A stretch of 64,000 nucleotides of DNA from Aequorivita sp. CIP111184. Lineage in GTDB: Bacteria; Bacteroidota; Bacteroidia; Flavobacteriales; Flavobacteriaceae. Made by a program: the position numbers and the translations under genes. Position 1 is the first letter of the stretch. Every line of letters begins with the position of its first letter. The notes below the pieces were generated by a model. The model searched no databases, was not told where the DNA came from, and saw only the letters and a list, made by a program, of their open reading frames with translations. Location: positions 248,001-312,000 of the forward strand of contig NZ_UEFQ01000013.1 of NCBI RefSeq assembly GCF_900489465.1. The letters are read 5' to 3'. Below, piece after piece: positions 1 through 64,000 of the stretch.

Positions 1-581
1 CCGAACTTTTTAATAAAGCTTTTGGAACACCGACCATTACAAAAGAGTTGACCGCCAAAGCGATTGCGCAATTTGAACGCACCCTTATTTCAGCCAATTC
101 ACCTTTTGATAGGTATTTGTTGGGAGAAAACTCCTTGACACCTCAAGAAATTAACGGTTTTGCCATTTTTATGGATGAAGCTCGCGGGGACTGTTTTCAT
201 TGTCATGGAAATGAATTCAATCCATTGTGGACCGACAATATTTTCCACAACAATGGGCTGGACGCCATAATTACTGATAAAGGATTGGGCAATGTAACCG
301 GAGATCCAAACGATGACGGGAAATTTAAGTCGCCCTCTTTACGGAACCTTGCCTACACTGCACCCTATATGCACGATGGCCGCTTTGCAACTTTAGACAA
401 CGTAATAAATCATTATAGTGAAGGTTTGGTTTATTCTAGAACTATTGACCCCTTAATGAAAGCTGTATCAACAGGAGGCGTGCATTTGACTGAACCAGAC
501 AAAGCAGACTTAAAAGCCTTCCTGCTTTCACTTTCAGATCCTTCTTTTATAAACAACCCCGATTTTCAGAATCCAAATTAA
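1..581 (+). CDS. Di-haem cytochrome c peroxidase, C-terminal part (5' truncated)
   Basis: This is the C-terminal part of a MauG/CcpA-type di-haem peroxidase, a periplasmic enzyme that reduces H2O2 with electrons from cytochrome c. The reading frame is open to the first base of the window (frame beginning at base 3), so the true start lies outside; the TTG at 48 is only an internal codon. About 193 residues are visible. One haem-binding CXXCH motif (CFHCH) is seen, followed by the SPSLRN and PYMHDGR motifs typical of the second domain, where the methionine or nearby residues ligate the haem. The N-terminal haem domain is missing. No partner gene is visible. Family assignment is firm; the substrate is not shown. 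Confidence 0.9.
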   Translation, partial: ELFNKAFGTPTITKELTAKAIAQFERTLISANSPFDRYLLGENSLTPQEINGFAIFMDEARGDCFHCHGNEFNPLWTDNIFHNNGLDAIITDKGLGNVTGDPNDDGKFKSPSLRNLAYTAPYMHDGRFATLDNVINHYSEGLVYSRTIDPLMKAVSTGGVHLTEPDKADLKAFLLSLSDPSFINNPDFQNPN

Positions 582-701
582 TTTGCACCTCTTTTTCAAG
601 CACTTCTACTCGATTTAAAACGTACTGTTAATTATTGTTTAAAACTATTGTATCATAGTTTTAAAATCCAGCTTCTTTATGGTTAAAAGTACTATTTGAT
701 G

Positions 702-709
702 TATATTTG
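702..709 (+). promoter_or_regulatory. Putative -7 box of the suf operon
   Basis: TATATTTG matches the Bacteroidota consensus TAnnTTTG and ends 26 nt before the sufA start codon. No clear TTG -33 element lies at the usual spacing, so this is a moderate call. Confidence 0.45.
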
Positions 710-735
710 CCATCTAATTTAGAATTAATCTATAT

Positions 736-1065
736 ATGATTAAGGTAAGTGAAAATGCAAAAACCAAGATAGCGCAACTGATGGCCGAAGACGGCTTTAA
801 CATTGCCGTGGATTTTGTCCGCGTAGGTGTAAAAAGTGGTGGGTGTTCCGGTTTGAGCTACGAGCTGAAATTTGACCACAGCTTGGGCGAAAATGATAAA
901 CTTTTTGAAGAAGAAAATGTGAAAATTGCCGTGGACAAAAAAAGCTTTTTGTACCTCGTAGGCACAACGCTGGAATACAGTGGCGGACTTAACGGAAAAG
1001 GCTTTGTATTCAACAACCCCAACGCAAACCGTACATGTGGTTGCGGAGAATCTTTTTCACTTTAA
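736..1065 (+). CDS. sufA: Iron-sulfur cluster assembly accessory protein SufA/HesB-IscA family
   Basis: A-type carrier of 109 residues that accepts Fe-S clusters from the SufBCD scaffold and passes them to apoproteins in the cytoplasm. The three conserved cysteines are visible: Cys37 in GGCSGLSY and Cys101 and Cys103 in the C-terminal CGCGESF motif. Length and motif spacing are normal for HesB/IscA proteins. It opens the suf operon, with sufB starting about 10 nt downstream. Naming it SufA rather than IscA or ErpA is inferred from the operon context. Confidence 0.93.
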   Translation: MIKVSENAKTKIAQLMAEDGFNIAVDFVRVGVKSGGCSGLSYELKFDHSLGENDKLFEEENVKIAVDKKSFLYLVGTTLEYSGGLNGKGFVFNNPNANRTCGCGESFSL

Positions 1066-1079
1066 AATATTAAATGAGG

Positions 1080-2528
1080 ATGAGCAAGTATACAGAAGAT
1101 GATTTAAAAAAAGAACTGGAAACCAAGGAATACGAATATGGTTTCTATACAGATATAGAATCTGACACTTTTCCCATTGGATTGAATGAAGAAATTGTGA
1201 AAGCTATTTCCCTAAAAAAAGAAGAACCAGAGTGGATGACCGAATGGCGCTTGGAAGCTTTCAGATATTGGCAGGAAATGGTGGAACCAGATTGGGCAAA
1301 TGTGCATTATGAAAAGCCAAATTTTCAAAATATTTCCTATTATTCAGCTCCCAATAAGAAACCAAAATATGATAGCCTTGATGAAGTTGATCCTGAACTT
1401 TTAGACACTTTCAAAAGGCTGGGAATTTCTCTAGACGAGCAAAAGAAACTCGCCGGAGTTGCTGTGGATATTGTAATGGACTCAGTATCTGTTGCAACCA
1501 CTTTTAAAAAGACTTTGGCGGAAAAAGGAATTATTTTCTGTTCCATTTCTGAAGCTATAAAGGAACATCCGGAATTGGTGAAAAAATATTTGGGAACCGT
1601 AGTGCCGCAGCGCGACAATTTTTATGCAGCTTTAAACAGCGCCGTTTTCAGCGATGGTTCATTTTGCTATATTCCAAAAGGCGTTCGTTGCCCAATGGAG
1701 CTTTCCACCTATTTCAGGATAAACCAAGCAGGAACGGGACAATTTGAAAGAACCCTAGTAATTGCCGATGAAGGAAGTTATGTAAGTTATTTAGAAGGCT
1801 GTACCGCTCCAAGCCGCGATGAAAACCAATTGCACGCAGCAGTGGTTGAACTAATTGCGTTGGACGATGCCGAAATAAAATATTCAACCGTACAAAACTG
1901 GTATCCAGGTAATAAAAACGGAAAAGGTGGGGTTTTTAATTTTGTGACCAAAAGAGGTCTTTGTGAAAAGAGAGCGAAAATTTCTTGGACGCAAGTTGAA
2001 ACGGGAAGCGCTGTAACGTGGAAATACCCAAGTTGTATTTTAAAAGGCGATAATTCAATTGGCGAGTTCTATTCCATTGCCGTTACCAATAATTTTCAGC
2101 AAGCGGATACGGGAACTAAAATGATTCACATTGGCAAAAACACACGAAGCACCATTATTTCTAAAGGTATTTCAGCTGGAAAATCACAGAACAGCTATCG
2201 CGGTTTGGTAAAAATTATGCCAAATGCAGACAACGCCCGGAATTTTTCACAGTGTGATTCTTTGTTGATGGGTAATAGTTGTGGCGCACACACCTTCCCT
2301 TATATTGAGGTAAAAAACAAAACCGCCCAAATTGAGCACGAGGCAACCACCAGCAAAATTGGAGAAGACCAAATCTTCTATTGTAACCAACGCGGTATTG
2401 ACACCGAAAAGGCAATTGCATTGATTGTAAATGGTTTCAGTAAAGAAGTACTAAACAAACTTCCTATGGAGTTTGCCGTGGAAGCGCAAAAATTATTGGA
2501 AATAAGTCTTGAAGGATCTGTTGGATAA
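1080..2528 (+). CDS. sufB: Fe-S cluster assembly protein SufB
   Basis: Core scaffold subunit of the SufBC2D complex, on which nascent Fe-S clusters are built. About 482 residues, normal for SufB, with the conserved C-terminal block ([20 protein letters not shown], then a Y-x-x-QRGID segment). Two in-frame ATG codons lie 6 nt apart, at 1074 and 1080; I chose the second because MSKYTEDDL begins the conserved N-terminus, but the first cannot be excluded. It follows sufA by 8-14 nt and is followed by a lipoprotein gene and then sufC. Confidence 0.95.
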
Positions 2529-2578
2529 CAATTCCTTTTAAAATCTCAATATTTTTAAAACTAAATCAACTATTAATT

Positions 2579-2986
2579 ATGAAAAAAATCATTTTGTTGT
2601 TAATGCTTTCAGCAGTAGTTTTTTCTTGTAAAAATTCTGAAGAAAAAAATAAGGATAACGAAGAAATCACTACTGAAAATGCAGAAAATTTAAAAGCTTA
2701 TAAAGGAGATTTTATAGATTCAAACGGTGCCTTGGTTTTGATGGGAAGTAATTTTATTTATGGCGTTAAACGTGACGCACTTTCCGAACAGCTTTCAAAA
2801 CAAGTAGCAGCCGTAAAAAAGGAAGATTTTGATATGGTTGGTGTCATCGTTCGCGGTGTGGTTTCCAAAAACACTGATAGTGACAGTGAATGGGAAGAAG
2901 TTATTACAATTAAAGAAATTATGAGGGTTAACAATACGCCTTCAGAAGTAGATATTAAATTAGACGAAACAGCTAAGAAAAAGTAA
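2579..2986 (+). CDS. Small lipoprotein of unknown function inside the suf operon
   Basis: A 135-residue protein with a lipoprotein signal peptide: a charged start, a hydrophobic stretch, and a lipobox ending at Cys17 (VFSC). A low-complexity linker rich in Lys, Glu and Asn follows, then a compact region of about 90 residues with no motif I recognise. It sits 50 nt after sufB, and its stop codon is separated from the sufC ATG by a single base, so it is almost certainly co-transcribed and may be translationally coupled to sufC. An envelope lipoprotein is unexpected within a cytoplasmic Fe-S machine; any link in function is unproven. Confidence 0.8.
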   Translation: MKKIILLLMLSAVVFSCKNSEEKNKDNEEITTENAENLKAYKGDFIDSNGALVLMGSNFIYGVKRDALSEQLSKQVAAVKKEDFDMVGVIVRGVVSKNTDSDSEWEEVITIKEIMRVNNTPSEVDIKLDETAKKK

Positions 2987-2987
2987 A

Positions 2988-3737
2988 ATGTTAAAAATTA
3001 AAGATTTATACGCCGGACTAGAAGGAAAAGATATACTGCAAGGCATCAACCTTGAAGTAAAAGCAGGCGAAGTTCACGCAATAATGGGACCCAACGGTTC
3101 AGGAAAAAGTACGTTGGCATCAGTAGTTGCTGGAAAAGAAGAGTTTGATGTTACTAGAGGTTATATCACCTTTGAAAATGAAGATATATCAGAATTGGAC
3201 CCTGAGGAAAGAGCACATAAAGGCATCTTTCTTTCGTTTCAATATCCCATTGAAATTCCCGGAGTTTCAGTGACAAACTTTATAAAAACGGCCATCAACG
3301 AAACCCGGAAAGCAAAAGGACAAGCAGATATGCCAGCTTCTGAAATGCTGAAAATGATAAAGGAAAAAGCAGATATGCTGGAAATTGACCGAAAATTTCT
3401 TTCACGTTCCCTAAACGAAGGTTTTTCTGGTGGTGAAAAGAAACGAAATGAAATTTTCCAAATGGCGATGTTAGAACCCAAACTAGCCATTCTTGATGAA
3501 ACAGATTCAGGACTGGATATTGATGCTTTAAAAATTGTTGCAAACGGTGTAAACAAATTAAAGAATAAAGATAATGCTGTAGTAGTAATAACACATTATC
3601 AGCGCCTTTTAGACTATATAGTTCCAGATTTTGTTCACGTATTAATGAATGGAAAAATAGTAAAATCCGGCACCAAAGAGCTAGCGTATGAGCTAGAAGA
3701 AAAAGGATACGACTGGATTAAAGAAGAATTGGTTTAA
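2988..3737 (+). CDS. sufC: Fe-S cluster assembly ATPase SufC
   Basis: ABC-type ATPase of the SufBC2D scaffold, 249 residues. Walker A is GPNGSGKST (residues 34-42), the ABC signature lies in EGFSGGEKKR, and Walker B with the catalytic glutamate is LAILDETDSGLD, the SufC form of this motif. No membrane segment is present, as expected for the cytoplasmic Suf ATPase. It begins one base after the preceding lipoprotein gene and is followed by a strong inverted repeat before sufD. Confidence 0.96.
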   Translation: MLKIKDLYAGLEGKDILQGINLEVKAGEVHAIMGPNGSGKSTLASVVAGKEEFDVTRGYITFENEDISELDPEERAHKGIFLSFQYPIEIPGVSVTNFIKTAINETRKAKGQADMPASEMLKMIKEKADMLEIDRKFLSRSLNEGFSGGEKKRNEIFQMAMLEPKLAILDETDSGLDIDALKIVANGVNKLKNKDNAVVVITHYQRLLDYIVPDFVHVLMNGKIVKSGTKELAYELEEKGYDWIKEELV

Positions 3738-3741
3738 AAAA

Positions 3742-3796
3742 TTCAAGGTTAAAATTCAAGGTTATCAACTTTGAACCTTGAATTTTAAACCTTGAA
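3742..3796. repeat. Long intergenic hairpin between sufC and sufD
   Basis: The 22-base arm at 3742-3763 pairs with 3774-3796 with a single bulged base and a 10-nt loop (3764-3773). The inner 15 bp (3749-3763 with 3774-3788) are perfect. The arms are themselves built from tandem TTCAAGGTT-type units. It has no U-tract after it, so it looks more like an intergenic palindromic repeat or an mRNA-processing/stabilising structure than a terminator. Confidence 0.8.
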
Positions 3797-3813
3797 CTTT
3801 GAATAAAAAAGAA

Positions 3814-5127
3814 ATGAGTTTTAAAGACAAATTATTATCATCATACATCGCTCTCGAAGACTATTTGGAGTTCGATTCGCCATTACATGATGTTCGAAAC
3901 AATGCCATTAAAATATTTGAAGAAGAGGGATTTCCAACTAAAAAGGATGAAGCTTGGAAATATACATCGCTAAATTCATTATTGAAACCAAATTATAGCA
4001 TTTATTCAAATAAGGAACGCAATGTTGAATTACAAAATGTACGCAAGTATTTCCTTCATGAAATAGATACTTACAAACTTGTTTTTGTGGACGGGGTTTA
4101 CAACTCTTTCCTTTCGGAAACTACCCACGATACATTGGATGTTTGTTTGATGTCTTCGGCTTTGAACAAAAGTAAATACAAGCCTGTAATTGAAGCCTAT
4201 TTTAATAAAGTTGCCAAAAGCGATAGCTTGACAGCCTTAAATACGGCATTTACAAAAGAAGGCGCATATATTCATATTCCAGCCCACAAAGAAGTTGAAA
4301 AGCCTATTGAAATAATTAATTTTTCAACTGGTAATGAAGCCGCAATGTTCCTGCAACCAAGAAACTTGATTGTGGTTGGAGAAAATGCGCATGTTCAAAT
4401 TATTGAACGTCACCAAAGCCTTTCCAGTAATGAAGTTTTAACTAATTCAGTTACAGAAATTTTTGCTGAAAAACGCGCTTATGTAGATTACTATAAAATC
4501 CAAAACGATGCGGAAACAGCTTCGTTAATTGACAATACATACATATCACAGGAGCGTGATACAGTATGTCGCGTACATACTTTCGCTTTTGGCGGAAAAT
4601 TGGTGAGAAACAATCTCAATTTTTATCAAAAAGGTGAACATTGCGATTCTACCTTGAAGGGAATTACAATTCTTGAAGGCAAACAACATGTAGATCACAA
4701 TACTTTGGTACACCACATTGCACCTAATTGCGAAAGTCACCAAGATTATAAAGGTCTTTTTGCAGAATCTTCCGTAGGTGTTTTTAATGGAAAGATCATT
4801 GTTGAAAAAGATGCCCAAAAAACGGATGCTTTTCAACAGAATAATAATATTTTAATTGACGATAAAGCAACTATTAACGCTAAACCACAGTTGGAGATTT
4901 TCGCAGACGATGTAAAATGTTCACACGGTTGTACTATAGGTCAGTTTGATGAAGATGCGTTGTTTTATTTACGAAGCCGTGGAATTGGATTGAAGGAAGC
5001 ACGCGCTTTACTAATGTACGCTTTTGCAAACACCGTTTTAGAAAGCGTTAAAATTCCCGAATTAAAAGTGCGAATCAACAAGCTTATCGCCAATAAAATT
5101 GGGGTTAGTTTAGGGTTTCAGCTTTAA
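3814..5127 (+). CDS. sufD: Fe-S cluster assembly protein SufD
   Basis: Third subunit of the SufBC2D scaffold, a paralogue of SufB, 437 residues from the chosen start. The C-terminal half carries the SufB/D beta-helix and the hallmark CSHGCTIGQFDEDALFYLRS region with RSRGIGLKEAR. An in-frame TTG lies 15 nt upstream at 3799, but the ATG at 3814 (MSFKDKLL) is the likelier start. It follows the long hairpin and precedes sufS by 94 nt. Function is well supported by family and neighbours. Confidence 0.94.
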   Translation: MSFKDKLLSSYIALEDYLEFDSPLHDVRNNAIKIFEEEGFPTKKDEAWKYTSLNSLLKPNYSIYSNKERNVELQNVRKYFLHEIDTYKLVFVDGVYNSFLSETTHDTLDVCLMSSALNKSKYKPVIEAYFNKVAKSDSLTALNTAFTKEGAYIHIPAHKEVEKPIEIINFSTGNEAAMFLQPRNLIVVGENAHVQIIERHQSLSSNEVLTNSVTEIFAEKRAYVDYYKIQNDAETASLIDNTYISQERDTVCRVHTFAFGGKLVRNNLNFYQKGEHCDSTLKGITILEGKQHVDHNTLVHHIAPNCESHQDYKGLFAESSVGVFNGKIIVEKDAQKTDAFQQNNNILIDDKATINAKPQLEIFADDVKCSHGCTIGQFDEDALFYLRSRGIGLKEARALLMYAFANTVLESVKIPELKVRINKLIANKIGVSLGFQL

Positions 5128-5221
5128 TATATAGGCCGTAAATACATAAATAATATTCTTATAACATTTGTGTATTTACAGTAAGCCACTAGCAGTATTT
5201 GCATATTCATAAAAAATTCAA

Positions 5222-6439
5222 ATGTCTTTCAATATTCAAAAAATACGCAATGATTTCCCAATCCTTTCCCGAAAGGTAAATGGCTATCCGTTGGTGTATT
5301 TGGACAATGCCGCCACTTCTCAAAAACCACAGCAGGTTATTGATTCTATTGTGGATTATTACAGTAACTACAACGCAAATATCCATCGTGGCGTGCACAC
5401 CTTGTCTCAGGAAGCTACGGATGCCTATGAAGCTGCACGAAAAAAAATTCAGACGCATTTTAATGCGAAAGAAACTTATGAAATCATTTTCACCGCAGGT
5501 ACAACCCACGGAATAAATTTGGTGGCAAATGGTTTTTCGGATATTCTAAAAAAAGGAGATGAAATAATCGTTTCGGCAATGGAGCACCACAGTAATATTG
5601 TGCCGTGGCAAATGCTTTGTGAACGCACTGGCGCCATTTTGAAAGTGATTCCGATGAATGAAGAAGGTGTTTTGATTATAGATGAATATGAAAAATTGCT
5701 TTCCGAAAAAACGAAGCTAGTTTTCGTTAACCATATTTCAAACGCATTGGGAACCATAAACCCAATTGAAAAAATTATTCAAAAAGCGCACAAAGTAGGA
5801 GCCGCCGTGCTTATTGACGGTGCGCAATCCTGTTCGCACATAAAACCCGACCTTCAAAAACTAGATGCAGATTTTTATGTGACCTCTGCCCACAAAATGT
5901 GTGGACCAACGGGTGTTGGTATTCTTTATATGAAAGAAAAATGGGGAAACAAACTTCCGCCCTATCAAGGTGGTGGTGAGATGATTGCTGAAGTTACTTT
6001 TGAAAAAACTACCTACGCCGTGCTTCCACATAAATTTGAAGCAGGAACGCCCAATATTTGTGGCGGAATTGCATTCGGAGCTGCGATTGACTATTTAAAT
6101 AAAATCGGTTTCGAAGCTATTGAAAAGCATGAAAACGAACTGTTGAAATATGCCACAGAAAAATTACTGGAAATAGAAAGCTTGAAAATTTACGGCACAG
6201 GCCCAGAAAAAACTTCGGTCGTTTCCTTCAACATTGAAGGAATTCATCCGTATGATATCGGAACAATTGTTGACAAATTGGGCATTGCCGTGCGTACCGG
6301 CCACCATTGTGCCCAACCGATTATGGATTTTTTCAATATTCCCGGAACGATACGCGCATCCTTTGCTTTTTACAATACTTTGGAAGAAGTAGACGCGTTG
6401 GTAAAAGCTGTGAAAAAAGCTAAAATGATGCTAAGTTAA
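5222..6439 (+). CDS. sufS: Cysteine desulfurase SufS
   Basis: PLP-dependent type II (SufS/CsdA) cysteine desulfurase of 405 residues that takes sulfur from L-cysteine as a persulfide for Fe-S assembly. The PLP lysine is Lys225 in TSAHKMCGPTG, and the catalytic cysteine is Cys363 in RTGHHCAQP; both are in the group II arrangement with a short active-site loop. SufE, its sulfur acceptor, is encoded about 590 bp downstream in the same direction. Confidence 0.96.
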   Translation: MSFNIQKIRNDFPILSRKVNGYPLVYLDNAATSQKPQQVIDSIVDYYSNYNANIHRGVHTLSQEATDAYEAARKKIQTHFNAKETYEIIFTAGTTHGINLVANGFSDILKKGDEIIVSAMEHHSNIVPWQMLCERTGAILKVIPMNEEGVLIIDEYEKLLSEKTKLVFVNHISNALGTINPIEKIIQKAHKVGAAVLIDGAQSCSHIKPDLQKLDADFYVTSAHKMCGPTGVGILYMKEKWGNKLPPYQGGGEMIAEVTFEKTTYAVLPHKFEAGTPNICGGIAFGAAIDYLNKIGFEAIEKHENELLKYATEKLLEIESLKIYGTGPEKTSVVSFNIEGIHPYDIGTIVDKLGIAVRTGHHCAQPIMDFFNIPGTIRASFAFYNTLEEVDALVKAVKKAKMMLS

Positions 6440-6453
6440 TATACCAATAAACG

Positions 6454-6487
6454 TTAAAGGTTGAATTTTGATTTATTCAACCTTTAA
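6454..6487 (+). terminator. Hairpin after sufS (possible weak terminator)
   Basis: A perfect 12-bp stem (6454-6465 with 6476-6487) with a 10-nt loop directly follows sufS. No U-run follows, so it may act as an attenuator or mRNA stabiliser rather than a full terminator. Confidence 0.45.
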
Positions 6488-6496
6488 AACAAAATT

Positions 6497-6581
6497 ATGA
6501 AATGCTCAATAAAGATTTTAAAATAATTGAAGGTGCAAATTTGGGCATTCCATCCTTCTAACAATCTAACATATTATACAG
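6497..6581 (+). promoter_or_regulatory. Recurrent leader element, copy 1 (upstream of META lipoprotein)
   Basis: ATGAAATGC (6497-6505) and GGGCATTCCATCC (6543-6555) can pair through AATGCTC with GGGCATT. The GCATT block ends exactly 32 nt before the ATG at 6582. The same layout recurs at 13846 and 51259. It looks like a conserved structured leader; the Flavo-1 RNA motif of flavobacteria is a candidate identity that I could not test. Confidence 0.6.
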
Positions 6582-7022
6582 ATGAAAACACTTACCACAT
6601 TATCTATTCTTATTTTTACACTATTTTTTACAGGCTGCGATGAAACCAAAAAAGTAATTGATGTTGCTGGAAGCGTTCAGTTAACAGGCAGTTATACTGT
6701 TTCTGCTATAAATGGAAAAAAACTTATTAATACTACAAACCCAACTTTTACAATGTCCGCTTTAGATAACTCCTTTCGTGGAACAACGGGTTGCAATTCG
6801 GTTTTTGGTACTTATACCATTGATCTTTACAGCATCAGTTTTGGCGATTTAGCGGTTAGCGAAAAAATGTGTACAGATAAAAATATTATGAAAACAGAAA
6901 GAGACTTTTTGAATGCATTGAATAATACTGGAACTTACGGTTTACAAAATGGAGTACTTACATTTTATTCTAAAACAGACCGAAGTGTTATCCTCACTGC
7001 TGCCAAAGACACAAATAATTAA
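6582..7022 (+). CDS. META domain lipoprotein
   Basis: A 146-residue lipoprotein with lipobox FFTGC (Cys19) and one META/HslJ-like domain: the RGTTGCNSVFGTY segment and the MCTDKNIMKTERDFLNAL segment carry the two conserved cysteines and the typical C-T-x(5)-M-x-x-E-x-x-F pattern. META proteins are envelope proteins linked in other bacteria to heat shock or antibiotic tolerance; the role here is unknown. It lies between sufS and sufE, but a hairpin and its own leader precede it, so it may have its own expression control inside the suf locus. Confidence 0.82.
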   Translation: MKTLTTLSILIFTLFFTGCDETKKVIDVAGSVQLTGSYTVSAINGKKLINTTNPTFTMSALDNSFRGTTGCNSVFGTYTIDLYSISFGDLAVSEKMCTDKNIMKTERDFLNALNNTGTYGLQNGVLTFYSKTDRSVILTAAKDTNN

Positions 7023-7031
7023 AAAATACCT

Positions 7032-7457
7032 ATGACGATTGAAGCAATACAGGAAGAACTGATAGATGAGTTTTCAATGTTTGAAGACTGGATGCAGCGC
7101 TATGAATATATGATAGATCTGGGTAAATCACTTCCACTTATTGACGAAAATTTGAAGACCGATGACAAGCTTATAAAAGGTTGTCAAAGTAAAGTATGGC
7201 TTAATTCTGAAATTCATGATGGAAAAATTACTTTCACTGCAGATAGTGACGCCATAATTACAAAAGGAATTATCGCAATTTTGGTACGGGTTTTTTCAAA
7301 CCAAAAACCACAGGCAATACTCGATGCGAATACTCATTTTATTGATGAAATTGGGCTAAAAGAGCACCTTTCGCCTACACGTGCAAACGGCTTGGTTTCA
7401 ATGATAAAACAAATGAAAATGTATGCATTGGCATATCAAACACAATTAAAAAATTAA
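7032..7457 (+). CDS. sufE: Sulfur acceptor protein SufE
   Basis: SufE accepts persulfide sulfur from SufS and hands it to SufB. The protein has 141 residues, normal for the family, with the acceptor cysteine at Cys51 in IKGCQSKVWL. It starts 9 nt after the META gene stop codon and ends 4 nt before the next gene, so the three are one transcription unit. Assignment is firm from both motif and context. Confidence 0.95.
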   Translation: MTIEAIQEELIDEFSMFEDWMQRYEYMIDLGKSLPLIDENLKTDDKLIKGCQSKVWLNSEIHDGKITFTADSDAIITKGIIAILVRVFSNQKPQAILDANTHFIDEIGLKEHLSPTRANGLVSMIKQMKMYALAYQTQLKN

Positions 7458-7461
7458 TAAG

Positions 7462-7785
7462 ATGGCAGCAGAAATAGATATGGCCGAATTGGGCGAAAAA
7501 ATAGTAACCGTCCTAAAAACCATTTACGACCCCGAAATACCTGTAGATATATATGAACTTGGGCTTATTTATGACGTTTTTATAAACGAGGATCGTGAAG
7601 TAAAAATATTGATGACGCTTACCACACCCAACTGCCCAGTAGCAGAAAGTTTACCAATGGAGGTGGAAGACAAAGTAAAGTCAATGAAAATGATAAAAGA
7701 TGCCGAAGTAGAAATAACCTTCGACCCGCCGTGGACTCAAGAGCTAATGAGCGAAGAAGCTAAGCTGGAATTGGGAATGCTTTAA
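7462..7785 (+). CDS. MIP18/DUF59 family protein, SufT-like Fe-S assembly factor
   Basis: A 107-residue single-domain MIP18 (DUF59) protein. The conserved segments are DPEIPVDIYELGLIY near residue 25 and LTTPNCPVAESLP near residue 53, with the conserved cysteine. Proteins of this family, including SufT, help Fe-S cluster maturation, and family members are commonly encoded in suf operons. Close spacing (4 nt after sufE) supports that role here. I do not assign the symbol because paralogues such as PaaD share the same domain. Confidence 0.88.
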   Translation: MAAEIDMAELGEKIVTVLKTIYDPEIPVDIYELGLIYDVFINEDREVKILMTLTTPNCPVAESLPMEVEDKVKSMKMIKDAEVEITFDPPWTQELMSEEAKLELGML

Positions 7786-7816
7786 TAAGGCTATAGGTGA
7801 AATAACAAATTGAATT

Positions 7817-8323
7817 GTGTCCGGAGAAATAATAAATCGCGTAGCGAATAGCAAGCTTGTAACCTTTGATTTTGAGGAAATTTATCCTAAAGGTGAGCGG
7901 GTTTCTTTTGATATCTCCCAGTGGTTAATGGAAGGTATTGTGCTGCGTGAAAGTGAATTTCGTGAAAAAGCTAAAGAACACGATTGGAGCCAATACCAAG
8001 ATAAATATGTTGCGCTTTTTTGCAGTTCAGATGCAATTATACCTGGTTGGGCATACATACTTTTATCACTTCATTTGGCGCCGTATGCGAAGAAAATTGC
8101 CGTTGGAAGTTTAGAAGAATTAGAAAGCATTCTTTTCGCAGAATTACTTCAGGATTTAGATGTTTCAGAATTTACAGACAAAGCTGTAATTATAAAAGGG
8201 TGCGCCCACAAACCAATTCCACAGAATGCCTATGTGCTTTTGGCCCAAAAACTTCAGCCCATTGCAAAAAGTATTATGTATGGGGAAGCTTGCTCTTCTG
8301 TTCCACTTTTTAAAAGAAAGTAG
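7817..8323 (+). CDS. DUF2480 family protein
   Basis: A 168-residue cytoplasmic protein resembling the DUF2480 family, found mainly in Bacteroidota near suf genes. The start is a GTG, because the frame has a TGA two codons upstream. It contains conserved-looking segments KYVALFCSSDAIIPGWAY and KGCAHKPIPQNAYVLLA, each with a cysteine; metal or cluster binding by them is only a guess. It lies 31 nt after the SufT-like gene and is followed by a 12-bp hairpin. Confidence 0.78.
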   Translation: MSGEIINRVANSKLVTFDFEEIYPKGERVSFDISQWLMEGIVLRESEFREKAKEHDWSQYQDKYVALFCSSDAIIPGWAYILLSLHLAPYAKKIAVGSLEELESILFAELLQDLDVSEFTDKAVIIKGCAHKPIPQNAYVLLAQKLQPIAKSIMYGEACSSVPLFKRK

Positions 8324-8348
8324 AAAAATCAACCTTCTACTGTAAGAA

Positions 8349-8388
8349 TTCACAAAAAAAAGAATGAAATGAATCATTTTTTTGTGAA
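8349..8388 (+). terminator. Hairpin ending the suf transcription unit
   Basis: A perfect 12-bp stem (8349-8360 with 8377-8388), A-rich on the left and T-rich on the right, follows the DUF2480 gene. Its right arm contains the TTG (8382-8384) that serves as the -33 element of the next promoter, so terminator and promoter overlap. Confidence 0.55.
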
Positions 8389-8413
8389 CTATTCAAAAGA
8401 GTCAGTATTTTTG
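8382..8413 (+). promoter_or_regulatory. Promoter of the DUF3078 gene
   Basis: TTG at 8382-8384, a 21-nt spacer, then TATTTTTG at 8406-8413, fitting the Bacteroidota sigma-A consensus (TTG, then TAnnTTTG). The -7 box ends 20 nt before the ATG at 8434. Confidence 0.6.
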
Positions 8414-8433
8414 TCGAATAAAACTTTATTTAG

Positions 8434-9360
8434 ATGAAAAAACTTTTACTTCTGGCAGTTCTCTTTACTGCTCCATTAACAATCTTCTCTCAGGAAGAAA
8501 CTCCGAAAGACACTGTTCCCAATGGATGGACGCGAGCCGGAAATATTTCGTTATTGTTCAATCAAGCTGCCTTTAATGCTGAATGGACCGGTGGTGGAAC
8601 TTCCAATTATTCAGGAAACCTTTCGCTTACTTATGATTTCAATTATAAGCACGACAAAATTTCTTGGAACAACAGATTGACCGGTGAATACGGAATCACC
8701 AAAAATAAGGATGATAAATACTCCCGAAAGACTAATGACCGATTGGAGTTCAACTCAATTTTAGGTCAGCAGATAAAAGAAAGTAATTGGTACTATTCAT
8801 TATTTTTAAACTTTAAAACCCAATTTGCCAAGGGTTACACATTCAACACAGATCTTAACCCAGAAGATGAAGGCTATCGTACAGAAACCACACATATTTT
8901 ATCGCCGGCCTATCTTCAATTTGGCCCTGGTATGCTTTGGAAAAAAAGTGATAATCTATATGTAAATATTTCTCCAGCTACTGCTAAACTTATACTTGTA
9001 GATAAAGATTTTACAGCTGTAAATGAATCTGTTCCTGCTGCATTAGATGCTTATAATGAAAACAAATACTTTGGTGTTAATGCCAATGAAAGTAGCCGTT
9101 TAGAATTTGGCGCTTCAGTTTCTGCGTATGCAAAGTTTAATATTATGGCGAATATTTCTGCAGAAAATATTTTGAATCTTTATTCAAATTACATTGAAGA
9201 TCCACAAAATATTGATGTTGACTATACTTTCAATCTTGTAATGAAAGTGAACAAATACATTTCTTCAAATGTTACTTTTCAAGCTATTTATGATGATAAT
9301 GCTGTACAAGGCTTTCAGATTCGCGAAGCTTTGGGAGTGGGTGTAACTTACGGGTTTTAG
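8434..9360 (+). CDS. DUF3078 domain-containing outer-membrane protein
   Basis: A 308-residue secreted protein with a signal peptide (MKKLLLLAVL... cleaved after IFSQ) and a DUF3078-type body: the NGWTRAGNISLLFNQAAFN and WTGGGTSNYSGNLSL segments near residues 30-65 are typical. Alternating aromatic and polar strands and the final GVTYGF suggest an outer-membrane beta barrel. Its role is unknown. It has its own promoter and a strong terminator, so it is probably expressed apart from the suf genes. Confidence 0.85.
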   Translation: MKKLLLLAVLFTAPLTIFSQEETPKDTVPNGWTRAGNISLLFNQAAFNAEWTGGGTSNYSGNLSLTYDFNYKHDKISWNNRLTGEYGITKNKDDKYSRKTNDRLEFNSILGQQIKESNWYYSLFLNFKTQFAKGYTFNTDLNPEDEGYRTETTHILSPAYLQFGPGMLWKKSDNLYVNISPATAKLILVDKDFTAVNESVPAALDAYNENKYFGVNANESSRLEFGASVSAYAKFNIMANISAENILNLYSNYIEDPQNIDVDYTFNLVMKVNKYISSNVTFQAIYDDNAVQGFQIREALGVGVTYGF

Positions 9361-9382
9361 ACGTTAAACGTTAGAAAAAAAT

Positions 9383-9420
9383 AAAAAAGCTCCCAGGTTT
9401 TAAAACTTGGGAGCTTTTTT
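9383..9420. terminator. Bidirectional terminator between DUF3078 gene and hflX
   Basis: An 18-bp stem with one G-T type mismatch (9383-9400 with 9403-9420), A-tract on one side and T-tract on the other, sits between two convergent genes and can end transcription from both. Confidence 0.88.
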
Positions 9421-9440
9421 AATGTTTCACTTATTTGTTT

Positions 9441-10652
9441 TTATTCTTCTTCAGTATATTCATCATATAAAAAAGTATTATACGGAAAACGTGTAGTGTG
9501 AATTTCTTTTACTTTTTCGTAAACTAGTTTTCTGAATTCACTAAAATTTTCTTTATTCAATGCTGAAATAAAAATTGCATCTCCGTTCAGTTTTGCCATC
9601 CAAGTTTGCTTCCACTCTTCCAAAGTGTAATGCGCTTTGGTTTTCTCAGTCATTAAATCGTCCTCCTCTATTTCTTCTGGATGGTAGGCGTCAATCTTAT
9701 TGAAAACCATAATTGTAGGTTTATCTGCGCTTCCTATTTCTTCTAGAATTTTGTTAACCGAATCTATATGGTGTTCAAAGGAAGGGTGGCTTATATCTAC
9801 CACATGAAGCAATAAATCTGCCTCCCGAACCTCATCCAGCGTACTCTTGAATGATTCCACAAGTTGCGTGGGCAATTTTCTAATAAACCCAACAGTGTCC
9901 GTAAGTAAAAATGGAAGATTGCCAATAACAACTTTCCGAACCGTAGTATCAAGTGTTGCGAACAATTTATTTTCAGCAAAAACATCGCTTTTGCTAATTA
10001 CGTTCATTAATGTAGATTTTCCCACGTTTGTATAACCCACTAAGGCCACACGAACCAATGCACCACGATTGCCGCGCTGCACGTCCATTTGTCTGTCAAT
10101 TTTTTTTAACTTATCCTTTAGCAAAGCAATACGGTCGCGAACAATACGCCTGTCAGTTTCAATTTCCGTTTCCCCCGGGCCACGCATACCGATACCTCCA
10201 CGCTGGCGCTCCAAGTGAGTCCACATTCCCGCAAGTCGTGGTAACAAATATTGATATTGTGCAAGTTCAACTTGGGTGCGGGCATAACTAGTTTGAGCTC
10301 TTTGGGCAAAAATATCTAGAATCAAATTGGTACGGTCTAATACCTTACAATCTAATTCTTTCTGGATGTTCTTTTGTTGGCTCGGTGAAAGTTCATCATC
10401 AAATATTACCACGCCAACCCCGTGTTCTTCCACAAAGTTTTTTACATCTTCCAGCTTTCCTTTACCAATAAAAGTTTTTGGATTGGGAACATCCATTTTT
10501 TGGCTAAATCGTTTAAGCACCTCACCACCAGCAGTGTAAGCCAAAAATTCAAGCTCGTCTAGATATTCATTTGATTTTTCTTCGTCTTGATATTGTGTTA
10601 TCAAACCGATGAGTATAGTTTTTTCGTAAGAAATGTCTGCTTGCTCTATCAT
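9441..10652 (-). CDS. hflX: Ribosome-associated GTPase HflX
   Basis: A 403-residue GTPase of the Obg-HflX family that splits or rescues stalled ribosomes. The N-terminal HflX domain contains GKGKLEDV; the GTP-binding site shows GYTNVGKST (G1), DTVGFI (G3) and NKID (G4), and the GMRGPGETEIETDRR segment is a family hallmark. The frame could start 9 codons upstream, at 10679, but the ATG at 10652 (MIEQADISYEK) gives the usual N-terminus. It is convergent with the DUF3078 gene and monocistronic. Confidence 0.93.
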   Translation of the reverse strand: MIEQADISYEKTILIGLITQYQDEEKSNEYLDELEFLAYTAGGEVLKRFSQKMDVPNPKTFIGKGKLEDVKNFVEEHGVGVVIFDDELSPSQQKNIQKELDCKVLDRTNLILDIFAQRAQTSYARTQVELAQYQYLLPRLAGMWTHLERQRGGIGMRGPGETEIETDRRIVRDRIALLKDKLKKIDRQMDVQRGNRGALVRVALVGYTNVGKSTLMNVISKSDVFAENKLFATLDTTVRKVVIGNLPFLLTDTVGFIRKLPTQLVESFKSTLDEVREADLLLHVVDISHPSFEHHIDSVNKILEEIGSADKPTIMVFNKIDAYHPEEIEEDDLMTEKTKAHYTLEEWKQTWMAKLNGDAIFISALNKENFSEFRKLVYEKVKEIHTTRFPYNTFLYDEYTEEE

Positions 10653-10802
10653 AAAGTAATTTATAACACAAATGTACAAAACACTTGGCTAGAGTTTTTT
10701 GTACTTTACAAGCAATTAACAATTATAATCTATTCCTCCCTAGAAATGAAAAACGTTTTCAATATTGGATTCTAGAATTTTGAAAAAAAATTGAAACAGT
10801 AA

Positions 10803-11000
10803 ATGATTAAATACAGAAATGGACAGGAATGAAACGCGCTACACCTCAACACTGAAAAAATAGGCCGTATCATTTCGAAGATTGTCTATAATACAACCAC
10901 ACAACCGGCCATATATCTGGGCGTCGTCAATGTGGTAAAATGAAACGATGCTGGAAGGATTCGTCAATTCAAAATTTCTAAAACAAAATATTATTATTAG
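10803..11000 (+). pseudogene. Possible gene fossil: 65-codon frame broken by two TGA codons
   Basis: From the ATG at 10803 to the TAG at 10998-11000 the frame is open except for TGA at 10830 and 10941. The middle reads like a protein segment (KIGRIISKIVYNTTTQPAIY, then LGVVNVVK), and the base composition here is richer in G+C than the flanks. I do not recognise the family. It may be a decayed remnant or a chance open stretch. Confidence 0.25.
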
Positions 11001-11230
11001 ATGTATTTCCATTTGGCAGATGGTCGTAGTAATAATACAGTATTACTTTTAAGAAAAGATTTTTTGAATTAATTCATGAAAAAATAATTACACCAATAAT
11101 ATTTAAGAACTGAAGAAAATTAGAAATATTTTATATACAATCCATTCATAATCTTTACTTTATAATATTATTTAAAGAGTGTAATCGATCATTTTTACGG
11201 TTTTTTTAAATTTTTTCAACCAAAAACTAA

Positions 11231-11260
11231 TTGGAAAAGCTTCAAAAAACCTTATATTTC
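11231..11260 (+). promoter_or_regulatory. Promoter of the adhesin/porP/ompA cluster
   Basis: TTG at 11231-11233, a 19-nt spacer and TATATTTC at 11253-11260 closely match the Bacteroidota promoter consensus. The 5' leader would be about 50 nt before the ATG at 11317. Confidence 0.6.
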
Positions 11261-11316
11261 GCCGTTAAAAAAAAGTTAATACACAATAAATTTCAATAAC
11301 AACCAACAAAAACTTT

Positions 11317-13809
11317 ATGAATATAAAACTACCTCTCTATTTACAAAGTTGTCAGTATTATTTTAAAGATAACTTTAATCGAAACGTTCTTTTACTTTTT
11401 AGTTTCCTTACAATATCTATTTCGGCATTTGCACAAGGGCCAGGATGTCCCAACGTTTATGCGGGAGATGATGTGGAGCTGGATTGTGGCGAGCCTTGTA
11501 CAGACCTTACAGCAAGTTTTCTTGACACTGGAGAAACCACCAGTTATGATGTTTCTTCTATTACTTATGCCCCTCCTTTCCCATTTACAGGAGGAACACC
11601 TGTATCTGTAAATACAGACGACATTTGGTCCGATGCTATTCAATTGCCTTTTGATTTCTGCTTTTTTGGTGAAAGTTATTCTCAAATGGTTATTGGGTCA
11701 AACGCAGTCGTTTCATTTGATTTAGTAAACAATCCTCCAGGTGGTTATTGCAGTTGGTTGTATGATGAATCAATTCCTGATCCCAACCTGTTTTTTACGA
11801 CTATCTTTGGACCTTATATGGATGTGGATCCATCGGTTAGTGGCTCTGGAACTATAAATTGGACTGTTTTTGGAGAATCCCCTTGCCGAACCATGGTAGT
11901 TAACTTCCCTGATATTCCTTACTTTGGATCAGCTTGCCCAGACCTTTCCTTAACCTCACAAATAGTTATTTATGAAACTACCAATGTGGTAGAAGTTTAT
12001 GTTCAAGATAGACCAAACGGCTGTACTTGGAATAGTGGAAATGCTGCACTGGGAATCCAAAACCAAAACGGCACCTTGGGCTATACTGCTCCAGGAAGAA
12101 ATACTGGAGATTGGGCTGCTTTTAACGAAGCATGGCGCTTTACGCCCAATGGCACTTCAAATGTTGCTTTCTCTTGGCTGGATTCAACAGGAACAGTTAT
12201 CGGAACTGATCCAACAATAGATGTTTGTCCAACAGCCCCATCAACCATTTACACGGCCCAAGCAGTTTACACTAATTGTAATGGCGATGTGGTTACTGAA
12301 ACTGATGATGTTACTATAACTAGAATAGGATCTTTTACAGTAGATCTTGGCGGTAACCAAGAACTTTGCGAAGCTCAAAGCTATGACATCACTGCCGAAA
12401 TAACTGGCGGAAACCCTGCAGATGCTACTTTCTTATGGAATACGGGGGAAATAACACAAACCATAACTGTTACCACTTCGGGAACTTATACCGTAGAAGT
12501 TACTATTGGCACTTGTACAATTACAACTTCCGTAATTATAAACTTTAACGAACTTCCTTTAATAGAACTTGGGGACCCTATAGAAACTTGTTTCTTTGAT
12601 CCCGTAGTTTTAGATGCAACTCCCTCCAACTATAACCCAGCAGATGCTACTTATGAATGGAGTTTAAATGGAATTGTTCTAGCGGGTGAAACCAATCCAA
12701 CTTTAAATGCGACCCAATATGGTACTTATAGTGTACTGGTTTCAGTAGCCGATTGTTCATCTATGGATGAAGTGACTATTTCACAACAAAACATTCAGGT
12801 TTCATTGGGAGATGATTTTTCTTCCTGCTTTGAAGTACCCGAAACACTCACCGCTGAAGCGATTGACTATGACCCAACATTGGCTACCTATCAATGGAGT
12901 TTAAATGGAAACATCCTTGCAGGTGAAACCAACCAAACCCTAGACATTATACAGATTGGAACCTACTTAGTTACTGCAACTGTGGGTTCGTGTACAACAA
13001 CAGACAGTATTGTGGTAAGCTTAACAAATATAGAAGTAACCGTAAATGATGACTTCCAAACTTGTTTTGATTCTCAAGTAGTTTTGGAAGCTGTACTTTC
13101 TAGTCAAAACCCAGACGCAACTTACCAATGGAGCTTTGACGGAACCATTATAGCAGATGAAACCACTTCCACATTAATAATCACTGAAATTGGGACTTAT
13201 ACTGTAACGGTTACTATTGGCAGTTGTTCGGCATCAGATAATGTAATTGTTTCGTTTAGAGACGATCTTGAAGTTTCTCTTGGTTCAGATTTTTTAAGCT
13301 GTCCAAACGAACCACAAACACTCACTGCAACTACTCCTGAAGAAGACGCAACTTATCAGTGGTATCTTAATGGAACATTATTAACAGGAGAAACTAACAG
13401 TACGCTGAATTTTATGTTAGAACTAGGAACAATGGGTACTCAAACCTATTCTGTAACAATTTCAGTTGGCGGATGTTCCGGTACAGATTCGGTAGATGTT
13501 GGTTTATATGCCGTTGGAAACTGTGTAATTTCTGAAGGAATTTCACCTAATGGGGATGGTTACAACGATTCGCTGGACCTTACCTTCTTGAACGACAGAA
13601 CAGGAATTACTAAACTTCAAATCTTCAACAGATTGGGAACTCTGGTTTTTGAAAAGAACAATTACATAAACGAATGGTATGGCCAAACAAATGATGGCAA
13701 TGACCTTCCAACGGGAACTTATATCTATGTAATTGACCTTGCAGGTAATGATGCTGTTTATGGCTCACAGGCCACAGGTTGGATTTATCTTAACCAGAAA
13801 GCTAACTAA
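11317..13809 (+). CDS. Surface adhesin-like protein with gliding-motility/T9SS type B C-terminal domain
   Basis: An 830-residue secreted protein. It has a signal peptide with a long n-region (cleavage probably after SAFAQ near residue 40), a Cys-rich N-terminal region, and about five Ig/PKD-like repeats of roughly 80 residues from about residue 335 to 730, each marked by a TYQWSLNG-type strand and a final T-V-x-x-G-x-C. The C-terminus (EGISPNGDGYNDSLDL, then LQIFNRLGTLVFE and LPTGTYIYVI) is the gliding-motility-associated CHU_C domain used as a type B sorting signal by the type IX secretion system. The next gene encodes PorP/SprF, the usual partner of type B cargo. The ligand is unknown. Confidence 0.9.
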   Translation: MNIKLPLYLQSCQYYFKDNFNRNVLLLFSFLTISISAFAQGPGCPNVYAGDDVELDCGEPCTDLTASFLDTGETTSYDVSSITYAPPFPFTGGTPVSVNTDDIWSDAIQLPFDFCFFGESYSQMVIGSNAVVSFDLVNNPPGGYCSWLYDESIPDPNLFFTTIFGPYMDVDPSVSGSGTINWTVFGESPCRTMVVNFPDIPYFGSACPDLSLTSQIVIYETTNVVEVYVQDRPNGCTWNSGNAALGIQNQNGTLGYTAPGRNTGDWAAFNEAWRFTPNGTSNVAFSWLDSTGTVIGTDPTIDVCPTAPSTIYTAQAVYTNCNGDVVTETDDVTITRIGSFTVDLGGNQELCEAQSYDITAEITGGNPADATFLWNTGEITQTITVTTSGTYTVEVTIGTCTITTSVIINFNELPLIELGDPIETCFFDPVVLDATPSNYNPADATYEWSLNGIVLAGETNPTLNATQYGTYSVLVSVADCSSMDEVTISQQNIQVSLGDDFSSCFEVPETLTAEAIDYDPTLATYQWSLNGNILAGETNQTLDIIQIGTYLVTATVGSCTTTDSIVVSLTNIEVTVNDDFQTCFDSQVVLEAVLSSQNPDATYQWSFDGTIIADETTSTLIITEIGTYTVTVTIGSCSASDNVIVSFRDDLEVSLGSDFLSCPNEPQTLTATTPEEDATYQWYLNGTLLTGETNSTLNFMLELGTMGTQTYSVTISVGGCSGTDSVDVGLYAVGNCVISEGISPNGDGYNDSLDLTFLNDRTGITKLQIFNRLGTLVFEKNNYINEWYGQTNDGNDLPTGTYIYVIDLAGNDAVYGSQATGWIYLNQKAN

Positions 13810-13845
13810 ACCATTAAATACTTTTTAACTACCAAATAGATAAAA

Positions 13846-13931
13846 ATGAAATGCGCTTTATCACTTATCAAAATACAGAAAATGAATTATAAGAGCATTC
13901 CATCTTTAACTTTATCAAATATTTTATAAAG
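13846..13931 (+). promoter_or_regulatory. Recurrent leader element, copy 2 (upstream of porP/sprF)
   Basis: ATGAAATGC (13846-13854) and GAGCATTCCATCTTT (13893-13907). AATGC pairs with GCATT; position 6 of the stem is mismatched, and three more pairs can form inside. GCATT ends exactly 32 nt before the ATG at 13932, as in the copies at 6497 and 51259. Confidence 0.6.
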
Positions 13932-14849
13932 ATGAAAAAACATATATATATTCTAATTGTATTGATGGCAGCGTTGCTCTTTCAGGAAGCACAGGCACAG
14001 CAAGATCCTCAATACACCCAATACATGTACAATATGAACGTGGTAAACCCAGCTTATGCAGGGTCCAAGGAAAGTCTTTCCCTTACCGCACTTTACAGAA
14101 ACCAGTGGGGCGGCTTGGAAGGCAGTCCGGTTACCTTCACTTTTGCGGCACATTCGCCAATAAGTGATAAAATTGGGCTCGGACTTTCCGCAATAAAAGA
14201 CGAATTGGGTCCAGTAAAGGAAACCAATGTGTTTGTAGATTTCTCATATACCCTTCAAGTGGGGAGCAATGTAAAACTTGCTTTGGGTCTTAAAGCTGGT
14301 GCGACTTTTCACGATGTGGGGCTTTCAACTTTGGAATTACAGGATCCCAACGATCCATTCTTTTCAGAAGACATAAATAACACCTATCCAAATATTGGTG
14401 CTGGTGCTTTTCTGTATGGTGAAAAGTTTTATTTGGGATTATCAGTTCCAAATATGTTGAAATCAGTTCACTTGGATGAAAACGGAATCAAGTATGGTTC
14501 TGAAACCAATCATTACTTCGCAACAGCTGGATATGTTTTCCAGGTTTCGGAAAACTTCAAATTGAAACCTTCCGTAATGGTTAAATCTGCTTTTGATGCG
14601 CCCGTTTCTTATGACGGAAACCTGAATGCACTATTCTATGATAAGTTTGAACTTGGAGCATCCTATAGATTGGACGATTCCTTTAGCGGTTTGGTTGGGT
14701 TTCAAATTACCCCCAACATCCGCGTTGGGTATGCCTATGACCACGTAACATCTGACATTAAAACAGTGGGTCCAGCCTCACACGAAGTGGTGCTGACTTT
14801 CGACCTATTCTTTAAGCCACGTGTTTTACGTTCACCAAGATTCTTCTAA
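13932..14849 (+). CDS. Type IX secretion system membrane protein PorP/SprF family
   Basis: A 305-residue outer-membrane protein with a signal peptide (cleaved near AQAQQDPQ) and the PorP/SprF signature QYTQYMYNMNVVNPAYAGS at residues 27-45, followed by ALYRNQW. Members form outer-membrane beta barrels that anchor or export type B T9SS cargo, best known for SprF with the SprB gliding adhesin. It lies between the adhesin gene and the OmpA-family gene, 24 nt before the latter, a standard flavobacterial arrangement. The specific partner is inferred to be the 11317 product. Confidence 0.93.
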   Translation: MKKHIYILIVLMAALLFQEAQAQQDPQYTQYMYNMNVVNPAYAGSKESLSLTALYRNQWGGLEGSPVTFTFAAHSPISDKIGLGLSAIKDELGPVKETNVFVDFSYTLQVGSNVKLALGLKAGATFHDVGLSTLELQDPNDPFFSEDINNTYPNIGAGAFLYGEKFYLGLSVPNMLKSVHLDENGIKYGSETNHYFATAGYVFQVSENFKLKPSVMVKSAFDAPVSYDGNLNALFYDKFELGASYRLDDSFSGLVGFQITPNIRVGYAYDHVTSDIKTVGPASHEVVLTFDLFFKPRVLRSPRFF

Positions 14850-14872
14850 TAACCAAACTAATTTCATTTAAG

Positions 14873-16765
14873 ATGAAAAAAATATACACCATACTTCTAC
14901 TTATCGCGGTAAGCACCACAATGGTTACCGCCCAAAATAGTAAAACAAAAAAGGCCGATCAATATTATGATAGACTTCAATATACAGACGCTGCCGAAGC
15001 ATACCAGAAACTACTGAAAAAAGGTGAAGGCAGCACCTACGTTTTTGAACGCCTGGGCAATAGCTATTTTTTCATTAACGATACCAAAAAAGCTGAAACC
15101 TATTATAAAAGAGTTATAAAAAAGAAGGACGTCGATCCAGAAACGGTATATAACTACGCCCAATCTTTAAAGGCGAATGGTAAGTTTAGCGATTACAATA
15201 CGTTTATGAAACAATTCGCTGAAATGAAACCTAGCGATTCCCGTTCGGTGGAATTTATGAAAAATCCAGACTATCTTCCAGCAATTATTGACGCAAATTC
15301 ACAGAAATACGCTGCCACCAATCTTGATGCGTTAAATTCAAAATACTCAGATTTTGGCGGAATGGTTGTAGGGAACGATTTCTATTTTACTTCTGCCAGA
15401 AATACTACAGGCAAAAAATACGGCTGGAACGAGGAACCGTTTTTAGACATTTACAAGGCCTCAATAGTTGGTGGCGTTGAAAAGAATGAAGTTTCATTGA
15501 AAGGAGACGTAAACACAAAATTTCACGAAAGTACCGTGGCAATTACCGCAGATGGAAAACGCATGTATTTTGATCGAAATGATTATTACAACGGAAAATA
15601 CAAAAAAAGTGAAGAAGGCATTAATCAATTAAATATCTATTATGCAGAAAACATTGATGGTCAGTGGAAGGATGTTCAGGCTGTTCCATTCAATAGTCAC
15701 GACTTCTCTACTAGCCATCCTGCCTTGAGCCCAGACGGAAATACGCTGTATTTTACTAGCGATCGTCTGGGCGGAAAAGGGAAGGCAGATATCTACAAAG
15801 TTTCAATTTCTAAAGACGGTTCTTTTGGAGCACCTGAAAATTTAGGAAGCAACATAAACACCGAAGGAAAAGAAGGTTTTCCTTTTGTAGATGCAAACGG
15901 AACACTTTATTTCTGTAGCGATGCACATTTGGGAATGGGCGGTTTAGATATTTTTGCTGCAGAAGCAAACGGCAGTGGATTCGGCGAAGCCAAAAACCTT
16001 GGTCTTGGCGTAAATAGTAGTGAAGACGATTTTGCATACTCTTATGATTCCGCTACAGAGGAAGGCTATGTTTCTTCCAACAGAAAAGACGGAAAGGGAA
16101 GTGATGATATTTATAAAATCAAAAAACTTGACATTTGCGATGTCATTCTAAACATTATTGTAGTTGATGCAAGTAACGACGAGCCAATAGCAGGTGCTCA
16201 ATTGGATCTATTCGACAATCTTGAAAACAAATTGAAAAGCCAAACTACCAGTACCAATGGAACAGGAAAAATAACCGCAGCCTGTAACCAAGATCACGTT
16301 GTGCAAGCTTTCAAAATGGGCTATGAAAGCAATGCAGAAACAGTTGCTTCTTCTAAGGAAGGTGAAAAGAGCATCCGCATAGCGCTTCGTCCAATAGACG
16401 AAATTGTGGAAGGTGATATGGTAAAACTAAACCCAATACTATTTGACTTTGATAAGCACAACATCAAACCACAGGCGGCATTTGAACTGGATAAGTTAGT
16501 AGAACTGATGAAGAAAAATTCAGAAATGGCTATTAGAGTTGAAGGCCATACGGATAACCGCGGTACTGATGCCTACAATTTAGATCTATCTGAAAGACGT
16601 GCTCGAAGCACTGTACAGTATGTAATTTCAAAAGGAATTGCTAAGGATAGAATAAGCGGAGAAGGTTTTGGTGAATCTAAACCTGCAATAGACTGTGGTA
16701 ATAACTGCACCGATGAACAATATCACAAAAACAGACGTTCCGAATTTATTATCGTGAAAAAATAA
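14873..16765 (+). CDS. OmpA family protein with TPR and PD40 repeats (PorE-like)
   Basis: A 630-residue envelope protein that probably tethers the T9SS/adhesin complex to peptidoglycan. Order of parts: signal peptide (MVTAQ), TPR repeats at about 25-130, WD40-like beta-propeller (PD40) repeats at about 150-420 (for example HPALSPDGNTLYFTSDR), a carboxypeptidase-regulatory-like domain at about 425-500, and a C-terminal OmpA domain at about 515-630 with FDFDKHNIKPQA, VEGHTDNRGTDAYN and LSERRA, which bind diaminopimelate-type peptidoglycan. This order matches PorE-type proteins. It is the third gene of the cluster, and a terminator follows. Confidence 0.92.
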   Translation: MKKIYTILLLIAVSTTMVTAQNSKTKKADQYYDRLQYTDAAEAYQKLLKKGEGSTYVFERLGNSYFFINDTKKAETYYKRVIKKKDVDPETVYNYAQSLKANGKFSDYNTFMKQFAEMKPSDSRSVEFMKNPDYLPAIIDANSQKYAATNLDALNSKYSDFGGMVVGNDFYFTSARNTTGKKYGWNEEPFLDIYKASIVGGVEKNEVSLKGDVNTKFHESTVAITADGKRMYFDRNDYYNGKYKKSEEGINQLNIYYAENIDGQWKDVQAVPFNSHDFSTSHPALSPDGNTLYFTSDRLGGKGKADIYKVSISKDGSFGAPENLGSNINTEGKEGFPFVDANGTLYFCSDAHLGMGGLDIFAAEANGSGFGEAKNLGLGVNSSEDDFAYSYDSATEEGYVSSNRKDGKGSDDIYKIKKLDICDVILNIIVVDASNDEPIAGAQLDLFDNLENKLKSQTTSTNGTGKITAACNQDHVVQAFKMGYESNAETVASSKEGEKSIRIALRPIDEIVEGDMVKLNPILFDFDKHNIKPQAAFELDKLVELMKKNSEMAIRVEGHTDNRGTDAYNLDLSERRARSTVQYVISKGIAKDRISGEGFGESKPAIDCGNNCTDEQYHKNRRSEFIIVKK

Positions 16766-16801
16766 GGAACTAATTATTATTAACTGGTAACCAACCAGAA
16801 G

Positions 16802-16844
16802 AAAAACCCTTGCTCACCACTTTATAGGTTTTGCAGGGGTTTTT
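16802..16844 (+). terminator. Terminator of the adhesin/porP/ompA cluster
   Basis: A 12-bp stem with one mismatch (16802-16813 with 16833-16844) ends in a T-run just after the OmpA-family gene. Confidence 0.8.
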
Positions 16845-16896
16845 GATTTTCTATTAATAATGTTTAATGCGTAAAGTGTCTTTAATTTAAATTAAA

Positions 16897-18339
16897 TCAA
16901 TTAGAGTTTATTACAATTTCATCAAATTCATAGTTTCCATCAAAGGCTTCATCACCACTGCCCACATATTTTAAACCGATGTAACCGCTTCCTTCTATAC
17001 AACCCAAATCAACATTTCCAGAAGGAAACCAACTTCCAAAAGCATCACTGTCCTGTGTTATGTATGCCGCTGAAAGTATATCCCAAGTAGCGGAAATAAT
17101 ATTATCTGGATTTCCATCCCAATCTGTTGATATAAATAATTCCAGCGTACTTCCGTCTGCAAAACTGTTTGATGTTTTGAAGTTTAAAGTTTCGCCTTCT
17201 TGGGCATCAAAATTTATTTGAGGAGTAATCAACCAAGCAATATTGCTGGAATCGCCAGAATTGAAAGCCTGCATTCTAGCAGAAATACCGAGCGAAGGAC
17301 TACTGCCTGTTGAGGTGAAAGATTCCCATTGTTCAGAACCAGCTTCTATATAATTTGTCCAACCATTTCCTGAAATTGGATTGCCCGGTGATTGTGTTTC
17401 GAAAAAATCACTGAAGAGCACATGTGTTCCAGTTGAAGCCGCTAAACCGCAATCAATCTCGACTGGATCACAGCGCTCTTCATTTTCAAAATAAATTGTA
17501 GAAGGGTCGCTGACAGTAAGGTTAAATTCTTCACCGTAAAAATTATAGGTTAAAATTGCATCCATATACCCGCTTCCATTAGGCAGAAGTACCGCTTTAA
17601 AATCGGCATAGGTACTTGTGCTGAAGATTGCAGAATAACCTGTGACGCAACTTTCAAGTTTACGTTCTCCATCAAATTGATCACCAGGTTCAGCGGCAAA
17701 AGTTTTACGATTGTCGCCAAAGGCATCGTGGCGATCAAATTGAACATCCGTTAAGCGCACAAAAAGGTTGGTTTTATCATCAGAAAAATCTAGAATAGTA
17801 ATGGGAAGTGCCTCTATTTTTGCCACCTCCACATCTCGGATTAGAAAATCGAAGATAGCAGACTCTGCGATTTTATTTATCGCTGTTCCATCTCGAATTC
17901 CAAGAGTTAAAACTCCACTATTTAAACCTACAGTCAAACCGTCAAGTTTTACGTACACTTTTCTTCCAAATTCAAAGGTGGTGAAAAGAGGGTTTACATC
18001 AAGTAATATTTTCACACCGGTATTCGGGTTTGATGCACTGTTCTGAATAATTAGTTCTTCAAAAAAATTTCCGCCTTCATCACTTGATATAACGTATCCA
18101 GTGATATATTTATCGGTTTGTCCCAAAGTTAATATTGCGTCCGGGTTTTCGGTATTGGTTTGTTCCTGTAACAATAAACTTCTTAATGATGAAATTTCAA
18201 TTACATCATTTGGGTTTATATCTGGTGCAATTACTTCTGTATTTGGCACATTATAATCATCGCTTTTTACACAAGAAAGTATTGTTATTAAAGCGAAGAA
18301 TAGCGTAAATAATTTGTAAAATCTTCCTGTTTTCATCAC
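16897..18339 (-). CDS. DUF5689 surface lipoprotein with choice-of-anchor J domain
   Basis: A 480-residue lipoprotein (lipobox ILSC, Cys23). Residues about 40-290 resemble DUF5689, a beta-rich domain with OB-fold-like features (YITGYVISSDEGGNFFEELIIQ broken here as YITGYVISSDEGG then FFEELIIQ). Residues about 310-480 look like the choice-of-anchor J jelly-roll module (LFSDFFET near the start, WLITPQINF, and GNYEFDEI at the end). It starts 15 bp after the TonB receptor stop codon, so both are in one operon. It is probably the surface-exposed partner of that receptor. The ligand is unknown; the divergent endonuclease gene hints at phosphate or nucleic-acid use. Confidence 0.82.
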   Translation of the reverse strand: MMKTGRFYKLFTLFFALITILSCVKSDDYNVPNTEVIAPDINPNDVIEISSLRSLLLQEQTNTENPDAILTLGQTDKYITGYVISSDEGGNFFEELIIQNSASNPNTGVKILLDVNPLFTTFEFGRKVYVKLDGLTVGLNSGVLTLGIRDGTAINKIAESAIFDFLIRDVEVAKIEALPITILDFSDDKTNLFVRLTDVQFDRHDAFGDNRKTFAAEPGDQFDGERKLESCVTGYSAIFSTSTYADFKAVLLPNGSGYMDAILTYNFYGEEFNLTVSDPSTIYFENEERCDPVEIDCGLAASTGTHVLFSDFFETQSPGNPISGNGWTNYIEAGSEQWESFTSTGSSPSLGISARMQAFNSGDSSNIAWLITPQINFDAQEGETLNFKTSNSFADGSTLELFISTDWDGNPDNIISATWDILSAAYITQDSDAFGSWFPSGNVDLGCIEGSGYIGLKYVGSGDEAFDGNYEFDEIVINSN

Positions 18340-18354
18340 TCAAGTATTTATTTG

Positions 18355-21192
18355 TTAAAATCTTACGTAAACATTTACGTAATAAGTAGCTCCATAACCA
18401 AAGAAATATTTGTTGCCAAAAATTGGTGTATTTCTATTTTGGTCTTCCTGTACTTTTTTATAATCTGCCAATCGCGAGTCTTCAAAACCTCCCGTTTTGT
18501 AGTTTTGGTCCAACACATTGCCCATGGCTACAAAAAACCCAACGTAATATCCTTTGATTCTCCAAGATTTTCCGCCAACCACATTTATGAGAATATATTC
18601 CCCAAAATCTTCTTGCTTCAAAAGAGTTTTGGCCATTTCGGGATCGTAATCACTATACGTTTGGCCGTCGCCATCAAATGTAAAAGCATCAGATCTTCGC
18701 AACGTGCTTACATCGATATATGCGTTTGAAAAATAGTTGCCCGTAATCCCAACCCACCAATAGGCTGGATCGCGATACTCAACACCAAATTGGTATGCTC
18801 TCTCAGGACCACTGGCTACATGATAGTTTTTCAGCTTTGTGGTATTATCACCGAATGTAAGAATGTCGAAATCATCGCTGGTTAAATATTGATTCGGATT
18901 GTTCGTATAAACATTTTCTCCGAAAGCAGCGGCAGCTTTCAATTTGAATGTCGGGATTAATTGCGCTTCAACCCCTAGTTCAGCTCCCATTTTTCGGGTG
19001 CCTATTCCTGTAATTACTTCTTGTACAAAGGCATAACCGTCCTTATAACCTTGGGCCGATTCAGTAAAAAAGAAATTAATATCCGTTTGATTTTGAATTG
19101 TGTTGTAATATCCAGTAAGACGTGCTTTTAAAATTGGCGAACGGAAAATATAACTTAAATCCACGTTTTGTATCTTTTCAGAATCCAACCCAATCACTGC
19201 TGCATTGCTCTGCCTTGAATTGCTGAAAGCATTACGAAGTATAGGCGCTTTGGTGAAATAGCCAGCATTAAAATCAACCAAATGCCTTCCGGTAATTTTA
19301 TAAAGAAGTCCAGCTTTACCTCCAAAATTTGTAAAACTTAATTTTTCACTTTCCCCAAGCGAAAGATTTCCGGGAAAGTTTCCATTTTCAAAAAGACCAA
19401 TACGTTGGTAATTGGTTTGCGAAGCAGTCGCAGCCAAATAAAAATCCATGGTACTATATTTAAACTGCCCTTGCGCAAAACCTGAAATAACGTTGGCATT
19501 TAACTCATAATTATATTTGTAGCGATCGTCTTCGGTTACAATTCGGTTTCTATTTTGCAAATCGCTTTGGGCTACATTGCCAATAATTGTATTGTTTATG
19601 CCTTCGGCAAAATAATCTATATCTAAATATCCCGTTCCGCCTAAAAGATCATTCAGTTCTGCAAAATTTTCACTTTTTAAATTACGATAGTTTAGGTTTG
19701 CATTCAGACTAATATTCTCATTAATTTGACTGTTCAAAATCATATTTGCCATTAATTGCGTGTCGTCCTGTCTATCTTCTTGAATGGCATAAATTGAATT
19801 TCCGCCACTGTCTTTTTCAATCCTATTGGCTTCGTAAAGCGAGCTCCAATCCAATTGTCCATCATTTATAAGTTCCTGTTCCGCCAAATATGCCAACTCA
19901 TAATTGTAAGCCGTTGAACTTTCAAAACGAAGAAAATAACTTGGTAAACGTTGGTAATAATTAGGGTACGGATTACGAGCGCCGCCAATATATGCCTGCT
20001 GTCCGTTAACTTCAATTAAACGGGTTCCTCCATAATCAATTCTGGTATTTCCAATTTTACCAAATTGATACCCAAGGTTTGTATTCAAAGAAGTTTTATC
20101 GCTTATATTCCAAAAATGGTTAAGCATAATCACCGGTTCTTCCACGGTTTTCAATTTTGAATTCCGAATATCTCCATTTTGATAACCCCAATTTGGATTG
20201 TAATCAATTCCTTTCAAATTTTCAACCTCAGCTGTAACGGGAGCAGATTTTCCACGGTGGTTAGGTGTATAAAATGTGGTAAAATTAAGACTGCTGTTTT
20301 CGCCGAAACTTTTCTCCACCGAAGCAAAAAAAGAGTTAGCATCATAAATGGTTCCTTCCTGAAAACCGCCGCTACCAAAGCGACGCGAAAGTAAAACAGA
20401 ATAAGCCCACCCTTTTTTACCTTGACCACTATTATAGGAACCTATTACACGTCCACGATAACTTCTGTTTGAAGTTGCATATGAAACCCTACCTCCCTTT
20501 CGATACTGTGAAGCGCGCATTATAATATTTGTAGTTCCCGCAACATCTCCAAAAGTATAATCATTGGCCTGCAAACCCATAGAGAATATTTGATTGCGCT
20601 GCACATCGTTCAAGCCGCCCCAATCTGCCCATTGTGGACGTCCGTCGTATTGTTTATTCATTTCTAGACCATTGATCAGCACTTTTCCATAAGCATTGTC
20701 AAAACCGCGCGGATTGAAAAAAGTAGTACTGAAATCATAGGCCGCTGCTCTCAAAAAAACATCATCGGATGCTTGCAACAGTCCCGAAACATTATAGGAT
20801 GTTCCGTCATCATCATCATTCAACTCATTATCTGAAAGGCTGATGATGCCAATTTGTTTCTCCATCTGTCGGAGATCTATTTCCATCAAAATAGGATCCA
20901 GATTAATTGGAGCATCGTTCCTTATAATTATCGGAAGCTTTAAAGTTATATAGCCTGTCTTTGAAACTATAAGTATTTGCTGTCCCTGCGGAAGATTTTT
21001 CTGAATAAAATAAAACTCACCTTTAGCACTCGTTTCAGTACTGAAGATGCTGGCCTGAATGCTTATTTCAACATCAGGAATGGGCTCATAAGAATTAGTT
21101 TCTAGTGCCCGCCCTTTCACAATGGCCTCTTGGGCAAATGAAGATATTCCGCCCAAAAAAACCACATAACCGATAAAAATGAAGCGTTTCAT
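18355..21192 (-). CDS. TonB-dependent receptor with carboxypeptidase-regulatory-like N-terminal domain
   Basis: A 945-residue outer-membrane receptor. A signal peptide (cleaved near SSFAQ) precedes a CarboxypepD_reg-like domain (residues about 23-100), a plug domain (about 115-230, with NPRGFDNAYGKVLINGLEMN) and a 22-strand-type barrel that ends in YYVNVYVRF with the terminal aromatic. Such receptors import ligands with energy from TonB-ExbBD. It heads an operon with the DUF5689 lipoprotein and is divergent from the endonuclease gene across 116 bp, so the three genes may share control. The substrate cannot be read from sequence. Confidence 0.9.
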   Translation of the reverse strand: MKRFIFIGYVVFLGGISSFAQEAIVKGRALETNSYEPIPDVEISIQASIFSTETSAKGEFYFIQKNLPQGQQILIVSKTGYITLKLPIIIRNDAPINLDPILMEIDLRQMEKQIGIISLSDNELNDDDDGTSYNVSGLLQASDDVFLRAAAYDFSTTFFNPRGFDNAYGKVLINGLEMNKQYDGRPQWADWGGLNDVQRNQIFSMGLQANDYTFGDVAGTTNIIMRASQYRKGGRVSYATSNRSYRGRVIGSYNSGQGKKGWAYSVLLSRRFGSGGFQEGTIYDANSFFASVEKSFGENSSLNFTTFYTPNHRGKSAPVTAEVENLKGIDYNPNWGYQNGDIRNSKLKTVEEPVIMLNHFWNISDKTSLNTNLGYQFGKIGNTRIDYGGTRLIEVNGQQAYIGGARNPYPNYYQRLPSYFLRFESSTAYNYELAYLAEQELINDGQLDWSSLYEANRIEKDSGGNSIYAIQEDRQDDTQLMANMILNSQINENISLNANLNYRNLKSENFAELNDLLGGTGYLDIDYFAEGINNTIIGNVAQSDLQNRNRIVTEDDRYKYNYELNANVISGFAQGQFKYSTMDFYLAATASQTNYQRIGLFENGNFPGNLSLGESEKLSFTNFGGKAGLLYKITGRHLVDFNAGYFTKAPILRNAFSNSRQSNAAVIGLDSEKIQNVDLSYIFRSPILKARLTGYYNTIQNQTDINFFFTESAQGYKDGYAFVQEVITGIGTRKMGAELGVEAQLIPTFKLKAAAAFGENVYTNNPNQYLTSDDFDILTFGDNTTKLKNYHVASGPERAYQFGVEYRDPAYWWVGITGNYFSNAYIDVSTLRRSDAFTFDGDGQTYSDYDPEMAKTLLKQEDFGEYILINVVGGKSWRIKGYYVGFFVAMGNVLDQNYKTGGFEDSRLADYKKVQEDQNRNTPIFGNKYFFGYGATYYVNVYVRF

Positions 21193-21308
21193 CTTTAAAT
21201 GTGAGTTTTAATTATGGGGATAATTTTCTGGGAAGAACATAAATTTAATAAAAAAATAATTATATATACAATAAAATTGTTAACTTTTTAAATTAAATAT
21301 TTTAATCG

Positions 21309-22370
21309 ATGAAATCAAAGCTTTTTAAATATCACATTTTTCTGTTCTTATGCTATGCTACCTTTTCATTTTCCCAAACAGAAAAAGAGTATAAAATAAA
21401 CACGATTGCTTTTTATAACGTTGAAAATCTTTTCGATTACGAAAATGACCCACTTACTTTTGATGATGACCGCACACCTGAAGGAAAAGATCATTGGACG
21501 CAGGAAATTTACGAGGCGAAGTTGGCTAATATGGCAAAAGTTATTTCAGAAATTGGCGAGGATATTACTGGAAATTCGCCTGCAATTATTGGAGTAAGCG
21601 AAATTGAAAACCGCCGTGTGCTTGAAGATTTGCTAAACCAAAACCCATTGGTGAGCAAAGACTATGGTATTGTTCATTTTGATAGCCCAGACAGACGTGG
21701 CATTGATGTGGCATTACTTTATCAGAAAAAAATATTTATCCCCATAGCTTCCAAAGCTTATGAATTATTATTGTATAACGACAACGACCGAACAAAGCGA
21801 GTTTATACCAGAGATCAACTTTTGGTAAGTGGAATGCTAGATGGTGAAAAAATAAATATAATTGTCAACCACTGGCCATCGCGAAGTGGAGGCGAAGCAT
21901 TGAGCCGGCCCAAAAGATTGAAGGCAGCACAACTCAATAAACATATAATGGATTCATTGTTCAGCGAAAATCCGTATGCAAAAATAATAACCATGGGCGA
22001 TTTAAATGACGACCCAATAAGTCCCAGTATTAAGGATGTATTGAAAACAAAAAGCGAAAAGGACGACTTAAAGCTAAAAGAACTTTACAACCCAATGGAG
22101 AATATGTATAAAAGAGGAATGGGCACACTAGCTTATCGTGATGCTTGGAACCTCTTTGATCAAATAATAATATCAACAGAGTTGACTAAAAAAGATTATT
22201 CTTCCTATCGTTTTTACAAAGCTGGAATTTTCAATAAAAATTATTTAACAACACCGCGCGGGCAATACAAAGGTTATCCTTTCCGCAGCTTTGTTAATGG
22301 GTTCACGGGTGGCTATAGTGATCATTTTCCTGTTTATATTTATTTAATAAAGAAAAAGGTTTCGAACTAA
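21309..22370 (+). CDS. Secreted endonuclease/exonuclease/phosphatase family protein
   Basis: A 353-residue protein with a signal peptide (cleaved near TFSFSQ) and an EEP-fold catalytic domain: FYNVENLFDYEND (residues about 33-45), GVSEIENR (metal-binding Glu), NHWPSRSGG (catalytic His), MGDLNDDP (Asp/Asn) and the final SDHFPVYIYL (Asp-His). All catalytic elements are present. EEP enzymes cleave phosphodiesters in nucleic acids or phospho-compounds; a periplasmic or surface position suggests scavenging. It is divergent from a TonB receptor/DUF5689 operon, a grouping that supports a common uptake role. Confidence 0.88.
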   Translation: MKSKLFKYHIFLFLCYATFSFSQTEKEYKINTIAFYNVENLFDYENDPLTFDDDRTPEGKDHWTQEIYEAKLANMAKVISEIGEDITGNSPAIIGVSEIENRRVLEDLLNQNPLVSKDYGIVHFDSPDRRGIDVALLYQKKIFIPIASKAYELLLYNDNDRTKRVYTRDQLLVSGMLDGEKINIIVNHWPSRSGGEALSRPKRLKAAQLNKHIMDSLFSENPYAKIITMGDLNDDPISPSIKDVLKTKSEKDDLKLKELYNPMENMYKRGMGTLAYRDAWNLFDQIIISTELTKKDYSSYRFYKAGIFNKNYLTTPRGQYKGYPFRSFVNGFTGGYSDHFPVYIYLIKKKVSN

Positions 22371-22436
22371 AAAAAACATAAACCCAATTAACCCCGAACC
22401 TGCTCAATAAATTTGTTTTTTATTCGTTAAACATTT

Positions 22437-22838
22437 GTGTTAAAAGTGCTAAAAATTCTCTTTCTATCATTTTACACATTGGGAACATTTTGTTTGCCGA
22501 TGGGAAATTTCTCAATATTACCAGACCTTCCGGAAATGTATAGCCACTGCAAAACACACGAAGATAAAGACATGACCCCATTCGATTTTGTAACGGATCA
22601 TCTCTTGAATTTTGACGGAATATTTGACAAACACGATAACGGCGACGAACAAAAACCACACACTCCACTCCAAACGCAAAACCATTCACAAATAACCTTA
22701 TTTCAGTTTATAAGTCCGCTCACCTTTAAAGCAGCTATTTTTAAAAATATTGAACCAAAAGAAATCATTTATACTTCCGAGGATTTTTTGGTCTCAAATT
22801 ACACTTCAAAGGTTTTTCACCCTCCTATAACTGCTTGA
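22437..22838 (+). CDS. Hypothetical small envelope protein
   Basis: A 133-residue protein starting at GTG (a stop codon lies three codons upstream; a second in-frame GTG is at 22446). It has a hydrophobic N-terminal segment (residues about 4-20) followed by a polar region with scattered His, Asp and Cys (SHCKTHEDKD, then DKHDNGDEQKPH). I recognise no family. Such acidic, His-containing periplasmic proteins sometimes bind metals, but nothing here proves it. It stands alone between the endonuclease gene and the PepSY-like gene. Confidence 0.6.
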   Translation: MLKVLKILFLSFYTLGTFCLPMGNFSILPDLPEMYSHCKTHEDKDMTPFDFVTDHLLNFDGIFDKHDNGDEQKPHTPLQTQNHSQITLFQFISPLTFKAAIFKNIEPKEIIYTSEDFLVSNYTSKVFHPPITA

Positions 22839-22904
22839 TTTATATTTTTATAACTTCGTTTTAATTTCAAGCGGAGCAATCAGTATTAATTTAAACAAGC
22901 AAAA

Positions 22905-23345
22905 ATGAAAAATATATTTTTCTTTGCCTTGGCCGTTATATTGGCCAGTGCAGCAGGTTGTGCACAAAAAAAAGTGCCAATCGAAGTAGATTCCGCTTTC
23001 AAAATAAAATTCTCCAACGCCACAAATATTTCTTGGGATAAAGAAAATGATCACGAATATGAAGCCGAGTTCCAAATATGCGGCGCAAAATATTCTGCAA
23101 ACTTTTCTGATGCTGGAAAATGGCTGGAAACTGAGCATGTAATTACTTATAATGAACTACCCCAAGCAGTAAAGCAAAACTTTATAGCCACCCATAAGGA
23201 TACCAAAGTAAAAGGGGTTGCAAAAATAGAAACTTCAATAGGGTCCACGAATTATGAAATAGAGATAAAACAACTTTTCGGCACTAAAGAATTGTTTTAT
23301 GATATTAACGGAAAAGAATTTCAGGATGGGGATTCAGAGGATTGA
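22905..23345 (+). CDS. PepSY-like lipoprotein
   Basis: A 146-residue putative lipoprotein with lipobox SAAGC (Cys19). The mature part looks like two PepSY-like (DUF2874-type) units: a strand-helix pattern with NISWDKENDHEYEAEF at about 43-58 and AVKQNFIATHKDTKVKGV at about 89-106, ending in LFYDINGKEF. Proteins of this kind occur in the periplasm of Bacteroidota; the function is unknown, and some bind peptides or inhibit proteases. A strong terminator follows directly. Confidence 0.78.
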   Translation: MKNIFFFALAVILASAAGCAQKKVPIEVDSAFKIKFSNATNISWDKENDHEYEAEFQICGAKYSANFSDAGKWLETEHVITYNELPQAVKQNFIATHKDTKVKGVAKIETSIGSTNYEIEIKQLFGTKELFYDINGKEFQDGDSED

Positions 23346-23353
23346 TTTAACCC

Positions 23354-23387
23354 AAAAGGCAACACGTAAAAACGTGTTGCCTTTTTT
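23354..23387 (+). terminator. Terminator between the PepSY-like and PAP2 genes
   Basis: A perfect 14-bp stem (23354-23367 with 23372-23385), AAAA loop and T-run. It ends only about 17 nt before the start codon of the next gene, so read-through or a promoter overlapping the hairpin must express that gene. Confidence 0.9.
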
Positions 23388-23403
23388 AAAACCTACAGAA
23401 TTT

Positions 23404-24168
23404 ATGAAAGCTAAACCCATAATTCTTTTATTATTCCTAACAATCAATACTGTTTTTTCTCAGGAAATTATAAAAACAGATAGTATTGTAACTATAAAAA
23501 AGGAATATCTAAAATTTGATTATAAAGCATTAATTATTCCTTCCGCCTTGATGGCTTATGGAATTATTGGTATTGAAAGTGATGGTTTAAAAGGGCTCAA
23601 CGCAAATATTCAGGAAGAAGTTACGGAAGATATTGACGATAAATTTACTATTGATGATTTCTCACAATACGCTCCTGCATTGGCGGTTTATAGCCTTAAT
23701 CTTTTTGGCATTGAAGGCAAAAATAATTTCAAAGACCGAAGTATTATTTTGGGAACTTCCTACTTTCTTATGGGAACTTGGGTTTCTGTAATGAAGAAAA
23801 CAACCCATATACAAAGGCCGGACAAAAGTGGGTTCAATTCTTTTCCCTCGGGCCATACAGCAACCGCTTTTGCAAGTGCAGAATTTTTGTGGCAAGAATA
23901 TAAAGATGTGTCATTATGGTATGGAATATCAGGATATTTGGTTGCTACGGGAACGGGATTTTTCAGAATATACAATAATAAACACTGGCTTACAGATGTG
24001 GCAATGGGTGCTGGTATAGGCATTATATCCACAAAAATCGCGTATTGGGTTTTTCCACTTATAGACAAACACATCTTTAAGACAAAAGAAAACAAAACTA
24101 CAGCGATGGTTGCGCCTTTTTACAACGGAAAACAGCTAGGGGCAGGAATTTTACTTAACATTAATTAA
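23404..24168 (+). CDS. PAP2 family phosphatase
   Basis: A 254-residue membrane-associated acid phosphatase of the PAP2 superfamily. The frame is open upstream to 23299, but the ATG at 23404 (MKAKPIILLLF) starts a signal peptide and is the sensible start. The three catalytic motifs are present: KKTTHIQRP, FPSGHTATAF and RIYNNKHWLTD (Arg, His, Asp). PAP2 enzymes dephosphorylate lipid phosphates such as undecaprenyl pyrophosphate or phosphatidic acid. It is followed 9 nt later by a membrane protein gene and is probably co-transcribed with it. Confidence 0.9.
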   Translation: MKAKPIILLLFLTINTVFSQEIIKTDSIVTIKKEYLKFDYKALIIPSALMAYGIIGIESDGLKGLNANIQEEVTEDIDDKFTIDDFSQYAPALAVYSLNLFGIEGKNNFKDRSIILGTSYFLMGTWVSVMKKTTHIQRPDKSGFNSFPSGHTATAFASAEFLWQEYKDVSLWYGISGYLVATGTGFFRIYNNKHWLTDVAMGAGIGIISTKIAYWVFPLIDKHIFKTKENKTTAMVAPFYNGKQLGAGILLNIN

Positions 24169-24177
24169 AAAAAAAAC

Positions 24178-24921
24178 ATGAAAACTTTAAATAAAGTAGC
24201 AGAGATTACATTAATCTTCTGGTTAATGAAAATTATTGCTACGACGCTTGGTGAAACTCTGGGTGATTTTTTATCAATGACTCTTAACTTGGGATATGCA
24301 ATAGGTATAGTTATAACGGCAGTTTTCTTTTTGACTGTTCTCTTAATACAATTGTTTTCAAAAAAATACATTCCAGCTTTTTATTGGCTGGTCATTATAG
24401 CAACTACAACTTTGGGAACTGAGATTTCAGATTTTATGGATCGTAGTTTGAATTTGGGCTATACCCTCGGTAGTATTATTTTGCTTGGTTGTTTGTTGGC
24501 AACATTATTATTATGGCATAAAAGATTTAAAGGCTTGAGTGTATTTCCTATTTATGAAAGGGATAAAGAAATTTTTTATTGGGTTGCAATTTTATTTTCA
24601 AATAGTTTGGGAACTGCCTTTGGAGATTACCTTAGCGACGTGATTGGAATGAGCTATTTGAACGGTGCACTGGTTACTGCGAGCATTATATTAATTGTAG
24701 TATTGCTACATTACTTTACCAAAATAAACCAAATTGTCCTGTTTTGGATTGCCTTTATTTTTACCCGTCCGTTTGGAGCAACTTTTGGAGATTTTTTAAC
24801 CAAACCAACTACAAAAGGTGGCTTGGATCTTGGCACGCTCAATGCTTCTATTGTTTCGATAATACTTATTGGCATATTGATTTTTGTATCTCACAGGCGT
24901 CTAAAAACTAAAGCAGAATAG
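24178..24921 (+). CDS. Multi-pass membrane protein with fourfold internal repeat (COG4705-like)
   Basis: A 247-residue integral membrane protein with about eight hydrophobic segments. Four copies of a short motif, LGETLGDF (24-31), LGTEISDF (79-86), LGTAFGDY (144-151) and FGATFGDF (199-206), lie at spacings of 55, 65 and 55 residues, and the first two are followed by a LNLGY segment. This places it with the COG4705-type uncharacterised membrane proteins. The repeat suggests duplication of a two-helix unit, with the conserved Gly/Asp facing a common site. It follows the PAP2 gene by 9 nt. Transport activity is only a guess. Confidence 0.82.
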   Translation: MKTLNKVAEITLIFWLMKIIATTLGETLGDFLSMTLNLGYAIGIVITAVFFLTVLLIQLFSKKYIPAFYWLVIIATTTLGTEISDFMDRSLNLGYTLGSIILLGCLLATLLLWHKRFKGLSVFPIYERDKEIFYWVAILFSNSLGTAFGDYLSDVIGMSYLNGALVTASIILIVVLLHYFTKINQIVLFWIAFIFTRPFGATFGDFLTKPTTKGGLDLGTLNASIVSIILIGILIFVSHRRLKTKAE

Positions 24922-24940
24922 CTTTTTTATTTTAAATAAG

Positions 24941-24970
24941 AAATCCTGCTGAAAATTAACAGCAGGATTT
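24941..24970 (+). terminator. Terminator after the COG4705-like gene
   Basis: A perfect 11-bp stem (24941-24951 with 24960-24970) followed by a run of T. It also faces the convergent minus-strand gene. Confidence 0.88.
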
Positions 24971-24993
24971 TTTTTATATAAAATATGTAATTT

Positions 24994-25434
24994 TTAGAAC
25001 CATTGGCTCCACGGAATTCTGCTTAGCATTAAAACCAGTGCAATGGTATAAAATATTGCGAGGATTTTAAATTTTCCGCTCGAAAGCAATTTCTTTTTGT
25101 GTTTTGAATAACCGATTGTAATAAAAATTACCGTCAAAATCATAACCATCGGGTGTTCCACAGCGTAAAGACGGGCGTTAGAATCTTTCATTACTGCACC
25201 CATTCCAGAATTGGTAATATTCTGCAATCCCAAGGGGGAAACAAAATATAAAATTAAACCTATCAATAATTGAATGTGTGTAACAATAAGAGCGAAAAGT
25301 GAAATTCTAAAATCTTTTGCCCCGTATTCTCTTTTTGAGAAAAAACCCGCAAGGGCATTCAATGTTGCCAGTACTACAATAAGAAGCACTAAATAAGCCC
25401 AGTAGGAATGTATAAATTGAATAGTTGTGTACAT
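24994..25434 (-). CDS. Four-helix integral membrane protein of unknown function
   Basis: A 146-residue protein with four predicted membrane helices (about residues 8-30, 45-68, 92-110 and 122-140). A conserved-looking His (QFIHSYWAYL and IVTHIQLL) and the AVEHPMVM segment recall small cytochrome b-type or CopD-like helical proteins, where His residues ligate haem. Similar Bacteroidota proteins are often left as hypothetical. It is separated from the upstream receptor gene by a terminator, so it is likely monocistronic. Confidence 0.75.
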   Translation of the reverse strand: MYTTIQFIHSYWAYLVLLIVVLATLNALAGFFSKREYGAKDFRISLFALIVTHIQLLIGLILYFVSPLGLQNITNSGMGAVMKDSNARLYAVEHPMVMILTVIFITIGYSKHKKKLLSSGKFKILAIFYTIALVLMLSRIPWSQWF

Positions 25435-25480
25435 ACGTGTATTTTTTAAATGTCCTTCAAAGATAGGTTATTTATACAAA

Positions 25481-25513
25481 AAGAAGTCCTGGAATATTCT
25501 TCCAGGACTTCTT
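25481..25513 (-). terminator. Terminator of the TonB receptor gene
   Basis: A perfect 14-bp stem (25481-25494 with 25500-25513) with a 5-nt loop, directly after the receptor stop codon read on the minus strand. Confidence 0.8.
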
Positions 25514-25534
25514 AGTTAATTCTAAATTTAATGC

Positions 25535-28342
25535 TTAGAAATTAAAACGAACGCTGGTATTCCAAGTAGTTCCAAAACCAAAGAAAACACGGTTTTGAGT
25601 TGAAATACCATCATACGTAGTATCTCCTTCGCCAGCAAATATATTGGTTTCAGATTCTGAAATATATGTTTCATTTAAAACGTTATTAACGTTTAAACGG
25701 AAAACCAAATCCTGATTATTGATAAAAGGTACGCTCCAAGATAAGCCTGCATCTAACAATCCATAACTTGGAAGTTCCAAAGATCCGTCATTATCGGCAG
25801 TTGCAAAATCTGTAGCATTTATGGAAGCGTAAAGTTTGTCTGCAAAACGATAGTTGGCATCAATTTTTAGATTTTCCAAAATATGAACAGCTGTACCCAA
25901 GCTAGCCGTAAATTGTGCGGCATCACCTACTTTAATGTCATCCAAATACAATGTACCTACACTCTCCTGTCCGTTCACAATAATAGGTTGGTTGCTTTCA
26001 TCAAAAAAGGATGCCGAAACGTTGCCTTTATAACGCCAGTCTCCGTATGAAACCATACCCATAAATTCAAGTACGCTATTTACACGAGCAGTAAAATCAA
26101 ATTCTGCACCCATATGCACTTGCTTTATACCTTGAAGGTTAGCAGTTCCACGAACATCATCTCCTGAATCATCTGGAGTGTTGTTTACATCAATATTCTG
26201 TGAAATGGTTGAAAATCTATCAGCCCAACTTGTGCGATACAAATTAATGTTTGCACGAAAACCTCTTGTTCTAAATCCGTATCCAATTTCAGTTCCAATA
26301 ATTTTTTCGTTTTTAAGATCAGTATTCACATCATTGGAAACAAAGCTTGGAAAAACTGCATCAAATAAAGGTTGTTTTGAATAGTAACCAGCATTCGCAA
26401 AGATGTTGTTTTTTTCATCAATGTTAAAGTTAACTCCTCCTTTTACATTTCCTCCTAAGATATTTTCAACATCTGACTCTTGTTCTGGATCTGAATCCAA
26501 ATAGTTGAAATAATCGATTCTCTGGAATCCTTGATTTGAAACCGCACCTTGGATAAACGCAGAAATTGCATCTTGTGAATATTCCAATTGTCCAAAAGCT
26601 CCAAGCCAACTTACTTTACCATCATTGTAATAATCAATTTTTTCTTCGTCATCAATACTTTTGAAAACGTTAAGTGTATTACCAACGGTAGGTTTATAGG
26701 TTTCATTTAAAAACCTGTAAGGGCTATTTATGTTATCGCTGTCTACATAAGTATCACCACCTAAAAGATCTACTAGTCTTCTATAGTGATATCCTGTGTA
26801 AGAACGTAAATCAACTCCTAGATCCATCGTTAATGATTCGCTTAATTTTGTTTCGAAGCTAGATATTAAACCAAACCAGTTGTGGGAGTTTACAGAAGAT
26901 CTTTGGGAGATACCATTTTGTGGGCCTCTTACATAACCATTGTCATCCACAAATGAAGAGCTGCTGCTGTTTCCATTTACAAAAGCACCTTGAAAGGCTC
27001 CACCGCCTCCTGTATATCCTTGTCTTGGGCCACCAAAATCTGGAATGTTGGCTCCGTTGTTCCATGCGACAATATCATCAACTCGGATGATACCGTTCTC
27101 ATTTTTGAAAACACCAGAAAAAGATTGTTGTCCGTTAATTCTACCTATTGAACCAACTGATCCACCACGACCAAAGGAAGCGTATGCAGAAGTGCTAAGT
27201 TTTGATTTTTCACTAATAGTCCAATCCCAGTTTAAGGATGCTAATGGTTTGTGATAAAAGTTTCCGCCAAATGTAAATTCCTTACCATTGCGTATACCCC
27301 AATCACTATTGTATTTAATACGTGGCTCTCCGTCTTTACCATATTTTATGTAGTCATTCAATGATGGTGCAAAACCACGTTGATTGTGTTGCTGTGGTGC
27401 TCCAGTAAGCGTAAATTCAAATTGGTGTTTGTCATTTGGTTTAAAGCCAACTCCAATATAATAGTTGTAGCCTTCAAACTCAGTACCATCTACATATCCA
27501 TTCCCTTCAGTTCTACTTACCAAGAAAGAGCCAGACCAGCCGTTTTCTGAAAGACCTGTTGAATAAGAGATTACATTTTTTAAATAATTATCATTTCCAA
27601 CACTTCCTGAAAAAAATCCGCCTTGCTTTCTATCAGCACTGCGCGTTACAACATTTATGGTTCCACCAACAGAAGAAACCGTAAGTTTTGATGAACCTAA
27701 ACCTCGTTGTACTTGAATAGCAGAGGCAACATCTGAAAGACCAGCCCAGTTACTCCAATACACCTGACCATTTTCCATATCATTAACTGGAATACCATTA
27801 ATAAGTATAGCAGAGTTTTGAGTGTCGAAACCACGAATGTTTATACGTGCATCTCCAAATCCACCTCCTTGCTTGGTAGCATAAATAGAAGGAGTATTAT
27901 TTAAAATTTCAGGGAATTCCTGTGATCCAAGTTTTTCTTGAATTTCTACAGCACGAATGGTTGAAACGGCAACCGGAGTTTGACGATCCTTCGCTATATC
28001 AACTACTCCAGAGGCAGTAATAACAACTTCTTGCAATGCATTTGCATCAGGCAACAATACAATTTTCCCTAAATTAAGGGCATTGTTTTGTAAAGTGTAA
28101 GAAATTGTTTTAGTCTCATAACCAACGAATGAAATTGAAACATTACCTGAATTTTTAAGAACCTTCAAGGTGAAATTTCCATCAAAATCGGTGATTGCAC
28201 CATTTGAAGTGCCAACTTCTAAAACATTGGCTCCTGCCAAAGTCATTTGGGATTCCGAATCAATTACTGTTCCAGTAACTGTTCCTTGTGCAAAGGCAGA
28301 AAACCCGCCTAATAGTAAAATAAGAAATAATAATTTTCTCAT
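25535..28342 (-). CDS. TonB-dependent receptor with carboxypeptidase-regulatory-like domain
   Basis: A 935-residue outer-membrane receptor. The frame extends to 28402, but the ATG at 28342 (MRKLLFLILLLGG) begins a clean signal peptide cleaved near AFAQG. A CarboxypepD_reg-like domain (about 20-105), plug domain (about 125-230, with INIRGFDTQNSAILINGIPV) and barrel ending in WNTSVRFNF follow. It has its own promoter and terminator, so it is monocistronic. No SusD-like gene is adjacent, which argues against a polysaccharide utilisation locus. The substrate is unknown. Confidence 0.9.
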   Translation of the reverse strand: MRKLLFLILLLGGFSAFAQGTVTGTVIDSESQMTLAGANVLEVGTSNGAITDFDGNFTLKVLKNSGNVSISFVGYETKTISYTLQNNALNLGKIVLLPDANALQEVVITASGVVDIAKDRQTPVAVSTIRAVEIQEKLGSQEFPEILNNTPSIYATKQGGGFGDARINIRGFDTQNSAILINGIPVNDMENGQVYWSNWAGLSDVASAIQVQRGLGSSKLTVSSVGGTINVVTRSADRKQGGFFSGSVGNDNYLKNVISYSTGLSENGWSGSFLVSRTEGNGYVDGTEFEGYNYYIGVGFKPNDKHQFEFTLTGAPQQHNQRGFAPSLNDYIKYGKDGEPRIKYNSDWGIRNGKEFTFGGNFYHKPLASLNWDWTISEKSKLSTSAYASFGRGGSVGSIGRINGQQSFSGVFKNENGIIRVDDIVAWNNGANIPDFGGPRQGYTGGGGAFQGAFVNGNSSSSSFVDDNGYVRGPQNGISQRSSVNSHNWFGLISSFETKLSESLTMDLGVDLRSYTGYHYRRLVDLLGGDTYVDSDNINSPYRFLNETYKPTVGNTLNVFKSIDDEEKIDYYNDGKVSWLGAFGQLEYSQDAISAFIQGAVSNQGFQRIDYFNYLDSDPEQESDVENILGGNVKGGVNFNIDEKNNIFANAGYYSKQPLFDAVFPSFVSNDVNTDLKNEKIIGTEIGYGFRTRGFRANINLYRTSWADRFSTISQNIDVNNTPDDSGDDVRGTANLQGIKQVHMGAEFDFTARVNSVLEFMGMVSYGDWRYKGNVSASFFDESNQPIIVNGQESVGTLYLDDIKVGDAAQFTASLGTAVHILENLKIDANYRFADKLYASINATDFATADNDGSLELPSYGLLDAGLSWSVPFINNQDLVFRLNVNNVLNETYISESETNIFAGEGDTTYDGISTQNRVFFGFGTTWNTSVRFNF

Positions 28343-28370
28343 GAGTTTGAGTTTTGGTTTAAAATTTCGG

Positions 28371-28398
28371 CAAAAATACAATCTTAAATAGATTACAA
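28371..28398 (-). promoter_or_regulatory. Promoter of the 25535-28342 TonB receptor gene
   Basis: On the minus strand TTG (28398-28396), a 17-nt spacer and TATTTTTG (28378-28371) match the Bacteroidota consensus. The -7 box ends 28 nt before the ATG, which supports the start at 28342. Confidence 0.65.
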
Positions 28399-28527
28399 CC
28401 AACTATTCTTATTAAGAAATCTTTAAGAAAAATAATTGCTAATAAAGATAAAAATTTAAGCCTAAACCACTGAATACCCAACAGTTATTTAATAACATAT
28501 TATCAACATGTTAAATCTAAGATAAGT

Positions 28528-29751
28528 TTAAAAAGAAATGCAGTCCAAATTATCCTTCATTGGAAGCAGATTTGCAAAATATTGCTCGTGAAGTTCTTTA
28601 GGAAGTGGTTGGGAAAATGGCGTATCTTCTTTAAAAGGATCTACTTCTTTTCCGTTTTTCCAGAAACGATAACAAACGTGTGGACCACTGGTGTTCCCTG
28701 TCATTCCTATCCAGCCAATTACATCGCCTTGGCTTACATGTTGTCCCGCTTTTACGTTTCTGGCTTTCATATGAAGGTATTGGGTTTCGTAGGTGCCATT
28801 ATGCTGTATTTTAACGTAATTTCCATTACCTCCTCTTCGTTCAGACTTTGTTACCACGCCGTCAGCGGTTGCCATAATTGGGGTGCCTACTGGCGCCGCA
28901 AAGTCGGTTCCTCGGTGCGGACGTAGTTTGAAACCATAATATTTTATGCGTCTGTTAAGGTTGTAGCGAGAAGATATACGGCTAAATGCTACTGGAGCTT
29001 TCAAAAAAGCTCGCTTTAAATTATTTGCATTTTCATCATAATAACCTGAGATTTTTCCCAAAGAATCTGAAGAAAATTTAAAGGCATACAAATGTTTCCC
29101 TCCATGTTCAAAATAGGCAGCTTTTATTTCTTGAAGTCCACCAGGAATAGTGTCTTCTATAAATTTCTCGGTATAAATTACTTTAAACCGATCTCCGGGT
29201 TGCAATTTAAAAAAGTTAATGGTCCACGCGTAAATATTTGCCAGTTGATCCGTCATATAAGGACTTAAGTTCTGCTCCTCCATAGTTGCGGATAGCGAAC
29301 TGGTTATTACACCAGACGCTTCCCGTTCTTCATAACGAACTGGTTTTTGACTATTAAAAATAGAAAGTGTGTCTCTAAAATCTACTACGGCATAGTCCAC
29401 GTTATTGGTTTCATAAATAAAAACCTGGGTTTTTTTAAGGGAATCTTTGGAATTTAGGAGCACATAAGGTTTACCTACTACTATTTTGCGCACATCAAAA
29501 CTATCACGGAATTTAGTGGCTACTTGCATTATTTTTTCCTGGGAAACACCATTTGCAAACAGAATATCACCAAAAGTATCGCCCTTTCTAATGGTATCTC
29601 TTACTACATCAAAGTCATTGAGAGTATAACCATATTGTTTTATAATAGGATCTGCTACAACCTTGTTTGTCTCGGCTATTTTGTCTTTTTTGTTTTCACA
29701 AGCGGTACTAAGCAGGATAAGTGTTAATGCGGCTAAAATTAAATTCTTCAA
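28528..29751 (-). CDS. M23 family metallopeptidase lipoprotein with atypical zinc site
   Basis: A 407-residue cell-wall hydrolase or its inactive homologue, anchored as a lipoprotein (lipobox STAC, Cys18). A LysM/OapA-like region at about 50-180 precedes the LytM/M23 domain at about 270-375. The first zinc motif HxxxD is present (His279, Asp283) and His327 follows, but the usual HxH is His358-Val-Cys360: the zinc-binding second His is replaced by Cys. Cysteine can bind zinc, so activity is not excluded. The DUF3108 gene lies 26 nt upstream in the same direction, suggesting an operon. Confidence 0.88.
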   Translation of the reverse strand: MKNLILAALTLILLSTACENKKDKIAETNKVVADPIIKQYGYTLNDFDVVRDTIRKGDTFGDILFANGVSQEKIMQVATKFRDSFDVRKIVVGKPYVLLNSKDSLKKTQVFIYETNNVDYAVVDFRDTLSIFNSQKPVRYEEREASGVITSSLSATMEEQNLSPYMTDQLANIYAWTINFFKLQPGDRFKVIYTEKFIEDTIPGGLQEIKAAYFEHGGKHLYAFKFSSDSLGKISGYYDENANNLKRAFLKAPVAFSRISSRYNLNRRIKYYGFKLRPHRGTDFAAPVGTPIMATADGVVTKSERRGGNGNYVKIQHNGTYETQYLHMKARNVKAGQHVSQGDVIGWIGMTGNTSGPHVCYRFWKNGKEVDPFKEDTPFSQPLPKELHEQYFANLLPMKDNLDCISF

Positions 29752-29777
29752 TGCTGGGGGAATTTTCGGTATTATAT

Positions 29778-30554
29778 TTATTGATCTGCTAATATTTTAA
29801 AGGAATGTTGCAATCCTTTAAATTCGGTCAAGGTTGCTTTTAGGGAACCTACAGCCAAATCTGCTTTTATGAGCAGCGGTATTTTATTGTTATCATCACT
29901 AATCCAAACTGTTAGACTTTCCTTTTCTTTAAAAACCCTTCCTGATTGTACGTATGGTCTAAAAATCAAAGTTCGGACGCGCCCAAAATTAGTATCTAAA
30001 ATCTCTTTTCCAAGGAATTTGAGCCTGAATTTATAATTTTCTTTGTCAAAAAACATGTTCATTTCAACTACATCACCTTCTTTGATGTTTTCGGTTTCCA
30101 ATTTATTCCGGAGGAAATAAAACGCCGAGATCATATCCTGCGTTTCCTTTGGGAAAGAAAACACTGTGGTTTCATTCTTTTTCTTATCGTTTACAGATGC
30201 TCTATTTGTGGAGTGATTGAAATCAATCTGAATGTCTTTGGTGTAACCGCCTTCGTCAATTTTTCTTATAAATCTGTACGGAATGTCCTTTTCCTTGTCA
30301 ATATAGGATTGATAATCGTCTTCAACTTTAAAAAACCATTTTGAGACACCTACGGTTTCGCCAAAGCCGCGCACGTGGAAAACATCTTTTCCGTTTACTG
30401 TGGCATTTTTTACATTGAGAGTTGCATAACCAGCTGTAACAAAACCATAATGTACACGAAATTTGAAATATTCGCCATTGCCGTAAGCTCTTTCCTGTGC
30501 GGAAAGAAAAAATATATTACAAAAAAGAATTAAAAGCGTTAGCAGCTTTTTCAT
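29778..30554 (-). CDS. DUF3108 domain-containing periplasmic protein
   Basis: A 258-residue secreted protein with a signal peptide (cleaved near LSAQE). The body matches DUF3108: GEYFKFRVHYGFVTAGYATL at about residues 26-45, RYGF-type strands, and GRVRTLIFRPYVQSGRVF at about 195-212. DUF3108 proteins form a beta barrel-like fold; the function is unknown, although an envelope role is likely. It starts the two-gene unit with the M23 peptidase downstream. Confidence 0.85.
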   Translation of the reverse strand: MKKLLTLLILFCNIFFLSAQERAYGNGEYFKFRVHYGFVTAGYATLNVKNATVNGKDVFHVRGFGETVGVSKWFFKVEDDYQSYIDKEKDIPYRFIRKIDEGGYTKDIQIDFNHSTNRASVNDKKKNETTVFSFPKETQDMISAFYFLRNKLETENIKEGDVVEMNMFFDKENYKFRLKFLGKEILDTNFGRVRTLIFRPYVQSGRVFKEKESLTVWISDDNNKIPLLIKADLAVGSLKATLTEFKGLQHSFKILADQ

Positions 30555-30611
30555 AAATAGATACTTTGGGTGTTTATGGCTTTAAAAATACAACTACCAT
30601 TCCAAAAAAAT

Positions 30612-30643
30612 AAAACCCCACCTTCTTAAGACGATGGGGTTTT
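30612..30643 (-). terminator. Terminator of hppD
   Basis: A 9-bp stem (30612-30620 with 30635-30643) with a T-run when read on the minus strand, 15 nt after the hppD stop codon. Confidence 0.82.
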
Positions 30644-30657
30644 AAAATTGTTACATA

Positions 30658-31818
30658 TTATAAAGTTCCTCTTTGTTCCTGTTCGCGTTCAATGGACTCA
30701 AAAAGTGCTTTAAAGTTTCCAGCTCCAAAACCTTTTGCACCCATACGCTGAATGATTTCAAAAAACAGTGTTGGTCGATCTTCTAAAGGTTTTGTGAATA
30801 TTTGAAGCAGATAACCTTCTTCATCTGCATCAATCATAATAGAGAGATTTTTTAGCTCGTTGATGTCTTCCTTCATCATTTTCATGTGATCGCCCAATCG
30901 GCGTGGTATATCATCATAATAAGCTTGCGGTGGTGGCGGCAAAAATTCTATGCCACGTTTTTTGAGTTGGCTTACCGTTTTAATAATATCATCCGTTGCA
31001 ACGGCTAAATGCTGCACTCCTGAATCTTCATAGAAATCAAGATATTCTTCAATCTGCGACTTTTTTATTCCTTTAGCGGGTTCGTTAATCGGAAATTTAA
31101 TACGTCCGTTACCATTACTCATCACTTTGCTCATCAGCGCTGAATATTCGGTGTGTATTTGCTTGTCATCAAATGAAAGGAAGTTTACAAAGCCCATTAC
31201 GTCCTCATACCATTTTACCCATTTGTTCATTTGACCCCAGCCTACGTTTCCAACCATATGATCTATATACTTAAGACCCGTTGGAGTTGGGTTGTAATCA
31301 CTTTTCCATTCACGGAAACCTGGCAAAAATTGTCCGTTATAGTTTTTACGTTCTACAAAAATATGCACAGTTTCGCCATACGTATAAATTCCGCTGCGTA
31401 CTACTTCACCGTGTTCATCTTTTTCTACAGTAGGTTCCATAAAAGGTTTGGCACCACGCTTGGTTGTTTCTTCAAAAGCGCTGCGCGCATCTTCAACCCA
31501 TAGAGCAATAACTTTAACACCATCGCCGTGTTTAACTAAATGGTCATTTATTGGAGAATTGCTATTTAAAGGTGTGGTAAGCACCAGCCTAATTTTATCC
31601 TGTTTTAAAACATAACTCACAGAATCACGTGAACCTGTTTCCAAACCTTTATAGGCGTATGATTGAAAACCGAAGGCCGTTTTATAAAAATGGGCACTTT
31701 GTTTTGCGTTACCCACGTAAAATTCTACGTAATCAGTTCCTAATAAAGGCAGAAAATCTTCAGCGCCTTCAAATATTTTTTCCAGTCCGTAATCGACTGA
31801 TTTTACTTCTTTGCTCAT
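30658..31818 (-). CDS. hppD: 4-hydroxyphenylpyruvate dioxygenase
   Basis: Fe(II) enzyme of 386 residues that converts 4-hydroxyphenylpyruvate to homogentisate in tyrosine degradation. It has two vicinal-oxygen-chelate modules; iron ligands are visible as His in YIDHMVGNV, His in VQHLAVATDD and Glu in FFEIIQRMG. The C-terminal GFGAGNFKALFESIEREQ is the family signature. The frame runs to 31848, but the ATG at 31818 (MSKEVKSVDYG) is the expected start. hmgA, the next enzyme of the pathway, lies upstream on the same strand, with a small cassette between. Confidence 0.97.
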   Translation of the reverse strand: MSKEVKSVDYGLEKIFEGAEDFLPLLGTDYVEFYVGNAKQSAHFYKTAFGFQSYAYKGLETGSRDSVSYVLKQDKIRLVLTTPLNSNSPINDHLVKHGDGVKVIALWVEDARSAFEETTKRGAKPFMEPTVEKDEHGEVVRSGIYTYGETVHIFVERKNYNGQFLPGFREWKSDYNPTPTGLKYIDHMVGNVGWGQMNKWVKWYEDVMGFVNFLSFDDKQIHTEYSALMSKVMSNGNGRIKFPINEPAKGIKKSQIEEYLDFYEDSGVQHLAVATDDIIKTVSQLKKRGIEFLPPPPQAYYDDIPRRLGDHMKMMKEDINELKNLSIMIDADEEGYLLQIFTKPLEDRPTLFFEIIQRMGAKGFGAGNFKALFESIEREQEQRGTL

Positions 31819-31843
31819 AATTAAATATTCAATTAGTTTATGT

Positions 31844-32327
31844 GTCAATTAGCGAATTAGTGATAATAAATACCTAATTAATCCCCAATATTATTTTCTA
31901 TTTCTTTTTGCTGGAACTTATAATTTTATTTAAAATTTTTAAAATTCCGTTAAACTTAAGTAGTTCCTCACTACAGTTGGGATAGCCCTCTATTGCTGAC
32001 AAACAAATAACCAGTATTCTGTTTCGTCTGCTTCTTTTAATGCTATTTTCATTTTATGAATGAAATCAGCACTACTTTCAGCATTTTGAGCTTCTTTGGC
32101 ATTTGCTCCAATTGAAGTGGCCGATTTTAATATTTGGTTGGCCAGTACAAATTTTCGTTTTTCTTCTAATTTCTCAGCATATAAAACTATTGCAACAGCA
32201 AACTCAAATGTTTCCTTTAATATAACATTATCCTTATACTTTTCACTGAATGTAAATTGCATAATAAATTTAAATATCACTATTAGTTAAACACCCCATT
32301 CGCTAATCAACTAATTCGCAAATTGAC
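31844..32327. mobile_element. Putative mini-cassette with 18-bp inverted ends carrying a four-helix-bundle gene
   Basis: Left end 31844-31861 (GTCAATTAGCGAATTAGT) and right end 32310-32327 are inverted copies with 17 of 18 bases identical. Between them lies only the four-helix-bundle reading frame. The right end runs into the hmgA stop codon. No transposase or clear target duplication is seen. Calling it mobile is an inference from this structure and from the habit of such genes of occurring in stem-flanked intervening sequences of 23S rRNA genes. Confidence 0.5.
31898..32280 (-). pseudogene. Four-helix-bundle (S23-type) protein gene, frameshifted
   Basis: The intact N-terminal part (residues MIFKFIMQF... 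to YWLFVCQQ, stop at 31990) is a four-helix-bundle protein of the S23/intervening-sequence type, but at 96 residues it is short. In the -1 frame the sequence continues without a stop as SAIEGYPNCSEELLKF and GILKILNKIISSSKKK, ending at the TAG at 31900-31898; this is exactly the usual C-terminal helix of the family. A single-base indel near 32000 (within TTTGTTTGT on the coding strand) explains the break. The role of the family is unclear; relatives include Avd of diversity-generating retroelements. It may be a real mutation or a sequencing error. Confidence 0.8.
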
Positions 32328-33484
32328 TATTCTAGCCAACTTTGATAGTACGTTCCATCAGAAAGTTTCAATCCATCCTCTGTAACTTGCAAGGGTTTGA
32401 AAGTATCTACCATCACTGCTAGTTCTTCTGTTTTAGTTTTTCCTATACTTCGTTCTACTGCGCCAGGGTGTGGCCCATGAGGAATTCCCGCTGGGTGAAG
32501 GGTGATTTGTCCTGCTTCAATATCGTTTCGACTCATAAAATCACCGTCTACATAATACAACACCTCATCGCTATCAATATTGCTATGATTGTATGGCGCT
32601 GGAATGCTATCCGGATGATAATCATAAAGGCGAGGTACAAAACTACAAACTACAAACGCATCCGTTTCAAATGTTTGATGCACTGGTGGCGGTTGGTGAA
32701 TTCGGCCTGTAATAGGCTCAAAATCGTGGATAGAAAAAGCGTATGGAAAATTGTAACCGTCATACCCCACTACATCAAAAGGATGTGAGGCGTAAACCAT
32801 TTCAAAAATATCATCGTGCTTTTTCACTTTTACCAAAAACTCGCCTTTTTCATCATGGGTTTCAAGTTCTTGGGGTTTGCGAATATCGCGTTCACAATAG
32901 GGTGAATGTTCAAGCAATTGCCCAAACCAATTTCTATATCTTTTAGGTGTATAAATTGGCCTTCGCGATTCAACAATAAAAAGACGGTTGTCTTCTGTTT
33001 CAAAATCTATTTGATAAATAATTCCGCGTGGCACTAAAAGATAATCCCCGTATTTAAAATCGATATTCCCTAAAAAAGTTCGCAGTTTTCCGCTCCCTTT
33101 GTGAATGAATATCAGTTCATCAGCATCCGTATTTTTATAAAAATAATCTTTTAGAGATTCTTGGGGAGCGGCAAGTATAATGCTGCAATCGCTATTTGTA
33201 AGTACTGTTTTTCGGCTGCTGAGATAATCTTTTTCAGGTTTTATATCAAAACCCTTCAATCGCAAAGATTCCATATTATTAGCGCGCGCAATCTTTGGTG
33301 CAACACTGTACTGCTTTTTAATTTCCTTTACCTGTGTGGGTCTGTATTCATGGTAAATATTACTGTACATCCCATCGAAACCTATGGTGCCAAAAAGTTG
33401 CTCTGAATAGAGACTTCCATCCGGTTTTCGGAATTGGGTGTGGCGTTTGGGCGGTATTTTGCCCAGTTTATGATAGAAAGGCAT
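32327..33484 (-). CDS. hmgA: Homogentisate 1,2-dioxygenase
   Basis: Fe(II) ring-cleavage enzyme of 385 residues that converts homogentisate to maleylacetoacetate. The cupin-type C-terminal half carries HPAGIPHGPHPGAVERS, the conserved active-site segment. The frame extends to 33505, but MPFYHKLGKIPPKRH at 33484 is the expected N-terminus for the shorter Bacteroidota form. With hppD, 508 bp downstream, it forms the tyrosine degradation route; the fumarylacetoacetase step is not in the window. The stop codon overlaps the last base of the inverted repeat of the cassette. Confidence 0.95.
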   Translation of the reverse strand: MPFYHKLGKIPPKRHTQFRKPDGSLYSEQLFGTIGFDGMYSNIYHEYRPTQVKEIKKQYSVAPKIARANNMESLRLKGFDIKPEKDYLSSRKTVLTNSDCSIILAAPQESLKDYFYKNTDADELIFIHKGSGKLRTFLGNIDFKYGDYLLVPRGIIYQIDFETEDNRLFIVESRRPIYTPKRYRNWFGQLLEHSPYCERDIRKPQELETHDEKGEFLVKVKKHDDIFEMVYASHPFDVVGYDGYNFPYAFSIHDFEPITGRIHQPPPVHQTFETDAFVVCSFVPRLYDYHPDSIPAPYNHSNIDSDEVLYYVDGDFMSRNDIEAGQITLHPAGIPHGPHPGAVERSIGKTKTEELAVMVDTFKPLQVTEDGLKLSDGTYYQSWLE

Positions 33485-33544
33485 AATTTGAAATTTTGTA
33501 CACAAATATCGGAAAAATATTGGAGCTAAACGTTTAAGTTTATG

Positions 33545-35818
33545 CTAAAACCGATAGCCTAAAGCCACATACCATTCACTTTTGTCTAGTTCGGGAGAAT
33601 AGGAATATTTAATTTCCATGGGGCCCAAAACTGTTTCCAAGCCATAGCCCGCGGAAATTCCCGAGTAATCTACTCCATCTATCCACTGCCCTGTCTCAAA
33701 TAGATCGTTACCAATATTGGCTATGTTTGCCGAAATATTTATATGGTTCTTTCTGAATATTTCATAATCAAATGTAAGTGTAGATTTAAGATAAGTATTT
33801 CCGCGAAGTGAAATTGTTTCATATCCCATAAATGGAATAATATTGTTCATCTCCTTAAAACCATATCCTCCTAGCGCAAAATCAAGTGTAGTGGTTTCAG
33901 GCCCACCCCATTTAAACCCCCCTTCAGCAGTCATGTGTGCAGAAAAATTTCTAAAAAATGTATGCGCATAACCCATTTTTGCCTTTGCAAGTGAAAATGG
34001 TTCAAAATCTTTATTACGCCCGTGAGCCAAAAGATACCAGTGAAAGTCGCCAGAAAAATAAATGCCACTTTTTGGGAAAAAGCTATTGTCATAGCTGTCG
34101 TATTTCAAAAACCCAAAAGCACTATAATAATTAGTACTCTCAAAAACGGTGCGCGGCAAGTTGTTTTCATCAGTACCAATAGTTTCAGATAGATATCGCA
34201 GGTATTTATGTTCTCCTCCCAAACCAAGAATAAAGGTTCTACGGAAAAGTGTTTCAATATAAAGCTGATTGGTGAAATCGCTATACTTTACTGATAGTTT
34301 ATTAATAGGCAACGAAAGCTCTGCATTTAGATCGGCCCCAACAAAACTCAACGGCACATCAGTTTCAAAAAAGTGATATTTTGAATTGAAGCCTACACTC
34401 CAGTAAAAACCTTTGTCTATATAATATTCAAAATTATAGCGAAGATTATCCCCCGCAATCAAATCTAAAGACGCAATATCATTATTAGTAAAAAGCCGTT
34501 TTTTTGTTATATTCACTAAAGCGGCCGTTTTAAAAAGATCATCATAATGTGCTGCAAAACGAAGCATCATAGAAGAATTGCTTTCTCGCAATTGTAAGAG
34601 CAACGTATTTTCATTGTTATCATCTTCAAAAAGTTTATAGTTAATATCTTGAAAATTTCCCGTTGCCGATAGATTGTTGATGCCTTCGCTAAAATCTTTA
34701 TACGAAATTTTGTCTGGAGTTCTCAATTTGAGTTTTCCCAATACATAACTACGAGTGTACTTTTCGATTCCCTCAATTTTTACTTCCTTTATAAAAATAG
34801 TGTCTTGGCTTTCAAAGTTAATTTTCTCCTTTTCAGCATGTTTTTGTTGGGAAGCCAGTTTTGCAAGTTCCTCCTTAAAAGAATCTGCTGCATCAACACC
34901 GGAGGCTATAATATTTTTCCCATCATCAAAAGATACAACAGAAAAATCCTCAATATTTGGGTGTATATAAATATCGGTTTGTTTGCGCTTTTCAATCATA
35001 TCTTTAATAGTTCGGTAATTGTTTATCTGTACCAAAACATCAAAAGCAGATTTTAAATTATTACGGGTTTTAAGGCTGTCCTGCACATCAATTCCTATAA
35101 TAATATCCATTCCTTTAGCGCGCACTTCGTTAATGGGATAATTGTTTACAACGCCTCCATCAATTAAAACCTTATCATTAATTATAACAGGACTAAAAAG
35201 TGACGGTAATGCTCCGCTAGCTGTAACTGCCCGTGGAAGATACCCGTGATCTAAAATAACTTCTTTGCCCGATTCCACATTTGTTGCAACGCAAAAAAAT
35301 GGAATTGGAAGTTCACTAAAATCTGAAATAGTACTAACGTGACTGGTCAATTTTGAAAGCAAGTTGTAAATATTCTGCCCCTTTGAAAGTCCCGTAGGTA
35401 ACCCAACTTTAAATCTATCAAAGGGCAAAACCAACGCATATTTTTCAGCCTCCTGCTTTTCGTAAAAAGTTTTTGCGCTGCGCGGTATATCATCTTGTAT
35501 TAAGACACTAAAATTTGTTTGGCTAAAAATACTGTCAAGCTGGTTTGCAGAATATCCCGAAGCATATAGCGCCCCAATAATAGCCCCCATACTGGTGCCT
35601 CCAATATAATCAATACGAACACCCGCTTCTTCAATTACTTTTAAAGCTCCAATATGCGCAAGTCCTTTTGCGCCACCGCCACTCAATACGAGACCTACTT
35701 TTATATCCTGTTCGTTTTTTTCTTGTGAAAAGGAAAGGGTTGATATTATCAGGAATAATATAAAGGGTAATTTCTTCAATATGGGATTGTTGGAATGTTG
35801 GAAAAAATTATTTTTCAT
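33545..35818 (-). CDS. Patatin-like phospholipase fused to POTRA and outer-membrane barrel
   Basis: A 757-residue protein of the PlpD type. After a signal peptide (cleaved near LSFSQ), a patatin domain at about 40-245 shows the oxyanion loop LSGGGAKGLAHIG, the nucleophile motif GGTSMGA and the catalytic Asp in LIDGGVVNN. A POTRA-like unit at about 325-400 and a bacterial surface antigen (BamA/Omp85-like) barrel to the terminal ALGYRF follow. It probably displays or releases a lipase at the cell surface, a type Vd autotransporter layout. Its start overlaps the end of uvrC by 11 bp, so the two genes are co-transcribed. Confidence 0.92.
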   Translation of the reverse strand: MKNNFFQHSNNPILKKLPFILFLIISTLSFSQEKNEQDIKVGLVLSGGGAKGLAHIGALKVIEEAGVRIDYIGGTSMGAIIGALYASGYSANQLDSIFSQTNFSVLIQDDIPRSAKTFYEKQEAEKYALVLPFDRFKVGLPTGLSKGQNIYNLLSKLTSHVSTISDFSELPIPFFCVATNVESGKEVILDHGYLPRAVTASGALPSLFSPVIINDKVLIDGGVVNNYPINEVRAKGMDIIIGIDVQDSLKTRNNLKSAFDVLVQINNYRTIKDMIEKRKQTDIYIHPNIEDFSVVSFDDGKNIIASGVDAADSFKEELAKLASQQKHAEKEKINFESQDTIFIKEVKIEGIEKYTRSYVLGKLKLRTPDKISYKDFSEGINNLSATGNFQDINYKLFEDDNNENTLLLQLRESNSSMMLRFAAHYDDLFKTAALVNITKKRLFTNNDIASLDLIAGDNLRYNFEYYIDKGFYWSVGFNSKYHFFETDVPLSFVGADLNAELSLPINKLSVKYSDFTNQLYIETLFRRTFILGLGGEHKYLRYLSETIGTDENNLPRTVFESTNYYSAFGFLKYDSYDNSFFPKSGIYFSGDFHWYLLAHGRNKDFEPFSLAKAKMGYAHTFFRNFSAHMTAEGGFKWGGPETTTLDFALGGYGFKEMNNIIPFMGYETISLRGNTYLKSTLTFDYEIFRKNHINISANIANIGNDLFETGQWIDGVDYSGISAGYGLETVLGPMEIKYSYSPELDKSEWYVALGYRF

Positions 35819-37604
35819 TTTTAAAATGTTCTATCAACTTGTTCGCGCGGCTTGCGCCAACAACTTTTGAGAGCTCTTCAAAATTGGCGGAAGCAATCCG
35901 TTTGGTACTCTTAAAATGCTTTAATAATTCAACAACCGTTTTTTCTCCAATTCCAGGAATTGTTTCCAACTCTGTGTTTAAAGCCTGTTTACTCCGCTTA
36001 CTTCGGTGAAAGGTAATGCCAAAACGGTGTGCTTCATTCCTTAATTGCTGGATTATTTTTAGGGTCTCACTTTTCTTATCCAAATACAATGGAATTGGAT
36101 CATTGGGATAAAACAATTCTTCCAAACGTTTCGCAATTCCTACGATCGCTATTTTTCCGCGTAACTCTAACTTGTCCAAACTTTTCAAAGCTGAGGAAAG
36201 TTGGCCCTTCCCCCCATCTATGATGATAAGTTGTGGTAATGGTTGCTCTTCGTCCAACAATCTTTTGTAACGTCGATACACAACTTCTTCCATCGAAGCG
36301 AAATCATCCGGACCTTCAACGGTTTTTATATTAAATTTACGATAATCCTTTTTACTGGGTTTTCCATCTTTAAAAACTACACAAGCCGCCACTGGATTTG
36401 TACCTTGAATATTACTATTGTCAAAACATTCAATATGTCGCGGTTCCTCGCTCAACCTTAAATCTTTTTTCATCTGTGCCATGATCCGTTTTTCGTGGCG
36501 GTCCGGATCTACTATTTTGGCTTGCTTAAAACGCTCCATTCTGTAATATTTAGCGTTCCTTTCTGAAAGGTCCAGAATTGCCTTTTTGTCGCCGAGCTTT
36601 GGCACATGTACTTTTATATCCTCACCCAATTCTACTTCAAAAGGCAGATATATTTCATTGGTAAGTGAATTGAAACGCTGCCGGATTTCAACAATTGCAA
36701 GTTGAAGTAATTCTTCGTCAGTTTCATCTAGTTTCTTCTTTATTTCCAAAGTGTGCGACCGGATAATTGCCCCATGTGAAAGTTGAAGAAAGTTTATATA
36801 ACCATAACTTTCATCAGAAATAATTGAAAACACATCTACATTATTAATCTTCGGATTTACGACCGTGGATTTTGATTGATAATTTTCCAAAACATCAACC
36901 TTTTCCTTTATACGTTGCGCCTGCTCAAACTTTAAGTCTGCCGCCAACTCCTTCATTTGGCTTTTAAATTTATGTAGCGAATCTTTAAAATTTCCCTTTA
37001 CAATATTTCGGATCGCTTCAATATTTTCGTGATATTCTTTTTCCGAATAGAAACCTTCACAAGGACCGGCACAGTTTCCCAAATGATATTCCAAACAGAC
37101 TTTATATTTGTCTGCCCTTATTTTTTCTTCAGAAAGATCATAATTACAAGTACGTAGCGGATATAAACCTTTTATTAAATCTAATAAAGTATGGACGGTT
37201 TTCATACTGGTGTACGGACCATAATATTCTGAACCATCTTTTATCATTCTCCGAGTTGAGAAAACTCTCGGAAAACGCTCGTTTTTAATACAGATCCACG
37301 GATAGCTTTTATCGTCTTTCAGCAACACGTTGTATCGTGGCTGATAATTTTTTATTAGATTGTTTTCCAACAAAAGCGCATCAGTTTCGGTTTTAACAAC
37401 TATGTGCTTTATAGTCTCAATTTTCTTCACCAAAAGCCGCGTACGGTTGTTGTCGAAGTTTTTTGTAAAATAGGATGAAACTCTTTTTTTAAGGTTTTTT
37501 GCCTTGCCCACATACAGCAATTTCCCATCTTTATCGTAGTACTGATAAACGCCGGGCGAATCGGGAAGTGTTGAAATTTGAAGAGTTACCGAAGCATTGG
37601 CCAT
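35808..37604 (-). CDS. uvrC: Excinuclease ABC subunit C
   Basis: Nuclease subunit of nucleotide excision repair, 598 residues, makes the 3' and 5' incisions at DNA lesions marked by UvrAB. An N-terminal GIY-YIG domain (GVYQYYDKDGKLLYVGKAKN), a Cys-rich segment (CLEYHLGNCAGPC), a UVR motif at about 205-240, the RNase H-like nuclease domain with ECFDNSNIQGT and IIDGGKGQLS, and C-terminal helix-hairpin-helix repeats (LETIPGIGEKT) are all present. Length is normal. Confidence 0.97.
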   Translation of the reverse strand: MANASVTLQISTLPDSPGVYQYYDKDGKLLYVGKAKNLKKRVSSYFTKNFDNNRTRLLVKKIETIKHIVVKTETDALLLENNLIKNYQPRYNVLLKDDKSYPWICIKNERFPRVFSTRRMIKDGSEYYGPYTSMKTVHTLLDLIKGLYPLRTCNYDLSEEKIRADKYKVCLEYHLGNCAGPCEGFYSEKEYHENIEAIRNIVKGNFKDSLHKFKSQMKELAADLKFEQAQRIKEKVDVLENYQSKSTVVNPKINNVDVFSIISDESYGYINFLQLSHGAIIRSHTLEIKKKLDETDEELLQLAIVEIRQRFNSLTNEIYLPFEVELGEDIKVHVPKLGDKKAILDLSERNAKYYRMERFKQAKIVDPDRHEKRIMAQMKKDLRLSEEPRHIECFDNSNIQGTNPVAACVVFKDGKPSKKDYRKFNIKTVEGPDDFASMEEVVYRRYKRLLDEEQPLPQLIIIDGGKGQLSSALKSLDKLELRGKIAIVGIAKRLEELFYPNDPIPLYLDKKSETLKIIQQLRNEAHRFGITFHRSKRSKQALNTELETIPGIGEKTVVELLKHFKSTKRIASANFEELSKVVGASRANKLIEHFKNEK

Positions 37605-37741
37605 AGGTTCAAAGATACTTTATGTTTTGTTTTTTAAGGAATTTTTCCACTATCAAAAATAGTTAAGAAACGGTTAAAAGGAAGATTTTGAAAATCCAAG
37701 AGTGCAAACATTGCGTATCTATTATAACCAACTGAATAAAA

Positions 37742-38158
37742 ATGCCTAAAAGCAAATTTCATATTTCTTTTAAAAAGCATTTCGTGCTTTTCCTTTCGGC
37801 CTTGTATTTGCTCAACCCGATGCAGAAACAAATTGCAGAGGGAATGCACACCTTTTCGCACGTGATGACGCATACAGATTATTCGCACCACGAAGAAGAT
37901 CATTTGTTAGGCCTTGAGCATACACATAAACACAAGATAATTACTTTTTTCTCCAAAATATTTTCTTCGGAAGAAAACACAAAGAATCACGATGGCGTGT
38001 TTTTCAACTATACTATGGATAAACATTTTGCGCAAGAATATCCAGCAATACATTTTAAGTTTAAGTCAATTGTTGAACACATATACTACTTTACTTTTCA
38101 TATTCCGAAAACCGTTAAAACCGTTCCCAGTACACCTCCAGAAACATTCTTTTCATAG
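37742..38158 (+). CDS. His-rich putative periplasmic protein next to a TonB receptor
   Basis: A 138-residue protein with an N-terminal hydrophobic segment (residues about 12-25) and a His-rich mature part: HTFSHVMTHTDYSHHEEDH, then LEHTHKHK. It ends 63 nt before the start codon of the TonB receptor gene and is in the same direction, so they probably form an operon. Clustered His with acidic residues suggests binding of Zn, Cu, Ni or Co, but this is an inference; I recognise no named family. Confidence 0.72.
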   Translation: MPKSKFHISFKKHFVLFLSALYLLNPMQKQIAEGMHTFSHVMTHTDYSHHEEDHLLGLEHTHKHKIITFFSKIFSSEENTKNHDGVFFNYTMDKHFAQEYPAIHFKFKSIVEHIYYFTFHIPKTVKTVPSTPPETFFS

Positions 38159-38221
38159 TTTTTGCTGAAAGAAAAACCTTCTTTCAACCCATTTAATTAT
38201 TCGAATTTAAACCAATCACCC

Positions 38222-40444
38222 ATGAAAAGAACAATCTTATGGGGACTACTGCTATGCTTTGGAATTGCGCAATCACAATCGCTGAAAGGAAAAGTTGTAG
38301 ACCCAAATAACAAACCGCTGGAAAACGTGGCGATTTTTGACCGCAACTCCGGCAACCACACGCACACAGATTCTTTTGGAAAATTTTCACTTGAAACCGT
38401 GAAGGAAAATGACCACATTAGCTTTTCAATTTTAGGCTTTGCAACCTATGAATACTCCGTTACGTCCGAAAGTTTTGCAGAACCATTAAATATAACTTTA
38501 GATGAAGCTGCGGTTTCTTTGGAACAAGTAACCATAACCCCTGAAGTAAATACACTCAGCCAAATTGTAGCCGTAGATTTAAAAATAGCACCAGTAAAAT
38601 CATCACAAGAAATACTCCGAAAAGTTCCGGGACTTTTCATTGGCCAACACGCCGGCGGTGGAAAAGCAGAGCAGATATTTTTACGAGGTTTTGACATTGA
38701 TCATGGAACGGACATAAACCTTTCCGTGGATGGAATGCCTGTAAATATGGTATCGCACGCACACGGACAAGGTTACAGCGATTTGCATTTTGTGATCCCC
38801 GAAACAATCGATAAAATTTCCTTTGGGAAAGGGCCCTATAATGCAGAATACGGCGATTTTGCTACCGCGGGCTATGTAGCTTTTAAAACTTTGGATAGGC
38901 TAGATAAAAGTTCTGTTTCCGTTGAATATGGTCAGTATGATGCTTTTAGAACAGTTGGTCTATTCAATCTTTTGGATACAAAAAACAGCAATGCCTATGT
39001 TGCCGCTTCGCTGAATACTTTTAATGGCCCTTTTGAATCACCTCAGAATTTTAATCGCTTTAATATGATGGCGAAGTATAATCTAAGCTTACCCGACAAT
39101 CAAAAACTAAAGCTTACCGCTTCGCATTTTCAAAGTAAATGGGATGCTTCGGGGCAAATACCTCAACGTGCAATTGATAATGGTTCAATTGGGCGTTTTG
39201 GCGCCATTGACGATACGGAAGGTGGAAACACCAGCCGAACAAATTTGCTGATAAATCATTCAAAATTACTTTCAGAAAATAAAAAATTGGAAACCAAAGC
39301 GTATTATTCGCATTATGATTTTGAACTATTTTCAAACTTCACTTTTTTCTTGGAAGACCCTGTAAATGGCGACCAAATTGCACAGCGCGAAGACCGAAAT
39401 ATTCTGGGTTTCCAAACCGAATTTTCAGATAAAATAAATTCAGGAAATCTCGATTTTAAATACACCGCCGGACTTGGCATGCGTTATGACGATGTGAACA
39501 ATATAGAACTTTCACACACCAAAAATAGGTATGAACTCCTGAACAGATTAGCTTATGGCAATGTGGACCAAATAAACAGTTTTGCATTTTTAAATACCGA
39601 ATTTAGATTGGGTGATTTCAAAATAAATCCAGCAGTTCGGCTTGATTATTTCAAGTTTGATTATGAAAATAAATTATCTCCAACATACGACAATCGCAGT
39701 GAAAGCAAAGTATTCGCGAGCCCAAAATTAAATTTTATTTATAGCCCGAACCGCGATTTCCAATTGTTTCTTAAAACAGGAATCGGCTTTCACTCCAACG
39801 ATACGCGAGTAGTTGTTGCTAACAGTGGTAAAGATATTTTACCCGCAGCCTATGGCGCAGATTTGGGTGGAATTTATAAACTAACCGACAATCTTATTTT
39901 TAATACAGCCTTTTGGGCTTTGTTTTTGGAACAGGAATTTGTATACATTGGCGATGCTGGAATTGTAGAGCCAAGTGGAAAAACACGTAGATTGGGTATT
40001 GACTTTGGGTTGCGCTACGAAGCTTTGGATTGGCTATATTTTTATGGCGATGTAAACTATACATACGCCCGAAGTACCGAACAACCTAAAGGAAAAGATT
40101 ATATACCACTTGCTCCAGATTTGACCTCAACGGGAGGAATTGCTTTTGAAAATATTTCAAATTTTTCTGGAGGATTGAACTATCGTTATATTAAAGATAG
40201 AGCCGCAAACGAAGATAATAGTATTATCGCTGAAGGGTATTTGGTGACCGATTTCAATATAAATTATACGTTCAGAAACTTCGTTTTTGGAATTGCTATT
40301 GAAAATCTTTTCGATACGGAATGGAATGAAACCCAATTTGCAACTGAGAGTAGATTGTTTGACGAACCGGAATCTGTGGAAGAAATTCATTTTACACCCG
40401 GAACCCCTTTTTTCTTAAGAGGAAAAGTAACCGTTAATTTTTAA
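38222..40444 (+). CDS. TonB-dependent receptor, probable metal-related
   Basis: A 740-residue outer-membrane receptor. The frame is open from 38162, but the ATG at 38222 (MKRTILWGLLLC) starts a signal peptide cleaved near AQSQS. It has a CarboxypepD_reg-like domain (about 20-100), a plug (about 115-230) with an unusual His-rich stretch GFDIDHGTDINLSVDGMP and VSHAHGQGYSDLHF, and a barrel ending FLRGKVTVNF. The His residues in the plug and the His-rich protein upstream point to a metal or metal complex as ligand, but this is inferred only. Confidence 0.88.
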   Translation: MKRTILWGLLLCFGIAQSQSLKGKVVDPNNKPLENVAIFDRNSGNHTHTDSFGKFSLETVKENDHISFSILGFATYEYSVTSESFAEPLNITLDEAAVSLEQVTITPEVNTLSQIVAVDLKIAPVKSSQEILRKVPGLFIGQHAGGGKAEQIFLRGFDIDHGTDINLSVDGMPVNMVSHAHGQGYSDLHFVIPETIDKISFGKGPYNAEYGDFATAGYVAFKTLDRLDKSSVSVEYGQYDAFRTVGLFNLLDTKNSNAYVAASLNTFNGPFESPQNFNRFNMMAKYNLSLPDNQKLKLTASHFQSKWDASGQIPQRAIDNGSIGRFGAIDDTEGGNTSRTNLLINHSKLLSENKKLETKAYYSHYDFELFSNFTFFLEDPVNGDQIAQREDRNILGFQTEFSDKINSGNLDFKYTAGLGMRYDDVNNIELSHTKNRYELLNRLAYGNVDQINSFAFLNTEFRLGDFKINPAVRLDYFKFDYENKLSPTYDNRSESKVFASPKLNFIYSPNRDFQLFLKTGIGFHSNDTRVVVANSGKDILPAAYGADLGGIYKLTDNLIFNTAFWALFLEQEFVYIGDAGIVEPSGKTRRLGIDFGLRYEALDWLYFYGDVNYTYARSTEQPKGKDYIPLAPDLTSTGGIAFENISNFSGGLNYRYIKDRAANEDNSIIAEGYLVTDFNINYTFRNFVFGIAIENLFDTEWNETQFATESRLFDEPESVEEIHFTPGTPFFLRGKVTVNF

Positions 40445-40501
40445 CTAATGATTTTATTGGCAATGTTCTTTTTGGTTAAATTGCACGCAGAATAATTAAC
40501 T

Positions 40502-41374
40502 ATGAATATTGCCATTTTATCGCGTGGGGAAACGCTCTATTCCACCAAAAGTCTTTTAAATGCAGGTGAAGCGCGAAATCATACTATGGAGGTTTTAGAT
40601 CCTTCCTATTGCAATCTAGCCGTGGAAAACGGAAAGGCAACACTCTATTTTCAAAATGAAAAAGTAGAAGACATTGATGCAATCATTCCTAGAATTGGGG
40701 CCTCAAACACATATTTTGGAACCAATGTAGTACGTCATTTTGAGGCGATGGGTGTTTTTAGCATAGTTTCTTCTGAAGGAATTCTAAAAAGCCGTGATAA
40801 ATGGACGTGTTTTCAAATATTGGCGAAAAATCATATTCCTCTTCCTAGAACTGTTTACGCATCCTTTTTCGAATTTGAAGAACAATTAAAAACCTTTAAT
40901 GGCCACCCAATAATCATAAAACTTTTAGAAGGCACGCATGGTGAAGGAGTGATTCTTTCCGAAAGCCCGCAGAACGCTTTGGCTACTATTGAAACCTTAA
41001 ATGCCGCAGGCGTAAAATTTATACTTCAAGAATATATTGAAGAAGCTAAGGGTACAGACATCCGCGCCATTGTTGTAGACGGAGTTGTAGTTGCAGCGAT
41101 GAAACGGAAATGTAAAATTGGAGATTTTCGCAGCAATCTGCATCGTGGTGGCAGTTCAGAAATTATTTCCCTTTCTACCGCTGAAGAAAAAACTGCGATA
41201 AAAGCTGCCAAAGCTTTGGGTCTTGGCGTTTGCGGAGTTGATATTTTGCAATCTAAAAACGGTCCTTTGGTTTTAGAAATAAACAGCACGCCAGGCCTGG
41301 AAGGCATTGAGAACACTTCGGGTAAAAATGTTTCGAAAAGCGTAATTGGCTATATTGAAAGGAATAAGAAGTAA
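40502..41374 (+). CDS. RimK-like ATP-grasp ligase, copy 1
   Basis: A 290-residue RimK-type ATP-grasp enzyme, a family that adds amino acids (often glutamate) to a carboxyl group on a protein or small molecule. ATP-grasp motifs are visible: [13 protein letters not shown] (residues about 138-150), ATP-binding Glu in QEYIEEAKGTDIRAIVVDG, and the metal-binding EINSTPGLEGIE near the C-terminus. It is a paralogue of the 41908 gene. The retropepsin-like protease gene starts 111 bp downstream, so these are neighbours but perhaps with a separate translation start region. The acceptor substrate (ribosomal S6 or other) is not known. Confidence 0.9.
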   Translation: MNIAILSRGETLYSTKSLLNAGEARNHTMEVLDPSYCNLAVENGKATLYFQNEKVEDIDAIIPRIGASNTYFGTNVVRHFEAMGVFSIVSSEGILKSRDKWTCFQILAKNHIPLPRTVYASFFEFEEQLKTFNGHPIIIKLLEGTHGEGVILSESPQNALATIETLNAAGVKFILQEYIEEAKGTDIRAIVVDGVVVAAMKRKCKIGDFRSNLHRGGSSEIISLSTAEEKTAIKAAKALGLGVCGVDILQSKNGPLVLEINSTPGLEGIENTSGKNVSKSVIGYIERNKK

Positions 41375-41485
41375 CAGCATGCCTTTTTGAGGTGACCGTT
41401 CAGTTGTCCATTGGAATTTTATTCCCATAAATATCGCAATGGAATTTTTATTATTTAAATTGCATTTACAAAATCCCAAAAAACC

Positions 41486-41911
41486 TTGAAAATAAACATC
41501 GGAAGAATAGATAAAGCAGATTTTCCATTACTAAATCTGTTTGACATTGAAGTGAAAATTGACACAGGAGCCTATACTTCTTCCATTCACTGCAAAAATA
41601 TGAAGGTGGAAGATTGTTATTTGAAATGTAATTTTTTAGACGAAGAACACCCTAGCTACCACGAAAAAGAAATTGTGTTTGACGAATATGATGTAAAAGT
41701 GGTGAAAAGCAGCAACGGCCAGTCTGAAGCCCGATACAGAATTAAAACAGAAGTAGTTCTATTCGGAAAGACGGAGCCAATTTATTTAACTTTGAGCGAT
41801 CGCGAAGAAATGCGTTTTCCCGTACTTTTGGGCAGGAGTTTTCTAAGCAAAAAATATATGGTGGATATAAATAAAACTAACCTTTCCTTTAAGCTAAAGC
41901 AAAAAAAATGA
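41486..41911 (+). CDS. Retropepsin-like / ATP-dependent zinc protease family protein
   Basis: A 141-residue single-domain protein of the family first called DUF785 and now Zn_protease or RimB-like. It shows the aspartic protease-like triad [10 protein letters not shown] at about residues 29-38 and a second hydrophobic-Gly motif [10 protein letters not shown]. The start codon is TTG, as no ATG lies near the N-terminus. Its 3' end overlaps the second RimK-like gene by 4 nt (ATGA), so the two are translationally coupled. Members next to RimK are thought to trim glutamate tails added by the ligase; this is inferred from family knowledge. Confidence 0.82.
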
Positions 41912-42780
41912 ATATCAAAATATTATCAGCAAACGCAAATTTATATTCCACCCAGCGTCTTGTGGAAGCTGCAAAAGCCAGAAACCATGACGTAGAAATT
42001 ATAAATCACGCAAAGTGTGATATTGTAATTGAAAAGAAAAATCCGGTAATTTATTACAAAGGGCATAAATTGGATCATACCGATGCTATTATCCCGAGGA
42101 TTGGTGCTTCTGTAACTTTTTATGGAACGGCGGTTGTACGCCAGTTTGAAATGATGCGCGTTTTTACAACTACGGAATCGCAAGCTTTGGTGCGCTCGCG
42201 TGATAAATTGAGAAGCTTACAAATCCTTTCCCGCGCAGGATTGGGATTGCCGAAAACCGTTTTTACCAACTATTCAAAAAACGTAAAGGAAATCGTGGAT
42301 CAAGCAGGTGGCGCGCCCGTAATCATTAAATTGTTGGAAGGTACACAGGGTATCGGCGTTATTTTGGTTGAAACTCGAAAAGCTGCAGAATCAGTGATTG
42401 AAGCTTTCAATAATTTGCAAGCGCGAGTTATTGTTCAGGAATTTATAAAAGAAGCTGGCGGAGCAGACATTCGCGCATTTATTGTGGACGGACAGATTGT
42501 TGGCGCAATGAAAAGACAAGGGAAAGATGGCGAATTCAGAAGTAATTTGCACCGCGGCGGAACGGCTTCCGTAATTAAACTTACAGATGAAGAAGAAACC
42601 GCAGCATTAAAAGCAGCTAAAGCAATGGGACTGGGAATAGCTGGTGTAGATATGCTCCAATCTGCCCGCGGGCCGTTAATTTTAGAGGTAAACTCCTCCC
42701 CAGGTTTGGAAGGAATTGAACAAGCTACTGGAAAAGACATCGCAAATTCTATCATAAAATACATTGAACGTAACGTTTAA
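41908..42780 (+). CDS. RimK-like ATP-grasp ligase, copy 2
   Basis: A 290-residue ATP-grasp ligase, a full-length paralogue of the 40502 product, with ATP-binding motif [13 protein letters not shown], the [19 protein letters not shown] strand and the metal-binding [12 protein letters not shown]. Motif by motif the two copies match, but many surface positions differ, so an old duplication with possibly different substrates is likely. It overlaps the protease gene by 4 nt and is followed 2 nt later by the aspartoacylase-like gene, so these three form one tight operon. Confidence 0.9.
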
Positions 42781-42782
42781 CT

Positions 42783-43784
42783 ATGGCCAAAAAAGAGGAA
42801 CGTGATATTGTAATTTTAAACGAACGAATCGGTTTAGGAGAAAGCCGCACGATCGATTTCAGCATTGCAAAACTTTACACTTCTACCAAAGTTGAAATTC
42901 CTATAATTATTGAACGCTCCAAAATACCGGGTCCAACGGTTTTAATTACTGCTGCCATTCACGGCGATGAAATTAACGGTGTTGAAATAGTTCGGCAGCT
43001 TATAGCTCGAAAATTAAACAAACCAAAACGGGGAACAATTATTTGCATTCCCATACTTAACGTTTTTGGATTTTTAAATGGAGACCGCTCTTTTCCGGAT
43101 GGACGCGATCTAAACAGGGTTTTTCCAGGAACCAAGTCAGGTTCATTGGCTAGCCGAGTTGCGTATCATTTCACCAAAAAAGTTTTACCTCACGCTGATT
43201 ATTGCCTCGATTTTCATACAGGTGGAGCCAGCCGTTTTAACGCCGCGCAAATTCGCATAAAGGCAGGCGATGAAAAACTGCTGGAGCTTGCAAAAGTTTT
43301 TAATGCTCCATTTACAGTCTATTCAAATACGATAGAAAAGTCATATAGAAATACCTGTCAGAAAATGGGTATTCCCGTTTTGCTTTTTGAGGGGGGAAAA
43401 AGCCGCGAAAGCAATAAACATATTGCAAAAGAAGGCGTTGATGGCATATTACGTGTTCTTGACCACTTAAATATGTTAAGCAACAGACATGTTGCGCCAG
43501 ACCCTCTTACAAAAACCGTTATTATTGAAAAAAGTAAATGGATTCGAGCCCACCGGAGTGGCTTACTTCACGTAAAAATTGACTGCAATAAACATGTTGA
43601 AAAAGGTGAATTTTTAGCAACGATTACAGACCCGTACGGAAAAATGCGATTCAAGGTTACTTCACCAAATACAGGATATATAATTAATGTGAACCAATCG
43701 CCCATAGTGAATCAAGGTGATGCCATATTTCATATTTCAACGTCAAATACTGCAAATAACGAAGCAGAAGAAATGGAAGATTAA
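42783..43784 (+). CDS. Succinylglutamate desuccinylase/aspartoacylase family hydrolase
   Basis: A 333-residue zinc hydrolase of the M14-like AstE/AspA family that removes an acyl group from an N-acylated amino acid. Zinc and catalytic elements: HGDEINGVEIV (His, Glu), RDLNRVFPG (substrate Arg), DFHTGG (second His) and FEGGKS. A C-terminal domain of about 100 residues with a biotinyl-lipoyl-like shape follows. It is 2 nt downstream of the second RimK-like ligase, so it may reverse or process what the ligases make. The substrate is not shown by sequence. Confidence 0.87.
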   Translation: MAKKEERDIVILNERIGLGESRTIDFSIAKLYTSTKVEIPIIIERSKIPGPTVLITAAIHGDEINGVEIVRQLIARKLNKPKRGTIICIPILNVFGFLNGDRSFPDGRDLNRVFPGTKSGSLASRVAYHFTKKVLPHADYCLDFHTGGASRFNAAQIRIKAGDEKLLELAKVFNAPFTVYSNTIEKSYRNTCQKMGIPVLLFEGGKSRESNKHIAKEGVDGILRVLDHLNMLSNRHVAPDPLTKTVIIEKSKWIRAHRSGLLHVKIDCNKHVEKGEFLATITDPYGKMRFKVTSPNTGYIINVNQSPIVNQGDAIFHISTSNTANNEAEEMED

Positions 43785-43788
43785 AGCG

Positions 43789-44355
43789 ATGGAAAAAGAA
43801 GTGCTTCGATCAAAATACAAAAACCTCCGCAAAAATCTTTCGATAGATTCCATTGAGGAAATGAGCCTCCATATTGCAAATCGAGCTCTAAAACTACCTA
43901 TTTGGGGGGAAACATATTATCATATTTTTCTTCCAATTTCAGCAAAAAAAGAAGTGAATACCGAATATTTGATGCACATTTTACAAGGAAAAGACAAGAG
44001 CATCGTGGTTTCAAAAACAGATTTCATTTCGGGCGAAATGAAGCATTTTTTATTGCAAGAAAATACGGTTTTTAAAACTTCGGAATTTGGAATTCCAGAA
44101 CCCATTTCTGGGATTGAAATTGCGCCAGAAATGCTTGATGTAATTTTTGTTCCGCTTTTGGCTTATGACCAAAAAGGACATCGCATTGGTTATGGAAAAG
44201 GTTTTTATGATAGATTTTTAGCAAAATGTAATCCTAAAGCAGTATTCATAGGACTTTCCATTTTTGAACCAGAGCCAGAAATATTTTTTGAAACCACAGA
44301 TGTGCCTCTGGATTTTTGTGTTACTCCACAAAAAAATATTCACTTTCCAAAATAA
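43789..44355 (+). CDS. 5-formyltetrahydrofolate cyclo-ligase
   Basis: An ATP-dependent enzyme of 188 residues that converts 5-formyl-THF to 5,10-methenyl-THF. The conserved GYGKGFYDRFL motif (about residues 138-148) and the N-terminal basic segment LRSKYKNLRK are present. The frame is open from 43717, but the ATG at 43789, 4 nt after the hydrolase stop codon, gives the usual length. It is the last gene of the ATP-grasp operon; folate metabolism has no evident link with the other members. Confidence 0.92.
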   Translation: MEKEVLRSKYKNLRKNLSIDSIEEMSLHIANRALKLPIWGETYYHIFLPISAKKEVNTEYLMHILQGKDKSIVVSKTDFISGEMKHFLLQENTVFKTSEFGIPEPISGIEIAPEMLDVIFVPLLAYDQKGHRIGYGKGFYDRFLAKCNPKAVFIGLSIFEPEPEIFFETTDVPLDFCVTPQKNIHFPK

Positions 44356-44404
44356 CCTATTATCTTTATATAGTTTAAATAATTACTAACCAATTAATTA
44401 AAAA

Positions 44405-44692
44405 ATGGAAACAACCAATCAACCAATGGGAGTGCCTCCAGATAACAATCTTATATGGGCAATTCTATGTACCGTTTTATGTTGCCTACCTTTGGGCATT
44501 GTATCAATAATTAAAGCAACAAGAGTAAAAGAGCTTTGGGACCAAGGCGATACCATTGGCGCTCAAAAAGCTGCCGATGATGCCAAAAAATGGGCGATTT
44601 GGGGAGCAATTATTGGCCCTGTTTTATATATCCTTTTTTGGATTTTGTATTTTGTTGTATTTGCTGGTGCTTTAGCCTTTGGAAACTACTAA
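44405..44692 (+). CDS. CD225/dispanin family membrane protein
   Basis: A 95-residue protein of the CD225 (interferon-induced transmembrane-like) family. A proline-rich N-terminus precedes two membrane segments with the family pattern NLIWAILCTVLCCLPLGIVS, a short loop with AxKAxxxWxxGD-like KELWDQGDTIGAQKAA, and a second helix. The role in bacteria is unknown. The next gene starts inside its last codons, suggesting coupling. Confidence 0.88.
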   Translation: METTNQPMGVPPDNNLIWAILCTVLCCLPLGIVSIIKATRVKELWDQGDTIGAQKAADDAKKWAIWGAIIGPVLYILFWILYFVVFAGALAFGNY

Positions 44693-45092
44693 ACTTTTAA
44701 AAATAGCCCTCATAACTTGTCTGCTTGGGGGCTTTTTCATTATATACTATTCTTTCAACCCTTCCCATAATTCTTATTTCATTCCTTGCCCTTTTCATTA
44801 TGCCACGGGTCTTTATTGTCCCGGCTGTGGCTCCCAGCGTGCAATCCATCTCTTATTGCACGGGAATATTGTGGGAGCTTTTAGGTTCAATCCATTAATG
44901 GTTTTGACCTTGCCCATTTTGGTTTACGGTTTGGGAATTACGGTCACCAACTGGATTTTTGGCACCCGTTATCGGTTTATGCTTTTCTATAGCAACCTAT
45001 TTATTTTTGGGTATTTCGGATTGGCAATCCTTTATTGGGTCTTGAGAAATTTACCCTTTTATCCTTTTGATTTACTTGCGCCAATAAGTTGA
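44679..45092 (+). CDS. DUF2752 domain-containing membrane protein
   Basis: A 137-residue membrane protein with the DUF2752 signature CPFHYATGLYCPGCGSQRA (residues about 38-56), whose CPGC motif resembles a metal- or haem-binding site, and three to four hydrophobic segments. The start is TTG, overlapping the preceding CD225 gene by 14 bp; no ATG is available upstream of the domain. This CD225-DUF2752 pairing is probably functional, but the role is unknown. It is convergent with lspA, 5 bp away. Confidence 0.82.
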   Translation: METTKLLKIALITCLLGGFFIIYYSFNPSHNSYFIPCPFHYATGLYCPGCGSQRAIHLLLHGNIVGAFRFNPLMVLTLPILVYGLGITVTNWIFGTRYRFMLFYSNLFIFGYFGLAILYWVLRNLPFYPFDLLAPIS

Positions 45093-45097
45093 ACCTA

Positions 45098-45709
45098 TTA
45101 TTCTGAAATCTCTTTCTTTGGAAATGCCTTTTTATTGAAAATCAATAATAAAATCACCCCAACACTAATAGAAGAATCTGCAATATTGAAAACGGGATCA
45201 AAGAAGGTGAAATATTCACCACCCCAAAAAGGAAACCATTCTGGTAAAGTACCGCCATACAATGGAAAATAAAGCATATCTACAACTTTTCCATGAAAAA
45301 GCGTTCCATAACCTCCAGCCTCAGGAAAAAATGTAGCTACTTGATGGTGACTGTCGTTAAAAATAATTCCATAAAATACAGAATCAATAATATTACCCAA
45401 CGCGCCCGCAAAAATTAATGCGACACAAAAAATTAAAATACCCGGTAAATTCTTGCGAACGGAATCCCACAACCAATAGCCAATTCCACCTATGGCAACA
45501 ATTCTGAAAAGGGTTAAAATAAGTTTTCCGTATTGACCAGGAATTTTTGCGCCCCAGGCCATCCCTTCATTTTCAACAAAAAGGATTCGGAACCAATCTA
45601 AAACGCGGATTTCTTCACCTAAAAAGAAATGTGTTTTAATATAAAATTTTGAAATTTGGTCAATCAATAAGACCAGAATAATAATTAGAGTAGCTTTTTT
45701 TAGGCTCAT
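45098..45709 (-). CDS. lspA: Lipoprotein signal peptidase (signal peptidase II)
   Basis: Inner-membrane aspartic protease of 203 residues that cleaves signal peptides from prolipoproteins. Both catalytic aspartates are visible in NIIDSVFYG and FNIADSSISVG, together with the NEGMAWG segment. Four membrane helices are expected. The protein is slightly longer than the usual 160-170 residues, with extra residues between the two active-site segments, as common in Bacteroidota. The many lipoproteins in the window depend on it. Confidence 0.93.
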   Translation of the reverse strand: MSLKKATLIIILVLLIDQISKFYIKTHFFLGEEIRVLDWFRILFVENEGMAWGAKIPGQYGKLILTLFRIVAIGGIGYWLWDSVRKNLPGILIFCVALIFAGALGNIIDSVFYGIIFNDSHHQVATFFPEAGGYGTLFHGKVVDMLYFPLYGGTLPEWFPFWGGEYFTFFDPVFNIADSSISVGVILLLIFNKKAFPKKEISE

Positions 45710-45725
45710 AAGTTTATAGGCTTAC

Positions 45726-45784
45726 TTTCGCTAACGCATTGTTTAGCGAAGGCTCTCCATCGCAAAGGCTTCCGAGAGCGATGC
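45726..45784. repeat. Fold-back sequence between lspA and the next gene
   Basis: Two nested palindromes: TTCGCTAA (45727-45734) with TTAGCGAA (45743-45750), and GCTCTC (45752-45757) with GAGAGC (45774-45779); CATCGC (45758-45763) can also pair with GCGATG (45778-45783). It is richer in G+C than its surroundings and looks like an intergenic palindromic repeat or an RNA structure in the lspA leader. Confidence 0.55.
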
Positions 45785-45797
45785 AAAAATAGCAATA

Positions 45798-46421
45798 TTA
45801 TTTGGTTTGTAGCAGCGAAATACTGCCATTGATAGTTTCTGCCTCTATAAGGAATTTTCCTCCTGAAGAAAGTTCATTTTCAACCATTCCATACTTTGAA
45901 ATAGCCTTTCCCGAAACAGTATTATTAGCATAAACTGTTATATTGCCATTCACAGTTTTAAGATGTGCGTTTCCAGAAAAATTACGCAAATCACAATTTG
46001 CATTTTCTATAGAAATAGCAAGATTTTTATAAGGCCCAATTGCATAAACTGAAGCTAATTTTGATTTTATTTCAACAGAAACTTCTTTAGGGATAATTAA
46101 TTTCACTTCCACAGCCATTACTTTATGTGCGGCCAGTTTGTCGTTTTCCAAAGAGAAAAAAGGCACAAATCCTGTTTTCAATGAAAGTTTTCCATTCGTA
46201 ATTTTTTCTTCAACAATTATGCTTTCCGCATGTTCGCCCGAAATATGTGTCGAAACTTTAATAGTGGATTCTTCAGAAGATTGAATTGTAATTTTATAAA
46301 TAGCATCATCATTAATAGACAACGTGTGAATCCCTTCCGCAGAAAATTCTTTTTGAATCACTTTTTGTGCGTTACAAAATGTGATTCCAAAAAATAAAAA
46401 TATAAATGCTGTTTTCAACAT
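45798..46421 (-). CDS. Secreted DUF4097-like beta-helix protein
   Basis: A 207-residue protein with a signal peptide (cleaved near FCNAQ). The rest is made of repeated short strands (LSINDDAIYKITIQ, VEIKSKLASVYAIGP, LKTVNGNITVYAN, AETINGSISLLQT) as in DUF4097/DUF2807-like adhesin-type beta-helices. The function is unknown. The start codon abuts the T-run of a terminator belonging to the upstream gene. Confidence 0.7.
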   Translation of the reverse strand: MLKTAFIFLFFGITFCNAQKVIQKEFSAEGIHTLSINDDAIYKITIQSSEESTIKVSTHISGEHAESIIVEEKITNGKLSLKTGFVPFFSLENDKLAAHKVMAVEVKLIIPKEVSVEIKSKLASVYAIGPYKNLAISIENANCDLRNFSGNAHLKTVNGNITVYANNTVSGKAISKYGMVENELSSGGKFLIEAETINGSISLLQTK

Positions 46422-46426
46422 AAAAA

Positions 46427-46451
46427 AAGCCCCATCAAAAGAAAGGGGCTA
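46427..46451 (-). terminator. Terminator after the DksA-like gene, abutting the next start codon
   Basis: AGCCCC and GGGGCT arms (46428-46433 and 46445-46450) followed, on the minus strand, by a T-run that ends one base before the ATG at 46421. It should stop ileS/DksA-like transcripts just at the start of the next gene. Confidence 0.72.
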
Positions 46452-46488
46452 AATTTTTAATACTTCTTTTGGGTAAGTAAATGAAATG

Positions 46489-46872
46489 CTATTTCTGCAA
46501 ATTCTTTGCTTCAATACTCAAAGTAGCGTGTGGCACAAGTTTTAAGCGCTCTTTATTGATAAGTTTTCCAGTTACTCGACAAACACCGTACGTTTTGTTT
46601 TCAATGCGCACTAAAGCATTTTTAAGGTCGCGAATAAACTTCTCTTGACGAATGGCAAGTTGCGAATTTGCTTCTTTACTCATTACTTCACTTCCTTCAT
46701 CAAAGGCTTTGAACGTGGGTGAAGTATCATCCGTACCGTTATTACTGTCATTTTTATATGAACTCTGGATCAACTCCAACTGTTCCGTTGCTTTCTTTAT
46801 TTTATCATTCAGAAGTGTTCTGAATTCTTCCAGCTCAGCATCTGAATATCTGGTTTTTTCTGTATCTGTCAT
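46489..46872 (-). CDS. TraR/DksA family protein lacking most zinc-finger cysteines
   Basis: A 127-residue coiled-coil protein of the DksA/TraR family, whose members bind RNA polymerase through the secondary channel. The C-terminal zinc-finger region reads YGVCRVTGKLINKERLKLV then PHATLSIEAK: only the first cysteine of the usual four remains, so a zinc site is unlikely. This degenerate form is typical of many Bacteroidota relatives. Its start lies 2 nt after the ileS stop codon, so it is in the ileS operon. A promoter-control role is inferred from the family only. Confidence 0.88.
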   Translation of the reverse strand: MTDTEKTRYSDAELEEFRTLLNDKIKKATEQLELIQSSYKNDSNNGTDDTSPTFKAFDEGSEVMSKEANSQLAIRQEKFIRDLKNALVRIENKTYGVCRVTGKLINKERLKLVPHATLSIEAKNLQK

Positions 46873-46874
46873 GT

Positions 46875-49800
46875 CTAGTGTTTTTTAATGCTTATACGTG
46901 TTTCAATTTCGTCAAACGCAATATCTGTTCCATTAACAATTTGGGGTTGAAATTGTAAAACCTCTGTTAATGTTTCTTCTTTGATATACTGTAGGTTTTG
47001 GTCTACCGCTTCCTTTAGCTTCTCGTTATCCTGAAGTATTACCTCAATTCGGTCTGTTACTTCAAACCCATTATCTTTTCGTAAATTTTGAATTCTGTTA
47101 ACCAGTTCTCGAGAGATACCTTCATTTTTCAAATCGGGGGTTATCGTAACATCAAGTGCAACAGTAACTCCATCTGCATTTGCAACCAACCATCCCTCAA
47201 TATCCTGTGAACTTATGATTACGTCATCGAGCGCCAAAGTAGTATTTTTTTCATTAATAAAAACAGTTATTTCCCCATCTTTTTCAAGCGCTGCTATTTG
47301 TTTTTGGTCGAAGTCTGAAATGACTGCTGCCACTGCTTTCATGTCTTTTCCGAAACGAGGCCCGAGAGCTTTAAAATCTGGTTTTATCTGTTTTACCAAC
47401 ATTCCAGAACCTTCGTCAATCAGTTCAATTTCCTTTACGTTCACTTCGCTTTTAATTAGATCTGAAACCGCAAGAATTTCTTCTTTTTCGGAATCTTCCA
47501 AAACCGGAATCATTATTTTTTGAAGTGGTTGGCGCACTTTTATCTTCTCTCTTTGTCTTAACGAAAGCACCAATGACGATATTGTCTGCGCCTTCTGCAT
47601 CTTGTGCTCTAACTTTTTATCAATGAAGGAAACATCCGCTTTTGGAAAATCGGTCAAATGTACTGATGCTTTTTTATCTTTAGCTGTGCCCTGCGTTAAA
47701 TCTATGTAAAGCCTGTCCATAAAGAATGGCGCTACGGGAGCTCCTAATTTTGCAACGGTTTCCAAACAGGTATACAGCGTTTGGTAAGCCGAGATTTTAT
47801 CTTCTTTATAGCTTCCCTTCCAGAATCTTCTTCTGCTTAAGCGCACAAACCAGTTGCTTAAATTTTCCTGAACAAATTCTGAAATAGCGCGCGTTGCTTT
47901 CGTTGGTTCATAATCTGCGTAATAATCATCCACTTTTTGGATAAGCGTATGCAATTCTGAAAGAATCCAACGGTCAATTTCTGGACGCTTTTCCAGTGGC
48001 AGGTCTTTTTCAAGATACTGAAAATTATCTAGATTGGCGTAAAGGCTAAAGAAACTATAGGTATTGTAAAGTGTTCCAAAGAATTTATTGCGCACTTCCG
48101 ATATTCCGTCTTGATCAAATTTAAGGTTGTCCCACGGGTTGGCATTACTTATCATGTACCAACGTGTAGCATCGGGGCCAAAAACGTCCAAGGTTTCAAA
48201 AGGATCCACGGCATTGCCCAGACGCTTGCTCATTTTCTGACCGTTTTTGTCTAAAACAAGTCCGTTTGAAACTACGTTTTTATAGGCTACATCGTCAAAA
48301 ATCATGGTTGCAATTGCATGCAATGTGTAAAACCACCCACGAGTTTGATCTACACCTTCTGCAATAAAATCTGCTTTGCGCCAAGTATCTTCAACCTTTT
48401 CTTTGTTTTCAAAAGGATAGTGCCACTGCGCATACGGCATGCTTCCGCTGTCGAACCAAACGTCTATCAAATCTGCTTCGCGCTTCATTGGTTTTCCGCT
48501 TGCGGAAATAAGGATTATTTCGTCAACAATGTTTTTATGAAGATCGATTTTAGCATAGTTTTCTTCCGAAAGATCTCCTATTTTGAAATCTTCAAAAATG
48601 TCTTTCTGCATCAATCCTGCAGAAACGGCTTTTTGCATTTCGGCTTTCAGTTCTTCCACAGAACCAATTATGATTTCTTCTTTTCCATCCTCCGTTCTCC
48701 AAATTGGCAACGGAATTCCCCAATAGCGAGAACGCGAAAGGTTCCAGTCGTTAGCATTTGCAAGCCAATTACCAAAACGGCCTTCACCAGTTGATTTAGG
48801 TTTCCAGTTTATTTCTTTGTTCAATTCGAACATTCTATCTCGAAAATTCGTAACTTTTATAAACCACGAATCCAACGGATAGTATAAAATTGGTTTGTCG
48901 GTACGCCAGCAATTGGGGTAGCTGTGCAAATATTTTTCAACTTTAAAAGCTTTATTTTCGGTCTTCAGTTTTATAGCAATTTCTACATCTACCGATTTTT
49001 CGGGGACTTCAGAATCTTCATAATACTCATTCTTGACATACTTGCCGGCAAGCTCTTTCATTTCTGTACGAAACTTTCCTTGCAGATCCACAAGTGGAAC
49101 CAAATTGCCGTTTTCATCTTTTACAAGCATAGGCGGAATTTCCGGCACCGCTTCTTTTGCAACTTTGGCATCATCTGCCCCAAAAGTTGGCGCTGTGTGA
49201 ACTATTCCAGTTCCATCTTCCGTAGTCACAAAATCGCCCGCAATTATTCTAAAAGCATTTTCTGGATTTTCAAAAGGATGTACGTAATCCAACAACTGCT
49301 CATAACGAATTCCTAACAAATCTGCGCCTTTAAATTCCTTCACAATGTAATATGGAATCACTTTGTCGCCCTGTTTATAAGCCTCTAATACGTCTTCATT
49401 TGGCTTTTCCTCATAATTTTTTGCAAATTGACTCGCAACCAGCTTCTTTGCTAGCACCACATTTATGGGTTGAAAAGTGTATTGGTTGAATGTTTTTACC
49501 AATACATAATCAATCTTAGCGCCTACCGTTAAAGCAGTATTGCTCGGAAGCGTCCAAGGAGTTGTGGTCCAAGCAAGGAACCAAATATTGTTTGATTCTT
49601 CCCCAAGAAAATCTGGCAAGGTTTCAGCCATTGCCTTAAATTGAGCAACAACGGTAGTATCTGTAATATCTTGATATGTTCCGGGTTGATTTAATTCGTG
49701 CGAGCTTAATCCTGTTCCTGCTTTTGGTGAATACGGCTGAATTGTGTAGCCTTTATATAATAAATTCTTGTTGTAGATTTCCTTCAGCAACCACCAAACT

Positions 49801-50279
49801 GTCTCCATATATTTGGGCTCATAGGTAATGTAAGGATCGCTCATATCCACCCAATATCCATAACTTTCAGTTACTTTATTCCATACATCGGTGTAGCGCA
49901 TTACAGCCTTTTTACAGGCGGCGTTATAGTCTTCTACTGAAATCTTTTTGCCAATATCCTCTTTCGTTATACCGAGCTCTTTTTCCACACCTAGTTCTAT
50001 AGGCAAACCGTGCGTATCCCATCCTGCTTTTCTATCTACCTTAAATCCTTTTTGGGTTTTATAGCGACAAAAAATATCCTTTATGGCACGCGCCATTACG
50101 TGATGGATTCCGGGAAGACCGTTTGCTGACGGTGGTCCTTCAAAAAAAACGAACGGCTGTGCTCCTTCGCGAATGGAAATACTCTGTTCAAAGATGTTTT
50201 CTTCTTTCCAGAAATCGAGTACTTCTCCCGCCAATTTAGGGAGGTCTAGCCCTTTGTATTCTTTAAATTTTTTGCTCAT
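46875..50279 (-). CDS. ileS: Isoleucyl-tRNA synthetase
   Basis: Class I synthetase of 1134 residues that charges tRNA-Ile. The HIGH-type motif is GIHH in NGLPGIHHVMARA, the editing (CP1) domain includes WTTTPWTLPSNTAL, and the KMSKS-type motif is KMSKRLGNAV. The length and the KMSKR form suit the eukaryote-like type II IleRS common in Bacteroidota, some of which are less sensitive to mupirocin; I infer this class from length and motif only. The frame extends to 50384, but the ATG at 50279 (MSKKFKEYKGLDL) is the true start, with a TACTTTTG -7 box at 50312-50305. Confidence 0.97.
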   Translation of the reverse strand: MSKKFKEYKGLDLPKLAGEVLDFWKEENIFEQSISIREGAQPFVFFEGPPSANGLPGIHHVMARAIKDIFCRYKTQKGFKVDRKAGWDTHGLPIELGVEKELGITKEDIGKKISVEDYNAACKKAVMRYTDVWNKVTESYGYWVDMSDPYITYEPKYMETVWWLLKEIYNKNLLYKGYTIQPYSPKAGTGLSSHELNQPGTYQDITDTTVVAQFKAMAETLPDFLGEESNNIWFLAWTTTPWTLPSNTALTVGAKIDYVLVKTFNQYTFQPINVVLAKKLVASQFAKNYEEKPNEDVLEAYKQGDKVIPYYIVKEFKGADLLGIRYEQLLDYVHPFENPENAFRIIAGDFVTTEDGTGIVHTAPTFGADDAKVAKEAVPEIPPMLVKDENGNLVPLVDLQGKFRTEMKELAGKYVKNEYYEDSEVPEKSVDVEIAIKLKTENKAFKVEKYLHSYPNCWRTDKPILYYPLDSWFIKVTNFRDRMFELNKEINWKPKSTGEGRFGNWLANANDWNLSRSRYWGIPLPIWRTEDGKEEIIIGSVEELKAEMQKAVSAGLMQKDIFEDFKIGDLSEENYAKIDLHKNIVDEIILISASGKPMKREADLIDVWFDSGSMPYAQWHYPFENKEKVEDTWRKADFIAEGVDQTRGWFYTLHAIATMIFDDVAYKNVVSNGLVLDKNGQKMSKRLGNAVDPFETLDVFGPDATRWYMISNANPWDNLKFDQDGISEVRNKFFGTLYNTYSFFSLYANLDNFQYLEKDLPLEKRPEIDRWILSELHTLIQKVDDYYADYEPTKATRAISEFVQENLSNWFVRLSRRRFWKGSYKEDKISAYQTLYTCLETVAKLGAPVAPFFMDRLYIDLTQGTAKDKKASVHLTDFPKADVSFIDKKLEHKMQKAQTISSLVLSLRQREKIKVRQPLQKIMIPVLEDSEKEEILAVSDLIKSEVNVKEIELIDEGSGMLVKQIKPDFKALGPRFGKDMKAVAAVISDFDQKQIAALEKDGEITVFINEKNTTLALDDVIISSQDIEGWLVANADGVTVALDVTITPDLKNEGISRELVNRIQNLRKDNGFEVTDRIEVILQDNEKLKEAVDQNLQYIKEETLTEVLQFQPQIVNGTDIAFDEIETRISIKKH

Positions 50280-50373
50280 AATGTGGGTGTTGTAATAAAG
50301 GTTGCAAAAGTAAGGTTTTTTGAAGAAAAAAAAGAAGGCATTAACTTTGGAGTCTTTAAGTTTTAAATTAAAA

Positions 50374-50399
50374 AACGCCACCAAAAAATTGGTGGCGTT
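50374..50399 (-). terminator. Terminator of the 50424-50969 gene
   Basis: A perfect 11-bp stem (50374-50384 with 50389-50399) with a T-run on the minus strand, 25 nt after the stop codon and upstream of the ileS promoter. Confidence 0.88.
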
Positions 50400-50423
50400 A
50401 GTAAAACATGAAATATTTAGAAA

Positions 50424-50969
50424 TTATCTCGTAAATTTTAATTCTTTGGTAGTAACGGTTCTACTATTACCAGAGGTAACTTCGATTTCAGAAAGTAAAC
50501 TCATCGAACTTTCAGTATAATTCGAAATTGCGAAAATATCCGTAGAACCATTATTTGAACCACCCGTGTAATTTAATATAACTATACCACTTGCTACATT
50601 TAAACTGTAATTTCCAGAATTGTTTAAGGAAAGACTTATAGGATCATTTTGCACTGTAGTTCCGTCTGCTTGTACTGTAGTTAATGTGGTTACATAATTT
50701 CCGGACGACGTAAAACTTCCATCAGCACTAAATACATATTTGGTTTGTGTAAATATACTTCCCAAATTCACACTAGTAGAAGTAGAAGTAGTTCCATTGG
50801 CGAATGTAACAGTTTCAATAACTTTCTCTTCGAAAAAATTTAGGTTGTAAGTACCCACGAAATTAGAACTAGATAAAGTATAAGGTGGGGTAGGGTTATC
50901 ATCATCTTTGCTACAGCTAATAGCTGCAATTGAAAGGACAAATAGAAAAATTAATTTAGTTAATTTCAT
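50424..50969 (-). CDS. Lipocalin-like lipoprotein
   Basis: A 181-residue lipoprotein with lipobox AISC (Cys19) followed by an SKDDDNPTPPY linker. The mature part is rich in Thr and Ser, with a strand pattern beginning FVGTYNLNFFEEKV that resembles small lipocalin-like domains of Bacteroidota. The function is unknown. It is monocistronic, with its own terminator before ileS. Confidence 0.68.
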   Translation of the reverse strand: MKLTKLIFLFVLSIAAISCSKDDDNPTPPYTLSSSNFVGTYNLNFFEEKVIETVTFANGTTSTSTSVNLGSIFTQTKYVFSADGSFTSSGNYVTTLTTVQADGTTVQNDPISLSLNNSGNYSLNVASGIVILNYTGGSNNGSTDIFAISNYTESSMSLLSEIEVTSGNSRTVTTKELKFTR

Positions 50970-51345
50970 AATTAATAATTTTTTAAATTTTCGGCGAATA
51001 TAGCACCATTTCAGATAGTAACACTAAAACCATACTTTTATTATAATTTGGTCTACTCTAATGCGGTTAAATTTGCGTTTTTAGTATAAAAATTATATTA
51101 ATTTATACAACTTTATATCTCCAATACACAATCAATCTTCATCGTAATTTTTAATTATTTTGAAGGTTTTTTCCCAAAACGTCATCATTATTTTGAATAC
51201 TGCATTTTTTCCCTCAAATTTGATGTCATTAAAAGATTTTATATAATATTATTCCCTAATGAAATGCCCATTAACTAATAACAACCTAATTAATGATAAA
51301 TAGATAGGGCATTACATCTTCCTATTTATCAAATATTAAATTAAG
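50970..51345. other. Intergenic region of 376 bp between two divergent genes
   Basis: It is AT-rich and contains no reading frame of note. It holds, near 50995-51002, a weak minus-strand -7 box for the lipoprotein gene, and at 51259-51345 the third copy of the recurrent leader element upstream of the DsbD-like gene. Nothing else was recognised. Confidence 0.65.
51259..51345 (+). promoter_or_regulatory. Recurrent leader element, copy 3 (upstream of dsbD-like gene)
   Basis: ATGAAATGC (51259-51267) and GGGCATTACATCTT (51307-51320). AATGCCC pairs perfectly with GGGCATT (7 bp). GCATT ends exactly 32 nt before the ATG at 51346, as in the copies at 6497 and 13846. The last six bases before and after ATG also agree among the copies. 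Confidence 0.6.
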
Positions 51346-53430
51346 ATGAAAAAAATATATCTTTTCCTCCTCCTCGCCACAGTTTCTCTTGCTTCCGTTC
51401 AATCTCAGATTCTTGATCCCGTAAAGTGGTCCACGAGCATAAAAAAAATATCGGAGACTGAATACGATTTAATTTCAAAAGCATCTATTGAAGATAAATG
51501 GCACTTGTATTCGCAGGTAGTTCCGGACAATGGACCATTACCAACAAATCTTACTTTTGAAGAAAACAGTGCATACAAATTAATTGGAAAAGCAAAAGAA
51601 AGCAAAGGCCATACCGTTCACGATCCTGTATTCGATATGGTAATTACCTTTTTTGAAAACAGTGCAACTTTTACCCAACGTATTAAATTAACTGGAGATA
51701 AAGGCACCACGGTAAAAGGTGAAGTAGAATTTATGGTTTGTGACGATACCCGATGTTTACCTCCAAGTTATATTGATCTGATTTTTAAAATTCCCACTCC
51801 CGAAAAAAGTAAAGAAGCGGCAGTAACTTCTGAAAACACAGATAATTCTGAAACCGTCGAACCTACTACTGAAAAGGTTGAAAACAATGCAACGGTTGAT
51901 ACTGTAAAAACTGAAGTTGTAAAAGACACCCTTCAAGCTTCCTCAGAAAAAACACTTTCAGCTGTTGAACAAAACCAAAAACAAGATGAAAAAGGACTTT
52001 GGACCATCTTTTTCTTTGCCTTTCTTTCAGGATTTGCGGCATTGCTTACACCTTGCGTATTCCCAATGATACCTATGACCGTAAGTTTTTTTACGAAGCA
52101 AAGTAAAACAAAAGCAAAGGGTATTAAAAACGCTATTATTTATGGTGCTTCAATAATCATTATTTATGTATTATTAGGTATTCTAGTAAGTTTAATATTT
52201 GGGCCGCAAGCACTAAATGCCCTGTCAACCAATGTTTGGTTTAATCTTATCTTCTTTGTTTTGTTAATTGTATTTGCAGTTTCCTTTTTAGGAGCTTTCG
52301 AAATTATGCTTCCTAATTCATGGGCTAACAAAGTGGACTCGCAAGCTGACAGAGGCGGTTTAATAGGTATCTTTTTTATGGCTCTTGCTTTGGCTATTGT
52401 ATCGTTTTCGTGTACTGGGCCTATTGTTGGAACGCTATTGGTTCAAGCAGCGGCTGGTGGAAGTCAAGTAGGACCTATTGTTGGGATGTTTGGATTTTCT
52501 TTAGCTATAGCATTACCTTTCGCATTATTTGCAGCCTTTCCAGGATGGATGAATTCGTTGCCAAAATCTGGAGGTTGGTTAAACACTGTAAAAGTAGTAT
52601 TGGGCTTTTTAGAACTAGCCTTGGCATTTAAATTTCTTTCAAATGCAGATCTTGTGCTGCAGATGCACTTGTTGGAACGTGAGGTTTTCCTCGCTATTTG
52701 GATTGCCATTTTTGGGGCTCTGGCGCTCTATCTCTTCGGAAAAATCAAGTTGCCACATGATTCGCCATTAACACATATTTCGGTTGGACGACTTAGCCTT
52801 GGGCTACTGGTACTAGCATTTACTGTTTATATGATTCCTGGACTTTGGGGTGCGCCCTTAAACCTAATTAGTGCTTTCCCGCCGCCTTTAGATTACGCAG
52901 AATCGCCTTATGGTGTTGGTAATTCCAAAGTTGGAGGAGGGATTGTTGCGAATGAACACCAAGAGGTACCCGAAGGTGCACATCTATTAGCACCCCATCA
53001 AATTTTAGCATTTAACGATTATGACAAGGGTCTTGCATATGCAAAAACAGTAGGTAAACCAGTAATGATTGATTTTACGGGTTGGGCCTGTGTTAATTGC
53101 CGAAAAATGGAGCAGAACGTTTGGGTAGATGACAAGGTATTGAATATATTGAAAAACGAAGTAGTACTTATATCACTATATGTTGACGACAAACGTAAAC
53201 TTGAAGATGACGAAATTGTTGAATCACAATTAAAACCTGGTAAAAAACTTAAATATATCGGTCAAAAATGGAGCGAGTTACAAACCATCAAGTATAAAAC
53301 CAATTCGCAACCCTTTTATGTTTTGATGGGCCACAATGAAGAAAATCTAATTGATCCAGTTGGTTATACACCAGATGTCGAGGAATATTATGGATGGCTT
53401 CAAAAAGGAGTTGGCGCTTTTAAAAAATAA
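51346..53430 (+). CDS. DsbD-like protein-disulfide reductase
   Basis: A 694-residue three-part thiol-disulfide reductase that carries electrons from cytoplasmic thioredoxin across the inner membrane. After a signal peptide comes a DsbD alpha-like domain (about 25-155) with a Cys pair in [10 protein letters not shown], an acidic Glu/Thr-rich linker (about 160-210), a CcdA-like eight-helix core with Cys in [11 protein letters not shown] and FSCTGPIVG, and a C-terminal thioredoxin domain with CVNC (about residues 584-587) as the active site. The Cys set is complete. It carries the recurrent leader and is followed by an aminotransferase gene 59 bp downstream. Confidence 0.92.
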
Positions 53431-53489
53431 GGATATAAATTACTTGCTTTAAGCACTATTGATTAATTTTAAATGATTTTAAAACATAA

Positions 53490-54986
53490 ATGATGATCTC
53501 TTCGGAAGAAAAAGTAAAGCCCACCGTTTTGGAAAAGTATTTCGAACCTTTCCGAAATAATATCGTGGGTATAAACCAAGAATTTGATTCACCTTTCGGA
53601 CGAAAAAAAATAATTTATACCGATTGGACGGCAAGTGGCCGCTTGTATGCGCCTATTGAAGAAAAAATGCTCAAGGATTTTGGGCCATTTGTAGCAAACA
53701 CTCATACTGAAACTTCAGTAACAGGAACTGCGATGACCAAAGCGTATCACGAAGCCCGAAAAATCATCAAAAAACACGTAAATGCGAACGATCACGACGT
53801 GCTCATTACCTGTGAAAGTGGAATGACGGGCGTGATAAACAAGTTTCAACGTATTTTAGGACTTAAAATCCCCGAAAACATAAAACCATACACTAATATT
53901 CCTGATGAAATAAGACCAGTGGTTTTTGTTACCCACATGGAGCATCATAGCAACCAAACCTCGTGGTTGGAAACCATTGCAGAAGTTATTGTAATTCCAC
54001 CAAATGATGAAGTTTTGGTCTGCATGAAAACATTTGCCGAAACTGTTGAAAAATATAAAGACCATCCCATAAAAATTGCAGCAGTTACAGGTTGTTCAAA
54101 CGTAACGGGAATCCAAACTCCTTATCACGAAATTGCAAAATTGATGCACCAAAACGGCGGCCTTTGCTTTGTAGATTTTGCTTGCTCGGCACCCTATATT
54201 TCTATAAATATGCACCCCGAAGACGAAGAGGCTCATTTGGACGCAATTTTCTTTTCGCCCCATAAATTTTTGGGCGGGCCGGGTTCTAGTGGCGTGCTTA
54301 TTTTCAACAATAATTTATATAAAAATACCATTCCAGACAATCCTGGAGGGGGAACCGTTTCCTGGACAAACCCATGGGGAAACCATAAATATATAGATGA
54401 TATTGAAACCCGAGAGGACGGTGGGACACCTGGTTTTCTTCAAACTATCCGCACGGCTCTTTCCATTCGTTTAAAGGAAAAAATGGGTATTAAAAATATT
54501 TTGAAACGTGAACACGAGCTTTTGGATATTGTTTTTGAAAAACTAAGTGGCATTCCGAATCTTAAAATTTTAGCTCCAAAAACGCAAAATAGATTAGCGG
54601 TAATCAGTTTTTATATTGACGATCTGCATTTCAATCTGGGGGTGAAATTGCTCAACGATCGTTTTGGAATCCAAACTCGTGGCGGATGTTCTTGCGCCGG
54701 AACCTATGGACATTATTTACTTCACGTAGATCAGGAAACTTCAAACCGTGTTACTTGTGAGATTGACCAAGGAAATCTTACCCACAAACCAGGCTGGATA
54801 CGAATGTCCATACACCCAACAACTACAAATGAGGAAATAAAATATGTATGTGATTCCATAAAACAACTGGCAGAAAATTTTTCAGAATGGAGCAAAGATT
54901 ACAAATACAACTCCCATAGCAATGAATTTTTTCATCAAAACGAAATAGCAGATAATAAAATGGAAGCTTGGTTTACATTTGAATAA
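53490..54986 (+). CDS. Class V aminotransferase-fold PLP enzyme (cysteine desulfurase/selenocysteine lyase-like)
   Basis: A 498-residue PLP enzyme related to NifS/SufS-type proteins but distinct from the SufS of this window. The PLP lysine lies in SPHKFLGGPGSSG, and the segment DWTASGRLYAP near residue 46 replaces the usual DNAA start of desulfurases. A conserved cysteine in RGGCSCAGTYGHY (about residue 410) is at the place of the catalytic Cys. The substrate cannot be settled; it may be cysteine, kynurenine-like or other. It lies between a DsbD-like gene and an outer-membrane protein gene. Confidence 0.82.
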   Translation: MMISSEEKVKPTVLEKYFEPFRNNIVGINQEFDSPFGRKKIIYTDWTASGRLYAPIEEKMLKDFGPFVANTHTETSVTGTAMTKAYHEARKIIKKHVNANDHDVLITCESGMTGVINKFQRILGLKIPENIKPYTNIPDEIRPVVFVTHMEHHSNQTSWLETIAEVIVIPPNDEVLVCMKTFAETVEKYKDHPIKIAAVTGCSNVTGIQTPYHEIAKLMHQNGGLCFVDFACSAPYISINMHPEDEEAHLDAIFFSPHKFLGGPGSSGVLIFNNNLYKNTIPDNPGGGTVSWTNPWGNHKYIDDIETREDGGTPGFLQTIRTALSIRLKEKMGIKNILKREHELLDIVFEKLSGIPNLKILAPKTQNRLAVISFYIDDLHFNLGVKLLNDRFGIQTRGGCSCAGTYGHYLLHVDQETSNRVTCEIDQGNLTHKPGWIRMSIHPTTTNEEIKYVCDSIKQLAENFSEWSKDYKYNSHSNEFFHQNEIADNKMEAWFTFE

Positions 54987-55015
54987 CGATCTCTCACTAA
55001 ACATCTTTAAGTAAC

Positions 55016-55933
55016 TTGAAAAAACTTCTACTTCTAATTCTACTTATTCCTTTTTTTATTTCTGCACAGGAATATGTAGATATTTTTCGAATTGGCTACG
55101 GACAAACTTTAAACAATAATTTTGAAGCTGTTGACAGTAGCACTAATGTAAAATCGTTTGAAGCTGGATTAACATTTCCAATTGTTATAAACGAAAATCA
55201 GGCGTTAATTACGGGTGCAGATTTCAGCAGTAATAATCTCCAACTTTTCCCGGAAGCTGAATACACTAGCCTTTACAGTACAAATCTTAAATTAGGCTTG
55301 GCATCAACTTGGTCTGAAAAATGGAGCACAACAATTGTCTTACTTCCGAAGATTGCTTCCGATTATAAAAATATTTCCAGCGATGATTTTTATTTAGGTG
55401 GTTTCGCACTTTTAAAATTGAAGAAAAACGAAAATCTAAAATACCGCTTTGGTATTTATGCCACACAAGAAGCTTTTGGTTTTTTTACAACTCCAATATT
55501 GGGTTGGTACTATTTAAGCCCAAACAAGCGGTTTGAAATGGATATGAGCTTACCTATTTCAGCAGACGTTAGCTACAAATTGGGAGTTACAACTGTTGGT
55601 GTCGATTATTTTGGCATTGGCCGCAGTTTTAATGTTCATTATGAAAATCTGCCTAAGTTATATGCAGACCTCAGCTCATTGGAATTTGCTGGCTATTTAC
55701 AGTTCAATACATTAGAAGAAAGTGTTTTGCTACGAGCAAAATTTGGTTATTCCAGCAATAATTATGAAATGTATGCCGAAGGCGAAAAAATTGATTTAGG
55801 TGTTTCAGCATTTAGTTTTGGTGATGACCGCACGCAATTGAATCCTTCATTAAACGGCGGAGTTTTTTTAAAATTTGAAGCTATTTATAGATTTCATATA
55901 AAGGAAAAAACTACTTCAGAAAAAAAATACTAA
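55016..55933 (+). CDS. Outer-membrane beta-barrel protein (DUF6268-like)
   Basis: A 305-residue protein starting at TTG, with a signal peptide (cleaved near FFISAQ) and a run of amphipathic strands that ends in an aromatic-rich EAIYRFHIKEK. The layout resembles DUF6268-type outer-membrane proteins of Bacteroidota, but I am not sure of the family. It follows the aminotransferase gene by 29 nt. The function is unknown. Confidence 0.7.
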   Translation: MKKLLLLILLIPFFISAQEYVDIFRIGYGQTLNNNFEAVDSSTNVKSFEAGLTFPIVINENQALITGADFSSNNLQLFPEAEYTSLYSTNLKLGLASTWSEKWSTTIVLLPKIASDYKNISSDDFYLGGFALLKLKKNENLKYRFGIYATQEAFGFFTTPILGWYYLSPNKRFEMDMSLPISADVSYKLGVTTVGVDYFGIGRSFNVHYENLPKLYADLSSLEFAGYLQFNTLEESVLLRAKFGYSSNNYEMYAEGEKIDLGVSAFSFGDDRTQLNPSLNGGVFLKFEAIYRFHIKEKTTSEKKY

Positions 55934-56002
55934 AAACTTTTTTGAGCTTTTCAAACATCTTTTGACAGTTTATCTTTTCGGAAAAAAATTCTATCTTTAA
56001 AT

Positions 56003-56356
56003 ATGGAAAGAACTTGCCCGGAATGTGGTGATAAAATAATAGGCCGTGCTGATAAAAAATTCTGCAGCGACGCATGCCGCAATACACATAACAATTCACT
56101 CAATAAGGATAATAAAAATTTGGTTCGAAACATTAACAATCGGCTTCGAAAAAACTATCGCATACTTGAAACTTTAAATTCTGAAGACAAAACAAAAACT
56201 ACTAAAGAAAAGCTCGTGCGAATGGGTTTTAGTTTTGATTATTTCACAAGTATTTATACCACCAAATCTGGCTCCACCTATTTCTATTTATATGATCAAG
56301 GTTACCTTCTCCTGGATAATGATTTTTATCTTTTGGTAAAAAAAGACCTTAAGTAA
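56003..56356 (+). CDS. Zinc-ribbon protein of unknown function
   Basis: A 117-residue protein with an N-terminal four-Cys zinc ribbon, CPECGDKIIGRADKKFCSDAC at residues 5-25 (shown here as CPECG, then FCSDAC), as in DUF2116-like ribbons. The rest is a basic helix (KNLVRNINNRLRKNY) and a beta-rich tail with several Tyr. The pattern suggests nucleic-acid or protein binding; similar short proteins are common in flavobacteria. It stands alone. Confidence 0.75.
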   Translation: MERTCPECGDKIIGRADKKFCSDACRNTHNNSLNKDNKNLVRNINNRLRKNYRILETLNSEDKTKTTKEKLVRMGFSFDYFTSIYTTKSGSTYFYLYDQGYLLLDNDFYLLVKKDLK

Positions 56357-56497
56357 TTTTTTCGGGTAACTTAAAATTCTTTCTGAAAAAGTTGTTTTTT
56401 AAAAATTGGCAAATTCTTATAAATTATCTAACAGTGTTTTAACCCGGGTCACTTTATATATAAGGTATCTTTAAACCCTAACAAAAAAACACATATT

Positions 56498-57031
56498 ATG
56501 AAAACTAAGAATTTTTTAATGATGGCGATGCTATTTTTCAGTATTTCGCTTTTTGCACAAAATGCAGATGATAAAAAAGTAATTAAAGATGCTGAAACAG
56601 CGAAAGTCGCTTTTCTAAAAGCAAATCCAAAACTGCAAAGTTACTTTGATGATGCAAAGGCATATGTTATATTTCCAAATGTCGGAAAAGGAGCCTTAAT
56701 AATTGGGGCCGCCTCTGGTAACGGAGCAGTTTATGAACGCGGCGTTCTAGTGGGAATGGCAAATATGAAACAAGTAGATGTGGGAGCGCAGATAGGTGGA
56801 AAAGCATTTAGCGAAGTTATATTCTTGAAGACAGATAAAGCAGTTCAAGATTTTATGAATGATAATTTTAAATTTGGATCAAATCTTTCGGCAATTGCCG
56901 CAAACCAAAGCGCACCTTCATTTGATGTTACTTACACGGAGGGCGTTGCCGTATTCACCTTGCCAAAAGAAGGATTAATGGCCGAAGTATCTGTAGGTGG
57001 ACAGAAGTTTGATTTTGAAGATTTTGAATAA
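56498..57031 (+). CDS. SYLF domain (YSC84-related) lipid-binding protein
   Basis: A 177-residue secreted protein with a signal peptide (cleaved near LFAQN) and one SYLF/Ysc84 domain: FPNVGKGALIIGAASGNGAVYERG at about residues 53-76 (broken as FPNVGKGALIIGA then GNGAVYERG), followed by ANMKQVDVGAQIGG and FTLPKEGLMAEVSVGGQKFD. SYLF domains bind phosphoinositides or other lipids in eukaryotes; the bacterial role is unknown. A clear terminator follows. Confidence 0.88.
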   Translation: MKTKNFLMMAMLFFSISLFAQNADDKKVIKDAETAKVAFLKANPKLQSYFDDAKAYVIFPNVGKGALIIGAASGNGAVYERGVLVGMANMKQVDVGAQIGGKAFSEVIFLKTDKAVQDFMNDNFKFGSNLSAIAANQSAPSFDVTYTEGVAVFTLPKEGLMAEVSVGGQKFDFEDFE

Positions 57032-57069
57032 TTTAAGCTTTAAATAATCTATATTATAAATTTTTATTA

Positions 57070-57107
57070 AACCGTTTAACCACTTAGGTGCTTAAACGGT
57101 TTTTTAA
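57070..57107 (+). terminator. Terminator of the SYLF gene
   Basis: A 10-bp stem (57070-57079 with 57092-57101) with an inner CAC/GTG pair and a T-run. Confidence 0.85.
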
Positions 57108-57204
57108 TATTAAGAATACGAAACCTAAAAAGAATAACTATTTTTTAAAATCTCCTTTACAAAAAATTCTTTAAAAAATATAAAAGACTTTCTTTCAAAT
57201 AAAA

Positions 57205-57231
57205 AAATCGCCCGGATAATCCGGGCGATTT
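57205..57231 (-). terminator. Terminator of the giant repeat protein gene
   Basis: An 11-bp G+C-rich stem (57205-57215 with 57221-57231) with a 5-nt loop and, on the minus strand, a T-run. Confidence 0.88.
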
Positions 57232-57261
57232 CATTCTAACAATCAACAATTATGAAATAAT

Positions 57262-60200
57262 TTACTCTTTTAATAGTCGTTTTGTAATCTGACCTTCTTT
57301 GCCAATAAACTTAACATAGTAAGAGGAAGCGGCTAGTTGGTGCACATCTATAGATTTTAAAGTGCCCATTCCACGAAGATCGGCGGTCATAACCAATCTG
57401 CCCCTTAGGTCGTAGATTTCAAGTCTTTCCAGGTCAATACTCTGAGGATTTCCAATGTTTAGAATATCCTTAGTTGGAACAGGGTACATCGTTATCGTTC
57501 CAAGATTTTGGTCAGTATCGCCAACACCCAATATACTCTCAACTGTAAGTTCGAATGTACAAGTTCCTATATTTCCATACGCATCCGTTGCCGTAAGGGT
57601 AATGGTATACGTTCCGTCGGAAAGTGTTGTTCCCGGCGCTGGATCCTGTGTGAATACTGTAAGCGGATCGGTACAGTTGTCTATTGCCGTTGCCTCTCCC
57701 GTTGCAAAGTAGTCCGGTACAATGTAGAACAGGTTTCCCTGTCCCGGATCTACCGTTTGGTCTGCTGGACAAGTAACTACCGGCGCAAGAAGGTCAACTG
57801 CAGTTACCGTAGCCGTACAAGTGGCCAGGTTCCCGTTGTTGTCTTGGCTGAAGATCTGAACGGTTACTGGGGTTCCGATATCTGCACAGCTAAATTGGGT
57901 AATGTCCACGGCTACCGTAAGGATACCACAGGCATCATCGTTGCTCGTTATCACATCGCTTGGATCAAGAGTGGCGGTGCCATCTGCTCCAATTTCAATG
58001 GTGAAGTCTTGACAAACCAGAATAGGGTTTGTATTATCCTCAACCGTTACGATAGCAGTACAAGTTTCAGTGTTTCCGTTTACGTCGGTTACAGTTAGTA
58101 CAATGGTGTTGTCGCCGATGTTTGAGCAATCAAAAGTATCAATATCAAGATCATAGCTTGCAATACCACAGGCATCTGTGCTGCCATTGTCTATGTCCGT
58201 TCCAAGAATAGTTATTGTTCCTGTTACAGGATCTAGTTCAACGGTTATGTTCTGACATACTACCACTGGGGCGGTTACATCCTCAACAGTGACAATTGCG
58301 GTACACGTATTTGTGTTTCCGTTTACATCGGTAACTGTCAATATTACGTTATTATCACCAATATCGCTACAGTCGAAAGTATCAATATCTATTGAAATAT
58401 TCGCCACACCACATTGGTCGGTACTTCCTCCATCAACATCAGCTGCAACAATACTTGCGTTTCCAGCGGCATCCAATTGGATAGTGATGTTCTGACAAAC
58501 TGCAACTGGTGCCTCATTGTCGATCACCGTAATGGTAAAGCTACAAGTACTACTGTTTCCGTTTACATCGGTTGCAGTGAACTCAATGGTTGTTGTTCCT
58601 ACTGGGAACATACTTCCACTTGAGTCTCCCATTGTCTGTAAGATTGTGTCAACACCACAATTGTCAAATGCGATTGGTGTTGAGAAGTTTACAATAGCAG
58701 AGCAGTTGCCCGCATCAGTATTCACCGAAATATCCGCAGGACAAGCTATTGTGGGTGGGATGCTGTCTTGTACTGTTACTATTGTTGTACAGGTAGAAAC
58801 ATTGCCATTAACATCAGTTACTGTTAGGGTCACCGAGTTAGGACCTACATCTGCACAGGTAAAGTTTGTAATATCTATCGTAGTGCTGGCAATGCCACAA
58901 GCATCCGTGCTTCCGTTATCAATGTCTGCAACTGTAATACTTACCATTCCATTGGCATCCAATTGGATGGTGAATGGAGCGGCACAGTTTGCCACCGGTG
59001 GTACATTGTCCTCAACAGTTACAATAGTTGTACAAGTTGAACTGTTGCCGTTTACATCGGTTACTGTTAATGTTACCGTGTTTGGACCTAAATTACTACA
59101 GTCAAAATCTGTTATGTCTATTGAGGTACTTGCAACTCCGCAGTTGTCAGTACTGCCATTTTCAATATCGGCTAATAAGATGCTAGCCATTCCATTAACA
59201 TCCAATTGGATTGTAAATGGTGCAGCACAGTTTGCAACTGGAGGTTCTGTATCCTCTACAGTCACAGAATCTGAAGCGCTATTTGTACAACCATTAGCCT
59301 CGCTAAATGTATATGTTAATGTGTGTGTTCCATTACCCGCAACACCTGCATCAAATGCATATGTCATACCATTTCCATCATCCGTAACACCAGGGCCACT
59401 ATAAACACCTCCAACTGGAGATCCTCCTCCTTGCCCAGTTAATATTGCACTTGGACAAACAGGGCTCGTCGGCGCTGAAAATGTAACTATTGGTAATGTA
59501 TTTATTGTAACACTAACGCCTGAATTATTTGGACAAGTTCCAGACGTTGTGTAAGTAACTGTATATGCTCCAGGTATACTGGCAGACACATCAATTGTTC
59601 CGGTTGCAGCATTAATTGATAAGCCTGCTCCTGAAGTGAAAATTCCTCCACTTAATCCTGTAATTGTTGGTGTTGGATCTGCCCCATCTACACAATATGC
59701 TGAAGCATTGTAGCTAAACGAAGCATCGTCCAAAGCATTTATAGCAACACTCACATTAGAACTATTCGAACAAGCTCCAGTCGTTGTGTATGTAATCGTG
59801 TATGTTCCTGGTGTACTAGCAGATACATCAATCGTTCCTGTTGAAGCATTAATTGATAAGCCTGCTCCTGAGGTGAAAGTTCCTCCAACCACACCTGTAA
59901 TTGTTGGGGTAGGATCTGCAGCATCTGCACAATATGCAGCAGCACTGTAGTTAAATGAAGCATCATCCAAAGCATTTATAGTAACACTAACACTAGAACT
60001 ATTTGGACAAGTCCCCGATGTTGTGTAAGTAATTGTATATGAGCCAGGTGTGCTAGCAGATAAATCTATGGTTCCTGTTGCAGCATTAATTGATAAGCCT
60101 GCTCCAGAAGAAAAAGTTCCCCCAGCTAAACCTGTAATTGTAGGAGTAGGATCTGCAGCAGCTATACAATAGGAAGCAGCGCCGTAACTAAACGATGCAT

Positions 60201-62730
60201 TATCCAAAGCATTTATAGAAACACTAACACTAGAACTATTTGGACAAGTTCCAGACGTCGTGTAAGTAACGGTGTATGTGCTAGGCGTACTGGCGGAAAC
60301 ATCAATTACTCCTGTTGAAGCGTTAATTGATAAGCCTGCTGGTGATGAAGTGAAAATTCCCCCCGCTAAACCTGTAATTGTTGGTGTTGGATCTGCAGCA
60401 CTTACACAATAAGAAGCAGCACTGTAGCTAAACGAAGCGTCATCCAATGCATTTATAGTAACACTAACACCAGAACTATTTGGACATGTTCCAGCTGTTG
60501 TGTATGTAACTGTGTATGTTCCAGGCGTACTGGCGGAAACATCAATTGCTCCTGTTGAAGCGTTAATTGATAAACCTGCTACTGAAGTAAAAGTTCCCCC
60601 AGCTAAACCTGAAATGGTTGGTGTGGGATCTGTCGCATTTGCACAATAGGAAGCAGCACCGTAACTAAACGAAGCATCATCCGCAGCATTTATAGTAACA
60701 TTCACACTAGAACTGTTTGAACAAGTTCCAGAGGTAGTGTAAGTAACTGTATATGTTCCAGGTGTACTGGCGGACACATCAATTACTCCGGTTGCAGCAT
60801 TAATTGATAAGCCTGCTCCCGAAGTGAAAGTTCCTCCTACTAATCCTGAAATGGTTGGTGTAGGATCTGCCGCATTTGAACAATAGGAAGCAGCGCTGTA
60901 GCTAAAAGAAGCGTCATCTAATGCAAAGACTTCTATGTCATCTGTTACAGAATTTCCACTTTCTGTATAAGTTAATGTGTGTATTCCAACACCCGCTGTA
61001 GCAGGATCGAAACTGTAGGTCGCGCCATTACCGTCATCGGTAACTCCTGGGCCACTATATACTCCACCAGTAGGCGTTCCTCCGCCAAGACTAGTTTGCA
61101 CTCCAGCATCAATACATAAATCTGCTGGGGCTGTAAATGAGGTAAGTATTACTGAATAACCACAACCAGAATTTGCAGTAGGCACGAATTCAGTGTTATC
61201 ATTATTTATCCAATATTGAATATCATTGATTATTGCTGCAATTTGAGCTGCAGTCCCAGTAATTGGAACTCCTCCAGGAACGGAAGAACAATCAAATTGC
61301 CAGTTGTCAACCTCTGTTTCAGGAGTTCCTGCAACATAAAGCCTAATAGCGTTTACCCCATTTGTCAATTGATCAGGCAATGCCGTGGTTTGGTTTGAAG
61401 TATTTGCTCCATCCCAATCAGCATCGGTTGTTCCCCCAGGGTCCACATTGTTGTGGATAGCGGCAATAAAACTAGGGGAAGCAGCTGTACCTTGATAAGC
61501 AAATAATTGGTCTCCAATGGAAGACAATACACTTCCAGACATAAAACTTCCAGGCAAAGTAACTATATCTCCTGCACTCATTGCAGATGGTGCATACCAA
61601 GTTGCACTGCCATCACCTCCAGAAGATGCACAGGTAATTGTGTTTGGATTTGAAACCCCACAATCCGTTAATTTTATATTTGTTCCGGCAATTATATCTT
61701 TCAAAATTATAAAAGCAAAAGAGTCAGTATCATCTAAATTAAAGCCCACAAAAGCAATATCGCCGGCTGCTAATACTGTGGAAGGTGGTTCGTTGATTGT
61801 TACAGGTATAGTACAAGTTGCAGTATTTCCTGCTTCGTCAGTAGCTGTTAAAACAACAGAATTAACACCAACACCAGCCATAGTTCCAGCTGTTGGAGAT
61901 TGTGTAATTGTAATATTTACTGGATCAGAAACATCATCTGTAGCCATTGTGCCACTCACTAAATCCGGTATAGCCGCCATTCCATCAATCCCCGCTATAA
62001 TTGGCGCAGGAGTAGGTGCACAAAAAATTTCAGGCGGTGTAGTATCTCCACCAGTAGTAACTGTAAAAGTACATCCTGATTCCACTGCTGGATTATAAAC
62101 CGTAGTATTATCGCTTACCCAGTTTGCTCTATTATTTACAATTGCCCTAATATCAGCTGCTGTTCCTACAACGGCACCACCTGCCAATACACAGCTAAAC
62201 TGCCAGTTATCTGCCTCAGGGACTAACCTTACTGCGGTAGTACCAGTAACCAAAGCATTTGGAAGGGCCGAAGTAGAATTGCTATTTGCAACACCATCCC
62301 AATTTGCATCATCACCTCCAGCTGTTATATCGTTGGACTGCATACCAGCAATAAATACTGGAGTAGCGGTGGACCCTTGAATAGCAAAAATTTGATCCCC
62401 AATGGAACTATAAGAAGCTGGTGCCAACGGAGCCATATTTATTGTTACAACATCACCAGCGCTTCTAGCTAAACCAGAAGTCCAAGTAAACTCACCATCA
62501 CCATTGGTGGCAAAAAATCCAGTGCCATCATTCCAACCCATATCAGTAAAAATAATGGTAGTGGCGGCGTCAATATCCTTGAGAAGAACAAAAGTCACAT
62601 TATCATCAGCGCTTAACGCATAATCTGTATTACTGCCTATAAAAGCAATATCTCCTGCGGTTAAAGCTGTTTGGCTATTGCTTATGAACGTTGCAAAAAG
62701 CAATAAAATTAATAGGGTAATTTTTTTCAT
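57262..62730 (-). CDS. Giant repeat-rich secreted protein with T9SS type A sorting domain
   Basis: An 1822-residue surface protein. In order: signal peptide (cleaved near SNSQ); two tandem copies of a domain of about 185 residues that opens with AGDIAF and ends in DNWQF-C (about 22-215 and 322-520), with an HYR-like domain between; a linker; six near-identical repeats of 79-80 residues (about 605-1079); a short linker; then about seven HYR/Ig-like repeats with DVNGN-x-x-T-C-T-x-x-V-T-V-x-D (about 1130-1700); and a C-terminal T9SS type A sorting domain (YPVPTKDILNIGNP, LEIYDLRGRLVM, SSYYVKF). It is probably a secreted or surface-attached adhesin. The ligand is unknown. Two tail-collar genes lie just upstream on the same strand. 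Confidence 0.92.
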   Translation of the reverse strand: MKKITLLILLLFATFISNSQTALTAGDIAFIGSNTDYALSADDNVTFVLLKDIDAATTIIFTDMGWNDGTGFFATNGDGEFTWTSGLARSAGDVVTINMAPLAPASYSSIGDQIFAIQGSTATPVFIAGMQSNDITAGGDDANWDGVANSNSTSALPNALVTGTTAVRLVPEADNWQFSCVLAGGAVVGTAADIRAIVNNRANWVSDNTTVYNPAVESGCTFTVTTGGDTTPPEIFCAPTPAPIIAGIDGMAAIPDLVSGTMATDDVSDPVNITITQSPTAGTMAGVGVNSVVLTATDEAGNTATCTIPVTINEPPSTVLAAGDIAFVGFNLDDTDSFAFIILKDIIAGTNIKLTDCGVSNPNTITCASSGGDGSATWYAPSAMSAGDIVTLPGSFMSGSVLSSIGDQLFAYQGTAASPSFIAAIHNNVDPGGTTDADWDGANTSNQTTALPDQLTNGVNAIRLYVAGTPETEVDNWQFDCSSVPGGVPITGTAAQIAAIINDIQYWINNDNTEFVPTANSGCGYSVILTSFTAPADLCIDAGVQTSLGGGTPTGGVYSGPGVTDDGNGATYSFDPATAGVGIHTLTYTESGNSVTDDIEVFALDDASFSYSAASYCSNAADPTPTISGLVGGTFTSGAGLSINAATGVIDVSASTPGTYTVTYTTSGTCSNSSSVNVTINAADDASFSYGAASYCANATDPTPTISGLAGGTFTSVAGLSINASTGAIDVSASTPGTYTVTYTTAGTCPNSSGVSVTINALDDASFSYSAASYCVSAADPTPTITGLAGGIFTSSPAGLSINASTGVIDVSASTPSTYTVTYTTSGTCPNSSSVSVSINALDNASFSYGAASYCIAAADPTPTITGLAGGTFSSGAGLSINAATGTIDLSASTPGSYTITYTTSGTCPNSSSVSVTINALDDASFNYSAAAYCADAADPTPTITGVVGGTFTSGAGLSINASTGTIDVSASTPGTYTITYTTTGACSNSSNVSVAINALDDASFSYNASAYCVDGADPTPTITGLSGGIFTSGAGLSINAATGTIDVSASIPGAYTVTYTTSGTCPNNSGVSVTINTLPIVTFSAPTSPVCPSAILTGQGGGSPVGGVYSGPGVTDDGNGMTYAFDAGVAGNGTHTLTYTFSEANGCTNSASDSVTVEDTEPPVANCAAPFTIQLDVNGMASILLADIENGSTDNCGVASTSIDITDFDCSNLGPNTVTLTVTDVNGNSSTCTTIVTVEDNVPPVANCAAPFTIQLDANGMVSITVADIDNGSTDACGIASTTIDITNFTCADVGPNSVTLTVTDVNGNVSTCTTIVTVQDSIPPTIACPADISVNTDAGNCSAIVNFSTPIAFDNCGVDTILQTMGDSSGSMFPVGTTTIEFTATDVNGNSSTCSFTITVIDNEAPVAVCQNITIQLDAAGNASIVAADVDGGSTDQCGVANISIDIDTFDCSDIGDNNVILTVTDVNGNTNTCTAIVTVEDVTAPVVVCQNITVELDPVTGTITILGTDIDNGSTDACGIASYDLDIDTFDCSNIGDNTIVLTVTDVNGNTETCTAIVTVEDNTNPILVCQDFTIEIGADGTATLDPSDVITSNDDACGILTVAVDITQFSCADIGTPVTVQIFSQDNNGNLATCTATVTAVDLLAPVVTCPADQTVDPGQGNLFYIVPDYFATGEATAIDNCTDPLTVFTQDPAPGTTLSDGTYTITLTATDAYGNIGTCTFELTVESILGVGDTDQNLGTITMYPVPTKDILNIGNPQSIDLERLEIYDLRGRLVMTADLRGMGTLKSIDVHQLAASSYYVKFIGKEGQITKRLLKE
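59494..60918 (-). repeat. Six in-frame tandem repeats of about 237 bp in the giant protein gene
   Basis: Six consecutive units of 79 codons (one of 80) encode proteins that start with D(D/N)ASF(S/N)Y and contain YC, DPTPTI, GLSINA and DVSAS-type segments. High DNA similarity between units makes unequal recombination and copy-number change likely. Assembly from short reads may misjudge the number of copies. Confidence 0.9.
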
Positions 62731-62794
62731 GATTTTTTAATTTTTAGGTAAGTTCAATCTGGGGAGATTTTATTATTAAAGTGGTTCTAATTCA

Positions 62795-63310
62795 TTAGTT
62801 TCTTGAAGGAAAAACACCTTGTAATGCAATAATATATCGTATTACCATATAAGGCTGCATATTGTTTATAGGTTGCCCGCCTCCATTATTTGCTACTGCA
62901 GCACCTGACATTACTACGTTTGAAGAGGTACCAAAAGCATTGGTACCATCTCCAGCAATAAAAGCACCCGATGGATCATCAGAAGTTCCTTCATCCTTAG
63001 CATTTATGGCATGACCATGAGATGGCATTTGTGAAAGGGCTATTGTATTCGTTTCACTACCAGATTTTTGCCCTTGTGGCCTCGTGCTAAGGCCAGGGCC
63101 TGTGCCTGTGTGTAAACCAACTCTACCCCTCATGTCCGGAAGCGCAAAGGTTGTTCTCCCGTCACCTCCATATATTGTACCTATTAAAGAAAAAAGAGCT
63201 TGGTATGAATTTATTGGCAATAATTGGCCGTCACAATTGGCCCAGCTTCGTGGCGCAAAATTTCCAGCAAACATGGAAATTTCTGCTATAGTTGGATCTG
63301 AAATTGACAT
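62795..63310 (-). CDS. Tail-collar domain protein (microcystin-dependent protein-like), copy 1
   Basis: A 171-residue protein with the phage tail collar fold, MdpB type: EISMFAGNFAPRSWANCDGQ at the start, SLIGTIYGGDGRTTFALPDM, and QMPSHGHA, with C-terminal NNMQPYMVIRYIIALQG. Such proteins occur in phage tails and in many non-phage bacterial loci, where their role is unknown. The second copy lies 31 bp upstream on the same strand. No other tail gene is present. Confidence 0.9.
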   Translation of the reverse strand: MSISDPTIAEISMFAGNFAPRSWANCDGQLLPINSYQALFSLIGTIYGGDGRTTFALPDMRGRVGLHTGTGPGLSTRPQGQKSGSETNTIALSQMPSHGHAINAKDEGTSDDPSGAFIAGDGTNAFGTSSNVVMSGAAVANNGGGQPINNMQPYMVIRYIIALQGVFPSRN

Positions 63311-63341
63311 AATATTTTTTTTTAAAATTAATTATTGTGGT

Positions 63342-63857
63342 TTAATTTCTTGATGGAAAAATACCTTGCAACGCAATAATATAGCGTACTACCAAATAAG
63401 GTTGCATATTATTAATTGGCTGGCCTCCCCCATTATTTGCTACAGCAGCGCTTGACATTACTACATTTGAAGAGGTGCTAAAAGCATTGGTTCCATCTCC
63501 AGCAATAAAAGCACCCGATGGATCATCAGAAGTTCCTTCATCCTTAGCATTTATGGCATGGCCATGAGATGGCATTTGGGCAAGTGTCATTATATTGGTT
63601 TCTACCCCAGATCTTTCTCCCTGCGTGCGCGTGCTAAGTCCAGGCCCAGAGCCTGTATGTACCGCAACTCTCCCTCTTAATTCTGGGAGTCCGAAAGTAG
63701 TTCTGCCGTCACCACCATAAATAGTACCTATTAAAGAAAATAAGGCTGTGTTCTGTGAAATTGCTTGTAATTGACCATCACAATTGGCCCAGCTTCGTGG
63801 CGCAAAATTTCCACCAAACATGGAAATTTCTGCAATGGTTGGATCGTAAATTGACAT
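63342..63857 (-). CDS. Tail-collar domain protein (microcystin-dependent protein-like), copy 2
   Basis: A 171-residue paralogue of the 62795 product, with the same length and motifs (SLIGTIYGGDGRTTFGLPEL, QMPSHGHAINAKDEG). The two genes share a block of 68 identical bases (62946-63013 and 63493-63560) while the rest of the pair is more diverged. A third paralogue commonly lies next to such pairs, but the next gene upstream here is different and cut by the window edge. Confidence 0.9.
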   Translation of the reverse strand: MSIYDPTIAEISMFGGNFAPRSWANCDGQLQAISQNTALFSLIGTIYGGDGRTTFGLPELRGRVAVHTGSGPGLSTRTQGERSGVETNIMTLAQMPSHGHAINAKDEGTSDDPSGAFIAGDGTNAFSTSSNVVMSSAAVANNGGGQPINNMQPYLVVRYIIALQGIFPSRN

Positions 63858-63890
63858 AATATATAATTTGAATTAGTTAGTAAAATATGA

Positions 63891-64000
63891 TTAGACTGAA
63901 AGGTTAAAATTAATAGTAGCTTCACCTAAAAAGGTTTCTTTTCGCGGGAATAATTTTTCGCCCAGATTCCTGTTTTTGGCCCAATGGTCACTTGTTATGT
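63891..64000 (-). CDS. Partial gene, C-terminal 35 residues only (unknown)
   Basis: On the minus strand a frame is open from the window end to a TAA at 63893-63891. It reads ITSDHWAKNRNLGEKLFPRK and continues to EATINFNLSV. The 34-nt gap to the tail-collar gene and the same direction suggest one operon. Too little is visible to name it. Confidence 0.55.
   Translation of the reverse strand, partial: ITSDHWAKNRNLGEKLFPRKETFLGEATINFNLSV

Follow-up and report, generated by a model that had tools for sequence, protein, structure and literature searches.

The window analyzed here is a 64,000-nucleotide stretch of the Aequorivita sp. CIP111184 genome (contig NZ_UEFQ01000013.1, positions 248,001 to 312,000), in which a META-domain lipoprotein gene, porP/sprF and dsbD are each preceded by the same leader. 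A preliminary description had reported this arrangement upstream of three genes of different families, and the Pfam assignments of the three host proteins bear this out (Table 1). The order ATGAAATGC...GCATTNCATC is present on the forward strand in the copies beginning at 6497, 13846 and 51259, with inner distances of 39, 40 and 41 nt as originally given, and did not occur once in 100 dinucleotide shuffles of the window. The constant 32 nt to the start codon is correct when the count begins directly after GCATT, but counted from the end of the 12-mer GCATTCCATCTT the distance is 25 nt; this 12-mer lies at 13895 in the porP copy, and its counterparts are GCATTCCATCCTT at 6545 and GCATTACATCTT at 51309. 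AATGC and GCATT, proposed earlier as pairing arms, form part of a helix (P1) whose pairing covaries, and a second helix (P3) joins a short guide to the bases at the start codon, being weak in the META copy (CATC/GATG only).

Table 1. Element copies, their helix arms and the host genes in the window
Feature	Position	Strand	Basis
Element copy at META-domain lipoprotein gene, 85 bp	6497..6581	+	pattern, covariance model
P1 5' arm AATGCTC, META copy; partner 6543-6549	6501..6507	+	
P1 3' arm GGGCATT, META copy	6543..6549	+	
Host gene, META-domain lipoprotein	6582..7022	+	PF03724, E 1.8e-19
Element copy at porP/sprF, 86 bp, from old ATGAAA to base before present start codon	13846..13931	+	covariance model; exact stretch absent in 15/28 orthologues
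P1 5' arm AATGCGC, porP copy; partner 13893-13899, one mismatch	13850..13856	+	
P1 3' arm GAGCATT, porP copy	13893..13899	+	
P3 guide part CATCTT, porP copy; partner 13929-13934	13901..13906	+	family covariation
P3 partner AAGATG, including porP start codon	13929..13934	+	
Host gene porP/sprF	13932..14849	+	PF11751, E 4.2e-90
Element copy at dsbD, 87 bp	51259..51345	+	pattern, covariance model; absent in 23/28 orthologues
P1 5' arm AATGCCC, dsbD copy; partner 51307-51313	51263..51269	+	
P1 3' arm GGGCATT, dsbD copy	51307..51313	+	
P3 guide part CATCTT, dsbD copy; partner 51343-51348	51315..51320	+	
P3 partner AAGATG, including dsbD start codon	51343..51348	+	
Host gene dsbD	51346..53430	+	PF02683, PF11412

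Across the whole assembly (3.54 Mb in 44 contigs), the exact pattern matched seven times and its reversed control not at all, and a covariance model built from these seven copies returned 17 matches, the weakest with an E-value of 0.043. A long open reading frame follows all 17 copies, and in 16 of them the element ends exactly at its ATG. Besides the three hosts in the window, six further host proteins scanned against Pfam comprise an sdhB-like iron-sulfur protein, an aldo/keto reductase, a lysA-like decarboxylase, GldB, a glycerol-3-phosphate dehydrogenase and a pterin dehydratase. The same placement was found in a set of 29 further loci (L025-L053), where 26 units end at a frame of at least 40 aa or one open to the end of the stretch, the other three being weak matches that could not be parsed, one of them outside Aequorivita; the 32-nt spacing recurs in 19 of 24 measured copies of the genus. 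Each copy begins with ATGAAA, a hexamer that occurs 126 times in the window: 20 times at possible gene starts, 93 times in coding sequence and 13 times wholly between genes away from starts, three of these last forming the left ends of the elements themselves. Much of the preference for starts would be accounted for if harmless insertions are the ones that survive, although 16 of 17 is nonetheless high. The flanks upstream of the element vary between loci. A conserved leader peptide was considered and rejected, as the frame opened by the old ATG (MKC...) is of variable length and its stop differs among the seven copies.

To determine how these leaders arose, we compared the upstream regions of porP and dsbD in 28 Aequorivita genomes. 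At porP, nine genomes carry the element and 15 are empty, the start not being located by the script in the other four. In the 15 empty species the same or a close flank, ...ATAGATAAAA, is joined directly to ATGAAAAAACAYATATAT, whereas in filled species this flank leads into ATGAAAT... and the gene then continues as ATGAAAAAAC, with ATGAAA on both sides. At dsbD three genomes are filled, 23 are empty and two could not be called; in four empty loci (L208, L214, L215 and L236) the 12 letters preceding the join are identical to those of the flank in the CIP111184 genome, and more distant species have different flanks. Because orthologues exist in which the flank is joined directly to ATGAAA, the porP and dsbD leaders are precise inserts of 86-87 bp at the start codon, with ATGAAA doubled and the reading frame kept. 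Within the window, a stretch around TTTTGAATACTGCATTTTTTCCCTCAAATTTG (51160-51250), upstream of the dsbD insertion point, is similar in many empty species and looks like a native promoter region.

The distribution of filled and empty sites is scattered over the genus. On a combined PorP and DsbD tree, in which 8 of 25 inner branches are drawn open, at least eight changes of state are needed at porP and at least three at dsbD, and these numbers are the same without the undetermined rows; one genome (G011) is empty at both genes despite grouping with filled G019 and G000. Filled copies at one locus nevertheless have locus-specific letters in common: for seven of the nine porP copies the nearest relative among 44 elements is another porP copy, and the three dsbD copies are 89-98% alike. 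These shared letters suggest old insertions followed by repeated precise loss, with repeated gain or transfer a further possibility.

The preliminary description had called for a covariance model of the copies and a search of related genomes, and such a search finds further copies with conserved spacing. With the seven-copy model, all 28 Aequorivita genomes contain 1-25 copies at E<=0.01, and 31 other genomes yielded one weak match. A pattern scan of species genomes returned at least 117 matching stretches, and all 117 were read. Among these matches listed, the units with a full right part all come from Bacteroidetes, including Algoriphagus, Pleomorphovibrio, Lunatibacter, Galbibacter, Sinomicrobium, Halomarinibacterium and Chitinophagales, whereas in the matches from other phyla, and in some Bacteroidetes matches, no right part is recognizable by eye. 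A second covariance model, built from 44 sequences and applied to 150 candidates per genome at most, found at least 121, 115, 55, 77, 80 and 127 copies in six Cyclobacteriaceae genomes and 1-11 copies in each of nine others, and at E<=1e-4 it matched 35 of the 295 genomes (23 of 156 genera) in a sample of Bacteroidia. Many of the copies in Algoriphagus aquaeductus have one identical score, as expected after recent spread. Six viral contigs match the short pattern, none with the rest of the element by eye; neither a plasmid collection searched with the porP copy nor a phage collection searched with one Algoriphagus unit contained similar DNA. The element precedes an sdhB-like gene in Pleomorphovibrio (L339) as well as in several Aequorivita (L008), probably by coincidence, as both genes begin with ATGAAA.

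In Cyclobacteriaceae the units stand head to tail, with up to five in a row among those read (L057). Each begins with ATGAAAT and ends with ...ATAAACAG, ...ATAAACAC or a close variant, and the next unit or gene starts with ATGAAA as a rule, giving ATGAAAT at the junctions. A single array can mix P1 types, namely AATGCCC/GGGCATT, AATACCC/GGGTATT and a third type beginning ATGAAATCGAGC. Among the 37 of 40 Cyclobacteriaceae regions that could be parsed, 19 arrays end exactly at an open reading frame of at least 70 aa; a twentieth (L344) ends at a 68-aa frame that is probably the next unit read through, and the others lie within 60 nt of a longer frame or have no long frame close by. Of the 18 regions parsed in A. 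aquaeductus, 16 have ATGAAA after the array, and the letters that come next vary.

Several further features of the arrays were observed. Units of the ATGAAATCGAGC type (L338:2088-2230, L342:2088-2360, L257 and others) contain at least one extra hairpin, CCCGA...TCGGGACAGGCT and similar, which sits within the guide segment between ATTC and ATNTG; P3 can be paired in those read. The P1 of this type (L163, L073, L107) appears by eye to contain a tandem GA/GA internal loop, AATC-GA-GCATG / CATGC-GA-GATT. In Algoriphagus sp. MSM8 (L163:4011-4700) an IS110-family transposase gene (PF01548) follows the fourth unit of an array, inside that unit. REP sequences serve as targets of other elements, and this unit may have been the target of an IS110 element in the same way.

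Both helices are supported by comparative analysis. P1 pairs AATGCCC with GGGCATT, and P3 pairs the guide CATCTG with CAG-ATG at the start codon. In the 44 sequences from the phylum, most of them collected by a pattern in which part of P1 is already set, 97.0% of cells in P1 and P3 are paired and five pairs are changed on both sides, a level reached in none of 500 shuffles; the seven copies of the CIP111184 genome hardly vary and show no covariation on their own. In 76 distinct units, the base before ATG is complementary to its guide base in 68, compared with 42.6 expected under independence (C-G 52, G-C 9, A-T 7, other 8), related copies being counted apart here, so that the chi-square P is not a true probability. 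P1 is also maintained at a single locus: in the nine filled porP orthologues, 60 of 63 cells are paired against a shuffled mean of 55.2, a value reached by 59 of 20,000 shuffles in a statistic that ignores relatedness, and compensatory change is seen in AATCTTC/GAAGATT of one species and AATGTTC/GGGCATT of another. Because P1 is kept in place there, host selection is suggested to act at porP as well. Folding of single sequences is unremarkable, with z-scores of -2.59 to +0.13 for the seven copies, and the best predicted fold of the META copy lacks P3. An alternative pseudoknot between CATCTT and GAAGATG in the P1 loop can be drawn by eye in Aequorivita, but the match is not conserved in Cyclobacteriaceae loops, and P3 was preferred.

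The guide lies in the segment TTCCATCTG (TTCCATCTT in Aequorivita), which can pair with either junction of the insert: TTCCAT is complementary to the left ATGAAA with one A-C mismatch, and CATCTG to CAG-ATG on the right. These two pairings are mutually exclusive, because both use CAT.

Judging from the exact empty sites, the arrays and the paired segments together, we consider it likely that the leaders are copies of a short, non-autonomous, site-specific mobile repeat that inserts at ATGAAA, regenerates the start codon and leaves the old one in a hairpin. In the mechanism we propose, a repeat of 85-95 bp would insert at this hexamer, mostly where it forms the start codon of a gene, leaving ATGAAA on both sides and the old start codon at the left end with its surroundings folded into P1. 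The right end would bring an A/T-rich stretch directly before the regenerated ATGAAA, preserving gene start and frame. The first part of TTCCATCTG would pair with the left ATGAAA and extend P1, while the second would form P3, and since these competing pairings share CAT, the segment probably recognizes both junctions in insertion and in precise excision. As DNA it could align the two junctions for either reaction, and we infer mobility through this guide-like segment; in mRNA the same segment may partly close the new start codon, with the left pairing and P1 covering the surroundings of the old one. Such properties suggest a kind of element adapted to landing on gene starts while leaving the genes whole. 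A stronger version is rather doubtful, though worth stating: an element specialized for translation starts, whose guide pairs with ATGAAA, folds away the old start, supplies a new one and leaves without a scar, would act as a reversible leader switch, perhaps without a dedicated transposase.

One way for a mobile repeat to work would be transposition in single-stranded form by an HUH (Y1) enzyme of IS200/IS605 or TnpA-REP type, the element then being REP- or MITE-like; the probability of this account overlaps with that of the general reading, and we regard it as possible but not as the likelier course. A hairpin with a short guide that pairs at the junctions, a site-specific target, precise joins and head-to-tail copies would all fit, and subclass 2.6 of TnpA-REP in Bacteroidetes is reportedly flanked by atypical secondary structures (PMC6006769). 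The distribution of the enzyme fits less well. Y1 transposases (PF01797, Y1_Tnp) are absent from 8 of 41 element-bearing genomes (G003, G004, G006, G010, G017, G018, G025 and G287), one of which has 25 copies, and occur in 23 of the 37 genomes in which no element was detected; the survey did not include 19 of the 34 further positive genomes from the 295-genome search, nor two Aequorivita genomes that are incomplete. In addition, the foot of the element contains no GTAG, and units lie near 3 of the 40 Y1 loci examined (L247, L254, L257), which we judged to be near chance in genomes with about one unit per 40-90 kb. The CIP111184 genome itself has two weak Y1_Tnp matches with a YIHNNP motif (L245 on contig C5 and L252 on C13), both lying among short palindromic repeats of a different kind from the element.

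Other candidate movers fared no better, and no mobilizing enzyme was found. Of 20 element-bearing genomes, 11 lack RVT_1 and 9 lack DEDD_Tnp_IS110, and two genomes with 11 and 10 copies (G025 and G010) lack Y1, RVT_1 and IS110 alike. Y1/RAYT proteins, reverse transcriptases and IS110 transposases were thus each rejected as a required mover, being missing from several element-bearing genomes, some of them copy-rich. Old immobile copies could persist without the enzyme that made them, and these absences therefore rule out a need for each enzyme, but not its past action. A search of the collected loci for an interrupted or autonomous unit revealed no autonomous copy: the candidates were mostly intact units whose right part falls outside the pattern, and the remainder were extra-hairpin units, degraded units, look-alikes and one unit before an IS110-like gene.

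We next considered whether the leader is instead a cis-regulatory RNA (a riboswitch, an RNA thermometer or the target of a small RNA), selected at each gene and controlling translation through P3 at the start codon. The covariation of P1 and P3 reveals a conserved leader structure of the type expected of such an RNA, and the compensatory changes in the nine porP orthologues and the common 32-nt spacing in the genus point the same way. Accessibility was predicted for 103 copies. In a window from -12 to +15, the median unpaired fraction is 0.43 at the old start, 0.57 at the new start and 0.56 at a modelled empty site, these and the following values being thermodynamic predictions on partly related sequences. 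In 85 of 103 copies the old-start window is predicted to be more closed than the new one, and in 87 it is more closed than that of the modelled empty site. For the three AUG letters the predicted medians are 0.22 (old), 0.10 (new) and 0.43 (empty site), the old AUG being less open than the new one in just 37 of 103 copies. Predicted masking of the old start thus rests on the window and fails when just the three AUG letters are considered. For the new AUG, pairing is predicted to predominate, and in 83 of 103 copies this AUG is less open than that of the empty site; the element could therefore lower expression, with P3 possibly restraining the new start. An influence of the element on expression of the host gene is possible, but regulation as the reason for the element's presence at each gene is unlikely: the hosts are unrelated, orthologues in most species lack the element and show exact joins, single genomes hold more than 100 copies, units occur in tandem arrays and away from gene starts, and no Rfam family matches. 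Of the earlier suggestion of a regulatory RNA or a conserved promoter/operator, the structured nucleic acid stands, whereas a classical regulator shared by the three genes is the less favored reading, given the scarless empty orthologues, the tandem arrays and the Cyclobacteriaceae copies that are not directly followed by a gene.

Binding of a shared transcription or sigma factor to the leader as a DNA operator or promoter element would account for the same order upstream of several genes but is very unlikely, as both helices covary, the upstream flanks are not conserved between loci, and the element separates the native leader from the start codon; at dsbD, promoter-like sequence (promoter consensus TAnnTTTG) lies upstream of the insertion point in the filled copy of the CIP111184 genome and in empty species. 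Scarcely credible is a bypassing element, in which the ribosome would start at the old AUGAAA and hop over the insert to the second: the identical hexamers on both sides, the hairpin between them and the native leader kept before the old start would suit it, but the old-start window is predicted to be more closed, fresh initiation from the A/T-rich leader at the right end is simpler, and we know of no bypassing from an initiation codon.

If the leaders are copies of a mobile repeat, as we favor, their location is of interest in its own right, since short mobile repeats usually survive between genes, whereas this one apparently survives on genes, where insertion can renew the start codon. The element is widespread but patchy in Bacteroidetes and precedes metabolic and surface genes (sdhB-like, lysA-like, porP, gldB). 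Bacteroidetes make little use of Shine-Dalgarno sequences, and the element provides a natural test of what a newly acquired structured leader does to translation; it also poses a clear search problem, that of its mover. In a literature search that covered mostly papers readable without subscription, we recognized no description of repeats inserting at start codons in Bacteroidetes.

Comparison with known RNA families gave no close relative. Against Rfam release 15, no gathering-level match falls on the element, neither in the window (no match) nor at 20 further loci, where the single match is a SAM riboswitch (RF00162, 67.3 bits, L160:3445-3549) that lies a few kb from a unit array in A. aquaeductus. 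On the opposite strand, 6517-6591 matches FopS weakly (18.4 bits, where the gathering score is 56), which we attribute to chance; FopS works in trans, its targets being susC mRNAs (PMC11697453). Flavo-1 RNA, named earlier as a candidate, resembles the element in being common in Flavobacteria, with no clear function and located around many genes (PMC9723704), but its Rfam model does not match the element and is absent even from the permissive matches at the three copies.

Among mobile repeats, REP/BIME sequences with their TnpA-REP (RAYT) proteins share with the element a short structured form, tens to hundreds of copies, the absence of a gene of their own and arrays of neighboring units. REP repeats associated with Y1 proteins are described as short palindromic sequences that carry a GT[AG]G or CGTC tag (PMC6006769 and PMC3733652). 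The units described here differ in being 85-95 bp long, head to tail in the arrays read and placed at ATGAAA start codons, and their foot reads ATGAAAT...ATTCCAT in the alignment, with no GTAG or GTGG. Pattern searches found no unit beside loci with the YIHxNP motif among those examined. Like MITEs and short elements derived from IS200/IS605, the element is non-autonomous, dispersed and target-specific with precise empty sites, and with IS200/IS605 it shares a fixed short target, with scarless empty sites at porP and dsbD and ATGAAA on both sides. No IS200/IS605 parent with the same ends and a tnpA gene was present among the loci examined. In contrast to MITEs, the element has no terminal inverted repeats spanning it, its inverted repeats being P1 and P3 and not its two ends, and its doubled hexamer is fixed; it differs from both groups in targeting a start codon and leaving the gene intact.

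Mobile bypassing elements and Rickettsia palindromic elements are likewise short hairpin-forming inserts that genes tolerate, but they lie inside reading frames, whereas the element described here sits at the start codon and renews it. Placement at start codons, a renewed start and exact empty sites are what distinguish it from other short non-autonomous repeats.
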